DNA of 64,000 nt from positions 25,221 to 89,220 of the IMG/VR virus record IMGVR_UViG_3300015371_000008; one strand, written 5' to 3'. The position numbers and the translations under genes were made by a program. This DNA comes from a virus. Under the pieces are notes generated by a model. That model saw only the letters and a list, made by a program, of their open reading frames with translations. It made no database searches and was not told where the DNA came from. How positions within the stretch are numbered: the first letter of the stretch is position 1; each line of letters opens with the position of its first letter. Positions 1 through 64,000 of the stretch are shown one piece after another.

Positions 1-165
1 GTAGATCATCTGGTGGGCTGGGCGGTAGAAGTCGTCCGCCTTCACCACCTCCACCACGTCGGAGATGGCGTCGCGGGACATCAGCATGGCGCCCAGCACC
101 GACTGCTCCGCTTCGATGTTGTGCGGCGGAGGCGTCTCGAAATCCGCCTCCAGCATGTCGGTCAC
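1..165 (-). CDS. dnaB: DnaB-type replicative helicase, N-terminal part (cut by window edge)
   Basis: The first 55 residues read MTDMLEADFETPPPHNIEAE then QSVLGAMLMSRDAISDVVEV, and further on DDFYRPAHQMIY. This is the N-terminal domain signature of bacterial and phage DnaB helicases (PxNxEAEQxVLGAxL, then DFYRxxHxxI). DnaB unwinds DNA ahead of the replisome. The GTG start overlaps the stop of the upstream HTH gene as GTGA, with GGAGG just before it; an in-frame ATG lies four codons later. The rest of the gene, including the RecA-like ATPase domain, lies outside the window. Confidence 0.9.
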   Translation of the reverse strand, partial: MTDMLEADFETPPPHNIEAEQSVLGAMLMSRDAISDVVEVVKADDFYRPAHQMIY

Positions 166-1220
166 GCAGCCTCCAGTTTCGGCTTGCCGTCCAGGGACGT
201 CCACAGGCGGGCGTCCATCATGCCCAGCTCTACGCAGAAGGGGTGCGGGTCAGCCAGTTCACCGGCTTGCCGCCACCGCTCCACCACGTCCAGGATCTGG
301 GCGATGCGCTCCTCCTGGCCGGGCTTCGGGCCGTGGGCTTTGCCGCCGTCCCAGGCCAGGCCGAGCGCCTTGCGGGCCCGCCTGATCGTATGGTCCTCGA
401 CGGCGGGCGTCGTCAGGCGCAACTGCTTGGCTATCTCGCCCAGGCTCATGTTGTACTGGACCGCCATCCGGGCCACCTGCATGTGCAGCAGCGCTTCCCG
501 GTCGCGGCGGGCCCAACGCTCCTCGATCTTCTCGTTGCGGATGTCGCCCTCCCACAGCAGCCCGTCTGGGGCGTAGTCGTCGGGAGTGCGGAACCCGTAC
601 CGGCGGGCCAGGTCCTTGGCGCGGATGTGGTGGATGCCGGTGTAGGGGATCGCGCACATCTGGTCAAAGAAGGCGTTGACGTCGTCAAGCATGTCGCGGG
701 CGACGCGACGACGATGTCCCGTAACGATCTGGAGGATGGTGGTGTAGCCGTATCCGAGGCGGGAGCCCTGCACGGCGGCGGGCCAGCCATTGGCGCACAG
801 CGAACCCAGCTTCCACCTGATGAGACGGGCGGGGACGCTCGTCGTAGATGCCGCGATCAGGTCGTCTTCGGTGATGGCCGCGATGCGGCGTCCGGTACTG
901 ACGAGGACAGAGTCCACCTGCCCGTTGAGGATCTTTTCGAGGCCATGGCGGGACAGTCCAGCTGCGCGAGCCACAGGCTGGTGCACCCACTCTTTGTCGT
1001 CGATCCAGGTCCGCAGGATGGTGCGAAGTTCGGATACGCGGTAGCGGCGCGGAACTCCTTGACGGACCTTCTGCCGACGTTCGGCGTCGGCAAGGCGGAT
1101 GATCTCCGAACACGTGGAGGCTCCGGGGCAAGGGTAGGTGGCCCGGCATCCGGCCCGGTAGCCGAGTGCGGTGCCGTGCGGGAAGTCGGGGTCGTTGGGG
1201 TCACGCGGACGTGCGGGCAT
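162..1220 (-). CDS. helix-turn-helix DNA-binding protein
   Basis: 352 aa. The N-terminus has the pattern HGTALGYRAGCR...PCPG..TC, a short Cys/His-containing start seen in many actinophage HTH proteins. A Cro/CI-like HTH follows around residues 85-110 (PVARAAGLSRHGLEKILNG) and a second HTH-like segment near 270-290 (LGEIAKQLRLTTPAVEDH). It sits immediately before dnaB (GTGA overlap) and has its own operator box upstream, so it may be a regulator or a replication-associated factor. An immunity repressor is possible but unproven. Start ATG follows AAGGAG at 9 nt. Confidence 0.75.
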   Translation of the reverse strand: MPARPRDPNDPDFPHGTALGYRAGCRATYPCPGASTCSEIIRLADAERRQKVRQGVPRRYRVSELRTILRTWIDDKEWVHQPVARAAGLSRHGLEKILNGQVDSVLVSTGRRIAAITEDDLIAASTTSVPARLIRWKLGSLCANGWPAAVQGSRLGYGYTTILQIVTGHRRRVARDMLDDVNAFFDQMCAIPYTGIHHIRAKDLARRYGFRTPDDYAPDGLLWEGDIRNEKIEERWARRDREALLHMQVARMAVQYNMSLGEIAKQLRLTTPAVEDHTIRRARKALGLAWDGGKAHGPKPGQEERIAQILDVVERWRQAGELADPHPFCVELGMMDARLWTSLDGKPKLEAA

Positions 1221-1256
1221 GCAGCATCACTCCTTGAGGGTGGACCCGGTCGCTCA

Positions 1257-1286
1257 CGGGTACACTCATTTAGTATGACCGCTCGT
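1257..1286 (-). promoter_or_regulatory. operator box and weak promoter for the HTH gene
   Basis: Contains ACTAAATGAGTGTAC (1260-1274), a copy of the repeated box. The -10 and -35 positions are poor (TACCCG, ACGAGC). The leader at 1244-1261 can form a hairpin ACCCG/CGGGT with the conserved GAGCGAC in its loop. Confidence 0.6.
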
Positions 1287-1572
1287 TGCGGAATCTGGCA
1301 AGGACGTCAGCCTCCATCGCTGCCGCGTTCGCTCTCATGACCTGCACCAACGCTTCACAGATCTCGCGTGCCTGACGCCGGGTGAAGGCGTGGCCTTCCT
1401 CGTCTGAACGGGCGGCGTCCCACCTCTGCACCACCCCCGTAGCGTCCCTGATTTCGACGCTGGGGCGGGTCAGGCGGATGGCGTGCCGGTGGATACGGAA
1501 GGGCCGGGATGGGCGCCACCGGGTGCGTTCCAGGGCCGCAGACAGGGCGTCGTGGAGGTCGTACGGGTTCAG
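1270..1572 (-). CDS. hypothetical protein, CTG start
   Basis: 100 aa, beginning LNPYDLHDALSAALERTRWR and ending VLARFRNERSY. No ATG, GTG or TTG start is available; a CTG overlaps the upstream stop as CTGA, matching the ATGA/GTGA/TTGA couplings all along this strand, and GGAGGAG lies 7 nt before it. Without this gene the stretch would be the only 300-bp coding gap nearby. Its stop codon lies inside the operator box of the next gene. No recognisable family. Confidence 0.5.
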   Translation of the reverse strand: MNPYDLHDALSAALERTRWRPSRPFRIHRHAIRLTRPSVEIRDATGVVQRWDAARSDEEGHAFTRRQAREICEALVQVMRANAAAMEADVLARFRNERSY

Positions 1573-1829
1573 GATCGCTCCTCCTCTTCTGCGGTCAGTG
1601 GGCCGGTCGGGTGCGCCTCCGCCGTAGTGGCTTCATCGGAGCAGGCCCAGACGGCGAGCATCGCCGGGAGGGTGGAGTCGTAGGAGTTGACGCCCACCAC
1701 GTCGCCGGTGGGACGCAGGCGGCACACGACGGCCAGGGCTGGGGCGTAGAGCAGGTCGGCGAACGCCGCCACCACGATGTCGATGGCGGCGTTAGACGGC
1801 ATTTCGGGCATGGGTATAGCAGGGCTCAC
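1569..1829 (-). CDS. hypothetical protein
   Basis: 86 aa. GTG start chosen because TGGAG stands 7 nt upstream and it is the first start after the conserved leader; an ATG six codons later is the alternative. Hydrophobic middle (VVAAFADLLYAPALAVVCRL) and an acidic end (TAEEEERS). First gene behind the promoter at 1885-1914. Function unknown. Confidence 0.6.
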   Translation of the reverse strand: MSPAIPMPEMPSNAAIDIVVAAFADLLYAPALAVVCRLRPTGDVVGVNSYDSTLPAMLAVWACSDEATTAEAHPTGPLTAEEEERS

Positions 1830-1884
1830 AGGGGGTCTCCAAAGGTATGCCCGGGTCGCTCTACCGGGCCGGTCGGACCCCTCA

Positions 1885-1914
1885 ATTCTACAATCATTTA
1901 GCGGATCGGGTGTG
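1885..1914 (-). promoter_or_regulatory. promoter with operator box
   Basis: -10 TAGAAT, box GCTAAATGATTGTAG at 1888-1902, weak -35. Leader hairpin at 1850-1868 pairs CCCGG with CCGGG around TAGAGCGAC. Confidence 0.65.
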
Positions 1915-1920
1915 GCTTTG

Positions 1921-2637
1921 TCATATCGGCACACCCCAGCCCTGAAACAGCGTCGCCGTGTAGGTGAGCCGGACCTGCCCCGCCCGTCCGGCAGCGCCCG
2001 CCAAGGTGCCCGAGTTGGTGCCGCCCGCCCCGCCACCACCACCGCCAGGGCCGGATGCTGGAGTTGTCGCGTTGTTGGACCCCTGAGTGCCGCCGGTACC
2101 ACCAGGCCCACCGCCGGTGACTGCCGTCGCACCCGCGCCTCCGGCGCCGCTGCTCGTTGACGCGTTACTCCCCGCGTTGCCAACGGCGGCGGTACCAGCG
2201 GAACCTCCTCCACCTCCACCGCCGCCCCAGGAGGAGTTGCCCGCACCGCCCGCACCGCCGTTGAAATGCGTGCCTGTCGCCGTGCCGGTGCCGCCTGCAC
2301 CGCCCGCACCCGCCGCAGCGGAAGCGCCTCCGCTGCCGCCGTGTCCCGTCACCGTGACGGACGTGCCCGTGAAAGTCGAGCTCCCTCCGGAGCCGCCGGT
2401 CGCCTGGGCTACGCCGGTGCCGCCCGCACCGACCGTGTAGGAGTAGCCGGTGCCGGGCGAGACCGCCACGCCGGTCACCTTGGCGTACTCGCCGCCGCCG
2501 CCTCCTCCGCCGTTCTTGGACGTGGACGCGCCACCGCCCGCGCCGCCGCCGCCCCAGCATTCGACGTCAACGCTGGTGACCCCGGATGGGCAGGTCCACG
2601 TAGATGTGCCCGCCGTGGTGAACGTGTCGGTCGCCAT
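1921..2637 (-). CDS. glycine-rich tail protein
   Basis: 238 aa; after a short beta-type start (MATDTFTTAGTSTWTCPSGV) nearly half of residues 30-220 are Gly, with runs of six to eight glycines broken by Ala, Ser and Thr, and a closing segment GQVRLTYTA. This is the layout of the Gly-rich domain at the ends of phage tail fibres and minor tail proteins (start WxxPxGVxSVxVECWGGGG). Start overlaps the upstream stop as TGATG. Virion location at the tail tip is inferred from family and neighbours. Confidence 0.8.
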   Translation of the reverse strand: MATDTFTTAGTSTWTCPSGVTSVDVECWGGGGAGGGASTSKNGGGGGGGEYAKVTGVAVSPGTGYSYTVGAGGTGVAQATGGSGGSSTFTGTSVTVTGHGGSGGASAAAGAGGAGGTGTATGTHFNGGAGGAGNSSWGGGGGGGGSAGTAAVGNAGSNASTSSGAGGAGATAVTGGGPGGTGGTQGSNNATTPASGPGGGGGGAGGTNSGTLAGAAGRAGQVRLTYTATLFQGWGVPI

Positions 2638-3125
2638 CAGCAGAGAATCTGCACTACTAGGTCCGCCCCGGCCACGGTGCTCCCAATTTGATCTATGTCC
2701 ACGGTGAAGTAGGCCCCATCGGCGATCGTCGTCGTGTTCATGTTCGTGACCTTGCCGGAGGTGTTTCCGCTGATCGCGATCGTCGGCCGGTTGCCCTGCG
2801 TAGAGAAGATCGTGGTGCCGTTGACGTTGATGTCCACGATGATCGCGGCGCCCGTGGGGGCCGTGCCGACACTCGCGCGTACGCCCTTGATGTCGAGGGT
2901 GGCGGTGGTGTCGTTGTAGATCCGGAACGTCCCGGCGCCCGTGGTCAGAGTGCCAGCGCGGGAGAACGGGAACAGAATCCCCGCCTCGACAAGGTGTTCC
3001 GCACCTGCACTGTTACGCGTCCACAGCACCGCATTGGGCCTGGCGAATACGGCGCACCATCCGGACGGCGGATTGCCCGGACTGGCTTGCTCCGGCAGCG
3101 CCACCGCGCTCGCGAACTTCGGCAT
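2637..3125 (-). CDS. putative minor tail / structural protein
   Basis: 162 aa, Thr/Val/Ile-rich beta-strand-type composition with IIVDINVNGTTIFSTQGNRP and a C-terminal AGADLVVQIL, resembling receptor-binding or tail-fibre accessory domains. It starts MPKFASAV, like the tail-fibre gene upstream that starts MPKFLAPI, suggesting a shared short N-terminal attachment motif (MPKF) for these tail proteins. Lies between a zinc-motif protein and the Gly-rich protein in one operon. Confidence 0.65.
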   Translation of the reverse strand: MPKFASAVALPEQASPGNPPSGWCAVFARPNAVLWTRNSAGAEHLVEAGILFPFSRAGTLTTGAGTFRIYNDTTATLDIKGVRASVGTAPTGAAIIVDINVNGTTIFSTQGNRPTIAISGNTSGKVTNMNTTTIADGAYFTVDIDQIGSTVAGADLVVQILC

Positions 3126-3319
3126 CAGACGTCCTTGGTTTCGAGCCCCTCCGGGCGCCAGCCGACTCCGTGACAGTGATCACACTGCACGAGGCGTTGT
3201 GCGACGGCCAGGGCGCGCAGCCGGTGCGGGAACGGACGTGGCTCGTCGGTGGAGGTGGAGTAGCACGGCTCCCCTGGCTCGGCCAGGCAGCAGGAGCAGG
3301 TCGCCTCCAGCGGATCCAT
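3125..3319 (-). CDS. small zinc-motif protein
   Basis: 64 aa. MDPLEATCSCCLAEPGEPC then HRLRAL and CDHCHGVGW: a CxCC..PG.PC...H..R motif plus a CxxC pair, a zinc-ribbon type widespread in actinophages. GTG two codons upstream (GTGA overlap with the tail-fibre stop) is an alternative start. Unusual position inside a tail operon. Role unknown. Confidence 0.65.
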   Translation of the reverse strand: MDPLEATCSCCLAEPGEPCYSTSTDEPRPFPHRLRALAVAQRLVQCDHCHGVGWRPEGLETKDV

Positions 3320-3321
3320 GT

Positions 3322-4524
3322 TCACGCCCTGGCCTGCACGACGACGCGGTAGACGGCGGAGGAGGCGGAGTTGGCTGAGGTCAGGGAGATGTTGTTGGTG
3401 TCCACCACGATCTCGTCCATGTAGACGCGGGCGCCGCCGGTGTTCTCGTACACGAACACCTGGACGTCCTTGGTCCCCAGGTTGTGGGTGATATTGAGGG
3501 CGCTGCCGCCGGTCAGCGCGCCGACGTCGGCGGCGTAGGCGGTGACGGCGACCAGGTTGGTACGGGCGGCCGACGCGCTGGTGGCGTTGGTGCCGCCCTT
3601 GCTGAGGGGTACCAGGCCCACGGTGATGTCGTTCGAGTTCACCGTCAGGCTGCCGTCGGCGGCCACGACGTCGAACGTCGAACCGGTCAGGGTCAGACCG
3701 GCCCCGGCGACGTAGGTGGTGCCGGAGGTCGTGTAGACGGTCCACGTCTGCGTCCACGAGCCTGGCGAGCCTGACGGGGTGGCCGTCTGGATGTACTGGC
3801 CGCCCGCGTAGGTGCCCTCGGCTACGGCGACGAGGGTGCCGTCCAGGATCTCCCCGGTGGCGTCGGCGTCGGGAGCGCGGGTGGCGGCGGAGCCGGACCC
3901 GTTGAAGACGTAGATGCCGTTCTGGGTGCCGGTCGTCTGCCCGGCGGCCAGGAATCGGTCGCCGCTGGTCAGGGTGACGCCGTCCACGGTCGTGCCGGGG
4001 CCGGACAGGGTGACGTTGGATTGGGTGGCCACCCTGACGGGGTCCTTGACGCCCACGATCCCGGCCCGCGCATCGTCAACGTACTGTTTGTTGGCGGCGT
4101 CGGTGCCGGTGCTGGGCGCCAACAGGTTGGTGATCTTCTGGGAGTTGAGGGATACCGACGCCGTCGGCGCCGCCATCTGGTCCAGGCGGGACGTACGAAC
4201 CTGCGTGTCGAAGTCGCTGATCGTGGACGCGGTCTGAGTGCCGGTGTGGTTGGCGCGGGCCAGCGGGTCGGTGGCCAGTTTGGACAAGGCGATGGCGGCG
4301 CCGGAGGCGACCTTGGCGTTGGTGATCGTGTCGTCGGGGATGTCCCCGCCATCCATGCGGACCCAGGATGTGCCGTTGTAGTACTTGTCCACCGGCGGCG
4401 TCAGAGACGTGTCGGTCCACATCTGGCCGGTGACCGGGCTGCTCGGCGCAGTGCCGGACGCTTCCGGCGTCAGCCCCTTGACCGGAATCTTGGACGTGTC
4501 GATCGGCGCCAAAAACTTCGGCAT
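3322..4524 (-). CDS. tail fibre-like protein
   Basis: 400 aa. Starts MPKFLAPIDTSKIPVKGLTP after AGGGGGCAGG. Contains repeats of tail-fibre-like text such as SQKITNLLAPSTGTDAANKQ followed by YVDDA, a junction seen in many phage tail fibres, then ATRAPDADATGEILDG and a C-terminal beta segment ALNITHNLGTKDVQVFVYEN typical of receptor-binding tips. Expected to mediate host-surface binding. Neighbours are a collagen-like protein and a Gly-rich protein, completing a tail-tip cluster. Confidence 0.85.
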   Translation of the reverse strand: MPKFLAPIDTSKIPVKGLTPEASGTAPSSPVTGQMWTDTSLTPPVDKYYNGTSWVRMDGGDIPDDTITNAKVASGAAIALSKLATDPLARANHTGTQTASTISDFDTQVRTSRLDQMAAPTASVSLNSQKITNLLAPSTGTDAANKQYVDDARAGIVGVKDPVRVATQSNVTLSGPGTTVDGVTLTSGDRFLAAGQTTGTQNGIYVFNGSGSAATRAPDADATGEILDGTLVAVAEGTYAGGQYIQTATPSGSPGSWTQTWTVYTTSGTTYVAGAGLTLTGSTFDVVAADGSLTVNSNDITVGLVPLSKGGTNATSASAARTNLVAVTAYAADVGALTGGSALNITHNLGTKDVQVFVYENTGGARVYMDEIVVDTNNISLTSANSASSAVYRVVVQARA

Positions 4525-4532
4525 CCTGCCCC

Positions 4533-4925
4533 CTACGAGGTGAGGTCGAGTTGGCCAGCCATGGGGAAGGCCCACTCGACGCGGACTTGTGTGGGGGTGG
4601 GATAGGAGACGTCGCCCTCAATGAGGACTCCGCCGGTATCGGTAGCGATCACGTTGGGGGTGATGGGGATCGTGTGGGTGACCTGCCACACCGCCAGCGG
4701 GGAGGCGAAGACGTAGGTCTGCTGTATCGCTCCGCCGGGAGGTCCTGCCGGACCGGTAGGCCCGGCAGGACCCTGCGGCCCGGTCGTGCCGGGCGGCCCC
4801 TGCACGCCCGGCATGGTGAGTTCCAGGGCGACGTCAGGGCCGCCGTCAACGGTGACGGTCGTCTGAGAGTCGATCTCGACCAGAATGGCGCCCGGCGCCT
4901 CGACGACCTCCAGCAGGATCGTCAC
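4533..4925 (-). CDS. collagen-like minor tail protein
   Basis: 130 aa with a Gly-X-Y stretch at residues ~40-66 (GVQGPPGTTGPQGPAGPTGP). An N-terminal beta segment (TILLEVVEAPGAILVEIDSQ) and a C-terminal one (QVTHTIPITPNVIATDTGGV) flank it. Collagen-like spacers are common in phage tail fibres. GTG start overlaps the upstream stop (GTGA). Confidence 0.8.
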   Translation of the reverse strand: MTILLEVVEAPGAILVEIDSQTTVTVDGGPDVALELTMPGVQGPPGTTGPQGPAGPTGPAGPPGGAIQQTYVFASPLAVWQVTHTIPITPNVIATDTGGVLIEGDVSYPTPTQVRVEWAFPMAGQLDLTS

Positions 4926-5287
4926 CGGGTCACCTCGGCGGACACCTCAACCTCGCCCCGCAGCAGCCGCGTGGTATCGCCACCCGGCGACTCAATCTCC
5001 AGGTCATAGACGCCGTAACGCCACGTCCAGGCGGCGGTGACGTCGTCGGCGACGGCCAGCCGGATCTCCCCTTCGGCGGCGTCCACCGTGATGCCGGATC
5101 CGACGGTCAACGACAGCAGCGGAGTCGGCGACGTGATCGACTCACGGACCTGCATGCGTACGGCGTAGCCGGTCAGGTCGATCGGCGTGGGCGGGTCGTC
5201 GGCCGGGTTTTTGAGGCGCAGCAGCATGGACCAGGACTCACCCTGGCCAATTTCGATCTTCCAATACGCGGCTGGCACGCGGCCCAC
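4922..5287 (-). CDS. phage structural beta-domain protein
   Basis: 121 aa. Pattern IEIGQGESWSMLLRLKNPAD, then PIDLTGYAVRMQVRESI and VYDLEIESPGGDTTRLLRGE matches a short phage tail/baseplate protein type (xxxxGxTFxxxLxxxDxxGxPxDLTGxxxRMQ ... YDLE). The GTG start has no good Shine-Dalgarno; a CTG in frame further up is possible. The first gene after the SSB terminator, with no operator-type promoter visible. Confidence 0.65.
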   Translation of the reverse strand: MGRVPAAYWKIEIGQGESWSMLLRLKNPADDPPTPIDLTGYAVRMQVRESITSPTPLLSLTVGSGITVDAAEGEIRLAVADDVTAAWTWRYGVYDLEIESPGGDTTRLLRGEVEVSAEVTR

Positions 5288-5329
5288 CGTGACGGACCGG
5301 GACAGTTAAGGTCGCGCCCTACAGGCACG

Positions 5330-5364
5330 AAAAAGCGGGCCCCGACGCCGTGTCGGTGGCCCGC
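5330..5364 (-). terminator. rho-independent terminator of ssb
   Basis: Stem GCGGGCC..GGCCCGC around the ACACGGCG region, followed on the minus strand by five T (5330-5334), starting 12 nt after the ssb stop. Confidence 0.85.
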
Positions 5365-5376
5365 TCCTGTTGGGGT

Positions 5377-5838
5377 TTAGAACGGCGGCTCCTCCGGAGC
5401 GTTAGCTGGGGTCGCCCACGGGTCGTTCGCCGGTGCGCCACCCTGCCCGTGCTGTCCGTTGCCGCCCTGCCGGGCCGTCTTGTTGACCTTGGCGGTGGCG
5501 TTGCGCAACGACGGGCCGACCTCGTCCACCTCAACCTCATAGGTGGTGATCTTATGGTTCTCCTTGTTGGTGTACTGCCGCTGCTTCAACCGGCCCTGCA
5601 CGATGACGCGGGAGCCCCGGATCAGACTCTCGGCGACGTTCTCCGCCATCTGCCGCCACACGTTGCAGCGCAGGAACAGCGTGTCGCCGTCCTTCCACGT
5701 GTTCGTGGCCTTGTCCATGAAGCGGGGGGTGGAGGCGATAGTGAACCCGGCGACCGCCTCCCCCTTGCCGGTGAAGCGGAGGGTGGGGTCGTCGGTCAGG
5801 TTCCCGACGAGCGTGACGACGGTGTCTCCTGCTGCCAT
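5377..5838 (-). CDS. ssb: single-stranded DNA-binding protein
   Basis: 153 aa. Typical OB-fold start ([20 protein letters not shown]), conserved [20 protein letters not shown] and [16 protein letters not shown] Gly/Gln/Asn-rich linker follows and the end is PEEPPF, the acidic-aromatic tail that recruits replication proteins. It protects ssDNA during replication. Ends in a strong terminator, so it closes its operon. Confidence 0.95.
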
Positions 5839-5877
5839 GGTGATCTCTTCTCTACTCGTTGTGGATTTGCTGGGGCG

Positions 5878-6261
5878 TCAGGCGACGCACTTCTCCCAGT
5901 CGGACCAGGTGTTGGGGCGGCGGAACCGGCCGGTGCCGAACTCGCCGAACTGCAGAATGATCTGCAACGCGACGCCCGCCTCGACATGCAGCCTGGTCAG
6001 CCCGTCATGTTCGTTGTCGAGGTAGGCGTCCTGGAGGCTCTCGTCCCACTCGTCCTTGAACCCAGGCTCGACGATCCCGGCGACGCTGTGCAGCACGGAG
6101 GAGGTGCCGTAGGGCCGCTTCGGGTCGATGGCGGGGGCGCCGAACTCCGGCCCCCGCCAGGTGATGCAGGCCCGCCGCAGCAGCGCCAGATGACTGTCGG
6201 TGATCTCGAACTCGGTCAGCCGGTCGGCTTCGCGGATCTGCTTGCTGTAGACGTCGTCCAT
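5878..6261 (-). CDS. hypothetical protein
   Basis: 127 aa, acidic, mostly helical (MDDVYSKQIREADRLTEFEI; DEWDESLQDAYLDNEHDG). Lies just upstream of ssb in the same operon. No recognised family. Confidence 0.65.
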   Translation of the reverse strand: MDDVYSKQIREADRLTEFEITDSHLALLRRACITWRGPEFGAPAIDPKRPYGTSSVLHSVAGIVEPGFKDEWDESLQDAYLDNEHDGLTRLHVEAGVALQIILQFGEFGTGRFRRPNTWSDWEKCVA

Positions 6262-6276
6262 GTGGGGTGTCTCCGT

Positions 6277-6591
6277 TCAGTTGGTGGGCCACAGGAACAC
6301 GGCCAGGAGGGCGCCCGGCGGCGCCGGATCGTATGCGTCGGCGTCGTCGCGGCTGAGCCGGTCCGGCTCCGTCATGTAGTGGTCGCCGCACCAGGGCTGA
6401 TTCGGCATGTACATGCCGACGTCCACCCCGTCCTTGAGCGGAAGGGGGGAACAGCCGTTGTCCTGGGCAGACGCGTCGCTGGACAGCACCACGAGGGTGT
6501 TCCCGGGGGTGCCCTTCGCCTTCAGTTCGGTCAGGGCGGCCAGCAGCGAGTCGAGGGTATGGGAGTCGGCTATGGCGTCCGTGATGCTCAT
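6277..6591 (-). CDS. hypothetical protein
   Basis: 104 aa; MSITDAIADSHTLDSLLAAL, then LVVLSSDASAQDNGCSPLPL. The pattern of NTLVVLSxDAExNxxSPL is seen in small phage proteins of unknown function. Overlaps the upstream stop by four bases (ATGA). Confidence 0.65.
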   Translation of the reverse strand: MSITDAIADSHTLDSLLAALTELKAKGTPGNTLVVLSSDASAQDNGCSPLPLKDGVDVGMYMPNQPWCGDHYMTEPDRLSRDDADAYDPAPPGALLAVFLWPTN

Positions 6592-6818
6592 CGTGGGGCC
6601 TTTCGTGCGAGTGGAATGTGCAGGGTTCCGGAGGTGTGATCGCAGGTGACTGGGAATCCGGCTCCGGCGAGAGCACGCGAGGCGGTGATGCGGTTGGTGC
6701 GGCCGGTGACCCGGACGGCGAGGCCGCCGTTGATGTGGCGGACAGCCGCCACGGTGCCCCAGACGGGCAGGGAGCCAACGACCAGATCAACAACACGGTC
6801 GAGATCGGTGGCGTGCAT
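6588..6818 (-). CDS. hypothetical protein
   Basis: 76 aa, basic C-terminus, short beta/alpha pattern (GGLAVRVTGRTNRITASRAL). First gene of the operon that ends with ssb; an AGGAGG precedes its ATG. Confidence 0.6.
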   Translation of the reverse strand: MHATDLDRVVDLVVGSLPVWGTVAAVRHINGGLAVRVTGRTNRITASRALAGAGFPVTCDHTSGTLHIPLARKAPR

Positions 6819-6879
6819 GGATACACCTCCTGGTCGAGCCAGCCGGGTCGCTCAACCGGCCAGCACGTTACAACACCCG

Positions 6880-6909
6880 ATTGTACAGTCATTTGGCGTC
6901 AAGTGATAG
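6880..6909 (-). promoter_or_regulatory. promoter with operator box, ssb operon
   Basis: -10 TACAAT; variant box GCCAAATGACTGTAC at 6883-6897; the -35 position is weak although a TTGACG overlaps the box. Leader hairpin GCCGG/CCGGC around TTGAGCGAC at 6842-6860. The region overlaps the end of the endolysin gene. Confidence 0.7.
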
Positions 6910-7717
6910 GGGAAGTCCAAGCCGCCTCCCAGGTGATCGGCCCAACCACGCCGTCGGCCACCAGCCCCTTCTCCGCCTGGAAGGCGCGGGCAACGTCGGC
7001 GTCGGCGCGGGCCCACGCCGAGTCCACGACGATGGACCAGCCGCGCTGCCGCATCTGCCGCTGCCACGTAGCGACGTCGCTGCCGCGCATAGGCGGGTTC
7101 TTCACCGTGAAGTAGCGGCCCGGCCACACCGGCACCTGGACGGCGGTCACCGGCGGCTCCGTCGTGATGGCATTAAGCGCCTCATGGACCATGGCCAGGA
7201 ACCAATCCCACGGGAAGCCCGGCCCCGGGTCGGTGTGGTCGGAGCGTTTGTAGACGGCCGACACGTCGGCGTGGCAGGTGATGCCGCGATTGCCTGCCGC
7301 CAGCTCCGCCCGGGTCAGCCGCCGGACGGGCAGGCCGTACTTTGCGCACCAGGCGGCGGTCACCTTGGCCGCCTGACCCAAGGCCGCCTTGGAGTAGTCA
7401 TCCAGCCATTCGTCGCGGGACTGCCGCATGTATCCGGCGATCTCCAGTTGGAGGCCGTCAGTGTTGGCGCCGGGCGCGGCGTACGCGGTGTCCTCGTCGG
7501 GGACGCAGCGCACCGCAGAATCGTTGTCTACGCAGATGTGGGCGGAGGCGACGACGCCGGAGTCCCGGAAGTAGCGGGCCACGTTCTCGGCCGTCAGCGG
7601 CCCCTCAGGGGCTTCCGCATCGTGGATGACGACGAGCCGGACGGTGGCGAGGCGGCCCTTTCTGTACTGGCTGGACAGGATGGTCTGCATATCGGCACGG
7701 TCGCGCCCGACAGGCAT
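6899..7717 (-). CDS. endolysin: N-acetylmuramoyl-L-alanine amidase with peptidoglycan-binding domain
   Basis: 272 aa with this ATG. Amidase_2-type domain: VRLVVIHDAEAP (first zinc His), AHICVDNDSAV, and CHADVSAVYKRSDHTDPGPG with the H..DPG signature. C-terminal PG_binding_1-type domain (WARADADVARAFQAEKGL, DGVVGPITWEA). It cleaves the peptide stem from muramic acid at lysis. Starts are uncertain: GTG at 7738 and ATG at 7690 are in frame and none has a clear Shine-Dalgarno. No holin is obvious next to it. Confidence 0.9.
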   Translation of the reverse strand: MPVGRDRADMQTILSSQYRKGRLATVRLVVIHDAEAPEGPLTAENVARYFRDSGVVASAHICVDNDSAVRCVPDEDTAYAAPGANTDGLQLEIAGYMRQSRDEWLDDYSKAALGQAAKVTAAWCAKYGLPVRRLTRAELAAGNRGITCHADVSAVYKRSDHTDPGPGFPWDWFLAMVHEALNAITTEPPVTAVQVPVWPGRYFTVKNPPMRGSDVATWQRQMRQRGWSIVVDSAWARADADVARAFQAEKGLVADGVVGPITWEAAWTSPIT

Positions 7718-7745
7718 TAACGTCGCGGGCTGCGACACGCAGACG

Positions 7746-7781
7746 CCCCGCCGAAGCCTTGCGGCAAAGACTCCGGCGGGG
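7746..7781 (-). terminator. hairpin between endolysin and upstream gene
   Basis: 15-bp stem beginning CCCCGCCG, closed by CGGCGGGG, loop TGCCGC; no T-run. It lies after the stop of the 151-aa gene and immediately before the possible endolysin starts. Confidence 0.5.
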
Positions 7782-7794
7782 CGGGAACGGGGGA

Positions 7795-8250
7795 TCAGGG
7801 GGTGTGCTTCCAGGCGGTCCGCTGCGCCGGGTCGGCGTAGACGAGGCCGAATAGGAGGGTGGCCGGGCTGCACCGGTCAGGGTCGGGCACGAGGCGTACG
7901 GAGGAGCCGCAGATCTGCGGCTTGTGCTTCAGCACCATGACGCCGTCCCAGATGTCGGCCGGATGTTCGGAGCGGAAGCCGAGCAGGCCGTCTCCCGCCT
8001 CCAGCCTGGCGACGGGGACGGGGGTGACCGGGTATACGCCGGTGGCACAGAACAGCATCCAGTCGCCGGGGCGGAACGTGACGACTCCGCTGTTGCGGGT
8101 GGCGACGCGGTAGCCGCGCTGTTGGGTGACGGAGAAGTCGGCGCCGAGGGCGGAAAGTGTTCCCGCGATGGCGCCGTGTGTTTCGAATGCGGATTCGTCG
8201 GCTTGCTGTTCCAGGGCGGGGATGTGGAACACGGTTCTGATCGGTGGCAA
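7795..8250 (-). CDS. hypothetical protein, TTG start
   Basis: 151 aa (MPPIRTVFHIPALEQQADES). The TTG start is fixed by AAAAGGAG at 6-nt spacing. The leader starts right at the upstream stop: TAG is followed by AGCGACGCC, so the conserved GAGCGAC box overlaps the previous gene's end. Beta-rich (GVVTFRPGDWMLFCATGVYP). No family recognised. Confidence 0.65.
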   Translation of the reverse strand: MPPIRTVFHIPALEQQADESAFETHGAIAGTLSALGADFSVTQQRGYRVATRNSGVVTFRPGDWMLFCATGVYPVTPVPVARLEAGDGLLGFRSEHPADIWDGVMVLKHKPQICGSSVRLVPDPDRCSPATLLFGLVYADPAQRTAWKHTP

Positions 8251-8276
8251 GGTGGTCTCCTTTTGGCGGCGTCGCT

Positions 8277-8552
8277 CTAGCCGCTTTCGTCGATTCTGGT
8301 GGGCAGTTCGGATTGTATGGAGCGGTAGTGCGGGCTCGGTTGCTCGCGTGGTGGCGGCGGTTTGGTCACTTCTTCCAGGTAGGCGTTGACTCGGGCGTAG
8401 ATGTAGTCGAGCAGGGCTTTGGCTTCGACTGTGTTGACGCCTTCTCCTAGGTGGAGCCTGACCTGGTTCGTCCAGTCGAAGCTGATCACTAGGCGGAAGC
8501 GGTCGAGTTGAAGAGTCGGAGGTCGCCTACCTTGGGGTTGTTGTGGAGCCAT
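8277..8552 (-). CDS. hypothetical protein
   Basis: 91 aa; an N-terminal Pro/Gln/Arg-rich stretch then LVISFDWTNQVRLHLGEGVN. Overlaps the upstream gene by 26 nt. Unknown function. Confidence 0.6.
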   Translation of the reverse strand: MAPQQPQGRRPPTLQLDRFRLVISFDWTNQVRLHLGEGVNTVEAKALLDYIYARVNAYLEEVTKPPPPREQPSPHYRSIQSELPTRIDESG

Positions 8553-8778
8553 CGTCTGGTTTGTCCTGTCCTGTCAGGCAGGCGATTAGCGTCTGCGGCT
8601 CCACCATGTCACGGTTAAGTTTCGCCAGGTAGGCGATCGACAGGGCCCGCTGATTGGCATCGGCGATCATGACCAGTCGGCGCATGACCTCTCTGCTGTC
8701 AGCTTCCGCCTTGGACTTAGCGGCTATAGCCCTCCGAAGCATGGTCAGGAGGGCCAAGTCGTCTACGTCGCCACCCAT
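8527..8778 (-). CDS. hypothetical protein
   Basis: 83 aa, alpha-helical (LALLTMLRRAIAAKSKAEAD). ATG chosen because GGGAGGAATC stands directly before it. First gene after the operator pair at 8856-8898. Confidence 0.6.
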   Translation of the reverse strand: MGGDVDDLALLTMLRRAIAAKSKAEADSREVMRRLVMIADANQRALSIAYLAKLNRDMVEPQTLIACLTGQDKPDDGSTTTPR

Positions 8779-8855
8779 GATTCCTCCCGCTTCTCCCGCG
8801 CACGCTTTCGGTACGGATGTGGGGTCGCCCGTCCCACTTCTACTCATCCCCACCA

Positions 8856-8898
8856 TGGCACGCATTTAGCGGCAGGTCTCGGACTGTTCGCATTTAGT
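8856..8898 (-). promoter_or_regulatory. tandem operator boxes
   Basis: Two boxes, GCTAAATGCGTGCCA (8856-8870) and ACTAAATGCGAACAG (8884-8898), 28 bp apart. Neither has the TGTAC half intact, and the -10 and -35 are weak. The second contains the stop codon of the next gene. Confidence 0.5.
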
Positions 8899-9763
8899 TA
8901 TCAGACGGTGCGAGGTCGTCAAGGATTCTGCGCGCCACCTGGTAGGCGAAGTAGCCGGGGCACTCCTCCGGCGTGACGTACAGGTCGCCGCAGGCGGTGC
9001 ACTCCCACACTCCGGAGTTGTCGGGTCGGTAGGGCGCCTCGTGCACGTCGTGGCCCTGCTTGGCCAGCCTGCCGAGCAGGCAGCCCAGCGACCACGACTT
9101 GTCGGCCAGGTCGGGGATGCGCACCTTGCCGCTTGACAGGAGCGAGCCCGCCCGGCCGAGAGCTTCATGAGTCTCGGCCGCCTCCGCTTCTGCCACGTCC
9201 AGCCGGTTGCGCAGCATCTCCCGCAGCGGGGCGATTACAGCGCACAGTTCGTCGGCGGCGGCCCGCCAATCGTCGCGGGCGTCCAGCGGCACCGCGTTGA
9301 TGGTCCAGTGGTTGACCAGGTAGCGGCGCTGCTCCGCCGTCTTGCACATCGCCATCTCCTCCCACGGGTTGGTGCGGAGCGGCCCCGCCGTGGTGGACAG
9401 TTCCACCGCCCGGTCCCGGATGTCGGTCAACCGGGCCTTCTCGGCGTCGTAGGCGGCCTGCGCCTCCGCCCGCTCCTCCTCGTCCATCCAGTCGGCGGGC
9501 GGCAGCATCCCGATCGGCTTGATCGCCTTCTCCGGGTCTTCGCGCCGCCGGTGGTAGATCTCCTTGCCCCAGAGGGCGTCCACCAGGGCTCCGTCGATCC
9601 ATTCGTAGTCACTGCCGGTTACCAGCAAATGCTCCAGGGCGGCCGTCCGGTTGGAGTATCCGGCGGGCCAGAAGCGGATCAGCCGTTCCACGGTGCAGTC
9701 CACCGAGTCGCACGGGTAGTCCGGCAGCCGGGTTTCCCGGCCACACCGTTCACACGTCGTCAT
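8894..9763 (-). CDS. hypothetical protein with zinc-ribbon ends
   Basis: 289 aa. N-terminal CERCGRE...CDSVDC and C-terminal CTACGDLYVTPEECPGY look like zinc-binding pairs. The middle is a long acidic helical segment (DEEERAEAQAAYDAEKARLT), possibly coiled coil. Overlaps its upstream gene by 14 nt. Function unknown. Confidence 0.7.
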   Translation of the reverse strand: MTTCERCGRETRLPDYPCDSVDCTVERLIRFWPAGYSNRTAALEHLLVTGSDYEWIDGALVDALWGKEIYHRRREDPEKAIKPIGMLPPADWMDEEERAEAQAAYDAEKARLTDIRDRAVELSTTAGPLRTNPWEEMAMCKTAEQRRYLVNHWTINAVPLDARDDWRAAADELCAVIAPLREMLRNRLDVAEAEAAETHEALGRAGSLLSSGKVRIPDLADKSWSLGCLLGRLAKQGHDVHEAPYRPDNSGVWECTACGDLYVTPEECPGYFAYQVARRILDDLAPSDN

Positions 9764-10034
9764 CGTCGTACTCCTGCCAGGACTTCTTGGGGGTGCCCGT
9801 CAGACGGCGCACGATGGCGGCGCCGGGGCCGGATGCGGTGGCCAGGTTGTCCTGGTGGCGGTGCCGCCACCACCAGCGGGCCGTGTGGATGACGTACGCG
9901 GGCCACAAGATCCACCACAGCCACAGGGTGGCCAGATGCTCGAACGCCTCGTCAGTGCCGTCCAGCCGCAGAATGACGGCGCCGAGGCCGGTCAGGGCGA
10001 TGCCCGCGCCGACGCCGCACAGGAAGCCGGTCAT
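9750..10034 (-). CDS. small membrane protein
   Basis: 94 aa; two hydrophobic segments (FLCGVGAGIALTGLGAVIL and LATLWLWWILWPAYVI) then a basic cytoplasmic-type tail ending in EYDDDDV. ATGA overlap with the upstream gene. Confidence 0.65.
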   Translation of the reverse strand: MTGFLCGVGAGIALTGLGAVILRLDGTDEAFEHLATLWLWWILWPAYVIHTARWWWRHRHQDNLATASGPGAAIVRRLTGTPKKSWQEYDDDDV

Positions 10035-10606
10035 CGTCCGTCCTCCTTGGTCATGCCGAGTGCGATGAACATGAAGGCGGTGACGAATCGGTCCTTTGCT
10101 CTCAACCTGGGCGACCTGGGCGAGCTGGGCACCTGACCCTTCTGGACCATTGCATGCGCGTCCAGCGCCCACTGCGGGAAGACGACGGGGCCCAGGCCGT
10201 GTTCGGCCCGAATCTCGTTGATCAGGTAGGTCGCCTGGACGTCCGTCCAGTCTCCTTCGAGTGCGAGCAGGAGACGCTTGCGGACAGCCATGCGGGCCTT
10301 CATGTCGGGCCGGGCCGCAGCCACCTGCGGATCGGGGATCGCATCGGCGTCGGGCATGGGCACGTCGTAGCGGAAGATGAGCCCGTTCATGAGGACGGCC
10401 AGGTGGTGCCCGAACGGGCCCGGTTCGAACGCGAACATCTTGGCGTAGTGCCATTCGTCGATAACGTCCTCGACGGCATGGCGCCCGGTCGCGATCTCGC
10501 CTCTGGCCGTGAAGCACATGCCATGGATGGTGCTGTCTCCGGCGACGGTGGCGGCGTTGCGCAGCGCGTCGGCGGCCTGCTCCCGTGTGATGCGGATGCT
10601 GATCAT
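10031..10606 (-). CDS. hypothetical protein, fusion of two domains encoded separately next door
   Basis: 191 aa. The N-terminal half (SIRITREQAADALRNAA; FEPGPFGHHLAVLMNGLIFR; YDVPMPDA) is clearly similar to the product of the next upstream gene, and the C-terminal half (INEIRAEHGLGPV; FIALGM) to the product of the one after that. So this gene joins both modules. ATG follows GAGGAGTGAA. Function unknown. Confidence 0.7.
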   Translation of the reverse strand: MISIRITREQAADALRNAATVAGDSTIHGMCFTARGEIATGRHAVEDVIDEWHYAKMFAFEPGPFGHHLAVLMNGLIFRYDVPMPDADAIPDPQVAAARPDMKARMAVRKRLLLALEGDWTDVQATYLINEIRAEHGLGPVVFPQWALDAHAMVQKGQVPSSPRSPRLRAKDRFVTAFMFIALGMTKEDGR

Positions 10607-10635
10607 TTCACTCCTCAATGGGACTGGCGGTTCGG

Positions 10636-11037
10636 TCACGGCCCCTCCAGTTCTTCGCGCTGGTTGACGTAGTGCACGAGGGCCTGGTAGGCGTCCTCGG
10701 CACGGGAGGAGACGCCGCCGTTTTCGTTCTCCAGCAGTTCGAAGATGAGGTCGGCGTACTCGGCCAGGAACGCCTCAGCGGGCGTCTGGTCGGGCATGGG
10801 CACGTCGAAGTGGAAGACGGTGAGTCCGAGCAGCATGGACAGGTCGTAGCCGAACGGTCCCGGCTGGTAAGCGAGGAGGGTGGCGTGTTCGAGCTGGACC
10901 ATCAGCACGTGGATGGCCGTCTCCTCCGAGACGAGCGCGCCGCTGGAACTGTGCCACAACACTTTGACCGTGCCGTCCTTGGCGGCGGCGCGCAGTGCGG
11001 CGGCGGCCTGCTCGCGGGTGATGCGGATGCTGGTCAT
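10636..11037 (-). CDS. hypothetical protein, paralogue of the N-terminal module
   Basis: 133 aa; MTSIRITREQAAAALRAAAK, then AYQPGPFGYDLSMLLGLTVF and HFDVPMPD. Compare the same motifs in the 191-aa neighbour. ATGA overlap with the upstream gene; ATG four codons earlier is possible. Confidence 0.7.
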   Translation of the reverse strand: MTSIRITREQAAAALRAAAKDGTVKVLWHSSSGALVSEETAIHVLMVQLEHATLLAYQPGPFGYDLSMLLGLTVFHFDVPMPDQTPAEAFLAEYADLIFELLENENGGVSSRAEDAYQALVHYVNQREELEGP

Positions 11038-11372
11038 GTATTTCTCCATTCCGGCATTCCCAGGGCCAGGAAGGCGCTGCGCAGGGCGTATTTGGCGGCG
11101 TAGTCGGAGTGGCCGCTTGCCGACGCTTCGATTTCGCGGATGAGGTCGATGCCGACCGGTTCCAGGCCGTGTCCGGCACGGATCTCGTTGACCAAGGCGT
11201 GCATCTGTTCCGCTTCCCAGGCGACCCAGGCGAGTTCCTGTCCGCCGTCGGGGGCGGCCACCAGGTCTTCCCGCTCGTGCCGCTGTTGGGTGATGCGGAG
11301 GAGTAGCTGCCAGAAGCGGTCGCGTGTCTGCATGCGTTCACGGATGGGGACGGTAGGCCCCGGGTTCGTCAT
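11034..11372 (-). CDS. hypothetical protein, paralogue of the C-terminal module
   Basis: 112 aa with LVNEIRAGHGLEPVGIDLIR and AFLALGM, shared with the C-terminal half of the 191-aa protein two genes downstream. ATG follows CAGGAGGTCCAGC. Confidence 0.7.
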   Translation of the reverse strand: MTNPGPTVPIRERMQTRDRFWQLLLRITQQRHEREDLVAAPDGGQELAWVAWEAEQMHALVNEIRAGHGLEPVGIDLIREIEASASGHSDYAAKYALRSAFLALGMPEWRNT

Positions 11373-11443
11373 GCTGGACCTCCTGTAAGTCGGGCGGCCA
11401 CCCTCGGGGGATCCGGGGTGGCCGCTGAATTCGACGGGTCGAT

Positions 11444-11614
11444 CTACTTGTAGAAGCTGTCCGGGTCGTTGTAGATCTTCTTGAAGTCGGCGCTCGCCTT
11501 GTCGTGCTCCGGGCTGCCGAGCGGGGTTGATGTCAGCCGGTCCACGACCTTCTTGGTCTTGGATACGAGCGACTTCTTCAGTTCGCCGGGCTTCGGCTGG
11601 TCGGACTTCGCCAT
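11444..11614 (-). CDS. small basic protein
   Basis: 56 aa, Lys-rich (MAKSDQPKPGELKKSLVSKT) with an AsP/Tyr end. AAGGAG precedes ATG. Its 5' leader is long and contains another ATG with a perfect AGGAGG at 11678 (see findings). Confidence 0.65.
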   Translation of the reverse strand: MAKSDQPKPGELKKSLVSKTKKVVDRLTSTPLGSPEHDKASADFKKIYNDPDSFYK

Positions 11615-11715
11615 GTTGATCTCCTTGTGCTGATGATGTTGCACGTGATGTTGCACGCCCCGGAGGGGCCAACAACATCGCTTCCTCCTGGTTGGGTCGC
11701 TCCCCAACACCACTC

Positions 11716-11745
11716 AATGTACAGGCGTTTAGCGTCTGCGGCTAG
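11716..11745 (-). promoter_or_regulatory. promoter with variant operator box
   Basis: -10 TACATT, box GCTAAACGCCTGTAC (11719-11733, two changes), weak -35. Leader hairpin GTTGGG/CCCAAC closing on loop GAGCGA at 11691-11708. Confidence 0.65.
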
Positions 11746-12089
11746 TGGTTGCCCTCAGTCTTTGCGGACACCCGCGCGTAGGTCTCCCCGCCAAACTCCT
11801 CCCGCAGTGCGGTAAGCGTCCGGTCGGCGTCTTTTACCCAGCGGTCGGCGTTGCGGGCGGCGTCCCGGCGTTCACGGCGAACCGCGTCGCCGTCCCATTG
11901 CGCGTTGATGAGGGCGTTCAGGGTTACGCACAGGGCGTCCGCGACCGCCTTGCCGTGCCTGAGGTCGGACAGGGGGTCTGAGATGTCGTTCTCCAGGATG
12001 CTGCTCAGCCACGGGGCCAGGTCGTGCAGCTCTTCGCCGGTCAGGCGGAAGGTCACGCCGGACAGTTTGTAGTCGGGAATGACGTCCAT
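11742..12089 (-). CDS. hypothetical protein
   Basis: 115 aa (MDVIPDYKLSGVTFRLTGEE). The central region DALCVTLNALINAQWDGDAV is helical; a basic-acidic C-terminal half follows. AAGGAG 11 nt upstream. No family recognised. Confidence 0.65.
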   Translation of the reverse strand: MDVIPDYKLSGVTFRLTGEELHDLAPWLSSILENDISDPLSDLRHGKAVADALCVTLNALINAQWDGDAVRRERRDAARNADRWVKDADRTLTALREEFGGETYARVSAKTEGNH

Positions 12090-12091
12090 GA

Positions 12092-12358
12092 TCAGATGAA
12101 CTCCTTTCGGGGATCGTTTTCCACCCAGTCCTCCAGATCCAGTAGCACCTGGTTGGCCAGCTCGCGGCGGTCGTATGTGCTGCCGTCGAACTCGACGGTG
12201 GCGGCGGTGTCGCGCCACCGCTCCATCTCGTCGGCCAGCATTTCCAGGAGGTACAAGCCGTACTCGCCGAGCAGGATGTCAGCGTTGATCGCACGCTGTA
12301 GGCCCGCTTCGAAGTACTTCTGCTGCCGCTCCTGCTTGCTCAGCTCCGGGCTACTCAT
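12092..12358 (-). CDS. hypothetical protein
   Basis: 88 aa, helical and acidic (SPELSKQERQQKYFEAGLQR; YLLEMLADEMERWRDTAATV). Overlaps the upstream gene by 8 nt. Confidence 0.65.
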   Translation of the reverse strand: MSSPELSKQERQQKYFEAGLQRAINADILLGEYGLYLLEMLADEMERWRDTAATVEFDGSTYDRRELANQVLLDLEDWVENDPRKEFI

Positions 12359-12563
12359 CCTCGGCTACCCCCCAGGAACGCTCGGACATTCCGTCACTGA
12401 AGATCCAGGCGGCCATCAGCCGGTCGGCGATCTCGTTCTGCTCAGCGAGGGACAACGCGCCCCATGCCTGCGGGGTTAGGCAGGTGTCCGCCTCGTGGTC
12501 GAAGTTGAAGGGCATGCCGCTCAGCGTGAACGACATGGACAGCCGGACGGTTGGGGTGTTCAT
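12351..12563 (-). CDS. hypothetical protein
   Basis: 70 aa, MNTPTVRLSMSFTLSGMPFN; weakly similar in opening (VRLSMSFTLSGM) to beta-strand proteins. AAGGAGATCGAC directly precedes ATG. Confidence 0.6.
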   Translation of the reverse strand: MNTPTVRLSMSFTLSGMPFNFDHEADTCLTPQAWGALSLAEQNEIADRLMAAWIFSDGMSERSWGVAEDE

Positions 12564-12573
12564 GTCGATCTCC

Positions 12574-12741
12574 TTAGGACTTGCCCAGCTTCTTGTCGGC
12601 CCTGGCCTTGACATTCCGGGCCGTCCTGGTCGCCGACTGAAGGTCGGCGTTGTCGCTCTTGCCGTGCTTGGTGATGAGGTCGTCGCAGGCGGCGGACAGC
12701 TTCTCCAGGTCCACACGCTGCTGGTCTGTGATCTTCTTCAT
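12574..12741 (-). CDS. small basic helical protein
   Basis: 55 aa, MKKITDQQRVDLEKLSAACD, ending RARADKKLGKS-like. Stop lies 10 nt before the next Shine-Dalgarno. The canonical AGGAG is 24 nt upstream; an AGCGAG is nearer. Confidence 0.6.
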   Translation of the reverse strand: MKKITDQQRVDLEKLSAACDDLITKHGKSDNADLQSATRTARNVKARADKKLGKS

Positions 12742-12771
12742 GGTGGATGCTCGCTTTCTCGGGTTCTCCTG

Positions 12772-12794
12772 GCGTCGGGTCGCTCAACCGACGC
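12772..12794 (-). promoter_or_regulatory. leader hairpin with GAGCGAC loop
   Basis: Seven perfect base pairs (GCGTCGG/CCGACGC) around TTGAGCGAC. No clear operator box upstream; the stretch before it (GCATAAACCCGTAGG) may be a degenerate copy. Confidence 0.6.
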
Positions 12795-12806
12795 GTTCCT
12801 ACGGGT

Positions 12807-13040
12807 TTATGCCGCCCTGGCTTCGCCCTGGGCGACCGTCGTGCCCTCCACGGGCTGTGAGTGGTCGCTGACGGCCCAGTTGTGCCAGCGGTGCGGAAGA
12901 GTCTCAACGACGCTCCAGGCGGCACCCTGGAGCCGGGCAGCTTCGCTGCGGGCGTGCTGTTCGGCGTCGGCCTTCGTGGTGAAGCCGCCGCGCGTTTTGG
13001 CCAGGGTGCCGTCGGCGTAGAAGGCGTGCGCGATGAACAT
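12807..13040 (-). CDS. hypothetical protein
   Basis: 77 aa, MFIAHAFYADGTLAKTRGGF; alpha/beta. TGATG overlap with the upstream gene. Confidence 0.65.
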   Translation of the reverse strand: MFIAHAFYADGTLAKTRGGFTTKADAEQHARSEAARLQGAAWSVVETLPHRWHNWAVSDHSQPVEGTTVAQGEARAA

Positions 13041-13645
13041 CACCGCTCCGCCCGGTAGTAGCCGTCGGCAGTGGGCCGCATCCGTGACAGCTTGACCCGG
13101 ATGGACCGACCGATGTGACTGACCGCCCACGGGTAGGGCTGCTCGCAGCGGTGACGCAGCGCGTCGGTGTTGCAGTCGAGCATTCGGCGCGTCTCGTCCG
13201 TGTCAGTCAGCACCACGCCGTAGGCGTAGCCGTCGGTGATGGCGGTGATGCGGAAGGTCCGGCCGCGCGTCAGAACGCCGTAGTTGGCCCACACATCGCC
13301 CACAACCACCGGGGCGCCCACGATTCGGCCGCGCGGGTCACGCTTCGGCGTCGGCGGCAGCGACCGCTGCCATTGCTCGACCGCCGCAGCCAGATCGGCG
13401 GCCTCGTCGCCGGTCGGCATGGACAGGTGACGCAGCAGTTCATACAGGTCGTCGTAGGTCTCGTTGACGCCGGGGCCAGCCACGATGGCGCGGCTGAACC
13501 CGGCGCTGGTGTAGAACACCTCGATGGTGAGGCCGTCGATGGTGGCGGCCAGGTAGTCGTCGCCGTCCGGGCTGGGCAGCAGCACCGTGGCGGCGCCGTG
13601 CGCCTCCAGGTGCGCGCCCAGCTCGGCGGAGGTCATCGTCGTCAT
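13040..13645 (-). CDS. hypothetical protein
   Basis: 201 aa. The N-terminal half (LGAHLEAHGAATVLLPSPDG) and the C-terminal half with a beta-barrel-like stretch (VVVGDVWANYGVLTRGRTFR) suggest two domains. Function unknown. Confidence 0.65.
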   Translation of the reverse strand: MTTMTSAELGAHLEAHGAATVLLPSPDGDDYLAATIDGLTIEVFYTSAGFSRAIVAGPGVNETYDDLYELLRHLSMPTGDEAADLAAAVEQWQRSLPPTPKRDPRGRIVGAPVVVGDVWANYGVLTRGRTFRITAITDGYAYGVVLTDTDETRRMLDCNTDALRHRCEQPYPWAVSHIGRSIRVKLSRMRPTADGYYRAER

Positions 13646-13653
13646 GGCCGGGC

Positions 13654-13974
13654 TCAGTTCCGGTGTCCGCCGCGCCGGTGACCGGTCCGCAGGGCGTTGG
13701 CCAGCTCCTTCAGCGTGGTCGCGCTGCCCAGTTCGCATTCGGTGGCCACGCAGCCGTCGCGCATGAACCGGCCGTCGATCTCGTCGAATGCGGCGGTGAC
13801 CATGCGGTCGCAGCGCTCTCCGAGGTAGGCGTGGACGTACTTGACGCCGTCCTCGTATTCGATCTCCGTTCGGGCGCCCTGCTTGGCGCACCAGTCGGCG
13901 AACATGCGCGGGATGGCGGAGTAGTCGTCGGGCAACGTCCGATCGATGATCGGGTGGGGCGGGTTGGTCAGCAT
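13654..13974 (-). CDS. hypothetical protein
   Basis: 106 aa; MLTNPPHPIIDRTLPDDYSA, single Cys residues spread along it, Arg/Gly/His-rich end. CAGGAGGAACCC before ATG. First gene of its transcript. Confidence 0.65.
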   Translation of the reverse strand: MLTNPPHPIIDRTLPDDYSAIPRMFADWCAKQGARTEIEYEDGVKYVHAYLGERCDRMVTAAFDEIDGRFMRDGCVATECELGSATTLKELANALRTGHRRGGHRN

Positions 13975-14017
13975 GGGTTCCTCCTGTGGGTGTCGGGTCG
14001 CTCTCCAACACCCTTCC

Positions 14018-14047
14018 AACGTACACCCATTTAGCATCTACGTCCAG
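14018..14047 (-). promoter_or_regulatory. promoter with operator box
   Basis: -10 TACGTT, box GCTAAATGGGTGTAC (14021-14035), -35 CTGGAC. Leader hairpin GGGTGTTGG/CCCGACACCC at 13988-14013 displays AGAGCGA. Confidence 0.75.
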
Positions 14048-14054
14048 CGTGGGC

Positions 14055-14069
14055 GGACAGCCATTTAGC
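14055..14069 (-). promoter_or_regulatory. second operator box upstream of the promoter
   Basis: GCTAAATGGCTGTCC, same strand, 34 bp from the promoter copy, right after the terminase-like gene. No -10 follows it. Confidence 0.55.
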
Positions 14070-14071
14070 CC

Positions 14072-14659
14072 CTACTCGTCGCCGTCAAACCCCTGCTCCA
14101 CCACATCACCCTCCACGACACCGGAGGCGCCCCCGTCGATCGCTGCCAGCTCAGCGTGCAACCGCTGCGCCAACTCCCCGATAGACGCTGAATGCTCCAC
14201 CTGGATCGCGCCACCGCCCGGCCCGGACACCTCCGTAGGCTGCCGCCCCCAGCCGCGATCCCAGAACCGGCGAGCCAGGATCTCCAGACCGACCCGGCCA
14301 TCCGCCGGGGCCGTCTGCTCCTCCTCCTCCACCGTCCCGTCAGGCTTCCGCCGTGTGACGCGCTTAACGACGTAACCGCCCATTGCTGCTTTCATCACCG
14401 ATCCGGCGACAACCCGCACTTCAAGCTCATCACGCGCCCGATAAAGATCCTGAAGGAACTGAACCTTCCAACTTGGGGCGTTGGGTTCTTCGGCTTCGTT
14501 GATCCAGTTGTAGAGGGTGCGTTCGCTGATGCCTGCGGCTCCGGCGGCGGCGTTGAAGGTGGCGCCTGCTCGGACGGCGTTGACGATGCGGTCGTGGATT
14601 TCGGGGGTGAGTTTGGAGCGTCGGCCGCCTGTGCGGCGTCGTGTGGGTGCGGTGTCCAT
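14072..14659 (-). CDS. terminase small subunit-like HTH protein
   Basis: 195 aa. Basic N-terminus (RRRTGGRRSKLTPEIHDRIV), then a clear HTH (TFNAAAGAAGISERTLYNWI), then a helical region with KAAMGGYVVKRVTRRKPDGT. This order (basic start, HTH, dimerisation helices) fits terminase small subunits of the HTH type that recognise the packaging site. No terminase large subunit is in the window, so a related transcription factor cannot be excluded. Confidence 0.65.
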   Translation of the reverse strand: MDTAPTRRRTGGRRSKLTPEIHDRIVNAVRAGATFNAAAGAAGISERTLYNWINEAEEPNAPSWKVQFLQDLYRARDELEVRVVAGSVMKAAMGGYVVKRVTRRKPDGTVEEEEQTAPADGRVGLEILARRFWDRGWGRQPTEVSGPGGGAIQVEHSASIGELAQRLHAELAAIDGGASGVVEGDVVEQGFDGDE

Positions 14660-14714
14660 AGTGGGGTCTACGGTGACCGGGGGCTGGTGTTTGTGTCGCG
14701 TGGTGGCGTACAGG

Positions 14715-14751
14715 AACGCCCCCGGGTCCTGTGTGGGGCGCCGGGGGCGTT
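14715..14751 (-). terminator. hairpin before the terminase-like gene
   Basis: Stem AACGCCCCCGG/CCGGGGGCGTT of 11 bp, 15-nt loop, no T-run. Between the 142-aa gene and the terminase-like gene. Confidence 0.6.
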
Positions 14752-14767
14752 GCTGGTGTGGGGGGGG

Positions 14768-15196
14768 TCAGGCGTCGTCGTCCTCGTTGTGCTGTTCGAG
14801 GAAGGTGGTGTAGGCGCACGCCTCCTTCCAGCGTTCGGCGGCTTCGATGTCGCCGACCATGCATTTCAGCAGTAGGTAGAGGTCGGGGAAGGCGTCTTCA
14901 CCGGATGCGTCGTCGCTGGGGTCCAGGAGGGCGAAGGTGATCTCCCCGATGGAGGTGGGGATGGTGTCGGGGTTGATGTGCTCCTGGCTTGGGTCGTGCG
15001 GGCTCATCTCCCATGTGGTGCCGGTCGGCATGGCGGTGCTCTGGCGTGACCAGTTCAAGTAGGTGATCCACCGTTCGGCTTGGTGGCGGAACGGAATGGG
15101 GCCGTAGCGCAGGGTGTCACGGCCGGGCCTGGTGATGACGACATCCGTCATAGGGTCGCCGGTGTGTGGGTTGATAGCGCGCGGGTCGTGGCTCAT
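14768..15196 (-). CDS. hypothetical protein
   Basis: 142 aa, acidic C-terminus (LEQHNEDDDA). Contains ITYLNWSRQSTAMPTGTTWE. ATGA overlap with a 47-aa gene upstream, AAGGAG before ATG. Confidence 0.65.
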   Translation of the reverse strand: MSHDPRAINPHTGDPMTDVVITRPGRDTLRYGPIPFRHQAERWITYLNWSRQSTAMPTGTTWEMSPHDPSQEHINPDTIPTSIGEITFALLDPSDDASGEDAFPDLYLLLKCMVGDIEAAERWKEACAYTTFLEQHNEDDDA

Positions 15197-15336
15197 GACT
15201 GCTCCTTGATGGCGGCGCGGCGGCGGTCGCTGCGGGTGCGCAGGCGTTTGGTTCCGCGTGCGTGGCGTCCTGCTGCGTTGCTGGTGCGGAGTCCGGCCAG
15301 GCGGGCGCCGGTTGCGGTGGGGGCGGTGCGCTTCAT
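15193..15336 (-). CDS. very small Arg/Lys-rich protein
   Basis: 47 aa, MKRTAPTATGARLAGLRTSN, with a run of Arg near the end (RSDRRRAAIKEQ). AAAGGAAG before ATG and an ATGA overlap downstream support it. A nucleic-acid-binding peptide is plausible. Confidence 0.6.
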   Translation of the reverse strand: MKRTAPTATGARLAGLRTSNAAGRHARGTKRLRTRSDRRRAAIKEQS

Positions 15337-15357
15337 GGCCGGTCTTCCTTTCGTGGG

Positions 15358-15384
15358 GCCGCCCATCCGGAGCGGATGGGCGGC
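15358..15384 (-). terminator. GC-rich hairpin
   Basis: 12-bp perfect stem GCCGCCCATCCG/CGGATGGGCGGC around a 3-nt loop, 10 nt after the stop of the 204-aa gene. No T-run. Confidence 0.65.
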
Positions 15385-15394
15385 GGTGGTGCGG

Positions 15395-16009
15395 TCAGGC
15401 GAGAGAGAGTCCGTCTTCGGTGGACACTCCGCCGTAGAAGCGTCTGTCGAAGTAGTCGATCTGCGGCTCGCTGCCGTCGTGGTTGTAGGCGTTGGAGACG
15501 GCCTTCAGTTCTTTGGCCAGGGCGCGGAGGGCGTCAGTGGGCATGGCGCGCTCGTGGCCCCAGTCGTCGGTGACGGTGGTGAATCCCCACAGGTCGGGGA
15601 TGTTCTTGACCGTGATTTCGATGCTTCCGCCGCCGCTGTAGTAGGAGGTGCGGACACTGAAGGTGATCTGGTCGGGGGCGTCGCCGATGGGGTCGATGAC
15701 GGCGATGTCGCCGGGGACGGCCGGGGTTGTCTTGGCCAGTTTGCGGGCCAGGGCGAGGTCGGCGCGGATCATTTTGGCGATCTCGGTGAGGGTCTTGCCG
15801 GTGGTGAGGTGGTACTTGTCGCCGTACCAGCGGTTGTAGAGGTTCCAGCCGCTTTCGCCGCCGTCGGTCTTGGCCTGGCCGTTGAGGAGGCGGGCGAGGG
15901 CGCGGGCGGCGTTGCTGCGTTCGCCGTCGCCGGTGGTCTTGCGCTCGATGATGGCGCGCAGGGTGGCGATGCGGCGTTCGCGGCGGTCGGCCTTGGTGGT
16001 GGTGCTCAT
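15395..16009 (-). CDS. hypothetical protein
   Basis: 204 aa. Lys/Arg-rich N-terminus (STTTKADRRERRIATLRAII), then IRADLALARKLAKTTPA and a beta-rich middle (GGGSIEITVKNIPDLWGFTT). AGGAGCAGAAC before ATG. First gene behind a consensus promoter. Confidence 0.7.
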   Translation of the reverse strand: MSTTTKADRRERRIATLRAIIERKTTGDGERSNAARALARLLNGQAKTDGGESGWNLYNRWYGDKYHLTTGKTLTEIAKMIRADLALARKLAKTTPAVPGDIAVIDPIGDAPDQITFSVRTSYYSGGGSIEITVKNIPDLWGFTTVTDDWGHERAMPTDALRALAKELKAVSNAYNHDGSEPQIDYFDRRFYGGVSTEDGLSLA

Positions 16010-16047
16010 GTTCTGCTCCTGTACGTTGGTCGCTCTCCAACACCACC

Positions 16048-16077
16048 AACGTACAGTCATTTAGCGTCTCAGGTCAA
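16048..16077 (-). promoter_or_regulatory. consensus promoter with operator box
   Basis: -35 TTGACC, 18-bp spacer holding GCTAAATGACTGTAC (16051-16065), -10 TACGTT. Leader hairpin GTTGG/CCAAC around AGAGCGA at 16025-16041. The -35 includes the stop codon of the preceding gene. Confidence 0.85.
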
Positions 16078-16790
16078 GGGGTTGGGGGGCGCAGCATCTT
16101 CGCGAACTCTGTCACCTGCTCATCCATCAGCGTGATCGTCAACAGCCGCCGATCGTTGATGTGCCGCATGCGCACGGACACGACGAAGTCCAACGGTGCG
16201 TTCATCGCGGTGAAGAAGTCGGTGATGGTGTCGTAGTCGGCGCCGAACTTCTCCCGCACCTCCGCCTCTTCTGCCTCCCGGGCCTTCCTCGCTTCCGCGA
16301 TCTCCGCCTTCGTCTTCGCGTCCTGCTCTGCCACGAGCGCCTGGTAGGCATCCGGCAGGATGACCCACAGTGCGCGGGCGTTCGGCTGGTGATACACAGC
16401 GCCGTACTTGCTCACCAGGAAGCCGAAGGTGTCCACAGTGAACCGCAGCGTCTGGTCGGACTCCCACTGGAAGTCGTAGCGGTCGGCGTCCGGTGCGTCC
16501 GGCGGCAGCGGCACCATCTGGTCCGTCAGGCTGCCGTCGATCTCGCTGCGCCAGATCATCACCTGCCCCGCTTTGCAGGCCGCCCTCAGCCACTCCAACG
16601 CCTTGTCCTGGTGGGTGTGCAGCGCGGACGCCAGGTAGCGGACGACATACTCCTGCCGGACGAACTCCGCTTCGCTGCCGTCGTCTGCTCTGATGCGGTG
16701 CGCGGGCCAGCCGTGCATGCCGTTCTTCGACGGCATCTCCCGCAGTGCGGCGGCCACCTCTTCGGGGGTCGCAGGGACACGCTTAGCCAT
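16074..16790 (-). CDS. hypothetical protein
   Basis: 238 aa. N-terminal PATPEEVAAALREMPSKNG, and a charged helix near 165-185 (KTKAEIAEARKAREAEEAEV) that may be coiled coil. AGGAGAAGACC before ATG. Confidence 0.7.
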   Translation of the reverse strand: MAKRVPATPEEVAAALREMPSKNGMHGWPAHRIRADDGSEAEFVRQEYVVRYLASALHTHQDKALEWLRAACKAGQVMIWRSEIDGSLTDQMVPLPPDAPDADRYDFQWESDQTLRFTVDTFGFLVSKYGAVYHQPNARALWVILPDAYQALVAEQDAKTKAEIAEARKAREAEEAEVREKFGADYDTITDFFTAMNAPLDFVVSVRMRHINDRRLLTITLMDEQVTEFAKMLRPPTP

Positions 16791-17076
16791 GGTCTTCTCC
16801 TGTCGCGCATTCGGGTGCGGTGGTGTGGAGTTCGCCGCAGGGGCACATGTGCAGGCCAGCCGCAGCCGCTTCTGTCGCCATCCGGTCCATCACGGCGGGA
16901 TAGTGGCCCATGCGGTTTTGCGTCTTCAGTTCGAGCTTCAGCAGTCTGCACGTGTTGTCGTGGTTGAATCCGAACTCCTCGCGGATCACCTGCCATTTGC
17001 CGAGCATTGGCCGGTCCGCGTCGTAGGCGGCCACCAGTTCCTCCAGAACCCTGGCGAGGTCTTCTCCGGCGCTCAT
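16783..17076 (-). CDS. small protein with Cys/His motif
   Basis: 97 aa; helical start (AGEDLARVLEELVAAYDADR) and CPCGELHTTAPEC near the end, a possible zinc site. AAGGAGG upstream of ATG; overlaps its downstream gene by 8 nt. Confidence 0.65.
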   Translation of the reverse strand: MSAGEDLARVLEELVAAYDADRPMLGKWQVIREEFGFNHDNTCRLLKLELKTQNRMGHYPAVMDRMATEAAAAGLHMCPCGELHTTAPECATGEDHG

Positions 17077-17543
17077 CCCAGAACCTCCTTCAGGGCTTCG
17101 ACTGCGGGAACCAAGGTGATGGTCCCATCGGGGTTGTGCGCGGCCACCATCCGGTCGGGCCGGTCCGGGAACGTGTGGATGTCGCCCCACCGGGAGGCGG
17201 GGATGCGACCGGGCAGGACATACCAGTGGACGGCCGCCTCCATGCCGCCGCCGTGGTGGATCAGGCTGTCACGGACATCGCGGCGCATCTTCGACAGGGC
17301 GGGCGGCCAGTCGAGCCAGCGGATCGCGGGCACGTTCACGGTGATCCGTACTTGCTTCTTGTCGTACAGCGACCCTTCCATGCCGTGGGAGACGTCGCCC
17401 AGGTCGGGCAGGTCTGTCAGCCACACCACCTGCGGTCCGGCGTTCGGGACGGTGCGGGAGAAGTTCGACTCGGTCGGCCGGATCACCCCGTCTGCCTGGA
17501 TCTTCGGCAGGTGGTACAGGCTGGTGAAGTGGTAGAGGGTCAC
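17073..17543 (-). CDS. possible ADP-ribosyltransferase-fold protein
   Basis: 156 aa. Starts LYHFTSLYHLPKIQADGVIR then PTESNFSRTVPNAGPQVVWL. A YHFT/S..LP.I...GI opening with a following S/E-containing strand is typical of DarT/RNA 2'-phosphotransferase-like ART folds, so this is a family-level guess from the opening motif only. Catalytic Glu cannot be assigned. GTG start, GTGA overlap. Could modify host or phage nucleic acid or protein. Confidence 0.35.
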   Translation of the reverse strand: MTLYHFTSLYHLPKIQADGVIRPTESNFSRTVPNAGPQVVWLTDLPDLGDVSHGMEGSLYDKKQVRITVNVPAIRWLDWPPALSKMRRDVRDSLIHHGGGMEAAVHWYVLPGRIPASRWGDIHTFPDRPDRMVAAHNPDGTITLVPAVEALKEVLG

Positions 17544-17932
17544 GACGCACCATCCTTCCCGCCCGAACCGGGCAGCAGGACGCCCAGGGGGGCCCTACGG
17601 CGCTCCGCACGGGTGCGGGCGGCCCCGACAGCACGGGCGGCGTCAGCGCGGCGCAGCGACTCGTACCGGTCCGGGCGAGCCACCCCGGCGTTGTCCACCC
17701 TGCGAGACAGGATGTGCAGGTAGGCGACCTCCGATTCGATCGTGACGGCTACCCGCCACGACAATTCGGCCCGGCCCGCCGGATCCGGCGCCGTCGCAGG
17801 GTCGGGGCGGGGGGAGGCGAACTCCCACGCGATGCACTCCTCCAGCCACGCGGCGTGCGCGGGCCGGTCGGCGGTCGCTTCGCGAAGCGCGGCAAGCCGC
17901 TCCTGGACGATCTCTTGATTTCTGTCGTTCAA
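17540..17932 (-). CDS. hypothetical protein, TTG start
   Basis: 130 aa, helical, Ala/Arg-rich (IVQERLAALREATADRPAHA). TTGA overlap with the upstream stop and AGGGAAG in front fix the start. Confidence 0.6.
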   Translation of the reverse strand: MNDRNQEIVQERLAALREATADRPAHAAWLEECIAWEFASPRPDPATAPDPAGRAELSWRVAVTIESEVAYLHILSRRVDNAGVARPDRYESLRRADAARAVGAARTRAERRRAPLGVLLPGSGGKDGAS

Positions 17933-18777
17933 CGGATCTTCCCTGTCTCGGGGCAGATGGAGTCGAGGCGGTGCTGCTGACCGGTGAAGCGGGTGATGGT
18001 GGCGCGGCGGCCGAAGTTGTTGACGTGGACCACGTCGTAGGTCTCCAACGTCCCGGACACGGCGCCCTGCTGCCGCCATGTGGTCACGAGGTCGCGGGCT
18101 GACGCTTCGGTCAGGCCGAACTGTGCTGCGGTGCTGCCCCGGTCGGATTCCCAGCGCAGTTCGTAGGCAAGGTGATGCTCATGCCCCTCAGGAACGTAGG
18201 CGACCGGCTTCCGGTAAGGATACGGAGCGCCGACGGCCGGGACCGGCTTACCGTCCACCTCGTACGGCATGACGCCGAACGAGCGGACCCAGCCGACCAC
18301 CGGGTGATCAGGCAGGTACAGGAAGGTTCCGGTGACGACGCGCCTGGCGTGGTCGATCTTCACGTCCTTCGCGCGCAGCGCTTCCGCCGACATCGCAATG
18401 TCGCGCAGGCGCCGGTCGATCTCTTCCTGCGGCATGTCCCGGGACGGGGTGACGGTGTCGCGGGTGCCCATCATGAACGAGCCTGCGATCTTGTATTCGG
18501 CGTGCCGGAAGTTGGCGGTCGCCTCGAATGCGAAACGGTTCTCCGCCCCGTACGGCATCCACGGGTAGACGCTGACGTCAGGGTCGGTCCAGTAGGCGAC
18601 GCCGCCACCCGTGCACGGCACGTACCTGTGCGGCAGCATCTCTGTCAGCTTCACCGACGGGGAACACGTGCGGGTCATCTCCCGCAGGTGGTGACCGAGG
18701 ACGAAGGTGCAGGTGTCGTGGGCGTCGGCGATCTCCTGCATCGACACCGGCCTCTTGTCCAAGCTGTAGTGGCTCAT
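17929..18777 (-). CDS. hypothetical protein
   Basis: 282 aa. N-terminal ADAHDTCTFVLGHHLREMTR, middle FEATANFRHAEYKIAGSFMM, and a C-terminal HTH-like stretch (QFGLTEASARDLVTTWRQQG). Overlaps the upstream gene as ATGA. Unknown function. Confidence 0.65.
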   Translation of the reverse strand: MSHYSLDKRPVSMQEIADAHDTCTFVLGHHLREMTRTCSPSVKLTEMLPHRYVPCTGGGVAYWTDPDVSVYPWMPYGAENRFAFEATANFRHAEYKIAGSFMMGTRDTVTPSRDMPQEEIDRRLRDIAMSAEALRAKDVKIDHARRVVTGTFLYLPDHPVVGWVRSFGVMPYEVDGKPVPAVGAPYPYRKPVAYVPEGHEHHLAYELRWESDRGSTAAQFGLTEASARDLVTTWRQQGAVSGTLETYDVVHVNNFGRRATITRFTGQQHRLDSICPETGKIR

Positions 18778-19085
18778 GACGCCGCCTGTCGCAGGGCTGC
18801 CGCACGCTGGTCGATCAAGTACAGCAGGGTCTCGAACATGTCGAGGGTCATGGTCACGGCCGTCACCTCAAGTTTCGGGAGGCCGTCCGGGCGCGGACCG
18901 TACAGGTAGTCGATCAGGGAGGCGAACATGGCGCCGGTCAGGGTCAGCCCGGTCACGGTGCCGTCGATGCCGCGCTTCAGCTCGATCGGCTCGAACATGA
19001 TGCGGGACGCGATTCTGCCGTTTACCGCGTACTGGCCGAACTCGTCGATCAGCTTGGCGGCACGTTCCTCGGTGGTGGTGTTCAT
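18774..19085 (-). CDS. hypothetical protein
   Basis: 103 aa, EERAAKLIDEFGQYAVNGRI; helix-rich end. ACGAGGAGC before ATG. A 15-aa reading frame (MRSVRTAVADYFTRS) ends on this Shine-Dalgarno and could be a coupled leader peptide. Confidence 0.65.
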   Translation of the reverse strand: MNTTTEERAAKLIDEFGQYAVNGRIASRIMFEPIELKRGIDGTVTGLTLTGAMFASLIDYLYGPRPDGLPKLEVTAVTMTLDMFETLLYLIDQRAAALRQAAS

Positions 19086-19172
19086 GGTCAGCTCCTCGTG
19101 AAGTAGTCGGCGACGGCGGTACGAACGGAGCGCATCGCCTGGTGCTTGTAGCGTCACCGTCAAGGCGCAGGA

Positions 19173-19203
19173 AACGCCCCCGGACCACGAGATCCGAGGG
19201 CGC
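19173..19203 (-). terminator. terminator of the 187-aa gene
   Basis: Stem CGCCC.CGGA/TCCG.GGGCG followed by TTTCC on the minus strand, 8 nt after the stop. Confidence 0.7.
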
Positions 19204-19210
19204 AGGCCGG

Positions 19211-19774
19211 TCAGCCGCACTGCATGAAGTGGACCTGCTCCAGGCCCTCCTCCAGCGGCCACAGGAAGCGGGCGCTGGCCGGGTCGTCCAGGGTGGCCGT
19301 CGGCTCGTCCCAGTCCTGGGACGGGTTGACGTACAGCCAGCCGTTCCGGGGGAGGGAGATGGTCCAGGCGTTGTCGGCGTGCTTCTCCATCACGATGTCG
19401 TCGTGCTGGCCGTCGCCGCCGTAGAACTTGCAGTCGCCGTGGCAGAGCTGGGCGGGGAAGTCGAACCGGGTCACCTTGTCGATGTGTCGGATGGCCGGAT
19501 GGCTGAGGACAGAGTCGGCGAAGTTCACGTAGAACGCGGACGCGTACGGCTTCGCCGCCTCCTTGGCCTCGTCCATGGTGATGTGGAAGCTTTCGGCCTT
19601 CGAGGTGTCGAACATCTGCTTGGGCAGGTTGACCTTCAGTCGATAGCCGAACTGGAGGACGCGGTCGATCTCGAAGGCGGCGAAGGCGCCGCCGACGCTA
19701 CCGGTGGCGTTGTGCCGATCGTGGTTGTAGTGGGTCCAGTGGATGTCAACGTTCAGGGCGTTCGTGTCGGCCAT
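19211..19774 (-). CDS. hypothetical protein
   Basis: 187 aa (MADTNALNVDIHWTHYNHDR). Beta/alpha with EIDRVLQFGYRLKVNLPKQM and a Cys pair QLCHGDCKFYGGDGQ. Single gene between its promoter and a terminator, so a one-gene transcript. Confidence 0.7.
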   Translation of the reverse strand: MADTNALNVDIHWTHYNHDRHNATGSVGGAFAAFEIDRVLQFGYRLKVNLPKQMFDTSKAESFHITMDEAKEAAKPYASAFYVNFADSVLSHPAIRHIDKVTRFDFPAQLCHGDCKFYGGDGQHDDIVMEKHADNAWTISLPRNGWLYVNPSQDWDEPTATLDDPASARFLWPLEEGLEQVHFMQCG

Positions 19775-19810
19775 GCCTACTCCTGGGTTCGGGTCGCTCT
19801 CAACCCCTTC

Positions 19811-19840
19811 AGTGTACATCCATTTAGCGTCTTTGGGGGG
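19811..19840 (-). promoter_or_regulatory. promoter with operator box
   Basis: -10 TACACT, box GCTAAATGGATGTAC (19814-19828), weak -35. Leader carries GAGAGCGACCC. Confidence 0.65.
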
Positions 19841-20206
19841 TTATTCGACGGGCGGATTTTCAATGATGCGGCGGGCGTAGCGGACCGCCTCCGGGATCCC
19901 CTCGTCCGGGTGGCGGAGAGAGTCGTAGATCTCGACCTGTTCGCGGTTGGGCCGATCGCGGGCGGCCAGAAGGGCGGCGATGGCCTCCTCCACTGAGGCG
20001 TGGTGGGTGGCCGGGCCGACAGCGAACAGGGGGGAGGCGTGGAAGGGGAGGCGGTCGTGGATGCCGGGTTCGCACAGGGCGTCTTGGTGACTGGTGTCCT
20101 CGTGCGGGGCGGGTGCCTTGTCGGGCCAGTAGCAGCCGAGGAGGGCGCCGTCTGCGTAGACGCTGCGTCCTTTGACGCGGAAAGGCTGGGTTGTGATGTC
20201 TGGCAT
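19841..20206 (-). CDS. hypothetical protein
   Basis: 121 aa; FRVKGRSVYADGALLGCYWP then ASVEEAIAALLAARDRPNRE. Single-gene unit behind its own promoter. Function unknown. Confidence 0.65.
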   Translation of the reverse strand: MPDITTQPFRVKGRSVYADGALLGCYWPDKAPAPHEDTSHQDALCEPGIHDRLPFHASPLFAVGPATHHASVEEAIAALLAARDRPNREQVEIYDSLRHPDEGIPEAVRYARRIIENPPVE

Positions 20207-20251
20207 GGGCTTGCTCCGTGGTGCGTGTGGTGTCGCTCTTCAAGCCATGTC

Positions 20252-20281
20252 AGGCTACATGCATTTAGTGTTTCGGTGTAG
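20252..20281 (-). promoter_or_regulatory. promoter with variant operator box
   Basis: Box ACTAAATGCATGTAG (20255-20269), -10 TAGCCT, weak -35. Leader contains AAGAGCGACACC. Confidence 0.6.
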
Positions 20282-20287
20282 ATGCCT

Positions 20288-20327
20288 GTGGGGCTCAACC
20301 GTGTCACGGTGACCGGTCAAGCCCCAC
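20288..20327 (-). terminator. hairpin after the 93-aa gene
   Basis: 14-bp stem GTGGGGCT../..GAGCCCCAC with two G-U pairs, loop itself partly palindromic (GTCACCGTGAC). No T-run. Confidence 0.65.
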
Positions 20328-20338
20328 GTCAGAGGTGT

Positions 20339-20620
20339 TCACGCTGAGTCGCTGCGCAGTGTCTCCAGGTAAGGGTTGTGCGGGCCGGGCTTGACGATGC
20401 CGGTCTCGCGGGCGTAGCGGACCCGGGCCAGTTCCCACGCCATCGACAGGGCGCCGGTGATGGATCGCGGGGAGTTGTGGGCCACATCGTCGATCAGCGC
20501 CGACAGGCGCTCCAGATCAGTCCGACTGGCGCGGGCGAGCTTGTTCAGTTCGGCTGTGCGGGGGTCGGAGGGGGTGCGGCCCCGGCGGGGGCCGAGGGTG
20601 AGTTCGCGGGCGCGGCTCAC
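20339..20620 (-). CDS. hypothetical protein
   Basis: 93 aa; a basic N-terminus (VSRARELTLGPRRGRTPSDP), then TAELNKLARASRTDLERLSA and ARVRYARETGI. GTG start, GTGA overlap. Confidence 0.6.
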   Translation of the reverse strand: MSRARELTLGPRRGRTPSDPRTAELNKLARASRTDLERLSALIDDVAHNSPRSITGALSMAWELARVRYARETGIVKPGPHNPYLETLRSDSA

Positions 20621-20793
20621 CGGCCCGTCTCCCGCCGTACCGTCTTGATCACCATGATGACGACGAGGGCGGCCCAGTGGGCGGCGCACGTGGTCAGGGC
20701 CATCCAGGCGCCCAGTTCCGGGGTGATGACGCCGACGGCCATCAGGAGGGTGAAGACGGCCAGGAAGCCGAGCACGGACGCGGTGAACTTCAT
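20617..20793 (-). CDS. small membrane protein
   Basis: 58 aa with two hydrophobic helices (VLGFLAVFTLLMAVGVI; WMALTTCAAHWAALVVIMVI) and a basic tail. ATGA overlap with the 25-aa gene before it. Confidence 0.65.
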   Translation of the reverse strand: MKFTASVLGFLAVFTLLMAVGVITPELGAWMALTTCAAHWAALVVIMVIKTVRRETGR

Positions 20794-20867
20794 CGGCCGC
20801 TCGCCACCTTTACGGTGGCGTAGGCCAGGACGGCGCTGATCTGGATGACGATGACGGTGACGATCAT
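20790..20867 (-). CDS. 25-residue membrane peptide
   Basis: MIVTVIVIQISAVLAYATVK plus VASGR. It has the best Shine-Dalgarno of the operon (CAGGAG, 6 nt before ATG), is first behind a consensus promoter, and overlaps the next membrane-protein gene as ATGA. Likely a real single-span peptide. Confidence 0.6.
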   Translation of the reverse strand: MIVTVIVIQISAVLAYATVKVASGR

Positions 20868-20906
20868 TTCTTACTCCTGTGGTGTTGGTCGCTCTCCAAC
20901 ACTCCA

Positions 20907-20936
20907 AAGATACAGTCATTTAGCGTCTCGGGTCAA
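20907..20936 (-). promoter_or_regulatory. consensus promoter with operator box
   Basis: -35 TTGACC, box GCTAAATGACTGTAT (20910-20924), -10 TATCTT. Leader hairpin GTGTTGG/CCAACAC around AGAGCGA at 20882-20902. It overlaps the stop codon of folE. Confidence 0.85.
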
Positions 20937-21577
20937 GGGGTTTTGACGAGGTCGAAGAACTCGCTGCGCATCGCCACACTGTCCCGGAACGAGCCGCGCA
21001 GGTGCGACGTCACCATGGCCGCGCCGACCGCGCGGGCTCCCCGCAGCGTCATGCAGGAGTGCGCTGACCGGATCACGCACGCCGCCCCCTCGGTGTCGAG
21101 GTTGCGGACGATCGCGTCCACGATCTGATCGCCGAGGCGTTCCTGCATCTGCGGCCGGGCCGCGTACTCCTGCACGATCCGGGCCAGCTTCGACAGGCCG
21201 ACCACGCGGGCGCCCGGCGCTGGAACGTAGCCGACGGCGGCCGTGCCGGTGAAGGCGAGGAGGTGGTGTTCGCAGATTGAGGTGAACGCGATACCCGGCA
21301 CGATGATCATGCCGGGGTTGTTCGACGGCGGCGGGAATGTCCGGGCGAAGTGCCGGTCCGGGTCGGCCCGAGTTCCGGCCGTCAGCTCGACCAGGGCGCG
21401 CACGAACCGGCCCGGCGTCTCCTCGGTGCCGTCGTCGTCGCACGGCATCCCCAGCGCCCGCAGCATCGCGCGGGCATGCATGACGGCGACGTTGAAGTCC
21501 CCGGCCGCTTCCGGGTCCGTCTCGATGTAGCCGACCGGGTCCGGCAACCCGTACGTGTAGATCTCTTCTACGGCCAT
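20933..21577 (-). CDS. folE: GTP cyclohydrolase I
   Basis: 214 aa. Makes 7,8-dihydroneopterin triphosphate from GTP, the first step toward preQ0. Family motifs are visible: zinc-site CEHHLLAFTG with the second Cys in SAHSCMTLRG, GLSKLARIV, and QERLGDQIVDAI. Last gene of the 7-deazaguanine cassette; TGATG overlap with queE. Confidence 0.95.
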   Translation of the reverse strand: MAVEEIYTYGLPDPVGYIETDPEAAGDFNVAVMHARAMLRALGMPCDDDGTEETPGRFVRALVELTAGTRADPDRHFARTFPPPSNNPGMIIVPGIAFTSICEHHLLAFTGTAAVGYVPAPGARVVGLSKLARIVQEYAARPQMQERLGDQIVDAIVRNLDTEGAACVIRSAHSCMTLRGARAVGAAMVTSHLRGSFRDSVAMRSEFFDLVKTP

Positions 21578-22314
21578 CAGCGCCCCCGCTCGTCTCCCCA
21601 GAGCAGCACATGCATGCGATGGGTGTAGTTGAACCGGTAGAACAGCGCCTGCTCTACGGTGTTCCTGGTGGTGACGGCCAGCACTTCGGCGCTCCGCCCC
21701 TCCGGCATGATCCAGACGCGTTCGGCCGGGATGTCCAGGTCAGTGACGTAGGCGGCGACCGCATCGACGTCAGAGGCGATACGGCATACCCACTTGAAGA
21801 CGGCTTTGCCCGTGTCGCGGAACGCGGTCAGCACCTCGGGCCGGATCCGCTTCTCCTCGCTCATCCCGGCGTGCGCCAACTTGGGGCTCACGTTGAACTG
21901 GCTTACGCAGGCAACCGTGTAGGCGTCGGGGGTGATGGTGCCGTTCGTCTCCACCTCCACCCGTTTGCCGAGCCGCTTCAGCCCGTCCAGCAGGCTGCGC
22001 CATCCCTCCTGCTGCTGGTGCAGTAGCGGTTCACCGCCGGTGATGACGACCATGTCGGCGCCGTGCTGCTCCACTTCGGCCAGGATCCCGGCGACCGGCG
22101 CCCGCGTCAGCTCCTCGCGCAGGTTGTAGCGGTCGGCGTTCCAGGTGTATTGGGTATCGCACCAGCCGCAGGACAGGTTGCAGCCGCCAGTGCGGACGAA
22201 CGACGCCGTACGGCCCGCCGACGCTCCTTCGCCTTGCCAGGTTGGGCCGAAGCATTCGGCGATCACCAGGGATTCGTCTGTGCTGAACAGCTCAACCGGG
22301 GGGGTGTCGGTCAT
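21577..22314 (-). CDS. queE: 7-carboxy-7-deazaguanine synthase (radical SAM)
   Basis: 245 aa. Cluster-binding motif CNLSCGWC (CxxxCxxC) after FGPTWQGEGASAGRTASFVR, TGGEPLL, and ETNGT of the QueE family. It converts 6-carboxy-tetrahydropterin to 7-carboxy-7-deazaguanine. ATGA overlap with queD fixes the start. Confidence 0.95.
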   Translation of the reverse strand: MTDTPPVELFSTDESLVIAECFGPTWQGEGASAGRTASFVRTGGCNLSCGWCDTQYTWNADRYNLREELTRAPVAGILAEVEQHGADMVVITGGEPLLHQQQEGWRSLLDGLKRLGKRVEVETNGTITPDAYTVACVSQFNVSPKLAHAGMSEEKRIRPEVLTAFRDTGKAVFKWVCRIASDVDAVAAYVTDLDIPAERVWIMPEGRSAEVLAVTTRNTVEQALFYRFNYTHRMHVLLWGDERGR

Positions 22315-22817
22315 GCGCTCTCCCGTAGGGGTTGGGTGGCTCGGGACCACACCTCGCGCACGGTGACGCGGGGGGCGGGCGCCTCCCACTCTGCCGCGTT
22401 GACGTGGGTCTCCGTCACCACAACGCGCGCAATGTGGGTGCCGTCCGGCGGTTCCGGCGGCAGCCACATGACGGCCCGGTCGGCGATCATCTCCGCGACC
22501 GCCTCCACCGTCGGCCAGTCGGCGCCGGGCCAGTCGTAGCCGAACCGGAACACCTTGCAGCCGTGCTCCAGCAGGATCTTGGCCAGCGGATCCTGATTGC
22601 CGAGCATGGCGCCGTGGTCAAGGTTGGTGTCGATCCAGGCGCGCATGTGCGCCTTGAAGCCGCCGAACTCCACGATCGTGCCGTAGCCGTCCAGTTCGGG
22701 GGCGGACACCGTTACCGTGGCCCACCAGGAGTGGCCGTGCAGGTTGGTGCACTTGTCGCCGAGTAGCGGCAGCCGGTGGGCCGCTTCGAAATTATGACGA
22801 ACGGAAATGGAGCGCAT
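22311..22817 (-). CDS. queD: 6-carboxy-5,6,7,8-tetrahydropterin synthase
   Basis: 168 aa. Zinc histidines in HNFEAAHRLP and NLHGHSW, catalytic Cys in DKCTNLHGH, and a TETHVNAAEW-type end. Converts dihydroneopterin triphosphate to carboxy-tetrahydropterin. No Shine-Dalgarno is visible: the ATG lies inside the 3' arm of a strong hairpin (22809-22844). Confidence 0.93.
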   Translation of the reverse strand: MRSISVRHNFEAAHRLPLLGDKCTNLHGHSWWATVTVSAPELDGYGTIVEFGGFKAHMRAWIDTNLDHGAMLGNQDPLAKILLEHGCKVFRFGYDWPGADWPTVEAVAEMIADRAVMWLPPEPPDGTHIARVVVTETHVNAAEWEAPAPRVTVREVWSRATQPLRESA

Positions 22818-22844
22818 CCCCGGATCGTGGCGGGGATGCGCTCC
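22809..22844 (-). terminator. hairpin covering the queD start
   Basis: 13-bp perfect stem GGAGCGCATCCCC/GGGGATGCGCTCC. The ATG of queD is in the descending arm. It may end the upstream transcript and also hold the start codon closed. Confidence 0.65.
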
Positions 22845-22861
22845 TTGTGTCGCGGCCTGGG

Positions 22862-22981
22862 TCAGTCCAGGTTGCGGGACAGCCAGCGGTCGTATTCCGT
22901 TTCGCGGGCTGCCTGCTCCGTCTTCTCTTCGCAGGCCGGGGTGCAGACGAAGTGGCCGCAGTCAGAGCACATACTGTTCAT
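22862..22981 (-). CDS. 39-aa zinc-motif protein
   Basis: MNSMCSDCGHFVCTPACEEK then TEQAARETEYDRWLSRN. Four Cys plus His in CSDCGHFVC..C suggest a zinc knuckle. AGGGAGAAATTC before ATG. Lies between queD and the DUF2958-like gene. Confidence 0.65.
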   Translation of the reverse strand: MNSMCSDCGHFVCTPACEEKTEQAARETEYDRWLSRNLD

Positions 22982-23022
22982 GAATTTCTCCCTGGGGGGG
23001 TCGCAGGTTAGCGGTTGGGGGG

Positions 23023-23439
23023 TTAGGCGGCGCACTTGTCGGCGTCGCGGCAGAAGTGCTGGGCGGGGCCGCAGATGCGGGCGGCTTCGCGGATCGTCTT
23101 CGGGCTCCAGTAGCAGTCCCGCTCCACGTAGATCGGGACGGGCAGGCCGTACCTGGCCCGGCCCACCGTCTGCTCCAGGTCGCGCAGGTCGAAGTAGCAC
23201 AGCTCGGCACCCTGCGGGTTACCGGCCAGTCGGACGTAGCCGAATACTTCGCCGGTGGTGTCGAAGTCGTCGGCGAACTCGGTCACCCACCAGTCGCCTG
23301 CGGCGCCGAAGTAGTGGACGTGGACGGTGGCGTCCAGCCCCTTGCCTTCCTGGGCGTAGAGCTTCGGGTATTTGGCGAGTTCGCGGGCGGTGGGGTAGAA
23401 GCGGTGGCCGCGAAGGCGCCGGTTCTTCTCGATGAACAT
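23023..23439 (-). CDS. DUF2958-like protein
   Basis: 138 aa. TARELAKYPKLYAQEGKGLD, HVHYFGAAGDWWVTEFADDF, FGYVRLAG and AELCYFDLRDLEQ follow the order of DUF2958 (T.eEL...P.LY.qd...V.vHYF...DWyvTEfd). Unknown biochemical role. CAGGAGAACAG before ATG. Confidence 0.75.
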   Translation of the reverse strand: MFIEKNRRLRGHRFYPTARELAKYPKLYAQEGKGLDATVHVHYFGAAGDWWVTEFADDFDTTGEVFGYVRLAGNPQGAELCYFDLRDLEQTVGRARYGLPVPIYVERDCYWSPKTIREAARICGPAQHFCRDADKCAA

Positions 23440-23467
23440 CTGTTCTCCTGTGCGTCGCTCAAGGTGG

Positions 23468-23488
23468 GGGCCCCGGATCCCGGGGCCC
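23468..23488 (-). terminator. hairpin before the DUF2958-like gene leader
   Basis: 9-bp stem GGGCCCCGG/CCGGGGCCC, 3-nt loop, directly followed by CCACCTTGAGCGACG. It occupies the position taken elsewhere by the tRNA-like element. Confidence 0.6.
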
Positions 23489-23497
23489 ATCGGCCGG

Positions 23498-23632
23498 TCA
23501 GAACATGCATCCCAGGCGGGCGACGACGATCTCCCAGGCCCACTCGCGGAAGGCGGGGACGAAGATCAGGGCGGCGATGTGGGCGACGAACAGCGTGACG
23601 CCGATAACGAAGGGGAGGTCGCTGCGCTTCAT
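23498..23632 (-). CDS. 44-aa membrane protein
   Basis: MKRSDLPFVIGVTLFVAHIA then ALIFVPAFREWAWEIVVAR. One long hydrophobic helix with a basic start. AGGAGAAGATC before ATG. First gene behind a consensus promoter. Confidence 0.65.
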   Translation of the reverse strand: MKRSDLPFVIGVTLFVAHIAALIFVPAFREWAWEIVVARLGCMF

Positions 23633-23674
23633 GATCTTCTCCTGGGGGTGTCGGTCGCTCTTTCCGATACCCCA

Positions 23675-23704
23675 AAGATACAGTCATTTAGCGCCTCAGG
23701 TCAA
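23675..23704 (-). promoter_or_regulatory. consensus promoter with operator box
   Basis: -35 TTGACC, box GCTAAATGACTGTAT (23678-23692), -10 TATCTT. Leader hairpin GGTATCGG/CCGACACC around AAAGAGCGA at 23647-23671. Overlaps the queC stop. Confidence 0.85.
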
Positions 23705-24567
23705 GGGCCGTAGCCCATCGCGTTCATCACCGCGTACACCTCGCCCAGCCGGGCCGGACTCGTCGTCACGACGTTCCAGTGCAGCCGGTTCCAGAACTCG
23801 CGTGCCGGTTCGGTGAAGTCGATGCCGTCCGGATACGTCGCCTCCACCTGCCGCCGGTAGCCCCGGGCGGCGAACGCCACATACCGGTACAGGCAGGCCC
23901 AGCAGCGTCCGCAGTGGCCCGGCATGTCGGCGAAGCAGGAGCGGGCGGCCAAGGCGTCCTCCAGCCAGCCCCGGGCGGCCCACCATGACACGCAGTCGGC
24001 CTTGGACATGCCGATCAGTGGGGAGGACAGGCGGAAGTCGAAGCCGTTCGCGGTGGCCATGTGCTGCATGGTGGACGCCCACCGGAACGACTTGTCGCCG
24101 CCGACGATCGGTGTCTCCAGGTAGTTGCCGCCCAGGTGGCCGAACCAGACTTCGCCCCACCAGCCGTGAGCGTGCGCCCATTCCAGCAGCCGCCACACGA
24201 TGATCGAATTGCGGCCGATCTGGAAGTCTCCGACGGCGGTCCAGTCGTCGCCCACCTCCAGCATGTGCAGGCGGCCCTCAGTCAGCCGTAGCGCGGCTTC
24301 CCGGTCGCGGCGGGCGTACGGCACGCCGGTGGCCGCCATGACCGCCTCTACGGGCAATCCAGCGGCGCGGGCCATCCGGTAGCAGGTGGAGGAGTCCAGG
24401 CCGCCGGACACCGGGATGATGATCCGGAAACGCGGGTCGTCACGGTCGGCGTGCGGCAGCATCTGCCGCCGGAACGCGGTGTCGTCGCGACCCAGCCGCC
24501 ACACCGCGCCCGGGTCGCCGCCGTCCAGCGCCGTCATCTCTTCGACTGCGTCGCCGGGCAGGTTCAC
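23701..24567 (-). CDS. queC: 7-cyano-7-deazaguanine (preQ0) synthase
   Basis: 288 aa. ATP-pyrophosphatase motif SGGLDSSTCY near residue 50, GHLGGNYLETP, and the zinc site C..H.CGRCWAC near the end (CFADMPGHCGRCWAC). Forms preQ0 from 7-carboxy-7-deazaguanine. GTG start with AGGAGG and GTGA overlap with dpdA. The N-terminal ~45 residues before the P-loop motif are longer than in cellular QueC. Confidence 0.93.
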   Translation of the reverse strand: MNLPGDAVEEMTALDGGDPGAVWRLGRDDTAFRRQMLPHADRDDPRFRIIIPVSGGLDSSTCYRMARAAGLPVEAVMAATGVPYARRDREAALRLTEGRLHMLEVGDDWTAVGDFQIGRNSIIVWRLLEWAHAHGWWGEVWFGHLGGNYLETPIVGGDKSFRWASTMQHMATANGFDFRLSSPLIGMSKADCVSWWAARGWLEDALAARSCFADMPGHCGRCWACLYRYVAFAARGYRRQVEATYPDGIDFTEPAREFWNRLHWNVVTTSPARLGEVYAVMNAMGYGP

Positions 24568-25511
24568 GCTGCCGCCTCCTGTCGTGTGCGCTGCACGACC
24601 AGGTCCACGATCAGGTCGAAGTCGCCCTCCGATCCAACCGCGAGGTAGATCTTGGGGCCGTTGAAGTGGATTCCGGGCGGTGTCGGTACGTAACGGTGGA
24701 CGGCCAGGTGGTCGGCGTAGTTCATCCACGACAACAGTGCGGAGGAGGAGGTCCAGTCGCGTTCGGCCCGGCCCAGCTCCTTGCCGCGCATGCCGACGCG
24801 GGCGAAGCCAGGGTTGGCCAGAGCGACGGGATCGCCGCCATAGGCGCGCACCAGACTGGCGGAGGGGCGTCTAACTCCCCTTTTGATGTCGTCGGGGTGG
24901 CGCACGCACACCCATCGACCTCGCCCGCTATCGAAAAGGGTGATGGAGCCGTTGCGACTGCCCTGGGACCAGAAGGATGAGTCCACGCTGTAGAAGGGCA
25001 GCAGATCGGGGTAGGGCGGCCGGGTCATGCCGAGTCCGTGCAGGACGGCGCCGTGCGCTCGTGCGATCTTGTGGGCGCGGATGAGCCACTGCATCATCGC
25101 CTTGCCCCGGGCGTTGACGGCGACGCCGCCGCCGAGGGCGACGAACGGATGCGTCGCGCACCACCGTTCCAGTTCCGACCATGGCGAGCCGACGTGGAAG
25201 ATCGGGATGATGTAGGTGGCGTCGCCCACCATCTGCTCCAGTTCCAGGGTGTTGCGGCCGGACGCGGCCGGATCCCCGATGACGTCCAGTGTCATGGCGC
25301 AGTTGACGTACGGGCCGTATACCTGCAACCAGGTTGCATACCCCTTCAGCGAGATCGTCTTGCCTGTGGTGTAGGCGGTGAACGCCCCCGAGTCGGCCAT
25401 GAAATCCACCTCCACGCCCCGTTCCCGGGCCCGGCGGACCAGCTTGCCCAGGTCCGTCTTGGCGAAGTAGGCGAACGAGCCGAGGATGGTGACGCGGCGT
25501 TCAGGCTGCAC
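24564..25511 (-). CDS. dpdA: DpdA-like DNA transglycosylase
   Basis: 315 aa. TGT-related TIM-barrel reading: VDFMADSGAFTAYTTGKTIS, NCAMTLDVIGDP, HVGSPWSELERWCATHPFVA and LHGLGMTRP. These are characteristic of the short phage DpdA enzymes that exchange guanine in DNA for a 7-deazaguanine. Adjacent queC and a ParB-like gene support this. GTG start, 11-nt overlap with the ParB-like gene. Confidence 0.9.
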   Translation of the reverse strand: MQPERRVTILGSFAYFAKTDLGKLVRRARERGVEVDFMADSGAFTAYTTGKTISLKGYATWLQVYGPYVNCAMTLDVIGDPAASGRNTLELEQMVGDATYIIPIFHVGSPWSELERWCATHPFVALGGGVAVNARGKAMMQWLIRAHKIARAHGAVLHGLGMTRPPYPDLLPFYSVDSSFWSQGSRNGSITLFDSGRGRWVCVRHPDDIKRGVRRPSASLVRAYGGDPVALANPGFARVGMRGKELGRAERDWTSSSALLSWMNYADHLAVHRYVPTPPGIHFNGPKIYLAVGSEGDFDLIVDLVVQRTRQEAAA

Positions 25512-26157
25512 TGTCGTGCGCCCACTCGATCAGCCGAATGAACCGGGCGGAGTCGTCCAGTTCCCCGTACGGCTCGGTCAAGTCCATGAAGAAGTTGCGG
25601 ATGTGCGGCGGCACCTTGAACCGCAGCAGCGGCCACAGGTCGGAGTCGTCGGGGTCGCCGTATTCCTTCTCCAGGTCGTCCAGGGTGGGCGGCTCACCCA
25701 GGGATGCGATCATGTCGTCCAGGTCGGTTTGGGAGTATCCGGCGAGTTCGAGCAGGTCGGGGTTGTCGTCGGCGATCTCGTCCAGGACTTCGACCAGGAG
25801 ACGGTCGTCCCAGCCGCCCAGTTCCGACAGCCGGTTGTCGGCCACCAGGTACGCCTCGGCTTCGGCGTCGGAGCGGGATGCCCAGCCGCGCACGATCGGG
25901 ACCAGCCAGTCGCCGTCGGCTTCGGTGACGCCTTCGGGCGGGGTGGCGCCGTCGGCGCGCATGGAGTCCAGGGCGGCCAGGCGGCCGTGCCCGGCGACGA
26001 GGCGGCCGGTGCGTTCGTCGAGGAGTCCGGCCATGGTGACGCCGAATTTTTCGATCGACGCGCGGATGGCGCTGGCTTGGTGCGCTTTCGGATTGCGGGT
26101 CGCGCGGGTGATGCCGGACAGGGGCAGGTGGTCGATGCGGCGGGAGGTGGTCGTCAC
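25501..26157 (-). CDS. ParB/Srx-like nuclease-domain protein
   Basis: 218 aa. Region NPKAHQASAIRASIEKFGVT, VAGHGRLAAL and an acidic second half (EIADDNPDLLELAGYSQTDL) match ParB-like nuclease-domain proteins that precede dpdA or methylase genes in phages. It is probably part of target selection for DNA modification, not partition. GTG start with weak Shine-Dalgarno. Confidence 0.8.
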   Translation of the reverse strand: MTTTSRRIDHLPLSGITRATRNPKAHQASAIRASIEKFGVTMAGLLDERTGRLVAGHGRLAALDSMRADGATPPEGVTEADGDWLVPIVRGWASRSDAEAEAYLVADNRLSELGGWDDRLLVEVLDEIADDNPDLLELAGYSQTDLDDMIASLGEPPTLDDLEKEYGDPDDSDLWPLLRFKVPPHIRNFFMDLTEPYGELDDSARFIRLIEWAHDSAA

Positions 26158-26184
26158 GTCCGGCAGCGTGCCCGACGCCGGAGG

Positions 26185-26568
26185 TTAAGGTCGCGTCCTT
26201 TCGGCGCGGCCGAACAGCCACAGGATGTGGGTGACGACGACGTCCAGGCGGTGGGTGTCTCCGATCGTGTTGCCCCATTCGGAGATGTAGGCGCAGGCTC
26301 CCCGCACGGGCACGACGGTGATCTCTATTCCGGCGTCGTGAATGGCGGGTGGTCCTGCGTGCACGCAGGAGCTTCCGGCGTCGTCGGTGTAGGTGTAGCC
26401 CGGTAGGCCGTGTTCGGTGAGGCGCTGCATGAGGACCCGTCCGGCCGTCTGTGGTTCCCACCGTCGCATGATGCCCGCGCCGACCTTTCGTCGCTCCCGA
26501 AAGTCCTGCCACTTAGCGTTCGCATGACGATACGCCTCGTTACGCGGGAAGGTCTCGGGATCGTGCAC
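26185..26568 (-). CDS. hypothetical protein
   Basis: 127 aa with GTG at 26568, which clears the preceding stop by 14 nt; a GTG at 26634 would extend it by 22 residues into the upstream gene. Contains SSCVHAGPPAIHDAGIEITV and HRLDVVVTHILWLFGRAERT. No known family. Confidence 0.55.
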   Translation of the reverse strand: MHDPETFPRNEAYRHANAKWQDFRERRKVGAGIMRRWEPQTAGRVLMQRLTEHGLPGYTYTDDAGSSCVHAGPPAIHDAGIEITVVPVRGACAYISEWGNTIGDTHRLDVVVTHILWLFGRAERTRP

Positions 26569-26582
26569 CTTTTCGGCGCGTC

Positions 26583-27212
26583 CTACTGCTTCAACGGCAT
26601 CGTCCGGATCTTCGGGTGCTGGCAGAACGGGCACTTACAGCGGGTGTAGCGCTTCCCGCGACGCAGCTGCTGAAGGGCTATCTTCCCCGAACAGCGGTAG
26701 TGCCGCCCCTCCCGGCACGGATTCGACACATCGACGAGCTTGCCGACCAGCGGGGTGGTGTGGTTCGGCCCCAGCGCCTCCCATGTGGCCTGCGCCCCCG
26801 CCTTCCGCCCCCGCTCTTCGGCCGCGAGGGCGGCCACGAGGGCGGCGCGGATCTGCTCCAGCGTTCCGGAGGCGACACCGGGCAGGGCCAGCAGGTCGGC
26901 GTCGGCCATCTCCAAGAGATCTCCGATCTTGGGGTTGTGGGTGACAGCGTCACGGAGCAGGACGTGCGCACGCAGCCCTCGATCCAGGGCCCTGCTTGCG
27001 CGGCTTGGCACGCCGGGCAGCCCGTCGGCGACGGGCTCATCTGCCGACACCAACTCCAGATCCAGGAAGTGTCTTACCAGATGGCGGATCTCCGTGCTGC
27101 TCACTGTGACCACGGCGACACTCACAAAATCGTTGTACCCGGACAGCCTCGCGGCCACCCGGGAACCGGCAGGTTGCGTGGCCGCGAACAGCCACTTGAT
27201 CCTTTCTATCAT
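26583..27212 (-). CDS. protein with RNAP alpha-CTD-like helix-hairpin-helix and Cys cluster
   Basis: 209 aa. Central KIGDLLEMADADLLALPGVA then SGTLEQIRAAL closely follows the alpha-CTD core (I.DL....ADLL.IPN.G..SL.EI). The end holds CREGRHYRCSG, then CKCPFCQH, likely a zinc site. No Shine-Dalgarno: the ATG follows directly on a strong hairpin. A transcription- or DNA-binding role is inferred only from the motif. Confidence 0.6.
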   Translation of the reverse strand: MIERIKWLFAATQPAGSRVAARLSGYNDFVSVAVVTVSSTEIRHLVRHFLDLELVSADEPVADGLPGVPSRASRALDRGLRAHVLLRDAVTHNPKIGDLLEMADADLLALPGVASGTLEQIRAALVAALAAEERGRKAGAQATWEALGPNHTTPLVGKLVDVSNPCREGRHYRCSGKIALQQLRRGKRYTRCKCPFCQHPKIRTMPLKQ

Positions 27213-27251
27213 CAAGGGCCGGGCCCCCGACAGTAGGGGGTCCGGCCCTTG
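27213..27251 (-). terminator. strong hairpin next to a start codon
   Basis: 16-bp stem CAAGGGCCGG.CCCCC/GGGGG.CCGGCCCTTG. It follows the 587-aa gene and its 3' end touches the ATG of the alpha-CTD-like gene. Confidence 0.7.
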
Positions 27252-27259
27252 AGATGGGC

Positions 27260-27274
27260 GCTAAATGGCTATGA
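27260..27274 (+). promoter_or_regulatory. operator box in opposite orientation
   Basis: GCTAAATGGCTATGA on the plus strand, overlapping the stop of the minus-strand 587-aa gene. TTGAGA lies upstream but no plausible -10 or plus-strand gene follows. Stoperator-like. Confidence 0.5.
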
Positions 27275-29032
27275 CTTCGGTGTGGTGGCCCGCCGCCGGT
27301 ACTCATCCAGGTAGACGGCGGCGCAGTCCACCAGCGCCTTCTCCTGCATCTTGGCCGGATCATTGGTGCAGCCGGACGCCGTCGCCTGGGTGGTGGCGTT
27401 GACGTTGGTCTGCGTCGTGGGCGGCTGTGTGGCGGCGTCCAGGGTGACGACAGAGGTGGCTGACGCCTGCCCGTAGGTGACGTCCATGTACAGCTTGGTG
27501 ACACCGCGCACCTCGCCGAACAGTCGCCACTTCGTCTCCGTCAACGGCGTGAACTCCGTGAGCTTCAACCCCGAGGGGACCAGCGTGGAGTAGTCGCGGG
27601 AAATGGCCAGGTAGTTGACGGCGTCGGACAGCATGTCGTTGAAGTTGACGGGGTTGTGGTCGGCGCCGAAGACGTGGATGTCGAGCGGGTTCAGGGTGCC
27701 GCTGGTCACCCGGTCGGCCGGGATCATCGTGTAGGCGATGATCGACTGCGACTTTGAGCCGTTCGGCGTGGCCGGGGTGACGAACCACAGCCGCCGGGTC
27801 TTGCGGTCACGCAGAAGGAACTCCGAGGTGTTGCCCGCCTGAACCTCATCGGTGGCAGGCTCGAAACCGAAGCTGGCAAGGTTCATGTAGCGGCGTCCGG
27901 CGGTCCATTCGGTCGCCTCCCGCTGGTCGGTGACGATCGACAGCGGGTAGACCGGGCCGGGGAACTCGCCCGCCTTGACGTTCGGCTTCCACGTGATGTC
28001 GGGGGTTCCGGATGTGGAGCCCTTCAGCACCAGGACACCGGCCGGGACGCGGACCGTCTGCACCTCGAACGGTACGGCCTGCTGCACCGGGATGACGATC
28101 ACCGGGTAGCGGTCGGCAACCGGCGCCTTGGGGTCACCGGCGCAGTAGCCCCACACGTCGCTGCGCTCGAACAGCAGCTGCGGGTAGTACTCGGTGACGT
28201 AGTTCTCCAGGTCGTTCATCCTGTCGCCGTTGAAGGCGCGGTTGAACTTGTAGCCGTCGCGGAACGGGCACACCTGGGCGGCCTGCGCCTTGCCGTCCCA
28301 CTCGGCCACGCCGGAGATCGGCTGGATCCGCTCGGAGCCGTCCAGGATGGTGGTCCACACGCCGGTGTCGGCGTCCTTGCCGGGCAGGTAGGTGGCCGAC
28401 TCCTCCATGACGTCCACCCGTTGCACCGTCGAGGCGGCCTTGCCGATCGCCTTGAGGGCGCCGTTGAGGGAGGCGGTACGGCCCTCCCAGTCGGGCACGA
28501 ACGGGGTGTCGGACACCTTGATGCACGCCTTGACGTCGTGCACGCCGTATTGGCAGCCGTTGGCCGCCTTGGTCATCGTGGCGGGCTTGTCGTCGGCCGT
28601 CTTGAACAGCGGCGCCGTGGAGGGGGGCGTCTTGGTCGGCAGGTGGTAGACGGTGGCGGAGGAGTAGTAGCGGCCGTCGTCCTTGTCGTTGTCCCAGAAC
28701 GCGGCCACCATCGGGGCCAGGCAGACCAGCGCCAGGATAGCGGCGAGCACTCCCACGGAATTGTCCCCGACGGAGGGTCGATACTCGCTGGTGAGCATGA
28801 TGACCGCCGTGCCGATCATGCCGACGATGACGTAGATCCAGGCCAGCGGCGTGTAGGAGCCGACATCGAACAGGCCGCCGGGCAGCAGCCACTCCTGGAC
28901 AGCCAGGGAGAGGGACTGGCGGGCTTCTCCGAGGCCGTGTCCGAAGAGGGCCAGGAATCCGGTGATGATGAAGTAGACGGCGGGGATCCACAGCCACCAG
29001 ACGATGACGCCGACGATACGACCAAGCGACAT
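27269..29032 (-). CDS. large membrane-anchored protein
   Basis: 587 aa. Three hydrophobic segments near residues 8-30, 63-82 and 92-112, then about 470 mostly beta-rich residues including several Cys (NGCQYGVHDVKACIKV; VWGYCAGDP), and a Thr/Gln-rich stretch (TQPPTTQTNVNATTQATASG) near the C-terminus. The topology suggests a large outside domain after the third span. GGAAAGGAG before ATG. Neighbour of a lipoprotein gene, so both may act at the cell envelope. Confidence 0.75.
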   Translation of the reverse strand: MSLGRIVGVIVWWLWIPAVYFIITGFLALFGHGLGEARQSLSLAVQEWLLPGGLFDVGSYTPLAWIYVIVGMIGTAVIMLTSEYRPSVGDNSVGVLAAILALVCLAPMVAAFWDNDKDDGRYYSSATVYHLPTKTPPSTAPLFKTADDKPATMTKAANGCQYGVHDVKACIKVSDTPFVPDWEGRTASLNGALKAIGKAASTVQRVDVMEESATYLPGKDADTGVWTTILDGSERIQPISGVAEWDGKAQAAQVCPFRDGYKFNRAFNGDRMNDLENYVTEYYPQLLFERSDVWGYCAGDPKAPVADRYPVIVIPVQQAVPFEVQTVRVPAGVLVLKGSTSGTPDITWKPNVKAGEFPGPVYPLSIVTDQREATEWTAGRRYMNLASFGFEPATDEVQAGNTSEFLLRDRKTRRLWFVTPATPNGSKSQSIIAYTMIPADRVTSGTLNPLDIHVFGADHNPVNFNDMLSDAVNYLAISRDYSTLVPSGLKLTEFTPLTETKWRLFGEVRGVTKLYMDVTYGQASATSVVTLDAATQPPTTQTNVNATTQATASGCTNDPAKMQEKALVDCAAVYLDEYRRRATTPKS

Positions 29033-29062
29033 GGCGACTCCTTTCCGATCTTTTCGGGTGTC

Positions 29063-29078
29063 GGTCCCGGGCGGGACC
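29063..29078 (-). terminator. short hairpin
   Basis: GGTCCC/GGGACC with a GCCC loop in the leader between the lipoprotein gene and the 587-aa gene. No T-run. Confidence 0.4.
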
Positions 29079-29131
29079 GGCTACCGGGGGCGCCACCACG
29101 CGGGGTTGGTGACGCGGCCTGGTGGCCGGTA

Positions 29132-29617
29132 CTACTTGCGGGTGGTGCTGGAACGGAAGGTGCCGGTGCTGCCGGACTTGGGCTGCCGCCGGTCGTCGCC
29201 GGACTTGACGCTCCCGCCGTAGCCGGGCTTGGCCTGGTAGGTCGGGGCGATGCCGAGCGTCTTGCGCACCGCCTCGTTGTAGGAGCGGGCCGCGCCTTGG
29301 GCGCGAGCGCTGCCGCCGTAGCGGGGATCACGAACCGTGGTCAGGACGTTGACGGGGCGGTGCGTTGCGCCGCCGCGCACGTACCAGCGGTTGCCAGTGC
29401 GGTAGGTGGAGCCGCCGTAGTACCAGACTGGCGGATAGTAGACGCCGCCGTAGTACCAGTTGGCATGATCCACGCAGTAGTCATCGGGTACGACCTGGAC
29501 GGAACCGTCGGGGTAGGTCGCCGTGCACTGCTGAAGTACGTAGGTGGGGCTGGAGCCGCAGGCGGTCAGGGCCGCGATGGCGGTGGCGGCGGCTACTGCC
29601 AGGGGGAGGGTTTTCAT
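29132..29617 (-). CDS. predicted lipoprotein
   Basis: 161 aa. MKTLPLAVAAATAIAALTAC then GSSPTYVL: a signal peptide ending in lipobox LTAC. The mature part is Tyr/Gly/Trp-rich (NWYYGGVYYPPVWYYGGSTY) and resembles actinobacterial surface lipoproteins. AGAGGAACGCC before ATG. It may alter the host surface, for example in exclusion of other phages; that is inference. Confidence 0.8.
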   Translation of the reverse strand: MKTLPLAVAAATAIAALTACGSSPTYVLQQCTATYPDGSVQVVPDDYCVDHANWYYGGVYYPPVWYYGGSTYRTGNRWYVRGGATHRPVNVLTTVRDPRYGGSARAQGAARSYNEAVRKTLGIAPTYQAKPGYGGSVKSGDDRRQPKSGSTGTFRSSTTRK

Positions 29618-29671
29618 GGCGTTCCTCTCATCAGCGCCGGGGCCGGGAGTGGCCTGGCTACCTGAGGTGCA

Positions 29672-29705
29672 CTCGCGGGCGGGGATGTGGTTGGGGGCCC
29701 GCGAG
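29672..29705 (-). other. hairpin in the lipoprotein leader
   Basis: Stem CTCGCGGG/CCCGCGAG, 18-nt loop, in the 113-nt gap between the 48-aa gene and the lipoprotein gene. No promoter seen. Confidence 0.45.
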
Positions 29706-29730
29706 GGCACGGCCAGGGGGCCAGCTCTAC

Positions 29731-29877
29731 CTATCGGCCGCTCTGGGAGACGCGGATGGCGCGGTGCCGGACGTTGGTCCGGTTGCCTCGCTGGGCACGC
29801 CGGTGGCGGTTGCCGACCGGGGTGTAGCGCGGGTCGGGCTCGATGGTCGGGTACTCGTCGTCCATGTCGCGGTGCAT
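29731..29877 (-). CDS. 48-aa basic protein
   Basis: MHRDMDDEYPTIEPDPRYTP then an Arg/His/Asn-rich tail (GNRHRRAQRGNRTNVRHRAI). CAGGAG before ATG. First gene behind the promoter at 29948-29976. Confidence 0.6.
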   Translation of the reverse strand: MHRDMDDEYPTIEPDPRYTPVGNRHRRAQRGNRTNVRHRAIRVSQSGR

Positions 29878-29947
29878 CTAAGACTCCTGTGGTCAGGGGG
29901 CCGGTGTCGCTCAACCCGGTGGATCCCCGTCTGTTGTGTTAACTCAG

Positions 29948-29976
29948 AACGTACAGTCATTTAGCGGCTAGCGCAA
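29948..29976 (-). promoter_or_regulatory. promoter with operator box
   Basis: -35 TTGCGC, 17-bp spacer with GCTAAATGACTGTAC (29951-29965), -10 TACGTT. Leader can pair CCGG/CCGG around GTTGAGCGACA. Confidence 0.8.
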
Positions 29977-30451
29977 GCTCGTTGAGCCGATTCCCTTCAG
30001 AACTTCGCCCACCTCGTCAACGACCAGCCGGGGCAGGTCGTTCCGTGCAGGCATCTTCCGCACACGCAGACGCCCACCGTCCAGCTCTTCCAGCACGCCA
30101 CAGCGCACCAGGGACAGCTCCGCGAAGGCGAACCACGCCTCCGCCGCATCGGCGTCGTCCGGGCGCCGCATCGGCGTCGTCCGGGCGCTGTACGTCCACG
30201 TCAGCGGCGCACGCCGCCACGGCGGCCACGCCGGACGGGAAGACGTCGCCGGGCAGCAGGCCGCGATACAGCGGCGCCTCACCGAGCCCAGGCTTGATGC
30301 TGGTGCAGCGGATGTGCGGCAGTTCGCCGCCGTGCAGGGCTGCGACGATGAGCTGGCAGCGCCGGTAGCAGTCCATGTAGTCGCGGCCGGGCTCGCCCAC
30401 CATGAAGGTGTCCAGGCCGGGCCACGTGACCACGTGCAGGGTGTAGGTCAT
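29968..30451 (-). pseudogene. hypothetical gene frameshifted by a 22-bp tandem duplication
   Basis: Starts MTYTLHVVTWPGLDTFMVGE (GGAGG upstream, ATGA overlap) and reads well to VDVQRPDDADA. There the 22-bp unit CGCATCGGCGTCGTCCGGGC.. is repeated (30145-30166 and 30167-30188), shifting the frame by one. After removal of one copy the frame continues into EAWFAFAELSLVRCGVLEEL and RLRVRKMPARNDLP to a stop at 29968. As it stands two broken halves result. Confidence 0.65.
30145..30188. repeat. 22-bp perfect tandem duplication
   Basis: Two adjacent identical 22-bp units inside the preceding gene. 22 is not a multiple of three, so it causes the frameshift. Confidence 0.9.
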
Positions 30452-30558
30452 GACTCACCCTCCTGCCGGGGGTAGGGGCGGCGGCGGCCGGTCGGCACAC
30501 CGCGCCGGGTCTGGCGCAGACCTTTGCGCCAGACCCGGGCGTTGTCGGCGGGACGCAT
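30448..30558 (-). CDS. 36-aa basic protein
   Basis: MRPADNARVWRKGLRQTRRG then VPTGRRRPYPRQEGES. Arg-rich. Starts as TGATG with the upstream stop, ends as ATGA with the downstream gene. Confidence 0.5.
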   Translation of the reverse strand: MRPADNARVWRKGLRQTRRGVPTGRRRPYPRQEGES

Positions 30559-30869
30559 CAGGCGTCCGCCTGGTTGAGGTAGTGCAGGGGGCAAACGCTG
30601 ATTGACCAGTAGGTGACCGGCTCGATCCAGATGCCGTCCAGGTTCGCAGCGTGGATGCCGTTGACGCGGGCCTTGGCGTCGTCGAGGTCGAATCGGATAG
30701 ACCAGTCGTCCGGGCCTTCCTCCCACACGATCGCCCAGCGGGTGGGGGCCGACTCTAGCCAGTCCCAGTTCTCGATCAGTTCGGGACTGCGTGTGTCGGT
30801 GAGGTAGGCGGGGTGCGTGGCTCGGACGGCGGCGAGGACGGCCTCTGCCTGTTCACGGGTAACAGCCAT
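30558..30869 (-). CDS. hypothetical protein
   Basis: 103 aa (MAVTREQAEAVLAAVRATHP). Trp-rich middle (ENWDWLESAPTRWAIVWEEG). TAGGAGAAGATC before ATG. The opening TREQAEAVLAAV recalls TREQAAAALRAA of the 10-11 kb paralogues. Confidence 0.65.
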   Translation of the reverse strand: MAVTREQAEAVLAAVRATHPAYLTDTRSPELIENWDWLESAPTRWAIVWEEGPDDWSIRFDLDDAKARVNGIHAANLDGIWIEPVTYWSISVCPLHYLNQADA

Positions 30870-30898
30870 GATCTTCTCCTAGGTTGTCGCTCTTGCGC

Positions 30899-30942
30899 GC
30901 CCCCGTCGGTCGCGAACCGGCGCCGCCGATGCGGGCGGAGGC
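30899..30942 (-). ncRNA. tRNA-like three-way-junction element (copy 1)
   Basis: P1 GCCTCCG/CGGGGGC, side hairpin CCGC[ATCG]GCGG, T-arm-like hairpin CCGG[TTCGCGA]CCG. Nine nt after a stop codon and followed by CGCAAGAGCGACAACC and a Shine-Dalgarno. No promoter box in this gap. Confidence 0.6.
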
Positions 30943-30947
30943 TGCGG

Positions 30948-31181
30948 CTACGGCCGCTTGACGTATTCGCCGGGCGCCACCGTGAAGGTGCTGCCGTCGG
31001 CGTACTTCTCGATCCAGCCGAGTGAACCGGTGACGCGCGGGTTGTGCGGGACGCGCCGCTTGATCCATCGGTCGCAGGTGGTGCAGTGGCTGCGGTCGTT
31101 CAGCTTGAGGTTGGTGCACTTCACTTCGACGGTGGACTTCGGGTAGTGGCTGTTCTGGTACTTGGTGCGGCGGTTGGCCAT
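30948..31181 (-). CDS. small Cys-containing basic protein
   Basis: 77 aa, MANRRTKYQNSHYPKSTVEV, CTNLKLNDRSHCTTCDRWIK: Cys/His cluster likely binding zinc. GGAGTAAGTC before ATG. Confidence 0.65.
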   Translation of the reverse strand: MANRRTKYQNSHYPKSTVEVKCTNLKLNDRSHCTTCDRWIKRRVPHNPRVTGSLGWIEKYADGSTFTVAPGEYVKRP

Positions 31182-31184
31182 GAC

Positions 31185-31445
31185 TTACTCCCCGCCTTCA
31201 AGGTCGGCCTTGAGACCGGTGACCATGACGTACGTGGTGCCGTAGGGGTCCTCGATCACATAACCGGCGTCGTCGAGTGTCTTGGCGATCTGCGTCGCCG
31301 TGTGGACGGCGACCAGAGTTGTGGCGTGGATGGCAAGGACCTTGATCTCCGTGCTGCTCCAACTGACGAGGACATCTCGCGGCACGGCGTATCCGGCGGC
31401 GCGGACGGTTCTGATGATGTCGGCGGTGTCGAACTTGACGGCCAT
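31185..31445 (-). CDS. hypothetical protein
   Basis: 86 aa, MAVKFDTADIIRTVRAAGYA; alpha/beta. AGGAGAAACGAA before ATG. First gene of its transcript. Confidence 0.65.
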   Translation of the reverse strand: MAVKFDTADIIRTVRAAGYAVPRDVLVSWSSTEIKVLAIHATTLVAVHTATQIAKTLDDAGYVIEDPYGTTYVMVTGLKADLEGGE

Positions 31446-31483
31446 TTCGTTTCTCCTGTTGGTTGTCGCTCTCAACACAACCT

Positions 31484-31511
31484 ACTGTACACCCATTTAG
31501 CGTTACGTCAA
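31484..31511 (-). promoter_or_regulatory. promoter with operator box
   Basis: -35 TTGACG, 16-bp spacer with GCTAAATGGGTGTAC (31487-31501), -10 TACAGT. Leader pairs GGTTG/CAACC around TGTTGAGAGCGA. Confidence 0.8.
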
Positions 31512-31529
31512 GGTGTGCTGATGGCGGAT

Positions 31530-31886
31530 CTACGCGGCGTTCCGGGCCGCCGCACGCGCCTCCCGCTCCGCACGCAACCCGACGAACCGGCCATGCCGGA
31601 GGGCATTCTGGTTGCCCTTCGGCGCCCCGCCCTTGGCCGGTTCGTAGTTCTTGAACCACTCCCACGCCTGCTCCACGTTCCACACCCGGCAGGTCGGGCC
31701 GTAACCCTGCCGAACCCGGCAAGGCTCCGGCATGCCGGTCCTGTCACGGTGGATGTACCAGCTATTGACCTGCTTGTCGGTGATGTAACGGACGCCGCCC
31801 TTCGACTCGGCGGAGCGGGCAGTGAACAGGACGGCCAACTCCTTGGCGGAAGCGTCGGGATTGCGGCCGAGAATCGAGTCGCTCAT
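31530..31886 (-). CDS. HTH-like protein with KGNxNAxxHG motif
   Basis: 118 aa. SDSILGRNPDASAKELAVLF, then SAESKGGVRYITDKQVNSWY, WNVEQAWEWFKNYE and GAPKGNQNALRHGRFVG. The last motif is common in small phage DNA-packaging and DNA-binding proteins. Likely DNA-binding; exact role unknown. Confidence 0.6.
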   Translation of the reverse strand: MSDSILGRNPDASAKELAVLFTARSAESKGGVRYITDKQVNSWYIHRDRTGMPEPCRVRQGYGPTCRVWNVEQAWEWFKNYEPAKGGAPKGNQNALRHGRFVGLRAEREARAAARNAA

Positions 31887-31901
31887 CAAGGTTTCTCCGA
31901 T

Positions 31902-32522
31902 CTATCCGAAGGCACCCCAGACGCGGTACGGCACACCCATCGTGATGGCGTGCCGCACCGTCGCCGAGGTGCCAGGGCTGTTGTTGTAGTTCCACGCCAT
32001 CAGCAGGGAGACGCGGGCGTCCGGGATCGGCGTGTAGTGCTTGCGTTCGCACCTGTTCGGCGGGCCGTCGTACAGGTAGCCGACCACGTTCGGGTTACGC
32101 CAATGCCCGGCCGATGGGCAGTAGTCGGGCAGGTGGCCCCGGCGCGGATGGTCCGGGTAGCCGGGGTTGGGTCGCCGGTGCGGCGAACCGTCGGCCTTGA
32201 ACTCTTTGCAGTGCGGGTTGCAGGCGGCCCAGTCGGCGGGCAACCGCTCCTCGATGATCTCGACGTCGGCGCGATTCGGGATAGCGGGACCCGCCTGGCC
32301 CTGCATGTGCGCGACCAGCGCGCTGCGGGGCGAAGATGCCCAGCGGTGCGCGATGGCGTCGGGGCCCTCGTCGGCGTCGCCGTGCCGCACGTACAGGGTG
32401 GAGTTCTCCGGCATGCGCAGCAGGTAGTCCGACAGTTCGTCGGTGACGACCGCATGCCACGCTGGACCCTGAGGCCATCCGACGGATCCGGCGATGGCCA
32501 GCCGCCGCCACGGCCTGCTCAT
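31902..32522 (-). CDS. SLOG / DUF2493-like protein
   Basis: 206 aa. LAIAGSVGWPQGPAWHAVVT, YVRHGDADEGPDAIAHRWA, AGHWRNPNVVGYLYDG and NNSPGTSATVRHAITMGVPY follow the DUF2493/SLOG order (V.ITGSR.W ... HG...GAD..A..W...AG..RN..M....D ... S.GT......A...G). This Rossmann-like family binds nucleotide-derived ligands. ATGA overlap with the exonuclease gene. Confidence 0.75.
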   Translation of the reverse strand: MSRPWRRLAIAGSVGWPQGPAWHAVVTDELSDYLLRMPENSTLYVRHGDADEGPDAIAHRWASSPRSALVAHMQGQAGPAIPNRADVEIIEERLPADWAACNPHCKEFKADGSPHRRPNPGYPDHPRRGHLPDYCPSAGHWRNPNVVGYLYDGPPNRCERKHYTPIPDARVSLLMAWNYNNSPGTSATVRHAITMGVPYRVWGAFG

Positions 32523-33286
32523 GCCGCTTCCCGGCGCTGTGCGGTCGCCTGCGGGCCGCTCGCCGCGCTGCGCATGTGGCGCCACCACAGTCCGGCGCGG
32601 GCCGCCCAGATGACCCAGCGGGGCGCGTAGGCCATGTCGTACAGGGCCATCGCCCACTCCACATCGCCGCGTGCCGTATGGGCGTCGTAGGCGCCAGGGT
32701 CCACACCCAGGGCGCGGGACAGGTCCTTGGAGTACCAGTGCGGCCGGATGCCGAGCCGGGCGGCGGCGGCGGTCTCAGCGTCGAAGATGTGGTGATGCCA
32801 CGGCGGTTCGGAGTCGATCAGGCCGTGGCGGCGCAGCAGATCGCCGATACCCAGGTCTTCGAATCCGGGGACGCAGCCGATCAGGACAGGCTTGGCGTCC
32901 ATGCCGGTCAGGCCGGATGTCGGCCGGAACATGTAAGCGACGTCTGCGGCCAGTGCCGCCTCCACCGCCACCGGGTCGTAGGCGCCGTTGCGTTGCGGGT
33001 GCCGCTCGTCGAAGCGGCCGTAGCGGTTCATCAGGGCGAGCTGTTCGGGGTCGTCCAGGTTGAACGGCAGGTCCTCCAGTCGGACGAACGCCTGCAACCA
33101 CTCTTCGGAGCCGTCGGGGTTGCGGCGGCATAGGGCGATGTCCCAGATGCGGCGGCCGTCGAGCAGGAACGGCAGGCGCAGGCCGCCGCGTCTGCCGCCG
33201 GTCTCGGTGTCGGCGAACACCAGCGCCGGACCTTTCGGCTGGTACGACGGGGGCAGCATGCCGAGCATCGGGTAGTGCAGGGACAT
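32519..33286 (-). CDS. DnaQ-like 3'-5' exonuclease
   Basis: 255 aa. Exo I motif ADTETGG (Asp26, Glu28), and a C-terminal Exo III-type HTARGDVEWAMALYDM. A middle motif IFDAETAAAARLG may supply the remaining Asp. DEDD exonucleases process DNA or RNA ends. Sits in an operon with a SLOG protein. AGAGGAGC before ATG. Confidence 0.75.
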   Translation of the reverse strand: MSLHYPMLGMLPPSYQPKGPALVFADTETGGRRGGLRLPFLLDGRRIWDIALCRRNPDGSEEWLQAFVRLEDLPFNLDDPEQLALMNRYGRFDERHPQRNGAYDPVAVEAALAADVAYMFRPTSGLTGMDAKPVLIGCVPGFEDLGIGDLLRRHGLIDSEPPWHHHIFDAETAAAARLGIRPHWYSKDLSRALGVDPGAYDAHTARGDVEWAMALYDMAYAPRWVIWAARAGLWWRHMRSAASGPQATAQRREAA

Positions 33287-33308
33287 GGGCGGGCTCCTCT
33301 CATGCCCT

Positions 33309-33328
33309 CCGGGGGCCGAAGCCCCCGG
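33309..33328 (-). terminator. UUCG-loop hairpin
   Basis: CCGGGGGC[TTCG]GCCCCCGG, perfect, in the 110-nt non-coding stretch between two genes (33329-33438 holds no convincing gene). Confidence 0.65.
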
Positions 33329-33438
33329 GGGATGGTGCCGGATGGCGGGGTTACTGTCGCGGCCTCAGCGCAGGCTGCTCGCGGCCAGGTGGCGCAGTAC
33401 GGCGATGGCGACGACGGCGGCGGCCAGGATCAGAGCGC

Positions 33439-33552
33439 TTATAGCAGCACAGTGGAGGTGCAGCCGGTGGCCAGCCACAGGATGACGAACGGGGTGAACG
33501 GCGCGGCGGACAGGGCGATCCAGAACGCCATGATGGCGAGGCGGCGGTTCAC
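33439..33552 (-). CDS. 37-aa membrane peptide
   Basis: VNRRLAIMAFWIALSAAPFT then PFVILWLATGCTSTVLL. Basic start, one hydrophobic span. GTG start overlaps the upstream stop (GTGA). Confidence 0.5.
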   Translation of the reverse strand: MNRRLAIMAFWIALSAAPFTPFVILWLATGCTSTVLL

Positions 33553-33893
33553 GCGACACGCGCCCGCTCGTGGAACGGCACGATCATGTGGAGGCGGAGC
33601 GCGTCGGTCCGGCCGAACGGCCGGGAGACCGCTGTCCACTCGTCGTGCCGGTAGGCGCGCTTCCACTCGTACCAGCGCAGGAGGGTGGGTGCCAAGCCGG
33701 TGACGCGGTCGTACTTGAGGGCGAGGCGCTTGAGCCGGTCACCGCTGTCGTCGAGCAGGGTGAGGGTCTGGTCGCCGACGAACAGTTCGCCGTCGGGCTG
33801 ACCGTGGGTGACGTCCTTGGAGATGACGATCGTGTAGGTCTTGAACAGGAACGGGAAGGCAAGCCTCAGGTAGAGGCCGACGTACTCCTTCAT
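33549..33893 (-). CDS. hypothetical protein
   Basis: 114 aa; MKEYVGLYLRLAFPFLFKTY then ISKDVTHGQPDGELFVGDQT. AGGAGATCAAC before ATG. Long leader (about 110 nt) separates it from the promoter. Confidence 0.6.
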   Translation of the reverse strand: MKEYVGLYLRLAFPFLFKTYTIVISKDVTHGQPDGELFVGDQTLTLLDDSGDRLKRLALKYDRVTGLAPTLLRWYEWKRAYRHDEWTAVSRPFGRTDALRLHMIVPFHERARVA

Positions 33894-33999
33894 GTTGATC
33901 TCCTGACTGGCCGGGTCGCAGGTCGCTCACCGAGACGACGGCCGGGGATGGTGGGACTCGCCTACGGCGGTCCTAGATTCGTGGGTATCAAACACAACC

Positions 34000-34028
34000 A
34001 TTGTGTCAGTCATTTAGCGTGTGGTCAA
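34000..34028 (-). promoter_or_regulatory. promoter with operator box and long leader
   Basis: -35 TTGACC, box GCTAAATGACTGACA (34004-34018), -10 CACAAT. Leader includes a hairpin GGAC..GTCC and, nearer the gene, GTGAGCGACC. Confidence 0.65.
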
Positions 34029-34034
34029 GAATGG

Positions 34035-34069
34035 GAACGGCCCCCGCCGGGGAGTGGCGGGGGCCGTTC
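34035..34069 (-). terminator. terminator of the 213-aa gene
   Basis: 14-bp perfect stem GAACGGCCCCCGCC/GGCGGGGGCCGTTC, 7-nt loop, 20 nt after the stop. Confidence 0.8.
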
Positions 34070-34089
34070 GATCTGGAGGCCGGTGGCGG

Positions 34090-34731
34090 TCAGGCCAGGT
34101 CGTTGCTGCTGATCGCGAACTCCGGCATCCGGTAGATCATGCGGTCGCGGAACCGGTCGTTCGCGGCGATCTCTTCCTCGCTTCGAAGGCCGCCACCGAG
34201 GCTGCGGAGAACGATCCGGATGGCGGCGATGACAGTCTTGCGGGTCAGGTCGCCCAGGTCGGCGTCGTGCTCGGTGACGCCCTGGAGAATGTCGGCGGCG
34301 ATGTCGCCGAGGTGGATGGCGATGTGCGCGGACCGAAGGTGGCGTGCCTGGCTGGAAACGTGAATGCTGGACAGGTTGGCGATCTCCTCGCGGGCCTTGT
34401 CGGCGTCGTTCATGAACTCGTTGAGCGCCATCATGATGCGGCGGTCGTTGGAGACGGCGTCTCGCTTCTCGGCCAAGGACTTGGCGGAGGAGGTTTTCGC
34501 CACTTCCTGCTTGACGAACCTCTCGACCCAGTCGGCCTTGGTGGCGGGCTTGGCGTCGTACTGGGACAGAGTGACGAGGTCGCGAAGTTCCGCGATGGTC
34601 ATCCCGTTGGCCTTCTCGCGCAGTTCGTCGGCAAACTTGGCGATGCGCGGCTCCAGGATGGGCTCAGCTTCGGCCAGGGCGCGGGTGGCGGGGGTGTTCA
34701 TGTTGTCGGTGTCGAACCGGGTGGCGGTCAT
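34090..34731 (-). CDS. hypothetical protein, tandem paralogue A
   Basis: 213 aa. MTATRFDTDNMNTPATRALA, then a segment with MTIAELRDLV and DAKPATKADWVERFVKQE. The next gene upstream encodes a relative with the same motifs (MTANRFNIDTLDTPATRALA). Mostly helical. AGGAGAAACAG before ATG. Confidence 0.7.
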   Translation of the reverse strand: MTATRFDTDNMNTPATRALAEAEPILEPRIAKFADELREKANGMTIAELRDLVTLSQYDAKPATKADWVERFVKQEVAKTSSAKSLAEKRDAVSNDRRIMMALNEFMNDADKAREEIANLSSIHVSSQARHLRSAHIAIHLGDIAADILQGVTEHDADLGDLTRKTVIAAIRIVLRSLGGGLRSEEEIAANDRFRDRMIYRMPEFAISSNDLA

Positions 34732-34767
34732 CTGTTTCTCCTGTGATTGTCGCTCCGAACACAACCA

Positions 34768-34796
34768 GCGATACATCCATTTAGCGCGTACGTCAA
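34768..34796 (-). promoter_or_regulatory. promoter with operator box
   Basis: -35 TTGACG, 17-bp spacer with GCTAAATGGATGTAT (34771-34785), -10 TATCGC. Leader pairs GGTTG/CAATC around TGTTCGGAGCGA. Confidence 0.8.
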
Positions 34797-34818
34797 GGCT
34801 GTTATTCGTGTCGTTCGC

Positions 34819-34863
34819 GCCCCGCCTGGTCACGAACCGGCGCCCCCCGAAGAGGAGCGGGGC
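34819..34863 (-). ncRNA. tRNA-like three-way-junction element (copy 2)
   Basis: P1 GCCCCG/CGGGGC, side hairpin CTCC[TCTTC]GGGG, T-arm-like hairpin with loop TTCGTGA and one C-A mismatch. Seven nt after a stop. It is followed by a decayed leader (GAACGAC) and then a full promoter. Confidence 0.5.
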
Positions 34864-34870
34864 TGACGCA

Positions 34871-35557
34871 CTACGGCTTGATCATGTCCACGGTGATCGG
34901 CATGCTCCGGTCCAGGGACATCACCAGAGCGCTGCGGAACCGCTCCGCCGCCGCCGCCTCCAGCAGATAGTCGGCCTTCAGCATGCTGGACAGCCCGTTG
35001 GCCAAGACCGCCGAAGGGAACTCGAACAGCGTCTCCATGGCTTCGGCGAGGGCCGCCAGGACGGCGTCACGCAGGTCGTCGCCCTTCTGTACGGCGCGGA
35101 GAACCCGGATCGCCCGACTGGCGGTCAGTTGCGCGATGGCGATGGAGTCGACCTGCCAGCGCATCACGGCGTACAGAGCCCTGCCGTTGGAGTCGTTGGC
35201 CAGTTCCCGCAGCTCCTTGTCGGCCGTGTCGGAGGCGTCGAGGAAGTCGTTTAGCTTCTCGGCCAGGTGCCGGTCCCGCTGCGCCTCCTTCTGGAGCTGC
35301 TTGAGCGTCTGGGCGGCGGCGGTCTTCTTCGACTCCTGATTGATGTACAGCTCGACCCAGTCGGCCTTGGTGGCGGGCTTGGCGTTGACCGGCTTGCCCA
35401 CGAACTCCTTGAGTTCGGCCACGGTCATCTCCTCGGCCGCCTCGTACGCCTCCCGCGTTCGGGTGGCGACGGCGTCCAGGAGGACGTCCTTGGCTTCGGC
35501 CAGGGCGCGGGTAGCAGGGGTGTCGAGTGTGTCGATGTTGAAGCGGTTGGCGGTCAT
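34871..35557 (-). CDS. hypothetical protein, tandem paralogue B
   Basis: 228 aa. MTANRFNIDTLDTPATRALA, MTVAELKEFVGKPVNAKPAT then KADWVELYINQESKKTA, and a C-terminal helical half (RAVQKGDDLRDAVLAALAEA). Paralogous to the next gene downstream. AGGAGTAGCCAG before ATG. Confidence 0.7.
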   Translation of the reverse strand: MTANRFNIDTLDTPATRALAEAKDVLLDAVATRTREAYEAAEEMTVAELKEFVGKPVNAKPATKADWVELYINQESKKTAAAQTLKQLQKEAQRDRHLAEKLNDFLDASDTADKELRELANDSNGRALYAVMRWQVDSIAIAQLTASRAIRVLRAVQKGDDLRDAVLAALAEAMETLFEFPSAVLANGLSSMLKADYLLEAAAAERFRSALVMSLDRSMPITVDMIKP

Positions 35558-35591
35558 CTGGCTACTCCTGTGGTTGTTGTCGCTCTGGAGT

Positions 35592-35633
35592 GCCCCGCCC
35601 GGTCATGAACCGGGAGCCGACTACGGTCGGGGC
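35592..35633 (-). ncRNA. tRNA-like three-way-junction element (copy 3)
   Basis: P1 GCCCCG/CGGGGC, side hairpin CCG[TAGT]CGG, T-arm-like CCCGG[TTCATGA]CCGGG. Nine nt after a stop, followed by CACTCCAGAGCGACAACAACC. No promoter in the gap. Confidence 0.7.
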
Positions 35634-35642
35634 TGGTCGTGC

Positions 35643-36032
35643 TCAGTCGCTCAGGAGGTTGTTCAGCCCCCAGGTTTCGCTGCGGTCGTGCAGCTGAACG
35701 GGGCCCCGGGTGCCGAACAGGCTGATCCAGGCGTCCTCGTACAGGCTTCCGCCGCCCATTACGACCCAGGCGCCACCGGGCATGTACGGCGTGTGAGTCC
35801 TGCTGTCCGGCTCGGCCAGCGGGCGCAGGGTCGGGCCGTAGCCGATTCCGGCCACGATGACGGCGGGGGCGTCCGGGCGGACCGGACGCAGTGCCGCGCC
35901 GTTCGTCAGCTTCAGGGCGTCCACGTCGGGTCCGACGATGGTGACGTCCCAGTAGGTGGCGCTGATTCCGCCGTTAGGGCTGTGGAACTGGCTCTTGAGG
36001 ATCTGGCCCGGGATGCCGTGGGTGTAGTTCAT
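35643..36032 (-). CDS. hypothetical protein
   Basis: 129 aa; MNYTHGIPGQILKSQFHSPN, VDALKLTNGAALRPVRPDAP. Beta-rich. GGAGGACC before ATG. Confidence 0.65.
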   Translation of the reverse strand: MNYTHGIPGQILKSQFHSPNGGISATYWDVTIVGPDVDALKLTNGAALRPVRPDAPAVIVAGIGYGPTLRPLAEPDSRTHTPYMPGGAWVVMGGGSLYEDAWISLFGTRGPVQLHDRSETWGLNNLLSD

Positions 36033-36079
36033 GTCAGCGGTCCTCCGACTCCTGTTGCTTGTCGCTCCGAACACAACCA

Positions 36080-36108
36080 ACGGTACATCCATTTAGCGCG
36101 TACGGCAA
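36080..36108 (-). promoter_or_regulatory. promoter with operator box
   Basis: -35 TTGCCG, 17-bp spacer with GCTAAATGGATGTAC (36083-36097), -10 TACCGT. Leader contains CGGAGCGACAAG. Confidence 0.75.
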
Positions 36109-36111
36109 GGG

Positions 36112-36567
36112 TTATCCGGAAGCGATGCCAGCAGCCGCCAGAATGCACACCTCATGCAGCATCTGGTCCACCAGCGTCTTGCCGTCGTCGTACCAGTCGC
36201 CGGACCCGGTCGCCTCCATGAACCGCTTGACCGGCCAGCGCCGGTCTATGACGGCGTGGGACGCCCACGAGAACGCCACAGCAGCGGCGGCGCGGCCGGG
36301 CCGGACCCGGACGCCGGTCGTCGCGGCTACCGCCGCCACGGTGGCGATGAGGGCCGCGTGGTAGGTGGCGCAGTGGCGCTGGTTCGCCTTCCACGTCTCC
36401 CGATTGGGCGTGCCGTTGTCCTGCCCCGTCTTCGGGTCGATGTTGTAGCCGGGCGCCGCCTTATGTGTGGCGTCGTGGTCGGTCTGGGGGCCGTAGTCGC
36501 CGAGCAGGTGGCCGACGCGGGCGGCGATGGCCAGGACGGCGAAGCGGATGGCACGGTCATGGTTCAT
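36112..36567 (-). CDS. DUF3307-like membrane protein
   Basis: 151 aa. GHLLGDYGPQTDHDATHKAA, RHCATYHAALIATVAAVAAT, and AFSWASHAVIDRR. The H.LgD...Q....A..K and C..H spacing follows DUF3307, small membrane proteins of unknown activity. Two or three spans. AGGAGGAAATC before ATG. Confidence 0.65.
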   Translation of the reverse strand: MNHDRAIRFAVLAIAARVGHLLGDYGPQTDHDATHKAAPGYNIDPKTGQDNGTPNRETWKANQRHCATYHAALIATVAAVAATTGVRVRPGRAAAAVAFSWASHAVIDRRWPVKRFMEATGSGDWYDDGKTLVDQMLHEVCILAAAGIASG

Positions 36568-36579
36568 GATTTCCTCCTG

Positions 36580-36605
36580 ATGACGTGTCGCTCGTTGAAC
36601 GTCAT
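36580..36605 (-). promoter_or_regulatory. leader hairpin with GAGCGAC loop
   Basis: ATGACGT/ACGTCAT, seven pairs, loop TCAACGAGCGAC. No operator box in this gap; a strong hairpin stands upstream. Confidence 0.6.
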
Positions 36606-36621
36606 TACAGACCTGATAGGG

Positions 36622-36655
36622 CACCGGGAACCCGTATTAGTACGGGTTCCCGGTG
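36622..36655 (-). terminator. strong hairpin after the zinc-finger gene
   Basis: 15-bp stem CACCGGGAACCCGTA/TACGGGTTCCCGGTG with a CTAA loop, 15 nt after the stop. Confidence 0.7.
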
Positions 36656-36670
36656 TGGCGTGGGACACCT

Positions 36671-38164
36671 TCATTCGAAGAAGGCGTCCAGCTTCTTCTT
36701 GAAGGAGCGCAGTGCCCTGTCCTTCTCCTTGATGTCGTGCTCCAGCTCCTCGTTGCGCGCCTCCAGGTAGGTCAGGCGCTCCTTCATGGCCGGGTACTCG
36801 GTCATCATCCGGAAGGCGGCTTCGGCCGGTGTCTCGTCCGCGCCGGTCGGTGCGGCACCGTTGACGATGGCGGCCGGGGCGGGAACCGCCACCGTCTTGG
36901 CCTTGGTCGGTTTCGGAGTGGCGGGTGTCACAGCAGCCGTCGGAGGCGCGTCCTCCTTTACCGGAGTCGGCTCGTCGGCGTGCGTGCGGCGCAGTGCCTC
37001 GGGGTGGACTTCCTTCAGGTGGGTGCGGTACTTCGGCGTACCGTCGAACCATTGCAGGCAGTCCAACTTCTGACACATGACGTCGCTGTTCTTGTACTTG
37101 TCCGGATGGTCCCGCACTAGGTGCTTGCGGTAGGCGTAGGTGGTCAGGCGGACCGCGCCGCAGCCTTCCGGGCAGGGCAGGCCCGGCACTCCGACGGGGT
37201 GCTCTTCGGGGCGGGAGTTGAACTTGTTGATATGCGCCTGGGTGGCGTGCTCGACAGGATCGACGAACGCGCATCCGGTGGTGGGGCACGGGTAGAGCTT
37301 CACAGCTGCGGGAGTCTCCTCCGGTACGGTGGCGGGCTCCGGGGGGATTGACGCCGCGACCAGCGGTGCGAGGGTCGGGGTAGTGGTGGCGCTCATGGGG
37401 ACTTCCTTCGGAGATGGCGCAGTCATGACGACCGGTTCGGCCACTGCTCTTCTGCCGTCGTCCCGGACACGCCACACATCCTTGCCGCCCTTGCGGGCAG
37501 TGGGGGCGGAAATCTGCTTTCGTAGCGCGCCGGTGCGGCGCATCTCAGGGATGAGCTGGACATACAGCCGCTTCAAGTCGTCGGCATCCGGCTGAACCGG
37601 GAGGTCCGGCCACAGGCTGCGTAGCACGTCGTACAGGTCTCCGGACCAGTCGTAGACGGTGACGCCCCGTTCTTGGACCGGGGGGACGTCGGCTGCCCTG
37701 GCAAGTTCGAGAACGGCGGCGGTGATCAGGTCCATGGAGTAGGAGGTGTCGGAGAGGATTTCGTCGGCGGCTTTTGTCATGTCTACCTCGGGGGATTGGT
37801 TCGTTGTTGTGGGGGTGGCCTCTGGCAGCTGTTCGCTCGCCGCCGATGTTTCGTCGGCGACCTGTCGCCGGGCCTGTCTGGCTTGTTTCTGGAGTCGGTC
37901 GGGGCGGATCTCGATGCCCCAGCGGGCTAGCCGGGCTTCGACGTTGACCCGCTTCGACCCGTTGCCGAGCTGTGCGCCGAAGGTGATCGGCGGGTCCTGC
38001 GACCCAACCTTTGTGATCATGTATCCGTTTTTGGTCGTCCCCCTAATTTTGATCTGTGCGTCATCCTCGACGCTGGTCAGAATGATCGCTCCACCATCCT
38101 CCCGCCTGGTGAAGCCGTCAGCGGCACACACTTTGTCGATCAGTTCCGTTCCGTCGCTGACCAC
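36671..38164 (-). CDS. zinc-finger and coiled-coil protein
   Basis: 497 aa. The N-terminal ~100 residues are alpha/beta (GGAIILTSVEDDAQIKIRGT), residues ~130-245 are helical, and three Cys/His fingers lie around 290-390 (CPTTGCAFVD...H..H; CPEGCGAVRL...H..DH; CQKLDCLQWF...H..VH). The last ~50 residues form a predicted coiled coil (ERLTYLEARNEELEHDIKEK). Neighbour of an SNF2 helicase, so it may guide or partner that enzyme; that is inference. GTG start with AGAGGAG. Confidence 0.75.
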   Translation of the reverse strand: MVSDGTELIDKVCAADGFTRREDGGAIILTSVEDDAQIKIRGTTKNGYMITKVGSQDPPITFGAQLGNGSKRVNVEARLARWGIEIRPDRLQKQARQARRQVADETSAASEQLPEATPTTTNQSPEVDMTKAADEILSDTSYSMDLITAAVLELARAADVPPVQERGVTVYDWSGDLYDVLRSLWPDLPVQPDADDLKRLYVQLIPEMRRTGALRKQISAPTARKGGKDVWRVRDDGRRAVAEPVVMTAPSPKEVPMSATTTPTLAPLVAASIPPEPATVPEETPAAVKLYPCPTTGCAFVDPVEHATQAHINKFNSRPEEHPVGVPGLPCPEGCGAVRLTTYAYRKHLVRDHPDKYKNSDVMCQKLDCLQWFDGTPKYRTHLKEVHPEALRRTHADEPTPVKEDAPPTAAVTPATPKPTKAKTVAVPAPAAIVNGAAPTGADETPAEAAFRMMTEYPAMKERLTYLEARNEELEHDIKEKDRALRSFKKKLDAFFE

Positions 38165-38234
38165 GCGATCTCCTCTCGGTCAGGATTCCCGGGGCGGGTC
38201 TGGCTAGCCCGCCCAGGGGAATCGGATGGGGGTG

Positions 38235-41000
38235 TCAGGCACGGCCACCGAATCCGCGCCGGGTGTAGGCCCAGGCGACGTCGCCGACTACTTCAGCCTC
38301 CGCCTGATCCTCGACCTCCGGGTCGGCGAACCGGCCGTTGAGGACAGCGTCCAGGGTGACCCGCTTACCTCCGACCATGTCGTCAAGGTAGGAGTCGATC
38401 AACGGGTTACCGTCGGCATCCGTGCGGGCCACCAGGCGATAGGCGGTGCAGGGCCGGGTCTGGCCGATGCGGTGGATGCGCTTGGCCAGCTGATCCTCAT
38501 CGCCGGGCCCCCACGTCAACTCCACCTGGAGGATGCGGTTGCAGCCGCCGTCCGCGTGCAGGGTGTGGCCCGTGCCGCCCGCCTTGATGGCTATGGAGAT
38601 GACCTTGGCTGTTGGGTCGGTCTGGAACCGCTTCTTGTCGGCCTGCTTGGACTCCGACGACTGGCCGCCCTGCAACCGCAGACCGCCGTACGCCTTGGCG
38701 TAGGCGGTGACCTCTTCGCGCCGGTCGGCTGAGACGACCACTTTCTCTCCGGCGGCCACCTGCCGGTCGATCCATCGCATCGCGACCGGCCGCTTGGCCT
38801 TGCCGATCGCCGTCCGCAGCGTGTTGAGCAGGACCAGGTGCTGAGCACCTTCTGCCTTGATCGCTGCTTCGACGGCGGCGTCCTCGGGATCCACCCCCAG
38901 CTTCTTGGCGATCTTCCGGGCGCGGTCGGCCAGGAAGGTGACGACGTCGTCCTCCGCCTGGCGATACTCCGCCATCGCGGCCGGGTCCAGTTCGGCCGGG
39001 TCAACGTCGATCGTCTCTGCGGTGAACGCGGGCAGGCCCAGGATGGCGGGGTCGGTGCGGCGCACCATGATGCCCCACTCCATCAGCCGGTCGTGCAGCT
39101 CCTCCAAATGGTCCGACCCGGTGTACTTGGGACCGTACTCGTGGTACTTCGCCTTCTCGGCAGGGTCTACGGCGTAGCGCCACAGGAACTTCTTCCGGCC
39201 CCCGAACAAGTGGATCAGGCCCATCATGGACAGCTGCTCGCACAGTTCCCGCACGTAGTTCAGGATGCTCGTGCCGGACAGGTTGAGGATGTAGCCGTCG
39301 GCCTTCACGATCGGCTCGGCAACCATCGCTGCGGCCTGCGTCCGGTTGGCGCTGGCTTCCTTGACGTCCTGCCCCTCATCGATGATCAACGCTTTGGGGT
39401 TGAGCCGGTTGACCGCCTCGACCCACGAGAACCGCTTGACGGCGTCGTACTTTCCGGCGGCGTGTCGGGCAATCGCGACCAGAGCCGCTTCGATCTGGCG
39501 CTGCGTCATCGTCCGGTCGCCGGAGATGAGTGCCTCGACGGTTCGCTGTGACACCGACTCCTTGGAGACCGACACACCGCCGGAGGGGCGCTTGGCCTCC
39601 ACCGTCCGCGTGGCCGCCGCAGCGATCCTGGCAGTGGTTTCGTAGCCGGGCTGGGTGAGCAGGTAGGCGACAGCGCGGCGGGCCCGGTCCGGCTTGACCA
39701 GCTCCAGCGGGTCGGTTCTGACCTTCTTGGCGTCGGCGGTCGTCCAGGTCGGCACCGGCGGGGTGTAGCCGAGGTTGTTGGAGCCGATCACCACGATGTC
39801 GGTGTCACCAGGGATGACCTGAGCATCCTGGCCGGTAGCGAGGTAGACGTTGAGGTAGGGGAAGAACTTTTCGACCTCGTCGGCCCAGTTCTCCACCAGT
39901 GAGGGGCGGCACACCACGACGGCCGGGTATGCGCCTGCGGCAGCGAGGGTGGCCAGCGATTGCAGGCTCTTCCCGAAACCCATCTCATCGCCGAGGATGA
40001 CCCGCTTGTGGGTCATCGCCCACCAGATCGCTACCCACTGCACGTCCTTGACCTGCTGGTCGGCGGCCAGGCCGGGGAAGTCCGGCATGGGGATGTTGAT
40101 TGTCGGCTGGGTGGCGTAGTAGGCGTTGGTGGACTGCCGGGTCGCCTCGTTCTCGATCGCTTCGCGGGCCTCTTCGGAGACGGTCAGCTCGAACTTCTCA
40201 ACGATCTCCCGCAGTCGGAACGGTGAGTCGGTCGGGATCACGTGGATGTGCCGGTCCTTTACCCAGGTGGACCGGTCGCGGTTCATGTCGCGCAGGTCGG
40301 CGTTCAGCGCCGGGTCGTAGTCGGCGGCGACGCAGAGTTTGCCCGTGTCGTCCAGGTAGACGTTCGGCGTGGCTTCTGCGGGCGTTGCTGCGGATTCGTC
40401 GGCCCGCATCTGGGAGATCGCTACCAGTGCGCGCACCTCGGCCGGGACGTCGATGCCGTGTCGGTCTGCGAAGTCGATCACCTTGGGCAGGGTGGTGAAG
40501 GGGAAGTCGTTGGACTTGTCGGGGAAGACGTTGCGGGGGTCGTCAGGCCAGTTGTAATGACGGCCGTCGCTGCGGGGCCAGTCTTTCAGTTCAGCGACCA
40601 GGGCCGGGTTGTACGGGAATGAGATCGCGACCCGCTCCCCCTCGCCGTCACAGCGCACCCATGACTCCGCCTTTCGGCGCTGCGCATCACGGATGCCTGC
40701 CACCCGGTTGCGGGCCCGCTCCTTGAAGGCGTCGCTGAGGCCGTCGAGGTCGTCGCCGCCGGGCGGGACGGGCAGGGTGTCCCAGTCGATGCCGAATCCG
40801 GCGAGTTGCTTCTTGTACTTGCGGATCATGGCCCGTGCGGTGATGGCCATGTCGTCGTCCCAGTCGGAGGCGGGGATGGATGCGGCGGCGTGGCCGAACC
40901 ACGAGTCGGGCTTGTTGAAGCCTTGGCCGTCGTAGTCGGCGGCCCAGTTGCACACGCCTGCCAGGGCTGAGACGGCTTCGTGGATGGGGGTGTAGTCCAT
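38235..41000 (-). CDS. SNF2-family DNA helicase/translocase
   Basis: 921 aa from this ATG (ATG at 41024 adds eight residues and is equally possible). Walker A GDEMGFGKSLQSLATLA (motif I), DEGQ (motif II) in KALIIDEGQDVKEASANRTQ, motif III LNLSGTSILNYV, and motif VI QLAKRIHRIGQTR. These identify an SNF2/Rad54-like ATPase. The N-terminal third has no clear extra domain. SNF2 enzymes in phages often act in recombination, replication restart or anti-defence. Own promoter with leader hairpin GGTG/CACC. Confidence 0.92.
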   Translation of the reverse strand: MDYTPIHEAVSALAGVCNWAADYDGQGFNKPDSWFGHAAASIPASDWDDDMAITARAMIRKYKKQLAGFGIDWDTLPVPPGGDDLDGLSDAFKERARNRVAGIRDAQRRKAESWVRCDGEGERVAISFPYNPALVAELKDWPRSDGRHYNWPDDPRNVFPDKSNDFPFTTLPKVIDFADRHGIDVPAEVRALVAISQMRADESAATPAEATPNVYLDDTGKLCVAADYDPALNADLRDMNRDRSTWVKDRHIHVIPTDSPFRLREIVEKFELTVSEEAREAIENEATRQSTNAYYATQPTINIPMPDFPGLAADQQVKDVQWVAIWWAMTHKRVILGDEMGFGKSLQSLATLAAAGAYPAVVVCRPSLVENWADEVEKFFPYLNVYLATGQDAQVIPGDTDIVVIGSNNLGYTPPVPTWTTADAKKVRTDPLELVKPDRARRAVAYLLTQPGYETTARIAAAATRTVEAKRPSGGVSVSKESVSQRTVEALISGDRTMTQRQIEAALVAIARHAAGKYDAVKRFSWVEAVNRLNPKALIIDEGQDVKEASANRTQAAAMVAEPIVKADGYILNLSGTSILNYVRELCEQLSMMGLIHLFGGRKKFLWRYAVDPAEKAKYHEYGPKYTGSDHLEELHDRLMEWGIMVRRTDPAILGLPAFTAETIDVDPAELDPAAMAEYRQAEDDVVTFLADRARKIAKKLGVDPEDAAVEAAIKAEGAQHLVLLNTLRTAIGKAKRPVAMRWIDRQVAAGEKVVVSADRREEVTAYAKAYGGLRLQGGQSSESKQADKKRFQTDPTAKVISIAIKAGGTGHTLHADGGCNRILQVELTWGPGDEDQLAKRIHRIGQTRPCTAYRLVARTDADGNPLIDSYLDDMVGGKRVTLDAVLNGRFADPEVEDQAEAEVVGDVAWAYTRRGFGGRA

Positions 41001-41052
41001 GGTTGGTTCTTTGACTCCCTGCATGGTGTCGCTCCTCACCGGTTGTCCACCA

Positions 41053-41081
41053 AAAGTACAATCATTTAGCGTTAGCTTCAA
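41053..41081 (-). promoter_or_regulatory. promoter with operator box
   Basis: -35 TTGAAG, 17-bp spacer with GCTAAATGATTGTAC (41056-41070), -10 TACTTT. Leader contains GTGAGGAGCGACACC. Confidence 0.8.
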
Positions 41082-41095
41082 GGGTTTTGCGGGGG

Positions 41096-41141
41096 TAAAA
41101 ACCGCTGCCCACCGCCGGGGTCCTCCCTTTGGTGGGCAGCG
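41096..41141 (-). terminator. rho-independent terminator
   Basis: 11-bp stem CGCTGCCCACC/GGTGGGCAGCG, 17-nt loop, then GGTTTTTA. It ends the operon above the SNF2 promoter. Confidence 0.85.
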
Positions 41142-41156
41142 TATGCGCCAGGTCCG

Positions 41157-41321
41157 TCAACTTGGCCAGGCCCGGCCGGTGATCAAAGCCACGCGGCCGT
41201 CGGTCGTGTCCAAGGTGTACTCCTGAACGATGACCGGCTGGCGGCCACCGTTGAGGTCGCGCAGGTGATCGCTGAGCCGGGTTGATCTGGTCGCCTCAAC
41301 ATCGACCTTGCGGCGGTTCAT
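41157..41321 (-). CDS. small basic protein
   Basis: 54 aa, MNRRKVDVEATRSTRLSDHL then RQPVIVQEYTLDTTDG. Overlaps the SWIM-motif gene by 4 nt. Confidence 0.6.
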   Translation of the reverse strand: MNRRKVDVEATRSTRLSDHLRDLNGGRQPVIVQEYTLDTTDGRVALITGRAWPS

Positions 41322-41557
41322 GCCGCCGCGTCCGTAGCTGCGGGGTCGATCCAGCCGCCGAGACCGGAGCTGATGGCCGCGTCCAGGTGCTTGCACAGGT
41401 CCTTCGTCCCGGCCTTGCGGTAACGCCAGTCGGGGCAGTCGCAGTCAGGCAGCGTGACGTTGTAGGTCCGGCGCGGGTCGCTCTCCGACACCATCTCGAT
41501 GACCTTGGTGCGGAATGCGTAGGGGGCCTGCGAGGGGACGGTCCTGTCTATTGCCAT
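41318..41557 (-). CDS. SWIM zinc-finger-like protein
   Basis: 79 aa. CDCPDWRYRKAGTKDLCKHL has the CxCx(n)CxH pattern of SWIM fingers, which bind DNA or proteins. It starts MAIDRTVPSQAPYAFRTKVI. Whether it partners the adjacent SNF2 helicase (SWIM fingers occur fused to SNF2 enzymes in bacteria) is an attractive inference. Confidence 0.75.
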   Translation of the reverse strand: MAIDRTVPSQAPYAFRTKVIEMVSESDPRRTYNVTLPDCDCPDWRYRKAGTKDLCKHLDAAISSGLGGWIDPAATDAAA

Positions 41558-41627
41558 GTTCTCTCCTTGGGGGAGTCCCGGAGTCGCTCATCCCGGGGGG
41601 GTTCCGCTGAACTTTCCCTACCCTCCC

Positions 41628-41655
41628 ATTGTACAGGCATTTAGCGTGTAGTCAA
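41628..41655 (-). promoter_or_regulatory. promoter with operator box
   Basis: -35 TTGACT, 16-bp spacer with GCTAAATGCCTGTAC (41631-41645), -10 TACAAT. Leader carries GATGAGCGACTCC within a CCGG/CCGG hairpin. Confidence 0.8.
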
Positions 41656-41658
41656 GTT

Positions 41659-42384
41659 TTAGGAAGGAGTCTCGACCTGCGTTTCCCCGTCTGGAGCGGT
41701 GACGGTGTACCCGGCTGAGATCAGCGCGGACAGGACCACATCCAACATCTGCTGCGGGTCCATCTCCGGGTAGTCGCAGCGCAGCCCGTCCATCGCCTGA
41801 CGGGCCGGTGCCAGTATCTGCTCCTGCGCCGCCGTCCGCGCCTCAGCCTCACGCCATGCCGGGCCGCCCTGGTCGCCCGGGACGGGAAGCAGCGGCACGT
41901 GCCCATTCACATGCGTGACCACGTTGTCACGCACCAACAGCGTCCAGGCGTCGCCCTTCGCGGCCACCTGAGCGTGAAAGCCGCCGGTGAGGCTGTGGTT
42001 GAAGGTGAACTGATCGAACTCGCACGGCCGGACCCAGCCATCCGGAAGCGGCTGGGAGACAACGGCCTCCTCCCGCAGGAAGTGGTGAATCAGCAGGTCC
42101 ATCCACTCCACCGCCGCATACGGCTTTTCGCAGCCGTCCCAGGCGAGAGCGGTGCCGTCCGGGGTCGGCGTCCACGGGCACCACAGACCAGGCTGGTCGG
42201 GGGGAGGCGTGGCGCGGCGGACATTGTTCCCGCTGGTGTAATACCCGGCGTCGTTGGTGTCGTACGGGCCCGTGAGACGGTCCCAGCGGCGCGAACCGTT
42301 GAAGCGGGTCAGGTAGGCCACCTCCGCCGCGTTCAGCGGCGGAGAGACGGCTACATAGCCTTCGAACTCGGTGTGGCAACCCAT
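41659..42384 (-). CDS. conserved phage hypothetical protein
   Basis: 241 aa. MGCHTEFEGYVAVSPPLNAA, EVAYLTRFNGSRRW, DQPGLWCPWTPTPDGTALAW and AVEWMDLLIHHFLREE. I recognise this order from uncharacterised proteins of actinophages and actinobacterial genomes, but no activity is known. CAGGAGGACT before ATG. Confidence 0.75.
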   Translation of the reverse strand: MGCHTEFEGYVAVSPPLNAAEVAYLTRFNGSRRWDRLTGPYDTNDAGYYTSGNNVRRATPPPDQPGLWCPWTPTPDGTALAWDGCEKPYAAVEWMDLLIHHFLREEAVVSQPLPDGWVRPCEFDQFTFNHSLTGGFHAQVAAKGDAWTLLVRDNVVTHVNGHVPLLPVPGDQGGPAWREAEARTAAQEQILAPARQAMDGLRCDYPEMDPQQMLDVVLSALISAGYTVTAPDGETQVETPS

Positions 42385-42389
42385 CGGTC

Positions 42390-43190
42390 TCAGTCCTCCT
42401 GGTTGATGGCGTCGATGATGTCGGAGTCGCGGGCAGAGTCGAGCATGACCGGCTTGCCCTCCATCGGGATCATCATGAAGGAGCCGACCGTGTAACCGTC
42501 GGAGACGATCTGCTGGGCGGCCGACAGCCGGTAGTCCTTGTACTCGACCAGCCACGTGACCAGATCGTCGGCTGTGGCGAACACCGGCGACACCGGCGAG
42601 CCTTCTGAGACGGTCTCCCAGAACTGCCAGCCCTCCCCCGTCGGCGGGTCGGTCGCCTTCCAGGCTTCGGCGTCGGCGCGCTGCCCCGGATACTTCTCCA
42701 CGCTGCCGTGGCCGCCGCAGGGGCCGCACAGCAGGGGCACGCCCGCCTTGTCTGCCCGGAACTGCGTCAGCAGGCAGTGGTTGACGCCGTCGTGGCCGTA
42801 GGGGTGCAGGAAGCCGCCGCGCCGGTTGGCCTCGTTGACCTCGTTCGCGGTGACGGTTCGCGCCTCCCACTCCCGTGTCTCCCGGTTGAACTCGCACAGG
42901 CGCTTCTTGGACTGGAGGAAGTCCACCTCCTCGTCGGTGATGTCGGCGTTCCAGCCGATCTGGCGGGCCCATGAGGGCGGCACCCAGCCGCTGGCGAACG
43001 TCGGCACCCGGCGGTGGGAGCTGTGCTCGTAGAAGTTGTCGTACAGGTAGCGGGCCTCCGGTCCAAACCCGGAGGCGCCGCAGTGGTGGCACTCCGCCCC
43101 TTGCAGCCGGTCGGGCATCAGATAGCCCTCCCACACCTTTTTGAGTGGCCAGGCGAAATCCAGCGGGACACGCCGCACTTCACGACTCAC
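42390..43190 (-). CDS. conserved phage hypothetical protein with zinc pairs
   Basis: 266 aa. SREVRRVPLDFAWPLKKVWE, CHHCGASGFGPEAR, and CGPCGGHGSVEKYPGQR: two CxxC-type pairs likely forming one zinc site. It and the next gene downstream are a frequent pair in actinobacterial mobile elements. GTG start with AAGGAGG. Confidence 0.75.
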   Translation of the reverse strand: MSREVRRVPLDFAWPLKKVWEGYLMPDRLQGAECHHCGASGFGPEARYLYDNFYEHSSHRRVPTFASGWVPPSWARQIGWNADITDEEVDFLQSKKRLCEFNRETREWEARTVTANEVNEANRRGGFLHPYGHDGVNHCLLTQFRADKAGVPLLCGPCGGHGSVEKYPGQRADAEAWKATDPPTGEGWQFWETVSEGSPVSPVFATADDLVTWLVEYKDYRLSAAQQIVSDGYTVGSFMMIPMEGKPVMLDSARDSDIIDAINQED

Positions 43191-43299
43191 GATCGCCCTC
43201 CTTGGAGTTGTCGTGCAGGTCTTTCGGCCCGTCGGGTGTTGGCTCTTCCGCCGTGTTGACCCTGTCGATGGGCAGGTGCCAGAACATTTCAGCTCGCAT
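43180..43299 (-). CDS. 39-aa protein
   Basis: MRAEMFWHLPIDRVNTAEEP then TPDGPKDLHDNSKEGDRES. Short acidic tail. AGGAGGAGAG upstream; overlaps the next gene by 11 nt. Confidence 0.55.
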   Translation of the reverse strand: MRAEMFWHLPIDRVNTAEEPTPDGPKDLHDNSKEGDRES

Positions 43300-43334
43300 C
43301 TGGACTCTCCTCCTTTGTGCTGTCGCTCTTGCGT

Positions 43335-43379
43335 GCCCCCGTCCGGCCGCGAGCCGGGCGCCGTCCTACGGGCGGAGGC
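43335..43379 (-). ncRNA. tRNA-like three-way-junction element (copy 4)
   Basis: P1 GCCTCCG/CGGGGGC, side hairpin CCG[TAGGA]CGG, T-arm-like CCGG[CTCGCGG]CCGG. Eight nt after a stop, then CACGCAAGAGCGACAGC and AAAGGAGG. No promoter in the gap. Confidence 0.65.
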
Positions 43380-43387
43380 TGGGGGTG

Positions 43388-43549
43388 TTACGTCAGGATG
43401 TGGGTGAAGAACACGGCGAGCTGGTTCGCTCCGGTTGTGACGCCGTTGATGGCTCCGTTGACCGCGTCGGCGGCGCTGGTCGGCCTAGTGAACAGGTAGA
43501 AGATAACGAATAGGACGGCAACGTACGTGATGACCTTCTTGACTCTCAT
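43388..43549 (-). CDS. 53-aa membrane or secreted protein
   Basis: MRVKKVITYVAVLFVIFYLF then TRPTSAADAVNGAINGVTTG. A signal-anchor-like start and a Gly/Ala-rich rest. AGAGAGGGGAGC upstream. Confidence 0.6.
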   Translation of the reverse strand: MRVKKVITYVAVLFVIFYLFTRPTSAADAVNGAINGVTTGANQLAVFFTHILT

Positions 43550-43587
43550 GGATGCTCCCCTCTCTGTGCGATGTCGCTCTCTCGCGT

Positions 43588-43630
43588 GCCCCGCCCGGAC
43601 TCGAACCGGGAGGCCGCCGATCGCCGGGGC
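43588..43630 (-). ncRNA. tRNA-like three-way-junction element (copy 5)
   Basis: P1 GCCCCG/CGGGGC and a T-arm-like hairpin CCCGG[TTCGAGT]CCGGG, an exact match to a canonical tRNA T-loop. The side segment is less clearly a hairpin. Followed by CACGCGAGAGAGCGACAT. No promoter. Confidence 0.6.
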
Positions 43631-43638
43631 TGGTGAAG

Positions 43639-43806
43639 CTATTGAAGCCGGATGACGGTCGGGTCGCATACGGCGCAGGCCCGTACCGTTTCGCCGTCGC
43701 GAACGCCCGACAGTAGCCATTCGTTGACGTGGTCGTCGCAGGTGGACGCGGATCTTCCGAGGTAGATGCCGTCTGTGGTGACCCAAAGTTGACGCTTCAC
43801 GACCAT
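43639..43806 (-). CDS. 55-aa protein with Cys pairs
   Basis: MVVKRQLWVTTDGIYLGRSA, STCDDHVNEWLL, VRACAVCDPT. Likely zinc-binding. AGGAGGAAATC before ATG. Confidence 0.6.
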   Translation of the reverse strand: MVVKRQLWVTTDGIYLGRSASTCDDHVNEWLLSGVRDGETVRACAVCDPTVIRLQ

Positions 43807-43836
43807 GATTTCCTCCTGTGGTTGTCGCTCTTGCGT

Positions 43837-43878
43837 GCCCCGCCCGGTCGCGAACCGGGAGCCGACTACGGTCGGGGC
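43837..43878 (-). ncRNA. tRNA-like three-way-junction element (copy 6)
   Basis: Consensus copy: GCCCCG A CCG[TAGT]CGG CT CCCGG[TTCGCGA]CCGGG CGGGGC. Seven nt after a stop; leader CACGCAAGAGCGACAACCAC then AGGAGG. No promoter. Confidence 0.75.
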
Positions 43879-43885
43879 TGGTGAA

Positions 43886-44518
43886 TCAGTTGGCGGGATT
43901 GGCCCGCTCGTAGGCCAGGACGATCCGGGCCACAGCCGAGGCGTTGCCGCGAATCTCGACCATCCAGTACTCCTCGCCGAACAGGCGACGCCGCTTCACG
44001 TCGGCGTTCAGGCCCTCCTCCCGGGCCGCCCTGCGCAGCGCACTGGCGCGGCACCTGCCGTCGTCATCGGAGCCGGTCTCCACGATGTGGTTAAGCGTGG
44101 TCGGGTTGACGATGTAGTCGGCGATCTGCTGTGCCGTGAACGACTCGCCGGAGGCCGCCTTCGGCTGCTCGTCCTGCTCACCCGCCTTGACGACCTCCGC
44201 GATGATGTCGCCGAGCGACCGGGGACCGGGAACGAACAGCTCCAGGGACTTGGCCACCTTCAGATGGTCGCTGCCCATCTGGCCGCAGTTGCAGCGCCAG
44301 ACGTCGGCCTTGATGGCGGGGGTGGTGACGTTCGGGTTGATGCTGTTGCCGTAGTCGTCGATCGTGCCGATCTCCGGCAGCCACGAGTACTCCCGGTCAA
44401 CCCCGCACCGGGTCAGGTGCTCGCGCTCGGCGGGCTCCAGGGACGTGTAACCCCACCGGCCCGGCGTGGAGGCGTTGGCGACGAACCACTTCCAGGTGGC
44501 CGCAACGTGATCCATCAT
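43886..44518 (-). CDS. hypothetical protein
   Basis: 210 aa. AEREHLTRCGVDREYSWLPE and CNCGQMGSDHLKVAKSLELF in the first half; the second half is charged (GRCRASALRRAAREEGLNAD). Opens MMDHVAATWKWFVANA. AGGAGAAGATC upstream. Confidence 0.65.
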   Translation of the reverse strand: MMDHVAATWKWFVANASTPGRWGYTSLEPAEREHLTRCGVDREYSWLPEIGTIDDYGNSINPNVTTPAIKADVWRCNCGQMGSDHLKVAKSLELFVPGPRSLGDIIAEVVKAGEQDEQPKAASGESFTAQQIADYIVNPTTLNHIVETGSDDDGRCRASALRRAAREEGLNADVKRRRLFGEEYWMVEIRGNASAVARIVLAYERANPAN

Positions 44519-44548
44519 GATCTTCTCCTGACGTTGTCGCTCGAACGT

Positions 44549-44591
44549 GCCCCCGTCGGTCGTGAACCGGCGCCCTCTACAGGGACGGGGC
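44549..44591 (-). ncRNA. tRNA-like three-way-junction element (copy 7)
   Basis: P1 GCCCCGT against ACGGGGGC with one bulge, side hairpin CCCT[GTAG]AGGG, T-arm-like CCGG[TTCACGA]CCG. Eight nt after a stop; then CACGTTCGAGCGACAACG. No promoter. Confidence 0.65.
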
Positions 44592-44599
44592 TGGGTGGG

Positions 44600-44734
44600 T
44601 CAGAGTTCGTAGCAGCGATCTTTGTAGCAGGGGCCACAGATCTTCACCTCGACGGACTCGCCGTTGTCGGCGGGGACGGGGTCGATGACTTTCTCGACGT
44701 CGGGCCGGTCGTGTTCGCACCACTGACAGATCAT
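44600..44734 (-). CDS. 44-aa zinc-ribbon protein
   Basis: MICQWCEHDRPDVEKVIDPV ... CGPCYKDRCYEL: two CxxC pairs 30 residues apart, a classical zinc ribbon. AGGAGAAGATC before ATG. Confidence 0.7.
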   Translation of the reverse strand: MICQWCEHDRPDVEKVIDPVPADNGESVEVKICGPCYKDRCYEL

Positions 44735-44773
44735 GATCTTCTCCTGTGATTGCCGTCGCTCTCAACACAACCT

Positions 44774-44801
44774 ACTGTACACCCATTTAGCGGCACGTCA
44801 A
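44774..44801 (-). promoter_or_regulatory. promoter with operator box
   Basis: -35 TTGACG, 16-bp spacer with GCTAAATGGGTGTAC (44777-44791), -10 TACAGT, nearly the same as the copy at 31484. Leader contains TGAGAGCGACGG. Confidence 0.8.
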
Positions 44802-44847
44802 GGCGTTCCGGCGAACCGCTTCAGAGCAGGCCAACACGTAAAACACC

Positions 44848-45906
44848 TCAACGTGATCGCCCTCCTGTCCGGGCGGTCGTACGCCGCCGCGTCGCCGGTT
44901 TCTTCGCTGCGGGCTTGCGCGCCGGACGCTTGCCTCCGGCCTTCCGCTTCCCGCTGGACTTCTTCCTGCCATCCGATGCCTGTGCGATCAGCCAGGCCAG
45001 GCTCAGCCCGCACAGGAAGCCGACGGCCGGGTTCACCAGGACGGCGATACCGCAGCCGATGGCGACTACGAACAGCGGGACGAGCACCCTGCGCTCGGTG
45101 GGGCCGTTGGTCACAATCCACTTGAGACCGACATCGGCCTGGGTGAGCGGCCACGCCCACGGAACACCGCCCTTGGTGATCGCGTCGCCCCAGCAGTGGA
45201 TGACCGCGCCAACCGTCAACGCCCACGGCACCAACGCCAAGTCCATGGCAGGCAGGTGGAACCGGTACGGGTCCGGCGCCACCGCCAGATAGGCAGCTAC
45301 GGCTGCGGCGGCTTCATCCCACTTGCCGGGGATGCGCATGGCGCGGGCCAGCGCCGACAGGGCCAGCAGGAGCAGGACGCCGAGCACGACGGTGCCAACG
45401 ATCCGGCCGAAAGCCAGCGACGCGACCACGGCGGCCAACCCCAGAAGCACCATGAACGAGACGGCGGCCAGACCGCCCCACTCCGACTTGTAGCAGCGCT
45501 GATCGGTGGGGCCGACCAGGAACAGGACGGGCAACGTGGTCACCAGCAGGACGCCGCCGCACAGCAGGCCCTGCATGGCCGTGTCGGGGTTGCCGGTGTG
45601 CAGCGCGGTCGCGCCGAACGCGACCATGGCGAGCAGGGCGCAGCCGAGCGCGGAGTGAGTGCCGTTGCGGTGGCCGCCGGAGACGCCGTTGACCACCTTG
45701 GACAGGATCCAGGTGGCCGGGCCGAAGACCTGGGACACGGTGGCGTCGGGGTGGTCGATGTCGGGCAGGACCGCAGCGCCGCCGCAGATAGCCGCCAGGA
45801 ACAGGGCCATCGACGTAGGCACGCTGTAGACGGCCGTGAGCAAGGCGGCGGCAATCAGGGCCAGGCAGAGGGCTACGCCGGAAAGCGCGTGCGCTCTCCC
45901 CATCAT
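44848..45906 (-). CDS. YdjM-like membrane hydrolase (LexA-binding / DUF457 type)
   Basis: 352 aa. Family motifs GRAHALSG, PDIDHPDATVSQVFGPATWI, HRNGTHS and HCWGDAITKGGVPWAWP supply metal-binding His and Asp. Eight or more hydrophobic segments. The last ~50 residues are a Lys/Arg/Ala-rich tail (KKSSGKRKAGGKRPARKPAA). Translation seems coupled to a 10-codon leader frame whose TGA overlaps this ATG. Similar genes are common in actinophages; the substrate is unknown. Confidence 0.82.
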   Translation of the reverse strand: MMGRAHALSGVALCLALIAAALLTAVYSVPTSMALFLAAICGGAAVLPDIDHPDATVSQVFGPATWILSKVVNGVSGGHRNGTHSALGCALLAMVAFGATALHTGNPDTAMQGLLCGGVLLVTTLPVLFLVGPTDQRCYKSEWGGLAAVSFMVLLGLAAVVASLAFGRIVGTVVLGVLLLLALSALARAMRIPGKWDEAAAAVAAYLAVAPDPYRFHLPAMDLALVPWALTVGAVIHCWGDAITKGGVPWAWPLTQADVGLKWIVTNGPTERRVLVPLFVVAIGCGIAVLVNPAVGFLCGLSLAWLIAQASDGRKKSSGKRKAGGKRPARKPAAKKPATRRRTTARTGGRSR

Positions 45907-45935
45907 CGCGGGCTCGCAAAGGTTGTGGTGTGCAT
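45903..45935 (-). CDS. 10-residue leader peptide
   Basis: MHTTTFASPR, with ACAGGAGTACC before its ATG in the usual position behind the promoter. Its stop overlaps the hydrolase start (TGATG), which lacks its own Shine-Dalgarno. Confidence 0.45.
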   Translation of the reverse strand: MHTTTFASPR

Positions 45936-45986
45936 GCCGGTACTCCTGTGGGTGGGGCCGGGGTCGCTCTCCCGGCAATCCCACCG

Positions 45987-46016
45987 AGCGTACATCCATT
46001 TAGCATCGTGCGCTAG
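45987..46016 (-). promoter_or_regulatory. promoter with operator box
   Basis: -10 TACGCT, box GCTAAATGGATGTAC (45990-46004), weak -35. Leader hairpin GCCGGG/CCCGGC around AGAGCGAC. Confidence 0.65.
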
Positions 46017-46024
46017 CGTTGGAT

Positions 46025-46071
46025 CGGACGCGCGCCCGCACCCGCGCCAGGGCGCGCGTCCGCGTATACGC
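46025..46071. repeat. inverted repeats near the par genes
   Basis: 13-bp inverted repeat (46025-46062, arms CGGACGCGCGCCC) followed by the 10-bp palindrome GCGTATACGC. They lie between the terminator of the par operon and the next promoter. Candidate centromere half-sites or a terminator. Confidence 0.45.
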
Positions 46072-46104
46072 CTCCCCTGCCGGGTTGTCCAGAGGACACG
46101 CGAA

Positions 46105-46132
46105 AGCCCCCGCCGATTCTTCGGCGGGGGCT
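46105..46132 (-). terminator. terminator of the par operon
   Basis: 12-bp perfect stem AGCCCCCGCCGA/TCGGCGGGGGCT, loop AGAA, followed by TTCG. Confidence 0.8.
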
Positions 46133-46143
46133 CCCCGGTCCGG

Positions 46144-46638
46144 TTACGCCTCCGGTAGCGGTGGCGCCTCCAGACGGCCGCGTAGCGCAGCCGCCTGAAC
46201 GGACCACTCGCTCACCCCAGCGGCGCGCGCCTCCACGACCGTCGCCTCGAACGCGGCCAGCGCGTCCGCCGCCGCCTCCCGGGTCTTGCGCGCCTTCCCG
46301 GCCGCCGACTGTAGCCACAGCTCCCAGCGCGCTTCCTGCTCCCGCGTCAGCACGGGGAGATCCGGCTCGTCGTCCGGCGCGATCGGGTCGGGTTCGACGG
46401 GTGGCGGGGCAGGCTTGACCACAGGGCCGCCTGGGCGGCGCTGTGGGGCCCGCTGACGGCTCTTCGCTGGCTCCTGCAGCCCTTCCGACACCCGGCCGTC
46501 CGCTGAGGCGTCAGCGGCGGTCTCAGCCGCGTCGGTCTCCGGCGCGGGCGCGGCCTCCTCCCCGGTCTGGACGGCGCCGTGCGCGATGAGCGCCTCCTTG
46601 GCGGCATCCGTCGGCGGCAGCTCCCGGCGGGCGGCCAC
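46144..46638 (-). CDS. putative ParA partner (ParB-analogue)
   Basis: 164 aa. Mostly disordered: Ala/Glu/Pro-rich start (AADASADGRVSEGLQEPAKS), basic Arg/Pro middle, then a helical end (ARKTREAAADALAAFEATVV). GTG start overlaps the parA stop. Position and composition suggest the centromere-binding partner of ParA, but no HTH or ribbon-helix-helix is evident. Confidence 0.55.
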   Translation of the reverse strand: MAARRELPPTDAAKEALIAHGAVQTGEEAAPAPETDAAETAADASADGRVSEGLQEPAKSRQRAPQRRPGGPVVKPAPPPVEPDPIAPDDEPDLPVLTREQEARWELWLQSAAGKARKTREAAADALAAFEATVVEARAAGVSEWSVQAAALRGRLEAPPLPEA

Positions 46639-47480
46639 TACGCCACCGCCTTCACGTAGCGGTCGCCCAGCGCCTCGGCAACACTGACGATGTCGCCGCC
46701 CGCTTTCTGCGGCGGCTCGGCGAACTCGGACGCCGACTCCTGGATGCGGATCGTCTGCGGCACGTTCGGCTGCCAGGCGAGCGGCCCCCAGACGTTCACG
46801 ACCTCCTCCGCCCGCGTCTTGTGCGTCTTGGCGTTGTGGTGCCGGAAGTTCGTCACCACGCCCATGACCTCGGAGGCGGCGCCGATAGCCTTCCCCTCAT
46901 TCGGGTTGTTCATGAAATTGATGATCTTGCGTACGCCGTTGATGCTGTCCGTCTCCGGCCACGTCACGAACAGGACGCGCCCACGACGCCCACCGGCGCA
47001 CAACGCGTTCTGGCCAAGCCCGGCCAGGCCCGGCGGCGTGTCAATCAGGATGTCGGTGTAGTCGCCCGCGACGACGGTCAGCGCCCGCCTCAGTCGCAAC
47101 CAGCTCCCGGCGCCGCCCTCGGCGAAGCGGCCCAGCTCGATCCGGCTGGGCAGGACGTCGATGTTGTCGGCGAAGTCCTCCTCCCACTGACACGGCAGAA
47201 TCGCCTGCTTGATCAGGTCGGGGTTGGTGTCGATATCGCGGAACACCTCCGCGACCGAAAGCCTGGCCGCCATGTCGGCGGCGGCGATGCCGAGGCGGCG
47301 GGTCAGGTTGGCCTGCGGGTCCAGGTCCACGGCGAGCAGCCTGCGCGGCTTGCCGTTGCGCTGGCGTTTCGCCAGGGCGGCGAGCAGGAGTTGGAGGAGG
47401 AAGGTTTTCCCCACTCCGCCCTTGAAGTTCATGATGGCGGTGATGTCGGCTTCGTCTGGCACTGCGGCTTGGGCAGCCAT
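46638..47480 (-). CDS. parA: ParA-family partition ATPase
   Basis: 280 aa. Deviant Walker A NFKGGVGKT near residue 18, DLDPQANLTRRLGIAAAD, and DILIDTPPGLAGLGQNAL. These are the three ParA/Soj signature regions. ParA proteins move plasmid copies to daughter cells, which fits an extrachromosomal prophage. Followed directly by its partner gene. GAGAGAGACC before ATG. Confidence 0.93.
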   Translation of the reverse strand: MAAQAAVPDEADITAIMNFKGGVGKTFLLQLLLAALAKRQRNGKPRRLLAVDLDPQANLTRRLGIAAADMAARLSVAEVFRDIDTNPDLIKQAILPCQWEEDFADNIDVLPSRIELGRFAEGGAGSWLRLRRALTVVAGDYTDILIDTPPGLAGLGQNALCAGGRRGRVLFVTWPETDSINGVRKIINFMNNPNEGKAIGAASEVMGVVTNFRHHNAKTHKTRAEEVVNVWGPLAWQPNVPQTIRIQESASEFAEPPQKAGGDIVSVAEALGDRYVKAVA

Positions 47481-47553
47481 CGGCGGTCTCTCTCGGTCGT
47501 AACGGATGTGCGCCCGCCTGCGGGGTGGGCGCCGTCACGGTATCGCGGCAGAC

Positions 47554-47568
47554 ACTAAATGGGGGAGC
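47554..47568 (+). promoter_or_regulatory. operator box in opposite orientation upstream of parA
   Basis: ACTAAATGGGGGAGC on the plus strand in the 100-bp parA leader. No promoter of the usual shape is visible. May tie parA to the same repressor. Confidence 0.45.
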
Positions 47569-47581
47569 GTGGACACGCGAA

Positions 47582-47608
47582 CGGCCCCCGGCGGGATGCC
47601 GGGGGCCG
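47582..47608 (-). terminator. terminator of the 56-aa gene
   Basis: 11-bp stem CGGCCCCCGGC/GCCGGGGGCCG, ATCCC loop, then TTCG. Confidence 0.8.
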
Positions 47609-47622
47609 GGCTACTGGTCGGC

Positions 47623-47793
47623 CTACGCCTGGAGGCGTGGATGGTACGGCGACAGGACGATTTCGCACGTGCCCGGGTCGGGGCAGTCGCGCAGGTGGCC
47701 GTGGACGCAGTGCACATGTCCTTGCGCAAAGTCGTCGCAGTCCGAACGGCGCTCCCAGGCCAGCGCGGGGGCCTGCTGTGACGTCGTGTTCAT
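47623..47793 (-). CDS. 56-aa Cys/His-rich protein
   Basis: MNTTSQQAPALAWERRSDCD then HVHCVHGHLRDCPDPGTCEI. His/Cys spacing suggests zinc binding. GGAAGGTGG upstream. Confidence 0.6.
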   Translation of the reverse strand: MNTTSQQAPALAWERRSDCDDFAQGHVHCVHGHLRDCPDPGTCEIVLSPYHPRLQA

Positions 47794-47839
47794 GCTGTCC
47801 ACCTTCCGTGGGATGAATTCTGGCCAGGGGCCAAGGGGA

Positions 47840-47868
47840 GCGGCCCCCGGCGGTGCGCCGGGGGCCGC
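47840..47868 (-). terminator. terminator of the 318-aa gene
   Basis: 12-bp stem GCGGCCCCCGGC/GCCGGGGGCCGC, 14 nt after the stop. Confidence 0.75.
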
Positions 47869-47881
47869 TGGGCGGGGGCGG

Positions 47882-48838
47882 TCAGGCGTCGATCAGGGTC
47901 GCCTTGCGCGGGCGCTTCGCCACGCCGAACGACGGGTCCTGGTCCTTGCCCAGTTCGACGTTGGCGACGAACCGGACCCGGCGACCCTTCAGCGTCTCCA
48001 TGTTGTCTTCGGCGAACAGCGCCTCGGGGACGGTCGCCCACACCTTCCAGCCGTCGGCACCCTTGACCAGCATCTTGTACTCGACGCTGTTGTAGGCGTA
48101 ACCGTCCTGCGACTTGGTGTGAACGATCTCGCCCTCGACGATCTGGCCCTTACCGAGCGGGACCGGCTTGGCGGCGGCGGCCTCAGCCGCCTTCTCCGCC
48201 TCGCGCTGGGCGTTGCGGGCGGCCCACTCCAGCTCCCGGGTGTGGCACTTGACGACGGCGGCCAGCTGGCGCTCGGTCAGCGGGCAGACGTACTTGCCCT
48301 TGCCATCCCGGAACCGAACCACGTAGCCGCGCATGTCCCACAGGAAGCTCGACAGGCTCTCGCCGTCGGCGGCGGTCAGCCACTCGATCGCGGCGGCCTC
48401 GGCGCCTTCCAGACCGGCGAACCAGCCGTCGATCATGGCCTGCTTGTTCGCGGCCTTGACGGCGGCTTTGGTGGCGGCGGCCTTCTTGGCGGCCTCGGAC
48501 CGCTTGGCGGAGGTGGCGCGGTACTTCTTGACCGCCTTCTCCACCTCCAGGTGGGTGTGGGTGCCGACGAAGGACCTGCCGTGGTTGGCGCCACCGCAGC
48601 CGCAGGAGCAGTTGGGGCCGATGGCGCCCATGCAGGAGGCGTCGCAGATGTCGGCGGTGGTGACGGCGACCAGGCGCTCCAGGGTGACCGGCTTGGCGCA
48701 CTCGGGGCAGTTCTCGTTGACGGTGCGGCCGGTCGCTTCGGTCTCGACGGCGACGGGGCGGTTGCAGGGCTGGCAGACGCCCAGGAAGCGGTTGGTGCGG
48801 GTCCGGTTGATGACGGTGGGGGTGTGGGTGCCGGGCAT
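47882..48838 (-). CDS. conserved phage protein with zinc clusters
   Basis: 318 aa. N-terminal Cys groups CQPCNRPVAV, CPECAKP, CDASCMGAIGPNCSCGCGG and the pattern GGANHGRSF; an Ala/Lys-rich coiled middle (KKYRATSAKRSEAAKKAAAT); and a C-terminal domain with GQIVEGEIVHTKSQDGYAYN. I recognise this layout from many actinophage and actinobacterial mobile-element proteins; the function is unknown. AAGGAGAACG before ATG. Confidence 0.75.
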   Translation of the reverse strand: MPGTHTPTVINRTRTNRFLGVCQPCNRPVAVETEATGRTVNENCPECAKPVTLERLVAVTTADICDASCMGAIGPNCSCGCGGANHGRSFVGTHTHLEVEKAVKKYRATSAKRSEAAKKAAATKAAVKAANKQAMIDGWFAGLEGAEAAAIEWLTAADGESLSSFLWDMRGYVVRFRDGKGKYVCPLTERQLAAVVKCHTRELEWAARNAQREAEKAAEAAAAKPVPLGKGQIVEGEIVHTKSQDGYAYNSVEYKMLVKGADGWKVWATVPEALFAEDNMETLKGRRVRFVANVELGKDQDPSFGVAKRPRKATLIDA

Positions 48839-48877
48839 TTCGTTCTCCTTGGTGTCGGTCGCTCTCCAACACCTCAG

Positions 48878-48906
48878 AATCTACAGTCATTTAGCGCGTG
48901 GCGCAA
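48878..48906 (-). promoter_or_regulatory. promoter with operator box
   Basis: -35 TTGCGC, 17-bp spacer with GCTAAATGACTGTAG (48881-48895), -10 TAGATT. Leader hairpin GGTGTTGG/CCGACACC around AGAGCGA. Confidence 0.8.
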
Positions 48907-48947
48907 GGGGTTCCGGAAACTCCCCCGCGTGGTTGTCACTCTGATGT

Positions 48948-48992
48948 ACCCCCGTCCGGTCGCGAACCGGGCGCCCTCTACAGGTCGGGGGC
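48948..48992 (-). ncRNA. tRNA-like three-way-junction element (copy 8)
   Basis: P1 GCCCCCG/CGGGGGT (one G-U), side hairpin CCT[GTAG]AGG, T-arm-like CCGG[TTCGCGA]CCGG. 44 nt after a stop. Followed by a decayed leader AGAGTGACAACCAC, GGGGGAG, and then a full promoter. Confidence 0.6.
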
Positions 48993-49036
48993 CGAATCCT
49001 CAGGTGATGTTGCCCTAACGATCGTGGCGTGGGACG

Positions 49037-49174
49037 TCAGTCAGAAGACTGGATATCCGTGTACAGCACGTTGTCACTGTTGAAGGGGAGATCGTCATAG
49101 AACTTGTCCTCACCCGGCTTGACGTCCCGAATGATCTCTTCGCCCGTGGAAGTGACGACCTTAACCTTGGCCAT
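49037..49174 (-). CDS. 45-aa protein
   Basis: MAKVKVVTSTGEEIIRDVKP then EDKFYDDLPFNSDNVLYTDI. Beta-hairpin-like, acidic. AGGAGGCAGCT before ATG. Confidence 0.6.
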   Translation of the reverse strand: MAKVKVVTSTGEEIIRDVKPGEDKFYDDLPFNSDNVLYTDIQSSD

Positions 49175-49184
49175 AGCTGCCTCC

Positions 49185-49400
49185 TTAGAAGAACGAGACG
49201 TTGATGTTGCCCTCAACGACGTCGGCGACCACGCCGACGGTCGCGTTGCCGGACTGGACGTTGACGACCCTCGCGCCGTCCTTCGACTCCGGCGCCTCCT
49301 TGTCCCCCTTCGCCTCCTTGGCGGGCTTGGTGCTCTTGCCGGTGACTCTGCCTGCCTGCACGGCGGTGTATCCGCCGCTGGCGATGTTGGTTCGACCCAT
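49185..49400 (-). CDS. hypothetical protein
   Basis: 71 aa, MGRTNIASGGYTAVQAGRVT, a charged middle (KPAKEAKGDKEAPESKDGAR), and VVADVVEGNINVSFF. GAAGGAGAGC before ATG. Confidence 0.6.
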   Translation of the reverse strand: MGRTNIASGGYTAVQAGRVTGKSTKPAKEAKGDKEAPESKDGARVVNVQSGNATVGVVADVVEGNINVSFF

Positions 49401-49429
49401 AGTGCTCTCCTTCGGTTGGGGTGTTGCGT

Positions 49430-49472
49430 GCCCCGCTCCGGTCGCGAACCGGGAGCCGACTACGGTCGGGGC
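49430..49472 (-). ncRNA. tRNA-like three-way-junction element (copy 9)
   Basis: P1 GCCCCG/CGGGGC, side hairpin CCG[TAGT]CGG, T-arm-like CCGG[TTCGCGA]CCGG with one bulge. Eight nt after a stop. The only copy whose leader lacks GAGCGAC (reads CACGCAACACCCCAACC). Confidence 0.65.
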
Positions 49473-49480
49473 TGGGCCGG

Positions 49481-50107
49481 TCAGCTCATCCACTCGGCGT
49501 AGCGCCGCTCTTCGGCCTTCTCCACCCGCTGCTGCCGCTTGAGTAGCCAGTAGCCCCAGCATTCGTGCCAGTCGCAGCGGCGGCCGTAGGAGCGGTTCAT
49601 CTTCGCCATGGTCTCCAGGTCGTCGGTGGAGATATCGCCCCAGATGTCGGACCAGCCGACGTCCCAGCGGGTGCCGGGCGCCCACTTGCGGGTCTGGGCG
49701 TAGGCGTCGGCGTGGTGGATGGTGACGCGCGGGTCGGCCGCGTAGTGCGGGCCAACCAGCTTGATGACCCGCTCGTCCATCTCGACGACGTCCACGTGTT
49801 CGACGTGGTCGAAGGACAGGGCGGCGGCCAGCACCATACCCAGGCCCAGGCCGTTGATCAGGACGCGCTTCGCATCTCCGGCGATCTTAAAGACGGCCTG
49901 GAGGTGATCGCGCTTTTCAGCGTCCACGTCCGACATCCACAGGCGGTTGCCGTCCATGAGCCGGGTGTAGGTGCCGGGCTTGGTTCCCCGGCCGTGCCGC
50001 AGCGCGTTACGCAGGTTGTTGATGTCGTGCGCGCCGATCTCGAAGCGCTCGACGCGCAGGCCGTCCAGCTCGCCCTCGGGGACGGTCACGGTCATCCGCT
50101 CATACAT
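49481..50107 (-). CDS. class I SAM-dependent methyltransferase / spermidine-synthase fold
   Basis: 208 aa. Motif I GLGLGMVLAA followed by HVDVVEMDERVIKLVG, then DPRVTIHHADAYAQTRKWAP and WDVGWSDIWGD. This is the spermidine-synthase-like Rossmann fold. No target-recognition domain. Whether it methylates or transfers aminopropyl groups is not clear; phage relatives are unassigned. Confidence 0.75.
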   Translation of the reverse strand: MYERMTVTVPEGELDGLRVERFEIGAHDINNLRNALRHGRGTKPGTYTRLMDGNRLWMSDVDAEKRDHLQAVFKIAGDAKRVLINGLGLGMVLAAALSFDHVEHVDVVEMDERVIKLVGPHYAADPRVTIHHADAYAQTRKWAPGTRWDVGWSDIWGDISTDDLETMAKMNRSYGRRCDWHECWGYWLLKRQQRVEKAEERRYAEWMS

Positions 50108-50143
50108 GGTGATCTCTCCTGGTGTTGTCGTCGCTCTCGACGT

Positions 50144-50190
50144 GCCCCCCGCCGGTCTTGAACCGGCGCCGCCTTTCGCGGGCGGGGGGC
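50144..50190 (-). ncRNA. tRNA-like three-way-junction element (copy 10)
   Basis: P1 GCCCCCCG/CGGGGGGC, side hairpin CCGC[GAAAG]GCGG, T-arm-like GCCGG[TTCAAGA]CCGGC with a canonical T-loop. Seven nt after a stop; then CACGTCGAGAGCGACG. No promoter. Confidence 0.7.
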
Positions 50191-50197
50191 GGGTGGA

Positions 50198-50395
50198 TCA
50201 GGAAACGATGACGGGGTACAGCCGGTCATCGGGGCTTTCGGAGTCGTACAGGACAGTGACGGCCTTGGCGTCGGCGTAGCCGTTGTGGAGCAGGTGGGCC
50301 AGGTGGGTCTGGGCGCCGTCGGGGGTGGTGCAGATGTCCTGCACCTTGTTGCCGTTGTAGGTGTACTCGACGGCGGGGGTGTGCGTGAACGCCAT
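50198..50395 (-). CDS. hypothetical protein
   Basis: 65 aa, MAFTHTPAVEYTYNGNKVQD; GDxYDSESPDDRLYPV-like end. ACGGGAGATCC before ATG. Confidence 0.65.
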   Translation of the reverse strand: MAFTHTPAVEYTYNGNKVQDICTTPDGAQTHLAHLLHNGYADAKAVTVLYDSESPDDRLYPVIVS

Positions 50396-50433
50396 GTGGA
50401 TCTCCCGTGGTGTCGCTCTTTTGTTGTACGCCA

Positions 50434-50463
50434 AACGTACAGTCATTTAGCGCGGAGGGTCAA
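50434..50463 (-). promoter_or_regulatory. consensus promoter with operator box
   Basis: -35 TTGACC, 18-bp spacer with GCTAAATGACTGTAC (50437-50451), -10 TACGTT. Leader has AAGAGCGACACC without a clear stem. Confidence 0.85.
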
Positions 50464-50482
50464 GGGGTTTCCGGCGACGAAC

Positions 50483-51160
50483 TCAGAACCGGAACAGCAT
50501 CCCCTTCAGCAGCGCGACGTGAGCGGCGAAAACGCGTCCGCCGAAGCGGCTCCGTACGTCCCTCTCCAGCGCCGCGTAACTGTCGCAGCGCACCCACTCC
50601 GCGCGGCGGGCGTCGTCGCCGCCCTGCACCGGCACCATCTCGTCCAGCCAGAAGCAGACGGGCTTGGTCACCATCCACGCCTCATCGCTGGCGCGGGGAT
50701 CCGGCACGTACCGGGCCGGATGCGGGACACGCGCCCGTGCGATCCTGTCCAGGTCCACCCCGGCCTCTTCCTTCGCCTCGCGTACGGCCGCCTCCTCGCC
50801 GGTCTCGCCCGGCTCCAGCGTGCCGCCGGGGATCGCCCAGCCGTGGCCGTCGTCCCGCTCGACCAGCACCATGTGCCGGACCCGCTTGGGGAACAGACCC
50901 CACCGCTTGATCACCTTGTAGGTGAAGATGAGAGCGTCGGCCGCATTCTTCGGACCCCAGTGGCCCAGCTCGTTACGGCCCCGGGCGAAGCGGGTCTTCT
51001 CGCCAGGGTTGACCGGCCGTCCGTCGATGACGTCGAACGGGATCCACGCCTCCGCCTGCCGCTCCTGCCAGTCGATCGTGGTCGGGTCCATGATCGGGTC
51101 GGCCCAGTCGGCACCGGACGCGATCCCGGCCAGGACGCTCGGATGTGTGAACTCCAGCAT
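50483..51160 (-). CDS. NUDT9-like ADP-ribose pyrophosphatase (Nudix)
   Basis: 225 aa. Nudix box at ~112-134 (GGTLEPGETGEEAAVREAKE then EAGV). The upstream pattern RPVNPGEKTRFARGRNELGH and WGPKNAADALIF is that of NUDT9/TRPM2-type ADP-ribose hydrolases (R.GL.GRG.LG.WGPN.AADP). It should hydrolyse ADP-ribose to AMP and ribose 5-phosphate. AAGGAGGAGATC before ATG. Confidence 0.85.
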   Translation of the reverse strand: MLEFTHPSVLAGIASGADWADPIMDPTTIDWQERQAEAWIPFDVIDGRPVNPGEKTRFARGRNELGHWGPKNAADALIFTYKVIKRWGLFPKRVRHMVLVERDDGHGWAIPGGTLEPGETGEEAAVREAKEEAGVDLDRIARARVPHPARYVPDPRASDEAWMVTKPVCFWLDEMVPVQGGDDARRAEWVRCDSYAALERDVRSRFGGRVFAAHVALLKGMLFRF

Positions 51161-51194
51161 GATCTCCTCCTTTGGTTGCGGTCGCTCATCGCGT

Positions 51195-51238
51195 GCCCCA
51201 CCCCGGCCACGAACCGGGCGCCCTCCACGGGTTGGGGC
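51195..51238 (-). ncRNA. tRNA-like three-way-junction element (copy 11)
   Basis: P1 GCCCCA/TGGGGC (a G-C to A-U change with compensation), side hairpin CCC[GTGGA]GGG, T-arm-like CCCGG[TTCGTGG]CCGGG. Six nt after a stop; then CACGCGATGAGCGACCG. No promoter. Confidence 0.7.
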
Positions 51239-51244
51239 TGTGAT

Positions 51245-51625
51245 CTATCGGGGGGAGGTTTTGGCAGACTCGCGGGCCTGCACGTAACCGGCCAGCTCCG
51301 ACTGAATCCCCAGCACGTCGGCCACCCACGGATGCGTGATCGTCCGATGCTGCTCCACCTGATCGGCCAGCGCGTCCACGAGCACCAGAGCCAGCACCGC
51401 CTCATCGTGCGGCGACAACTCCAGCTTGACCGTGTAGCCGCCGCGCGGGTAGGGATCGTTAGGTAGCCCTGCCAGCCGGTAGGCGCTGAGTGCGTCCCTC
51501 AGCCGGTGCAGCGCGGGCATGACATCCGGATGCCGCTCCACCGTCCGCGTCAGCGGTACGGCCGTCAGGGCGTGCAGGAGACCTGCCTGGCGGCCGGTCA
51601 GCTCCAACTTCAGGCCGTAGCTCAT
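51245..51625 (-). CDS. hypothetical protein
   Basis: 126 aa, MSYGLKLELTGRQAGLLHAL; helical with LSPHDEAVLALVLVDALADQ. ATGA overlap with the upstream gene. Confidence 0.65.
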   Translation of the reverse strand: MSYGLKLELTGRQAGLLHALTAVPLTRTVERHPDVMPALHRLRDALSAYRLAGLPNDPYPRGGYTVKLELSPHDEAVLALVLVDALADQVEQHRTITHPWVADVLGIQSELAGYVQARESAKTSPR

Positions 51626-52260
51626 GACTCCTCCACTTCCAGGCCGGTCCGGGGGAGTCCGGCGGACGTGCGCGCCGCGAGCCATTCGCTGATCACGTCG
51701 TGCACATCGCGGCCGGACAGGTCGATGACGTCCATGGGCTCCCTGATGTCGTCGCCGACGTACAAGACGTTCGGGGATCCCTCGACGATCCGGAACCAGG
51801 CGCCGCCCCTCAGCGGCGGCTCGCCCGTCTTCGACATCCGGATGTAGCCACCCAACCCCTGAGCGACTGCCTGGAACGCGCTGTAGGCGTCGTCAGCGTC
51901 GGCGTAGAAGTCGACGCGGCCCATGTTCCGGATGCCGCCCTCAACCGGCTTCTCGGCGTCGTACAGGGCGGTTCCGCGCGTGAAGTCGTGGTCGATCTCC
52001 CACAGCGTGTACGGCCTGCCCACGTACGGGGTGACGTCCAGACGCCACAGGATCGCCTCCTCATGCCGATACAGCGTCATGTTGCGGCGGTCGCCGTCCA
52101 GGAACCACTGGCCCATGTTGACCTTGTCGACGTGACGGGTGTTCCAGCGGATGAACCGGCGCGACGGCACGCCGCCGTGGCAGTTACGGTCGTGGCGGCC
52201 CATGCGGTGGGCCCCGTCCAGCAGCCAGGTCAGCCAGGCGCCGGTGCCGAAAAGTTCCAT
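51622..52260 (-). CDS. hypothetical protein
   Basis: 212 aa; MELFGTGAWLTWLLDGAHRM, WLAARTSAGLPRTGLEVEES at the end. Trp-rich, probably alpha/beta. Unknown function. Confidence 0.65.
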   Translation of the reverse strand: MELFGTGAWLTWLLDGAHRMGRHDRNCHGGVPSRRFIRWNTRHVDKVNMGQWFLDGDRRNMTLYRHEEAILWRLDVTPYVGRPYTLWEIDHDFTRGTALYDAEKPVEGGIRNMGRVDFYADADDAYSAFQAVAQGLGGYIRMSKTGEPPLRGGAWFRIVEGSPNVLYVGDDIREPMDVIDLSGRDVHDVISEWLAARTSAGLPRTGLEVEES

Positions 52261-52261
52261 C

Positions 52262-52462
52262 TCAGACCTCGAATCCGTCGCGGAACCGGCCGACCAGCTC
52301 CGCATACTGGCTGCGAACCGTGACCAGTTCGTCGGGGTGCATCGCGGAGATGAGTGCCGCCGCTGTCAGGGCGTGCCGCCGATCCGACTGGATCAGGTCG
52401 GAGTTGTGGTGGACGAGATCGACCGGGGCGTCATCTCGCAGAATCCTGAAGGTGTCTTCCAT
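52262..52462 (-). CDS. hypothetical protein
   Basis: 66 aa, MEDTFRILRDDAPVDLVHHN; helical. TAGGAGGACATC before ATG. Confidence 0.65.
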   Translation of the reverse strand: MEDTFRILRDDAPVDLVHHNSDLIQSDRRHALTAAALISAMHPDELVTVRSQYAELVGRFRDGFEV

Positions 52463-52492
52463 GATGTCCTCCTAATGCTGTCGCTCTTGCGT

Positions 52493-52540
52493 GGCTTCCC
52501 GGGTCGTGAGCCCGCGCCGGGCCGGTACCCGGGGGAAGCC
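52493..52540 (-). ncRNA. tRNA-like three-way-junction element (copy 12, divergent)
   Basis: P1 GGCTTCC/GGAAGCC, different in sequence from the other copies but fully paired, side hairpin CCGGG[TACCGG]CCCGG, T-arm-like CGGG[CTCACGA]CCCG. Then ACGCAAGAGCGACAGC. No promoter. A perfect hairpin adjoins it upstream. Confidence 0.7.
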
Positions 52541-52563
52541 TGGGGGCCGGAACCGGCCCCCAG
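52540..52563 (-). terminator. hairpin abutting copy 12
   Basis: CTGGGGGCCG[GTTC]CGGCCCCCAG, perfect 10-bp stem, 5 nt after a stop. Confidence 0.7.
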
Positions 52564-52568
52564 GTGGA

Positions 52569-53414
52569 TCACTTGTTCAGCGGCAGGCCCAGGCGAATAG
52601 CGTGCTTGGTGGCTTCCCGCTCGTCCCGCTTCGCCTTCGCGGCGACCTTCGGGGCCAGCCGGTCGCGGGCCTCCTCGACCGTCTCGCCGTGCTTGTGGGC
52701 GATGGCGATCAGCAGGTGTTCGACTTCGGCCTTCTTCTCCTCGTGCCGGGCGGCGCCGAGGCGGTAGGCGTTCCAGGCTGCGTCGGCGTGCGTCCCGACG
52801 TAGATGCGTTGCGCCTCCGACTCGGTCTCGATGTTCCAGCCGTCATGCCGGATCGTCGTTCCGTCGGGGTTGGCGATGGCCTTGACCGCCTTCTTGGCGG
52901 CGGCCTCCGCGCGCTTGGCCTCCCGCTCCGCCTTGGCCTTGGCCTTGTCGTCCTCTTCGTCCAGGACGATCGTGGACGGGCGGGGCTCGACCGGCGCGGA
53001 CGGGTAGCAGTGGGTGCAGGCCCGGTCTCCGGCGGCGGCCACGATCTCCTCTTCGGTGGCGCCGGACAGGTCGCGCTTGCGGATGTCGCGGGGGGCCAGG
53101 ATGAGGGTCGTGTCGGCGTAGAGGCTGTGGCAGCGCCTGGAGCTGTGGACGTGGCCGCCGGGGACGACCCACGCGCGGGTCCAGCCGCCGCGTCGGTGGA
53201 ATTCGCCCTTAAGTTCCCTGTACTCCCGAGCCAACTTGCCGTCCTTCTCTCGCAGCGCCTGAAGCGTCCCCGCCTCGGCGGCGCGGCGCACCCCTTCACT
53301 GCGGCCAACGATGCGGTCCTGCTGGATGATCTGGTGATGCAGCATGGTGAGCTGAAATTCAACCTCGACGAGGCGGGTGTCGATTTCGGCGGGGGTGGCG
53401 GTGGCGAGGTTCAT
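52569..53414 (-). CDS. conserved phage protein with Cys/His domain
   Basis: 281 aa. Helical N-terminus, then RAWVVPGGHVHSSRRCHSLY and ACTHCYPSAPVEP with an LSGATEEEIV segment between them. I recognise this motif order (GHVH.S..C.TCY ... LSG..E.EIV...G..ACT.CYPSAPV) from many actinophage proteins. A long Lys/Ala-rich helical region follows. Function unknown; zinc binding likely. Confidence 0.78.
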   Translation of the reverse strand: MNLATATPAEIDTRLVEVEFQLTMLHHQIIQQDRIVGRSEGVRRAAEAGTLQALREKDGKLAREYRELKGEFHRRGGWTRAWVVPGGHVHSSRRCHSLYADTTLILAPRDIRKRDLSGATEEEIVAAAGDRACTHCYPSAPVEPRPSTIVLDEEDDKAKAKAEREAKRAEAAAKKAVKAIANPDGTTIRHDGWNIETESEAQRIYVGTHADAAWNAYRLGAARHEEKKAEVEHLLIAIAHKHGETVEEARDRLAPKVAAKAKRDEREATKHAIRLGLPLNK

Positions 53415-53450
53415 CGTTTCTCCTGGTGTCGGTCGCTCCTAACACAACCA

Positions 53451-53479
53451 AAGGTACAGTCATTTAGTGCGATCGTCAA
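53451..53479 (-). promoter_or_regulatory. promoter with operator box
   Basis: -35 TTGACG, 17-bp spacer with ACTAAATGACTGTAC (53454-53468), -10 TACCTT. Leader contains TTAGGAGCGACCGAC. Confidence 0.8.
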
Positions 53480-54107
53480 GGTGGGCGATGCGGGATATCG
53501 CCCGCAGCCGCTGCGCCAACGTCGGATGCTCCCCCCACAACCAGCCGACCAGCCGATACCACCGACTCAACGGCTCGTACGCCATCAGCGACCCCGCCGC
53601 CAACTCCGCGCCAGGCAAACCCAGACCGTTCAACAGCCGCACCGATTCGGCATCAGCGTCGAACTCGCCCCGCCGGAAACCCCACTTCAACGACAGTCGC
53701 GTAGCGACCCCGAACGCCAGGGCCAGGCCGCCGAGAAAGACGGCGACAACCCCATACGTCAACGCCGCTCCGAATGCCAGGGCGGCGTACGCCGCCATCG
53801 CAGGCAGTGTCCACTTGACGACCGCGAACCGGAACCCCTCACTGGGGGTGGGCCGCCGCAGATGCCGGAGTCGGTGGTGGGCCACTTCGTGCGCCAGGAC
53901 GCCGTAGAGCCGGTCGCGGTCGCCGGTGACCAGGGCGGCGCCCAGGACGATGCGGGGCCGTTCGCCCTTGTCGTCCGCTTCCGCCTGCGCGGTGTCGTCT
54001 AGGTAGTCGTCCACGTGCAGGGTCATGGGTGCCTGCTCCTGCAAGGCGACGACGATGGGGTCAAAATCCCAGCGGGACAGCAGCCGTTCGGGGGCACGGT
54101 TCAGCAT
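53460..54107 (-). CDS. M48-like membrane metalloprotease
   Basis: 215 aa. HEVAHHRLRH (HExxH, residues 73-77) with the third ligand probably in RRGEFDADAESVRLL. Two hydrophobic segments between them (LPAMAAYAALAFGAALTYGV; VAVFLGGLALAFGVATRL) give the HtpX-like topology. Membrane-associated protein degradation or host-surface processing is possible. Leader hairpin TGGCCG/CGGCCA directly upstream, promoter not evident. Confidence 0.8.
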   Translation of the reverse strand: MLNRAPERLLSRWDFDPIVVALQEQAPMTLHVDDYLDDTAQAEADDKGERPRIVLGAALVTGDRDRLYGVLAHEVAHHRLRHLRRPTPSEGFRFAVVKWTLPAMAAYAALAFGAALTYGVVAVFLGGLALAFGVATRLSLKWGFRRGEFDADAESVRLLNGLGLPGAELAAGSLMAYEPLSRWYRLVGWLWGEHPTLAQRLRAISRIAHLDDRTK

Positions 54108-54121
54108 GACGGTCTCCTCTG

Positions 54122-54142
54122 TGGCCGGTCGCTCAACGGCCA
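54122..54142 (-). promoter_or_regulatory. leader hairpin with GAGCGAC loop
   Basis: TGGCCG/CGGCCA six-bp perfect stem around TTGAGCGAC, before AGAGGAG of the protease gene. No box or tRNA-like element next to it. Confidence 0.6.
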
Positions 54143-54158
54143 GGGTCGAGATGAAGAA

Positions 54159-54187
54159 GGCCGGGGGTGGACTGGCCGCCCCCGGCC
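54159..54187 (-). terminator. terminator of the 107-aa gene
   Basis: 9-bp stem GGCCGGGGG/CCCCCGGCC followed by TTCTTC. Confidence 0.75.
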
Positions 54188-54222
54188 GGTTGGGGATGAT
54201 GTAGCCGGTTGGGGATGATGTA
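54185..54222. repeat. 19-bp tandem duplication
   Basis: GCCGGTTGGGGATGATGTA occurs twice in a row between the stop of the 107-aa gene and its terminator. Confidence 0.85.
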
Positions 54223-54546
54223 TCAGCCCAGCCAAACCTTGCCGTCCATCAGGACGGCTTCACGGCCGGTGTCCTTGACGAAACCGGCGGCCTCGTCCTC
54301 GGTGACGTAGGCCCACCCGTTCTTCCACTGGTGCTCCAGGGTGTAGTTGGAGTGGCCGCGCTCGCAGAAGGAGTTGCCCTCCGTGTCGTACCAGGCGTGG
54401 GCGCGGCATTCGACGATGACCTTCTGGCCGTCTTCGTCGTAGGTGTGGGTGTCCATGAGGTCGGGGCAGTTGCCCACGGCCTGCTGGTAGCACTTGCGAA
54501 CGAGGTCGATCTTCTCGGTCTGGGTGCCGCAGTTGCCGCAGATCAT
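54223..54546 (-). CDS. zinc-ribbon protein
   Basis: 107 aa. MICGNCGTQTEKIDLVRKCY (CxxC), then CPDLMDTHTYDEDGQKVIVE and CRAHAWYDTEGNSFCERGHS. Repeated Cys/His groups. CAGGGAGCAAACG before ATG. Confidence 0.7.
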   Translation of the reverse strand: MICGNCGTQTEKIDLVRKCYQQAVGNCPDLMDTHTYDEDGQKVIVECRAHAWYDTEGNSFCERGHSNYTLEHQWKNGWAYVTEDEAAGFVKDTGREAVLMDGKVWLG

Positions 54547-54585
54547 CGTTTGCTCCCTGGTCGTTGGTCGCTCTCAACACAACCA

Positions 54586-54613
54586 ACAGTACACCCATTT
54601 AGCGTCACGTCAA
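54586..54613 (-). promoter_or_regulatory. promoter with operator box
   Basis: -35 TTGACG, 16-bp spacer with GCTAAATGGGTGTAC (54589-54603), -10 TACTGT. Leader hairpin GTTG/CAAC around AGAGCGAC. Confidence 0.8.
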
Positions 54614-54634
54614 GGACGATGGGACCGCCCGCGT

Positions 54635-54739
54635 TCAGTTGGCGTTGTAGTAGGAGCCGGTGTAGGCGTGGGCGGAATAGCCCTGCTCGACCTTCTCCAG
54701 GTGGGCTTCCTGCGTAGCCGCTCCACACTTGCATTCCAT
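54635..54739 (-). CDS. 34-aa Cys protein
   Basis: MECKCGAATQEAHLEKVEQG then YSAHAYTGSYYNAN. CxC pair. AAAGGTCGAG before ATG. Confidence 0.5.
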   Translation of the reverse strand: MECKCGAATQEAHLEKVEQGYSAHAYTGSYYNAN

Positions 54740-54774
54740 GATCTCGACCTTTCGATTGATTGGGTTGCTCTGAA

Positions 54775-54799
54775 GCCCGACCCCAGTGCGGGGCCGGGC
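54775..54799 (-). terminator. hairpin before the 34-aa gene
   Basis: 10-bp stem GCCCGGCCCC/GGGGTCGGGC, GCACT loop, then TTCAGAGCAACCC, a decayed GAGCGAC leader. Confidence 0.65.
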
Positions 54800-54810
54800 C
54801 GGGTTGGGGG

Positions 54811-55185
54811 CTACGCCCACGCCACCGACATACTGCGGCCCTGGGCCCAGGTGGCGATGTCCTGGAGGACGTCCAGCCGGGCGGCCAGGTAGCCGGGCTC
54901 GACGCCGCACTCGATCCACACCATGCCGCCGCTGCCGGTGTCCTCCACCGTGGGGCGGCCGTGGGCGTCGTCGGTAGCGACGTCCAGCATGCCCTGGGCG
55001 ATGAGGATGCGGCCCAGGAAGTCCTGGGCGTCCACCACGCCCCCGTAGTAGTCGTCCTCGTGCGTGAAGCCGAGCAGGGCCAGGAGGCGGGCGGCGTTGG
55101 CGTTGGCCATGTTCAGCTCGGGGCTGTCGTCGGCGGTGGCGTAGTAGGTGCCGTGGTTGGCGGCGGCGCTGAAGGTGATCGACAT
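54811..55185 (-). CDS. hypothetical protein
   Basis: 124 aa, MSITFSAAANHGTYYATADD, NMANANAARLLALLGFTHED; FLGRILIAQGMLD. The order fits a small conserved actinophage protein of unknown function (N.AR.L..LG). Leader hairpin GGGTGT.CGG/CCGACACCC around AAAGAGCGA. Confidence 0.7.
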   Translation of the reverse strand: MSITFSAAANHGTYYATADDSPELNMANANAARLLALLGFTHEDDYYGGVVDAQDFLGRILIAQGMLDVATDDAHGRPTVEDTGSGGMVWIECGVEPGYLAARLDVLQDIATWAQGRSMSVAWA

Positions 55186-55228
55186 CGGGGCTCCTGGGGG
55201 TGTCGGTCGCTCTTTCCGAACACCCGCC

Positions 55229-55258
55229 AATGTACAACCATTTAGCGCGTGACGTCAA
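55229..55258 (-). promoter_or_regulatory. promoter with operator box, leftward of a divergent pair
   Basis: -35 TTGACG, 18-bp spacer with GCTAAATGGTTGTAC (55232-55246), -10 TACATT. Confidence 0.85.
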
Positions 55259-55294
55259 CGCGGAATCTGGAAGGAAATCGGCCGAGCCATCCGC

Positions 55295-55324
55295 TTGCCA
55301 GGCGACGCTAAATGAACGTACATT
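55295..55324 (+). promoter_or_regulatory. promoter with operator box, rightward of the divergent pair
   Basis: -35 TTGCCA, 18-bp spacer with GCTAAATGAACGTAC (55307-55321), -10 TACATT. Leader has GGAGCGACAACG then AGGAG. Confidence 0.85.
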
Positions 55325-55356
55325 GGCGGGTGGAGCGACAACGACAGGAGAACACC

Positions 55357-55659
55357 GTGGACCGCAGGCGCTACAACCACAGCGACCGACCCACCCCACA
55401 GGAACTCGCCGCCCACCGGCGGGCCGCCAAAGTCCAGGCGGAAGCGGCCCGGCACGGCCACGACGACGCCGCCGCTCAGCGGGCCCGGAGCATCCAGAAC
55501 GCCCGCGAGCTGCGTGACCAGATGGCCCAGACGTTCGCCACGCACCTGGGAACACTGGAGGAGATCTTTGAGAAAGAGGTCGCGAAGATCCGCGCCCAGG
55601 GGCCGGTCGGCTGCACCTGCACCTGGCCCGAATGCGTTACGAGCCGCGCGAACCTCTGA
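55357..55659 (+). CDS. helical protein with C-terminal CxC motif
   Basis: 100 aa from a GTG that follows AGGAGAACACC. VDRRRYNHSDRPTPQELAAH, a helix-rich middle (QNARELRDQMAQTFATHLGT), and the end GCTCTWPECVTSRANL. First rightward gene. Confidence 0.65.
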   Translation: MDRRRYNHSDRPTPQELAAHRRAAKVQAEAARHGHDDAAAQRARSIQNARELRDQMAQTFATHLGTLEEIFEKEVAKIRAQGPVGCTCTWPECVTSRANL

Positions 55660-55665
55660 CAACCC

Positions 55666-55690
55666 GCCGGGCCGGTGGACCCGGCCCGGC
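55666..55690 (+). terminator. intercistronic hairpin
   Basis: 8-bp stem GCCGGGCC/GGCCCGGC, 9-nt loop, right after the stop of the preceding gene. No T-run; may attenuate. Confidence 0.55.
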
Positions 55691-55711
55691 CCAACCCACA
55701 AGGAGAAGATC

Positions 55712-55873
55712 ATGGGTTACCTATTCACACTCGCCGGGTCCATCCTGACGCTCGTCGGCGTCACCGTCTGGACGATTACCGGCGAGCCCACCTCCACCGT
55801 GTTCGCGGGCGGGATCGTCTGCCTGCTCGGACTGGCCATGAGGATCAGGGAGAACAGGGGGAACGGACGATGA
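55712..55873 (+). CDS. small membrane protein
   Basis: 53 aa, two hydrophobic spans (FTLAGSILTLVGVTVWTI and STVFAGGIVCLLGLAM). AAGGAGAAGATC before ATG; ATGA overlap downstream. Confidence 0.65.
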   Translation: MGYLFTLAGSILTLVGVTVWTITGEPTSTVFAGGIVCLLGLAMRIRENRGNGR

Positions 55874-56448
55874 AGCGCATCCCGAACTGGAAGACATGGC
55901 CGGATCAGATATTCGCCTGCCCCGCCGGTGCCGTCGTCGGCGGCACGGCCGCCGCCGTCTTCGGTGACGTCATCGCCGAGGGGAACCTGCTGGTACGCAT
56001 CCTGGTGATCTGGGGGATCATCGGCGTCGCGATGATCCCCGGCGTGTTCATCTCCGCCCTGCTGCACCACCTGCGCCGACCGCTGCACCGGCGGCGACTA
56101 CGCGACCTGCCCCTGGTTCGGCGGGCGCATGAGCGGCTGCGACGACTGGGGGACGCTGTGGCCCGCAACGACAGGCCCGCGACTCCTGACACACCGCCGC
56201 AGCGGACAGGAGAGGCATCCGGCGAGATCTACTCGCGGGCGGAGGGCGAGATGCTTGCCCTGATGTTCGTTTGGTGCGGCCTGGTGTTGTCGGTGGCGCT
56301 GGGGGAGTTCGCCTGGTTGCTGGTGACCAAGACGTTGCAGGGGGCGGTCTTGGCGGGCGCTGGGGCGTCGCTGGGGGCGGTGGGCCTGGTCGTAGCGGGT
56401 GTTGCCGGTTCGGTCGTGTGGGTGATGAAGCGGACCCGCCGCCGCTGA
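55870..56448 (+). CDS. multi-span membrane protein
   Basis: 192 aa. Two spans near residues 15-65, a charged cytoplasmic-type loop (HLRRPLHRRRLRDLPLVRRA), then two more spans at the end (LALMFVWCGLVLSVALGEFA). Function unknown. Confidence 0.65.
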   Translation: MKRIPNWKTWPDQIFACPAGAVVGGTAAAVFGDVIAEGNLLVRILVIWGIIGVAMIPGVFISALLHHLRRPLHRRRLRDLPLVRRAHERLRRLGDAVARNDRPATPDTPPQRTGEASGEIYSRAEGEMLALMFVWCGLVLSVALGEFAWLLVTKTLQGAVLAGAGASLGAVGLVVAGVAGSVVWVMKRTRRR

Positions 56449-56469
56449 GGATTTTTCTGGGGAACCCCC

Positions 56470-56497
56470 TTGACCACGCGCTAAATGGATGTATATT
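56470..56497 (+). promoter_or_regulatory. promoter with operator box
   Basis: -35 TTGACC, 16-bp spacer with GCTAAATGGATGTAT (56480-56494), -10 TATATT, the best -10 in the window. Leader hairpin GGTGTTG/CAACACC around AGAGCGACA at 56502-56524. Confidence 0.85.
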
Positions 56498-56537
56498 CAG
56501 AGGTGTTGAGAGCGACACAACACCACAGGAGCAGATC

Positions 56538-57089
56538 ATGACCAGCACCACCGCCACCGCCCAGTCCGCCTGCACCAGCGTCATCAACGCCGCCGACTTC
56601 AGCAGCAACGTCAACGACAAGCAGCGCGACACCTGGACCGTCGGCACGCTCTACCACGTGGTCAAGGCCCTGGCCGGGCGCAAGGTCGCCATCACCACCG
56701 ACAAGCAGACCGGCCACACCGTCTTCAACGTCACCCTGGACCGCGCCTACATCGGCCGGTGCCAGTTCCTGACCGTCAGCTACGACTACGGCAGCGGCGT
56801 CACCGTCACCGACCACTACGCGTGGCAGGTCGGCATGATCATGGTGATGCCGACCGACGAGCGGGAGAGCGTCAAGTGGGACGCCCTGGAGTCCTACCGC
56901 AAGCACTGCTCCGCCGCGATCGACATCGCCAAGGCGGAGCACGGCGAGACCCGGCAGTGGGGAAGCTGGAAGGCCACTGTCATCGACGGCCACACCGTGG
57001 ACGTCACCTACACCCCGTCCACCGGCAACGCCTACTTCGCCGACAAGTGGGGCGAGCGCGGCTACTGGAGGATCAGCGTCCAGGGCTGA
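56538..57089 (+). CDS. hypothetical protein
   Basis: 183 aa, MTSTTATAQSACTSVINAAD; beta-rich middle (RKVAITTDKQTGHTVFNVTL). Single-gene unit between its promoter and a bidirectional terminator. AGGAGCAGATC before ATG. Confidence 0.7.
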   Translation: MTSTTATAQSACTSVINAADFSSNVNDKQRDTWTVGTLYHVVKALAGRKVAITTDKQTGHTVFNVTLDRAYIGRCQFLTVSYDYGSGVTVTDHYAWQVGMIMVMPTDERESVKWDALESYRKHCSAAIDIAKAEHGETRQWGSWKATVIDGHTVDVTYTPSTGNAYFADKWGERGYWRISVQG

Positions 57090-57097
57090 CACCCGGG

Positions 57098-57140
57098 ACA
57101 TGACGAAGCCCCTGCCGAACCGGCGGGGGCTTCGTCATGT
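57098..57140. terminator. bidirectional terminator
   Basis: ACATGACGAAGCCCC.GCC/GGC.GGGGCTTCGTCATGT, about 18 bp, between two converging genes. The GntR stop codon lies in one arm. Confidence 0.85.
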
Positions 57141-57890
57141 GCGGGCGTAGGTTATGAATCGCGCCCCTGCCGCACTGTAGACGGAGTGGATCACCATGGC
57201 CTGGTCGGTGTCGTAGTCCAGGCGGCGGACGACCTCCACCACGCCGGTCGCTTCCGGCAGTTCCAGCCGTGCCTTCTCTCCTGGCGCCGGGTTGCGGAAG
57301 GTGAAGCTGTCGGCCGACCCGGTCATCCGACCGGTGGTTTCCATGAGGGCGTAGACGTCAAGTTCGTCGCTGGACGACATGAACGGGGTGTCCTTGACCA
57401 GGTCGTAGGGCGCATAGATGTCGGTCAGGTCTACCGGTTCGCCGTCGAGGCAGCGGACGGCGCTGCGGCAGGCCACCAGGGCGTCGTCGGCGACGTCGAG
57501 GAGGACGCCCAGGGTGGTCGCGCCGAGTGGGATGCCTGCTTGGTCGATGCGGACGGCGATGAGCTGCCGGGCCCGTTCGGCGCCTTCGGTGTCCGTCAGG
57601 GTCTGCCATGGGTCGGCGTAGGTGCCGTCGTCGGTGTTGATCAGTTGCCAGGTTCGGGCGGTCACTTCGCGGACGAAGTAGCCGCTCAGTCCGCGTTTCT
57701 CCACCACCAACGCGTTGATCAACACCTGTAGGGCGGCGCGGACGGTGGTCCGGGTCGTGGAGTATTCCGCGCTCAGCTCCGCCTCGGTGGGCAGGCGCCC
57801 GCCGGGGGGGATGTCCCGGTTGATGCGCTCGCGTAGGTCATCGGCGATGACCATGAAGACGGGCGCCTTCTTCTTCTTGTTGGTATCCAC
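57135..57890 (-). CDS. GntR-family regulator (KorA/KorSA-like)
   Basis: 251 aa from a GTG with GGAGGA 6 nt before it. N-terminal winged helix: VIADDLRERINRDIPPGGRL, PTEAELSAEYSTTRTTVRAA then LQVLINALVVEKRGLSGYFV. C-terminal UTRA-like ligand domain (DQAMVIHSVYSAAGARFI). Such GntR proteins repress transfer genes of actinobacterial plasmids and integrative elements. An inverted repeat lies directly upstream. An ATG at 57908 is possible but has no Shine-Dalgarno. Confidence 0.88.
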   Translation of the reverse strand: MDTNKKKKAPVFMVIADDLRERINRDIPPGGRLPTEAELSAEYSTTRTTVRAALQVLINALVVEKRGLSGYFVREVTARTWQLINTDDGTYADPWQTLTDTEGAERARQLIAVRIDQAGIPLGATTLGVLLDVADDALVACRSAVRCLDGEPVDLTDIYAPYDLVKDTPFMSSSDELDVYALMETTGRMTGSADSFTFRNPAPGEKARLELPEATGVVEVVRRLDYDTDQAMVIHSVYSAAGARFITYART

Positions 57891-57908
57891 AGGCATTCCT
57901 CCGAGCAT

Positions 57909-57972
57909 AGGTATAGACAGACTCTCAGACCTCTTGACATCAGCGCAATAGTCTGCTCCACTTTCTGTCTAT
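57909..57972. promoter_or_regulatory. GntR operator region with 11-bp inverted repeat
   Basis: GTATAGACAGA at 57909-57919 and TCTGTCTATAC at 57962-57972, 42 bp apart, flanking a TTGACA in the divergent gap between the regulator and the transfer-like genes. The low GC of this gap stands out. Likely autoregulation and control of the rightward genes. Confidence 0.7.
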
Positions 57973-58029
57973 ACAAAGAGAACCATGAAGACCATCAGTA
58001 CACGCCACACCATCCAAATCGGAGGCCAC

Positions 58030-58368
58030 ATGAAGTACGTGCCGCCCATCGCGGGCGCTCTGTTCTGCGTAGGCGCCCTGTACCTGATGGGCGTCCCGCT
58101 CTTCGGCCTCCTGCTCGCCCTGGCCGCCGGAGCCGCCCAGAACATCCCCGGCGAGTGGGGCGTCAGCCCCGACGAGCTGGTCTACGGGCTGCTGCTCTGC
58201 GTGCCGCCGCTCGTCACCCTGATCACCACCATGCGCATCCTCGGCAACATCACGCTGAACAGTCTGGCCGGAGGGCTGGCCGTTCCCGTGTTCGCCGGAA
58301 TGCACGCCGTGTCGGCGCTCCACGCGGGCGCCGTCCACATCTCCGGCCCCGACGACCCCGAGGAGTAA
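58030..58368 (+). CDS. membrane protein of the transfer-like operon
   Basis: 112 aa; four hydrophobic segments (PPIAGALFCVGALYLMGVPL, LLLALAAGAAQN, LLLCVPPLVTLITTM, LAVPVFAGMHAVSALHAG). ATG at 57985 is an in-frame alternative; the chosen one has GGAGG 5 nt before it. Position suggests a spread protein. Confidence 0.6.
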   Translation: MKYVPPIAGALFCVGALYLMGVPLFGLLLALAAGAAQNIPGEWGVSPDELVYGLLLCVPPLVTLITTMRILGNITLNSLAGGLAVPVFAGMHAVSALHAGAVHISGPDDPEE

Positions 58369-58371
58369 CCC

Positions 58372-58791
58372 ATGGCCGAACCCCAGCAGCGGCACTACGC
58401 GGAGATGCCGTTGAAGAGCAGCGAAGACTTCCGCGCCATCTGCGACAAGATCCGCCGGAGCTGCAACGCGCACGCCGACGCGATCCACTTCACCAGCCGC
58501 GTCGTGGCGGCCAAGTTGAAGAAGTTCGAGAAGAAGATGGCCGACCAGCGGCGTGCCGAGCTGAAGGCTCAGGGCGCTAAGAAGGCGGAGATCTGGAAGG
58601 TTCACGCCAACTACGCCCGCGCACGGTTCGTCGCGGGCGGCCTGAAGCGGGTGGCGCGTCTTCAGCGGACCGCCGCCAAGCTGACCGACCGGGCCTGGCG
58701 CCGCTTCTTGCGCAAGTACGGCGACGAAATCCTCGGCAACGGCGCCAAGGTGCTCGACCACCAGCCGCGCCCGACGCGGCGCTCGGCCTGA
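58372..58791 (+). CDS. basic helical protein
   Basis: 139 aa, very basic second half (AKLKKFEKKMADQRRAELKA; LKRVARLQRTAAKLTDRAWR). Probably nucleic-acid-binding. Between a membrane protein gene and the translocase gene. Confidence 0.6.
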   Translation: MAEPQQRHYAEMPLKSSEDFRAICDKIRRSCNAHADAIHFTSRVVAAKLKKFEKKMADQRRAELKAQGAKKAEIWKVHANYARARFVAGGLKRVARLQRTAAKLTDRAWRRFLRKYGDEILGNGAKVLDHQPRPTRRSA

Positions 58792-58828
58792 CCCCCAGAT
58801 CACTCACTCAATCAGAAAGGAGGTCCAC

Positions 58829-61594
58829 ATGACGATCAAGCACGCGGTAGCGACGGCGGTGACCGCCGACGGTGAGCACGTGAAGGCCCCCAAATGGCTG
58901 CGTCACGTGGCGCCCTGGTTCCTCGGGCTCGTCGTCATGCCGCTCGTGATCTGGTGGTTCAGGTCCATGTGGGTGGGCGACCTCGCTCTGTACGTGGCCG
59001 CGTTCATGCTGCTCGTGGTGGGCGCCGGACTGACGGGGGTGTCCTACCACCGCAGTCACGCACGCAGTTCGTGGCAGGCGAAGTGGGCCGGGCCCGCCTA
59101 CACGGCCGTACCCATGGGTTTCCTGACGCTCGCGACCCTCACCGGATTGGGCCCCATTCCAGACGGGATCATGTTCGTGGTGTGGCTGATCGGCACCCTC
59201 GGCAGTTGCCTGGCCTGGAACCTGTACTTTGCCAAGCGGTCGGAGGGGGAGGTCACCTACGACCTGCCGAAGACGAAGGTGGACAGGAAGGCGATCACGG
59301 CGGCGGCTCTGGCCACCGCCCTGCCACCGGGCAGCGGCCCGGCGGCTCTGCCCGACGTGGATGGTGAGGTCATCTCCGACACCACGGAGACGACTCCCAT
59401 GCACCCGGAAGTGGCCAAGGCGCTGGCGAAGGTCAACGCTGAGAAGGCGTTGATGGAGGCGCGGGCGGCGGCGGCGGCGGCGGACGCCAACGCCCGGCGC
59501 GTCGTCGGCGGGTGGCGGGAGCTGGTCGGCTTCGACCCGGCCAGTCAGCGGGCGACGGGTCCGCTGAGGTTCATGCACTCCAGCGCGTTGAAGGTCACCC
59601 GTAACGAGCCGTACTGCACGGAGCTGCGGTTGCGGCTGGGTGACGGCATCGAGCCGGAAGCGCTGGACAACGCACGCGGCAAGCTGGCCGCGAAGTTCCG
59701 GGTCGGCAAGCCTGACGTCCGGATCATCCCCAACAAGAAGGACCACGGTGACGTCCGGCTGCGGGTGGTCTGGTTCAACCCGCTGGAGGAGACCGTCCAC
59801 TGGCAGGGGCCGCGCCACCCCGGCATCTGGTGGGGCAGTGAGCCGATCGTCTTCGCCAAGCGTGAGGACAACACCGACGGCCGCCTGCTGCTGCCCAGCA
59901 ATAAGAAGCACGGTAAGCCCAACTCCAGCCACGTCCTGGTGGAAGGGGTCAACGGAGCGGGCAAGTCGGAATCGATGCTGGTGGTCGCCGGTGAGGGCTG
60001 CTCCCAGCAGGGTGTGTGCTTCTTCGGGATCGACGTCGGCAAGGTGTTGCAGACGTTCGGGCCGATCATGCCCGCGATCGACTGGATGGCCACGGACAAG
60101 GTCGCGGCCAAGATGATGATCAAGGCGATCATCGAGGCCGGTCTCCAGTCACGCGGCGCCCTGTTCGGCCGCCTGGGGGCTAAGGAGTGGTCTCCGGAGC
60201 TGGCCCAGAAGTACGGCATCCCCTACATCGTGATCTTCATCGAAGAGGGCGGCCTGATCTTCGAAACGCTCGGCCGCGACATCACCAAGGTCCTGATGCT
60301 GGCCCGCTCCCTGGGCGTCTGCATCTGGGGATCCATCCAGCGCGCCCAGCACGAAAACATGGACACCAACGCGCGGGCCCAGTTCACCGAGGTCATGACG
60401 TTCGGCATGACGTCCGACGACGACGTGTTCGGCATGCCGGAGTGGCTGATGGACATGGGCGCCTCCCCGGAACAGTGGGGAAGCAGCCTGCCCGGCATGC
60501 ACTACCACCACACCCCACTCCTGGCCCGCGACGACCAGTCCACGCCACAGCGGTCCATGCTGACCGACGCGACCATGCTGCGGCAGGTCACCGAGCGGTA
60601 CGGGCCGAACATGATGCAGCCGGAGCAGACGTTCGTGAACGCGATCAACGGCTTCCGGTACAAGACCAAGGGCGAAGACGAGATCACCGACCTGTACGAC
60701 CGCCGGGAGACCGGCATGGACGTGGAGCGGCGACTGAAGGCCGCCGGTGGCATCGCCCTGGACGACCGCGAAACGGTCGAGGCGATCACCGACGCCGCGC
60801 CGGAGCAGGCCGGAGCCGAGGTCCAGCAGGAGGAGGCGCGGGAGCGCGCCGCCGGGCTGGTGCCGCCGATGCGTGAACGGGAGTCGGTCACCCTAACACG
60901 GCGCAACCCGTACGACACCGCACCTGCGGCGCCGCAGCCCCGGCCGGAGGAGGACGACCCCGACCTGATCGGGCCGGAAGAGGAAGAAGAAGAGCGCGCC
61001 CGGCAAGCAGCCCTGGCCGCTGAAGACGACGACGAGGCGGAGATCGTCCACGTCGGAAAGGAGCTGGTCTACATGCCAGGAAGAAACGGACAGCCCGACC
61101 GGATCATTGACGGTGACGGCGAAGAGCTGGAACTGGACGACGACTTCGAGGACGACGGCGACGACGAGGACGACGACATCGAGATCGACGACGGCCTCGA
61201 AGGTGACGACGAGGAGGGGTTCGCCGACGACGACCACGCGGCCACGTCAGTTCCGCAGCACGCGTCCCAGATCTTGTGGTTCGACGATGACGACGATGAG
61301 GAGTTCCATGAGCCGCCGGTCAGCCGGGAGGAGGCGCGGCGCAACCTGCTGCGCATCCTGGCGGGTGACGGCCCCGGCCACGTGTTCCAGACCGGCGACT
61401 ACTACGACCACCCTGAGTTGCCGTATGTGGATCGGGCCAAGTCGTGGATCCGCCAGGAGATCATCAACTTCGCGGAGGCGGGCGTCTACGTCGAGCTGGT
61501 CAACGAGCCGGGGTCGGACGACGACGGCAAGTACCGCACCACGGAGATGATCCGGAAGGTGCCGCGCCCGGCCCCGCTGGCGGTCGTTTCGTAA
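58829..61594 (+). CDS. FtsK/TraB-like DNA translocase
   Basis: 921 aa. N-terminal membrane spans (WLRHVAPWFLGLVVMPLVIW; LALYVAAFMLLVVGAGLTGV; PMGFLTLATLTGLGPIPDG), then Walker A VNGAGKSESMLVVAGEG near residue 373 and Walker B IPYIVIFIEEGG near 465. A very acidic stretch (about residues 710-800, repeated DDD/EEE) precedes a C-terminal winged-helix-like end. The family moves double-stranded DNA in cell division or in actinobacterial plasmid transfer (TraB). The KorA-like regulator and DUF2637 gene favour the transfer reading. AAAGGAGGTCC before ATG. Confidence 0.9.
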   Translation: MTIKHAVATAVTADGEHVKAPKWLRHVAPWFLGLVVMPLVIWWFRSMWVGDLALYVAAFMLLVVGAGLTGVSYHRSHARSSWQAKWAGPAYTAVPMGFLTLATLTGLGPIPDGIMFVVWLIGTLGSCLAWNLYFAKRSEGEVTYDLPKTKVDRKAITAAALATALPPGSGPAALPDVDGEVISDTTETTPMHPEVAKALAKVNAEKALMEARAAAAAADANARRVVGGWRELVGFDPASQRATGPLRFMHSSALKVTRNEPYCTELRLRLGDGIEPEALDNARGKLAAKFRVGKPDVRIIPNKKDHGDVRLRVVWFNPLEETVHWQGPRHPGIWWGSEPIVFAKREDNTDGRLLLPSNKKHGKPNSSHVLVEGVNGAGKSESMLVVAGEGCSQQGVCFFGIDVGKVLQTFGPIMPAIDWMATDKVAAKMMIKAIIEAGLQSRGALFGRLGAKEWSPELAQKYGIPYIVIFIEEGGLIFETLGRDITKVLMLARSLGVCIWGSIQRAQHENMDTNARAQFTEVMTFGMTSDDDVFGMPEWLMDMGASPEQWGSSLPGMHYHHTPLLARDDQSTPQRSMLTDATMLRQVTERYGPNMMQPEQTFVNAINGFRYKTKGEDEITDLYDRRETGMDVERRLKAAGGIALDDRETVEAITDAAPEQAGAEVQQEEARERAAGLVPPMRERESVTLTRRNPYDTAPAAPQPRPEEDDPDLIGPEEEEEERARQAALAAEDDDEAEIVHVGKELVYMPGRNGQPDRIIDGDGEELELDDDFEDDGDDEDDDIEIDDGLEGDDEEGFADDDHAATSVPQHASQILWFDDDDDEEFHEPPVSREEARRNLLRILAGDGPGHVFQTGDYYDHPELPYVDRAKSWIRQEIINFAEAGVYVELVNEPGSDDDGKYRTTEMIRKVPRPAPLAVVS

Positions 61595-61679
61595 CTGTGC
61601 GTGTTCGCGCGCACGGTGATGTCCGCAACGAGTGGCCGGATGGGTCGTGGTTCTCTCCTTTTCCTGGTGGAGGGCCCTT

Positions 61680-61860
61680 GATCGGGTGTCAGACGGCAGG
61701 TGTCTGACACCCGATCGGCGGGGTGTCAGACACCCAAGATCGTAACTCTGAGTGAAAAACTGGGGCTTTTGTCACAGTTTGTCACCGAGTGTCCGTCTGA
61801 CACCTGCAGAAAATCACACCAGACATCACCAGACAGGCATCTAACAGGCATTCCTAACAG
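61680..61860. repeat. cluster of palindromes and direct repeats
   Basis: The 281-nt gap after the translocase gene holds a 15-bp inverted repeat (61680-61694 and 61702-61716), 13-bp palindromes GGTGTCTGACACC (61699-61711) and GGTGTCAGACACC (61722-61734), a half-site (61795-61804), and direct repeats of CACCAGACA and TAACAGGCAT up to 61860. Candidate binding sites of the transfer or partition machinery. Confidence 0.7.
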
Positions 61861-61875
61861 TTGGAGTTGAAAGCC

Positions 61876-63027
61876 ATGAACACCCCACACGCCCCCGACG
61901 ACGCGCACTCCACCGGCTACTGGTGGTTCGTCATGCTGGTCATGGGCGGATTGTCGCTGACCTTCAACCTGTGGATGGTCATCGACCCCCCAGAGAGCGT
62001 CACCGCAGGTCAGGCGGCCACCAACATGATCCTGGGGGTCATCGTGCACGCCTCGCCGGTGCTGCTGTCCGGCATCGTGTCGCACGGCTTCAAAACCCCC
62101 CTGCTGGGCAAGTGGGAGCGCCGCGTCATCATCGGCCTGTTCCTGCTCTTCATGGTCATGTCGATCTCCCATCAGGCCGAACTGCTGGAGCGGGGCGCAC
62201 ATCTGGACTGGGCGTGGGCGTGGTCCCTGCCCGCTGCCATCGACACCATCGCCATGCTCGCATTGCGGGCGATCCTGAACGCCCACCGGCTCAACAAGGA
62301 GGCGGCCACGGCGAGGGACATCGCCGCCGAGCGGGCCGCCATCGAGGCAGACATCCGGCCGGACATCGAGGCGGACATCCGCCGCCAATTCGAGGGACAT
62401 CTGCCCGCCGTTCGCAGGGACATGGAGGCGGACATCTGGAGGGACATCTTCAGGGACATCGGGGTGGACAACCCGGTGGACACCGGGGGGGACACCGACC
62501 GGAATCTGCCCGCTCTCGTCGAGCTGATTCAGGAGGACATCCTGCGCCGGAGGGAGGCGGAATTCGCCGCCCGCGACAGGGACATGTCCCAGCGGTGGGA
62601 GTTGGAGCGGGTGGACTTCGAAGACCGCATCCGGGCTGAGGAGCAGGAGGCGGCGATGGAGCGGTGGCAGCAGCAGGAAGAGACTTTGGCGTCCCAAATT
62701 GAGTTTCGCTTGCGGCGGGAGCTGCGGCCTGGTAAGGGCTCCGGCAGTCAGACGGCCGGACGGCGGGCCATCCCTGCCGCCAAGGACGCTGCACCCAAGG
62801 TCAGCCAGGAAAAGGGGATGGAGATCGTCCGCCAGGCGCTGGAGGACGGCGACACCCTGACGAACGGCGAACTCGCCGGAATGATCGGCGTCAGCACGAA
62901 AACGGTCGGCCGGTACAAGAAGATTTTGCGAGCCGAAATGGGGTTGGCGCCCAACGCCGACGACGAACTGGACGACGAAGCCGACGGCGACGCAGGGCAT
63001 GGCCTGGGATCCCTTCGGGCCGTGTGA
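61876..63027 (+). CDS. DUF2637 membrane protein with C-terminal HTH
   Basis: 383 aa. Four N-terminal spans (GYWWFVMLVMGGLSLTFNLW, NMILGVIVHASPVLLSGIVS, IIGLFLLFMVMSISHQAELL, WAWSLPAAIDTIAMLALRAI) are the DUF2637 layout, found next to plasmid transfer genes. A helical RDI/ADI/EDI-rich middle, encoded by the GGACAT array, follows, and the end has an HTH (NGELAGMIGVSTKTVGRYKK). GGAG precedes ATG at 9 nt. Confidence 0.85.
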   Translation: MNTPHAPDDAHSTGYWWFVMLVMGGLSLTFNLWMVIDPPESVTAGQAATNMILGVIVHASPVLLSGIVSHGFKTPLLGKWERRVIIGLFLLFMVMSISHQAELLERGAHLDWAWAWSLPAAIDTIAMLALRAILNAHRLNKEAATARDIAAERAAIEADIRPDIEADIRRQFEGHLPAVRRDMEADIWRDIFRDIGVDNPVDTGGDTDRNLPALVELIQEDILRRREAEFAARDRDMSQRWELERVDFEDRIRAEEQEAAMERWQQQEETLASQIEFRLRRELRPGKGSGSQTAGRRAIPAAKDAAPKVSQEKGMEIVRQALEDGDTLTNGELAGMIGVSTKTVGRYKKILRAEMGLAPNADDELDDEADGDAGHGLGSLRAV

Positions 63028-63309
63028 CCGCCGCCATGTCCGCGCCGCAGCCGAGCACTGTCCCGCCCCGGATGTCCCTCACCGGACGGGACAGTGTCCC
63101 GGCCGGTGTCCCTCTGAAAGTCCACCCGATGTCCTCATGGATGTCCTCATGGATGTCCTCATGGATGTCCCACCCGATGTCCCACCCGACGTCCCCCTCG
63201 TGTCCCTCCGAATGTCCCTGTCTCCAGGGCCGGATGTCCCACCCCCGAAACCCCGCCCTGTCCCTCCTCTGTCCCCCGTCCGGCGGCCCCGATGTCCGTC
63301 CGGATGTCC
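62316..63309. repeat. phased hexamer array GGACAT / ATGTCC, inverted
   Basis: About nine GGACAT plus GGACAA/GGACAC variants between 62316 and 62585, seven of them exactly 12 bp apart (62418, 62430, 62442, 62454, 62466, 62478, 62490). The palindrome GGGACATGTCCC sits at 62579-62590. From 63036 to 63309 the motif is ATGTCC (about 12) with CTGTCC/GTGTCC variants; copies at 63129, 63141, 63153, 63165, 63177 and 63189 are again 12 bp apart. The whole forms two opposed arms. Confidence 0.85.
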
Positions 63310-63331
63310 ACCCCACCCGAAGGAGAAATTC

Positions 63332-63994
63332 ATGACCATCACCACCACCGCAGGCGTCCGTGAGTCGTTCACCACGACGCTCGGCTACGACGCCGACGTA
63401 ACCCCGGTCACCGTCCGCGCGTCCGGCAACATCCTCATCCAGGGCTACACCGGCTCCGGTAAGTCGTACGTGCTGGACTGCCTGGGCAAGCAGTGGCGCT
63501 CCCAGGGCGCCGACGTCACCGAGGTTCGCTCCGATAGTTGGTACGCGCTGCACCGCAACGGCGAGGCGCGTCATCTCGGCATCGGCCAGGTGACGGAGAT
63601 GCTATGCGACCTGGCCCAGTCGTTGCGCTACAGCAACCGATCGGCCGAACCGTCCATCCTCATCCTGGAGGACCTCAACCTGACCAGCAGGGCGGTGTTC
63701 GAGCCGGTCGAGGCGATCCTGCGGCTCGGCCGGGGGAGCAACATGCACGTCGTCCTGTCCACTCAGCCAATCCACGGCCTGCTGGAGCGGCTGCGCAAGC
63801 TGTGCGCCACCACCGTCTACATGGATCCCAGTCGGGACTACGACGTGCCGGAGGAGGTGATGGAGCGGGCTCTGGCGCGGGCGGGCGTCTGGCACGACGG
63901 CGCCCTGCCGACCGGGCCGGGTTCGTTCATCGTCGCCAACGGCCGCTGTGACGTCGGTAGGGTCGTCGCGGAACCGAAGGAGGAGCGCCGGTGA
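63332..63994 (+). CDS. small FtsK/HerA-like P-loop ATPase
   Basis: 220 aa. Walker A GYTGSGKSYVLDCLGKQW near residue 40, Walker B SILILEDLN near 110, then an ATP-sensor-type segment GRGSNMHVVLSTQ. It is only an ATPase core with no membrane region. Follows the array, so it may act on it. AAGGAGAAATTC before ATG. Confidence 0.8.
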   Translation: MTITTTAGVRESFTTTLGYDADVTPVTVRASGNILIQGYTGSGKSYVLDCLGKQWRSQGADVTEVRSDSWYALHRNGEARHLGIGQVTEMLCDLAQSLRYSNRSAEPSILILEDLNLTSRAVFEPVEAILRLGRGSNMHVVLSTQPIHGLLERLRKLCATTVYMDPSRDYDVPEEVMERALARAGVWHDGALPTGPGSFIVANGRCDVGRVVAEPKEERR

Positions 63995-64000
63995 CGAAGC
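63991..64000 (+). CDS. start of the next gene (cut by window edge)
   Basis: GTG overlapping the previous stop as GTGA, with GGAGGAGCG upstream. Only three codons are visible. Confidence 0.5.

Follow-up and report, generated by a model that had tools for sequence, protein, structure and literature searches.

What is a dense array of short, regularly spaced DNA words doing inside a membrane-protein gene, and which protein reads it? The question is raised by a stretch of 64,000 nucleotides, hereafter the window, which comprises positions 25,221–89,220 of an 89,220-bp IMG/VR record. About 30 copies of a short word lie here in two facing arms, inside and just behind a gene for a membrane protein with a C-terminal helix-turn-helix (HTH) domain. 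In what follows we argue that the protein made from this gene very probably binds at a site that the gene itself carries.

The array stands out against chance and against the remainder of the element. The window holds 50 copies of GGACAT/ATGTCC where 29.8 are expected, a number as high as this being seen in none of 100 shuffles. The whole record has 63 GGACAT sites, 22 of which fall within 62300–63320, a 46-fold enrichment over the rest of the record, and other 1-kb windows of the record contain at most three sites each. A first-pass annotation of this DNA had made its proposal hinge on such a local enrichment across the element, and these counts bear it out.

The same annotation described two opposed arms of hexamers, the first within the gene and the second in the spacer before a small ATPase gene, and in this it was correct. 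The forward arm (62316–62590, plus strand) lies within the membrane-HTH gene and has 13 GGACA at 62316–62584, ten of these being GGACAT. The reverse arm (63037–63309, minus strand) occupies the non-coding spacer and has 17 TGTCC, mostly ATGTCC (11). The orientation was thought to flip near the palindrome GGGACATGTCCC. This is indeed present, at 62579–62590, but it ends the forward arm; there is no single flip point, and between the arms lie about 450 bp of HTH-coding sequence without copies. Likewise, the claim of exact 12-bp spacing holds in the runs 62418–62490 and 63130–63178 but not overall. Gaps between copies are 11–14, 22–24 and 45 bp, corresponding in both arms to a beat of about 11.6 bp. 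Regularity at this period is high (R of 0.90 and 0.94 for the two arms, as regular in 0 of 3000 random placements), whereas a 10.5-bp period gives an R of only about 0.1. Since the beat is also present in the non-coding arm, the codons are not the sole cause of the phasing.

The copies have a common core, GGACA(T)(C), and share little else, the flanks being without conservation. The hexamers had been said to force RDI, ADI and EDI repeats on the protein. Most of the coding copies are in frame as this supposes, while the one at 62395 lies in a different frame from the others and gives G-H-L instead of R/A-D-I. The coding arm of the window has 15 copies compared with 8.4 under a synonymous-codon null (11/2000), which is only a modest excess, so that the DNA-level argument in the window is carried by the non-coding arm. 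The second-strongest 7-mer cluster of the window, a GACGAC-rich segment at 61100–61300, codes for an acidic D/E run in the neighbouring translocase and looks like protein-level low complexity.

The array sits in a module of three plus-strand genes. A TraB-like, FtsK-type DNA translocase of 921 aa (58829–61594) is about 29% identical to Streptomyces TraB over the motor region and has a winged-helix-like C-terminus. The membrane-coiled coil-HTH protein of 383 aa follows (61876–63027), with four predicted N-terminal hydrophobic helices (residues ~10–135, 61903–62280; model pLDDT 50–65, together with the sequence) and a C-terminal tri-helical HTH (residues 311–355, 62806–62940; pLDDT about 88), which we propose as the array reader. 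The third gene encodes a small P-loop ATPase of 220 aa (63332–63994), with matches to PIF1/AAA_16 profiles and a start set by the ribosome-binding site AAGGAGAA; searches of plasmid and viral collections gave no relatives of it. The predicted model of the membrane protein places a long helical stalk or linker between the four N-terminal helices and the HTH, although this single-sequence model is reliable for the HTH alone and of low confidence for the remainder. The HTH region has weak matches to HTH profiles, and a PDB fold search with the protein gave NarL/DosR- and FapR-like HTH matches that are weak and not significant by E-value.

This protein had initially been labelled DUF2637, a label that the Pfam search did not uphold. 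The PF10935 profile has no match at E ≤ 1 in the window protein or in the record, while relatives from other loci do match it (L016, L021, L023, L029 and L034), and profile comparison of window-type proteins with the PF10935 family gave no convincing similarity. In layout and position the protein is nonetheless SpdB2/DUF2637-like: according to the gene order and a predicted model of low overall confidence, it has N-terminal membrane helices, a long linker and a C-terminal HTH, and its gene lies beside traB. As the protein falls outside PF10935 by profile, grouping it with this family is based on the position of its gene, its domain layout and the presence of the array. We found no relatives in the genome and viral contigs searched directly, and a DNA search of plasmids with the array region gave no match.

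One plasmid relative of the protein was found, in a plasmid of Streptosporangium sp. NBC_01495 (L004, 9977–11056). It is 30% identical over the protein, and the gene order matches that of the window: translocase, membrane-HTH gene and motor ATPase, the last being FtsK in the plasmid. This locus also has two facing arms, in gene and spacer, with the word GCGGAACT and a beat of 11.4 bp, and both loci have one coding copy out of frame with the others. The words of the two are related but different, and the HTH regions are 30–33% identical; the clade has these two members only.

The rest of the element has a mixed gene content. Between 162 and 9763 of the window, and at 24030–25424 of the record, there are matches to a DnaB-like helicase, SSB, an amidase/endolysin and collagen-like ‘head decoration’ and tail-fibre-like proteins, alongside the conjugation module and ParA. 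No terminase or portal was found among the proteins scanned, hence the element could be a plasmid, a phage-plasmid or a fragment. A ParA-type ATPase (46638–47480, minus strand) and a small downstream gene form a separate partition module 15 kb from the array. A queuine tRNA-ribosyltransferase-like protein (24564–25511) near a radical SAM protein (21577–22467) is suggestive of 7-deazaguanine DNA modification.

Are such arrays found elsewhere? Our comparison took in some 90 related loci from plasmid and viral collections, and it indicates that arrays of this kind are widespread among actinobacterial mobile elements. Loci around plasmid relatives of TraB were scanned for over-represented 7-mers, and almost everywhere the equivalent gene was found to host an array, which is the strongest of its locus in 17 of 20. 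The words vary widely, e.g. GGTACC in Thermobispora, GGGGACC in three Streptomyces plasmids, AACGCGA in five plasmids, and also CGGTCGG, AGCCGAA and CGAAAGC. Classical plasmids are included: pWTY27 has 13 in-gene copies of GCGAACA, an array that equals the known RepA iterons in strength, and pJV1 has 12 of CGTGAGC, with pSN22 as pJV1. The spdB2-like gene of pSN22 (L031, 5361–6430) is apparently split relative to that of pJV1, with the HTH part in a separate reading stretch after 6109. In pSVL1 (L034) there are eight copies of TCTCCAA at about 1951–2450, beside parA; these are a candidate centromere and distinct from the GGTCAC array behind the DUF2637 gene of this plasmid.

A search for similar arrays beside DUF2637 genes had been suggested, and it proved informative. 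In a fresh test set of DUF2637 relatives from viral contigs, with 69 usable loci, the DUF2637 region hosts the top array in 55, and arrays with a log10P below −10 occur in this region in 50 loci compared with elsewhere in nine. Most of the 14 loci without a top-ranking in-gene array belong to one DUF2637 clade with a shared C-terminus (L139–L150). The nine members examined have a GCGCGCC array of about 1 kb, with 30–42 GCGCGC sites, at about 7400–8450, 2–3 kb downstream of the gene. Among the exceptions, the array is absent from L022 and weak in L024, L035, L092 and L109. An 11-bp beat was entertained as a general rule and rejected, as it is clear in the window and in L004, weak in the GCGCGCC arrays and absent from L034 and L013. 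The window itself has the arrangement that characterizes the proposed class, a word array in linker codons and/or the adjoining spacer that is the strongest of its locus.

These arrays are visible to selection as DNA. The copies fall into at least three frame/strand classes in 34 of 45 loci, e.g. GCGAACA in pWTY27 encodes R-E-Q in one frame and A-N-T in a second, and CGTGAGC in pJV1 is read as R-E and as V-S. In all 20 loci so analysed the copy count was above that of all 1000 synonymous recodings, a result that is descriptive because each word was picked as the strongest of its locus; no such choice enters into the comparison, in the 69 loci, between the gene region and the best array outside it. 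The use of several frames and of both strands, and the excess over synonymous-codon expectation, imply that selection acts on the DNA. Copies cluster in the second half of the gene. Base pairing between the two arms in mRNA was also considered as an explanation, and was dropped because the copies in most relatives run mainly in the same direction.

Which protein, then, does the word follow? Across 54 DUF2637 loci, sharing of the word correlates with HTH similarity when the N-terminus is held constant (partial Mantel r 0.89, 0/2000), a measurement that concerns these relatives and not the window's own two-member clade, and in which the locus pairs are not phylogenetically independent, for which conditioning on the N-terminal domain corrects in part. 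With HTH similarity held constant, word sharing shows no relation to the N-terminal membrane domain (r −0.04). None of the 1223 pairs with low HTH similarity share a word, even though 489 of these are 70–98% identical in the N-terminal part, and proteins that are 92–97% identical in the membrane domain but have different HTHs host unrelated words. The plasmid loci behave in the same way: same-word pairs have C-termini that are 62–93% identical and different-word pairs are at most 39% identical, very short alignments aside.

A convenient example is a pair of Streptomyces plasmids (L016 and L017) that are about 91–97% identical over many kilobases. Their TraB C-terminal domains are identical, and both have the clt word GCGCACC. 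The DNA identity, here 91–95%, breaks off 7 bp short of the membrane-protein gene and is regained 19 bp beyond it; in between, the gene, the HTH and the word are completely different. The converse is found in L020 and L033, in which the TraB heads or clt words differ, yet the in-gene word is that of plasmids with the shared HTH. The in-gene word thus does not follow the TraB C-terminal winged helix. The first-pass annotation had named the neighbouring ATPases or the HTH as possible readers, and from these the protein's own HTH emerges as by far the best supported, with neither motor supported.

In addition, the translocase appears to have a site of its own. The spacer behind traB holds four TGACACC/GGTGTCA copies (61685–61804, no strand assigned), and such a TGACACC cluster is common to the window, Thermobispora and Nonomuraea plasmids and pWTY27. 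In pWTY27 the TGACACC clt repeat is footprinted by TraA (PMC3583192), and CCGCACA in pSN22 and L033 is the reported pJV1 clt repeat. From these sequence matches, the TGACACC cluster is the probable clt of the window element, a candidate for recognition by the TraB-like protein. As it lies in a separate spacer, the clt and the in-gene array are two different sites, each with a proposed reader of its own.

Several other explanations of the array deserve consideration. A clt transfer locus, where the TraB-like translocase would use its C-terminal winged helix to load at the phased sites and then pump the element out, was our first favourite. The array is directly downstream of the TraB-like gene, and known clt sites are arrays of 5–9 bp repeats, several of which adjoin tra (PMC3583192). 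The separate TGACACC cluster between traB and the membrane-protein gene, which has the clt word of pWTY27, and the independent variation of in-gene and clt words, with identical TraB heads accompanying different in-gene words in sister plasmids, make this explanation quite unlikely; TraB was dropped as the favoured reader in view of the double dissociation of the in-gene word from the TraB head and clt word. The array might instead be a by-product of coiled-coil repeats at the protein level or of tandem duplication. Half of it is non-coding, copies are found out of frame and on both strands with unconserved flanks, and synonymous-codon nulls are rejected, which refutes this idea for the family. 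The in-frame R/A-D-I repeats, some tandem units in the reverse arm and the clearly duplicated units of L013 speak for it, and in the window alone the coding arm is only modestly above its null; overall we regard it as highly improbable.

The cis-acting role suggested by the first-pass annotation is strongly supported, with the transfer-locus version weakened by the clt-like TGACACC sites and without positive evidence for a centromere or an origin. A partition centromere, with a ParA as partner and the membrane protein as an unusual ParB, is nevertheless worth weighing: phased arrays of HTH sites look like static centromere arrays, parA is close to some of the DUF2637 or equivalent genes (L034 and L013), there is a weak ParB-like HTH match, and in SLP2 Spd1 and ParABS are redundant in intramycelial movement (PMC13245405). 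The small ATPase is not a ParA; no ParA-type NTPase is adjacent, with the record's own 15 kb away; L034 has its distinct TCTCCAA array beside parA; and for many genes with an array the flanks fetched contain no parA. We therefore consider a centromere unlikely. Sites in the protein's own gene would also suit autoregulation, with the protein or another regulator, e.g. one of the GntR regulators common in these modules, using the array as an operator or roadblock to control its own operon. Sites are rare upstream of genes (14 in 45 × 370 bp, as opposed to 625 within genes), dozens of copies far exceed what an operator needs and the reader is membrane-anchored, so we judge this very unlikely. Short iterated sites in an intergenic region are also reminiscent of replication iterons. 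However, the RepA iterons of pWTY27 (GTGGGAAC) form a different array, located elsewhere than the in-gene GCGAACA (PMC3583192), and an origin seems exceedingly improbable.

We return to recognition by the protein's own HTH. The array is likely to serve as a set of repeated recognition sites for the membrane protein's C-terminal HTH, by which the DNA is tied to a membrane complex for spreading or positioning of the SpdB2 type, and site and protein are likely to form a swappable cassette. For the wider family, reading by the protein's own HTH is strongly supported by the covariation of word and domain sequences. We infer that the window protein itself binds GGACAT, and that the DNA is thereby tethered to the membrane. 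Several HTHs, carried on the long helical stalks of a membrane-embedded oligomer, would occupy the phased sites and hold the element's own DNA against a membrane complex. This complex would be located beside the TraB-like pore, probably at the septum or at the tip of the hypha. The protein may then mark or position the bound DNA for intramycelial spreading or even distribution. With the sites placed in the codons of an unconstrained linker and in the adjoining spacer, protein and site would stay together as one inheritable, element-specific cassette; the swap between L016 and L017 shows that such a pair moves as one unit of specificity.

A spreading or positioning site is favoured, by analogy, by three precedents. 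SpdB2 of pSVH1, as cited in PMC4170104, forms oligomers in the membrane, binds dsDNA and interacts with TraB; Spd1 of SLP2 is redundant with ParABS in intramycelial movement (PMC13245405); and SpdA2 binds to repeats that lie within its own gene (PMC4170104). The DNA binding of pSVH1 SpdB2 was reported as non-specific (Tiffert 2007, as cited in PMC4170104), which counts against site reading by the protein's own HTH.

We think it reasonably likely that these arrays form an undescribed cis-acting class in actinobacterial conjugative elements. These would be dual-coding ‘spread sites’, with an element-specific word in the linker codons, or next to the gene, of its membrane-anchored HTH reader and exchanged together with it, that have gone unrecognised in pJV1, pSN22 and pWTY27. 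No earlier description of such arrays was found in the open-access literature searched, although they may be mentioned elsewhere. The proposal bears on the way in which Spd proteins recognise plasmid DNA and carry it across hyphal septa. If true, it gives every plasmid, the three classical ones among them, a defined site that can be tested, for a protein family in which SpdB2 had been thought non-specific. The placement in coding sequence would also be a striking example of a DNA stretch that both codes for a protein and serves as the target of that protein. The natural pairs of HTH and word are a ready-made specificity series.

How do these arrays compare with known systems? The clt/TRS sites of TraB-type conjugation (pSVH1, pJV1 and pWTY27; PMC3583192) likewise consist of short repeats that are specific to each plasmid and lie in the tra region of these very elements. 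They differ in being read by TraB and in lying behind traB in the loci studied, and their words vary independently of the in-gene words. The static centromere arrays of plasmid partition similarly consist of many phased short sites bound by HTH or RHH proteins; these require a partner NTPase, whereas the proposed reader in the window is a membrane protein with no adjacent parA. BldC, a Streptomyces HTH protein, forms head-to-tail multimers on direct repeats of varying number (PMC5859096), but is a small soluble transcription regulator that acts on promoters and not a plasmid membrane protein. The SpdB2/DUF2637 proteins (PF10935) share the membrane domain, the helical or disordered linker, the C-terminal HTH and the proximity to traB, and the members in pJV1, pSN22 and pWTY27 have arrays; the differences are the description as a non-specific dsDNA binder and the lack of a PF10935 match in the window protein. 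The nearest parallel in arrangement is SpdA2 and its sps sites in pIJ101-type Streptomyces plasmids (PMC4170104), where a plasmid spread protein also binds repeats in its own coding sequence. There, one conserved 12-bp palindrome, present in two to three copies within spdA and common to many plasmids, is read by a small protein. The window departs from this pattern with about 30 copies of a non-palindromic GGACAT, and the arrays presented here generally have a word that differs from element to element, 6–30 or more copies and a membrane protein as the proposed reader.
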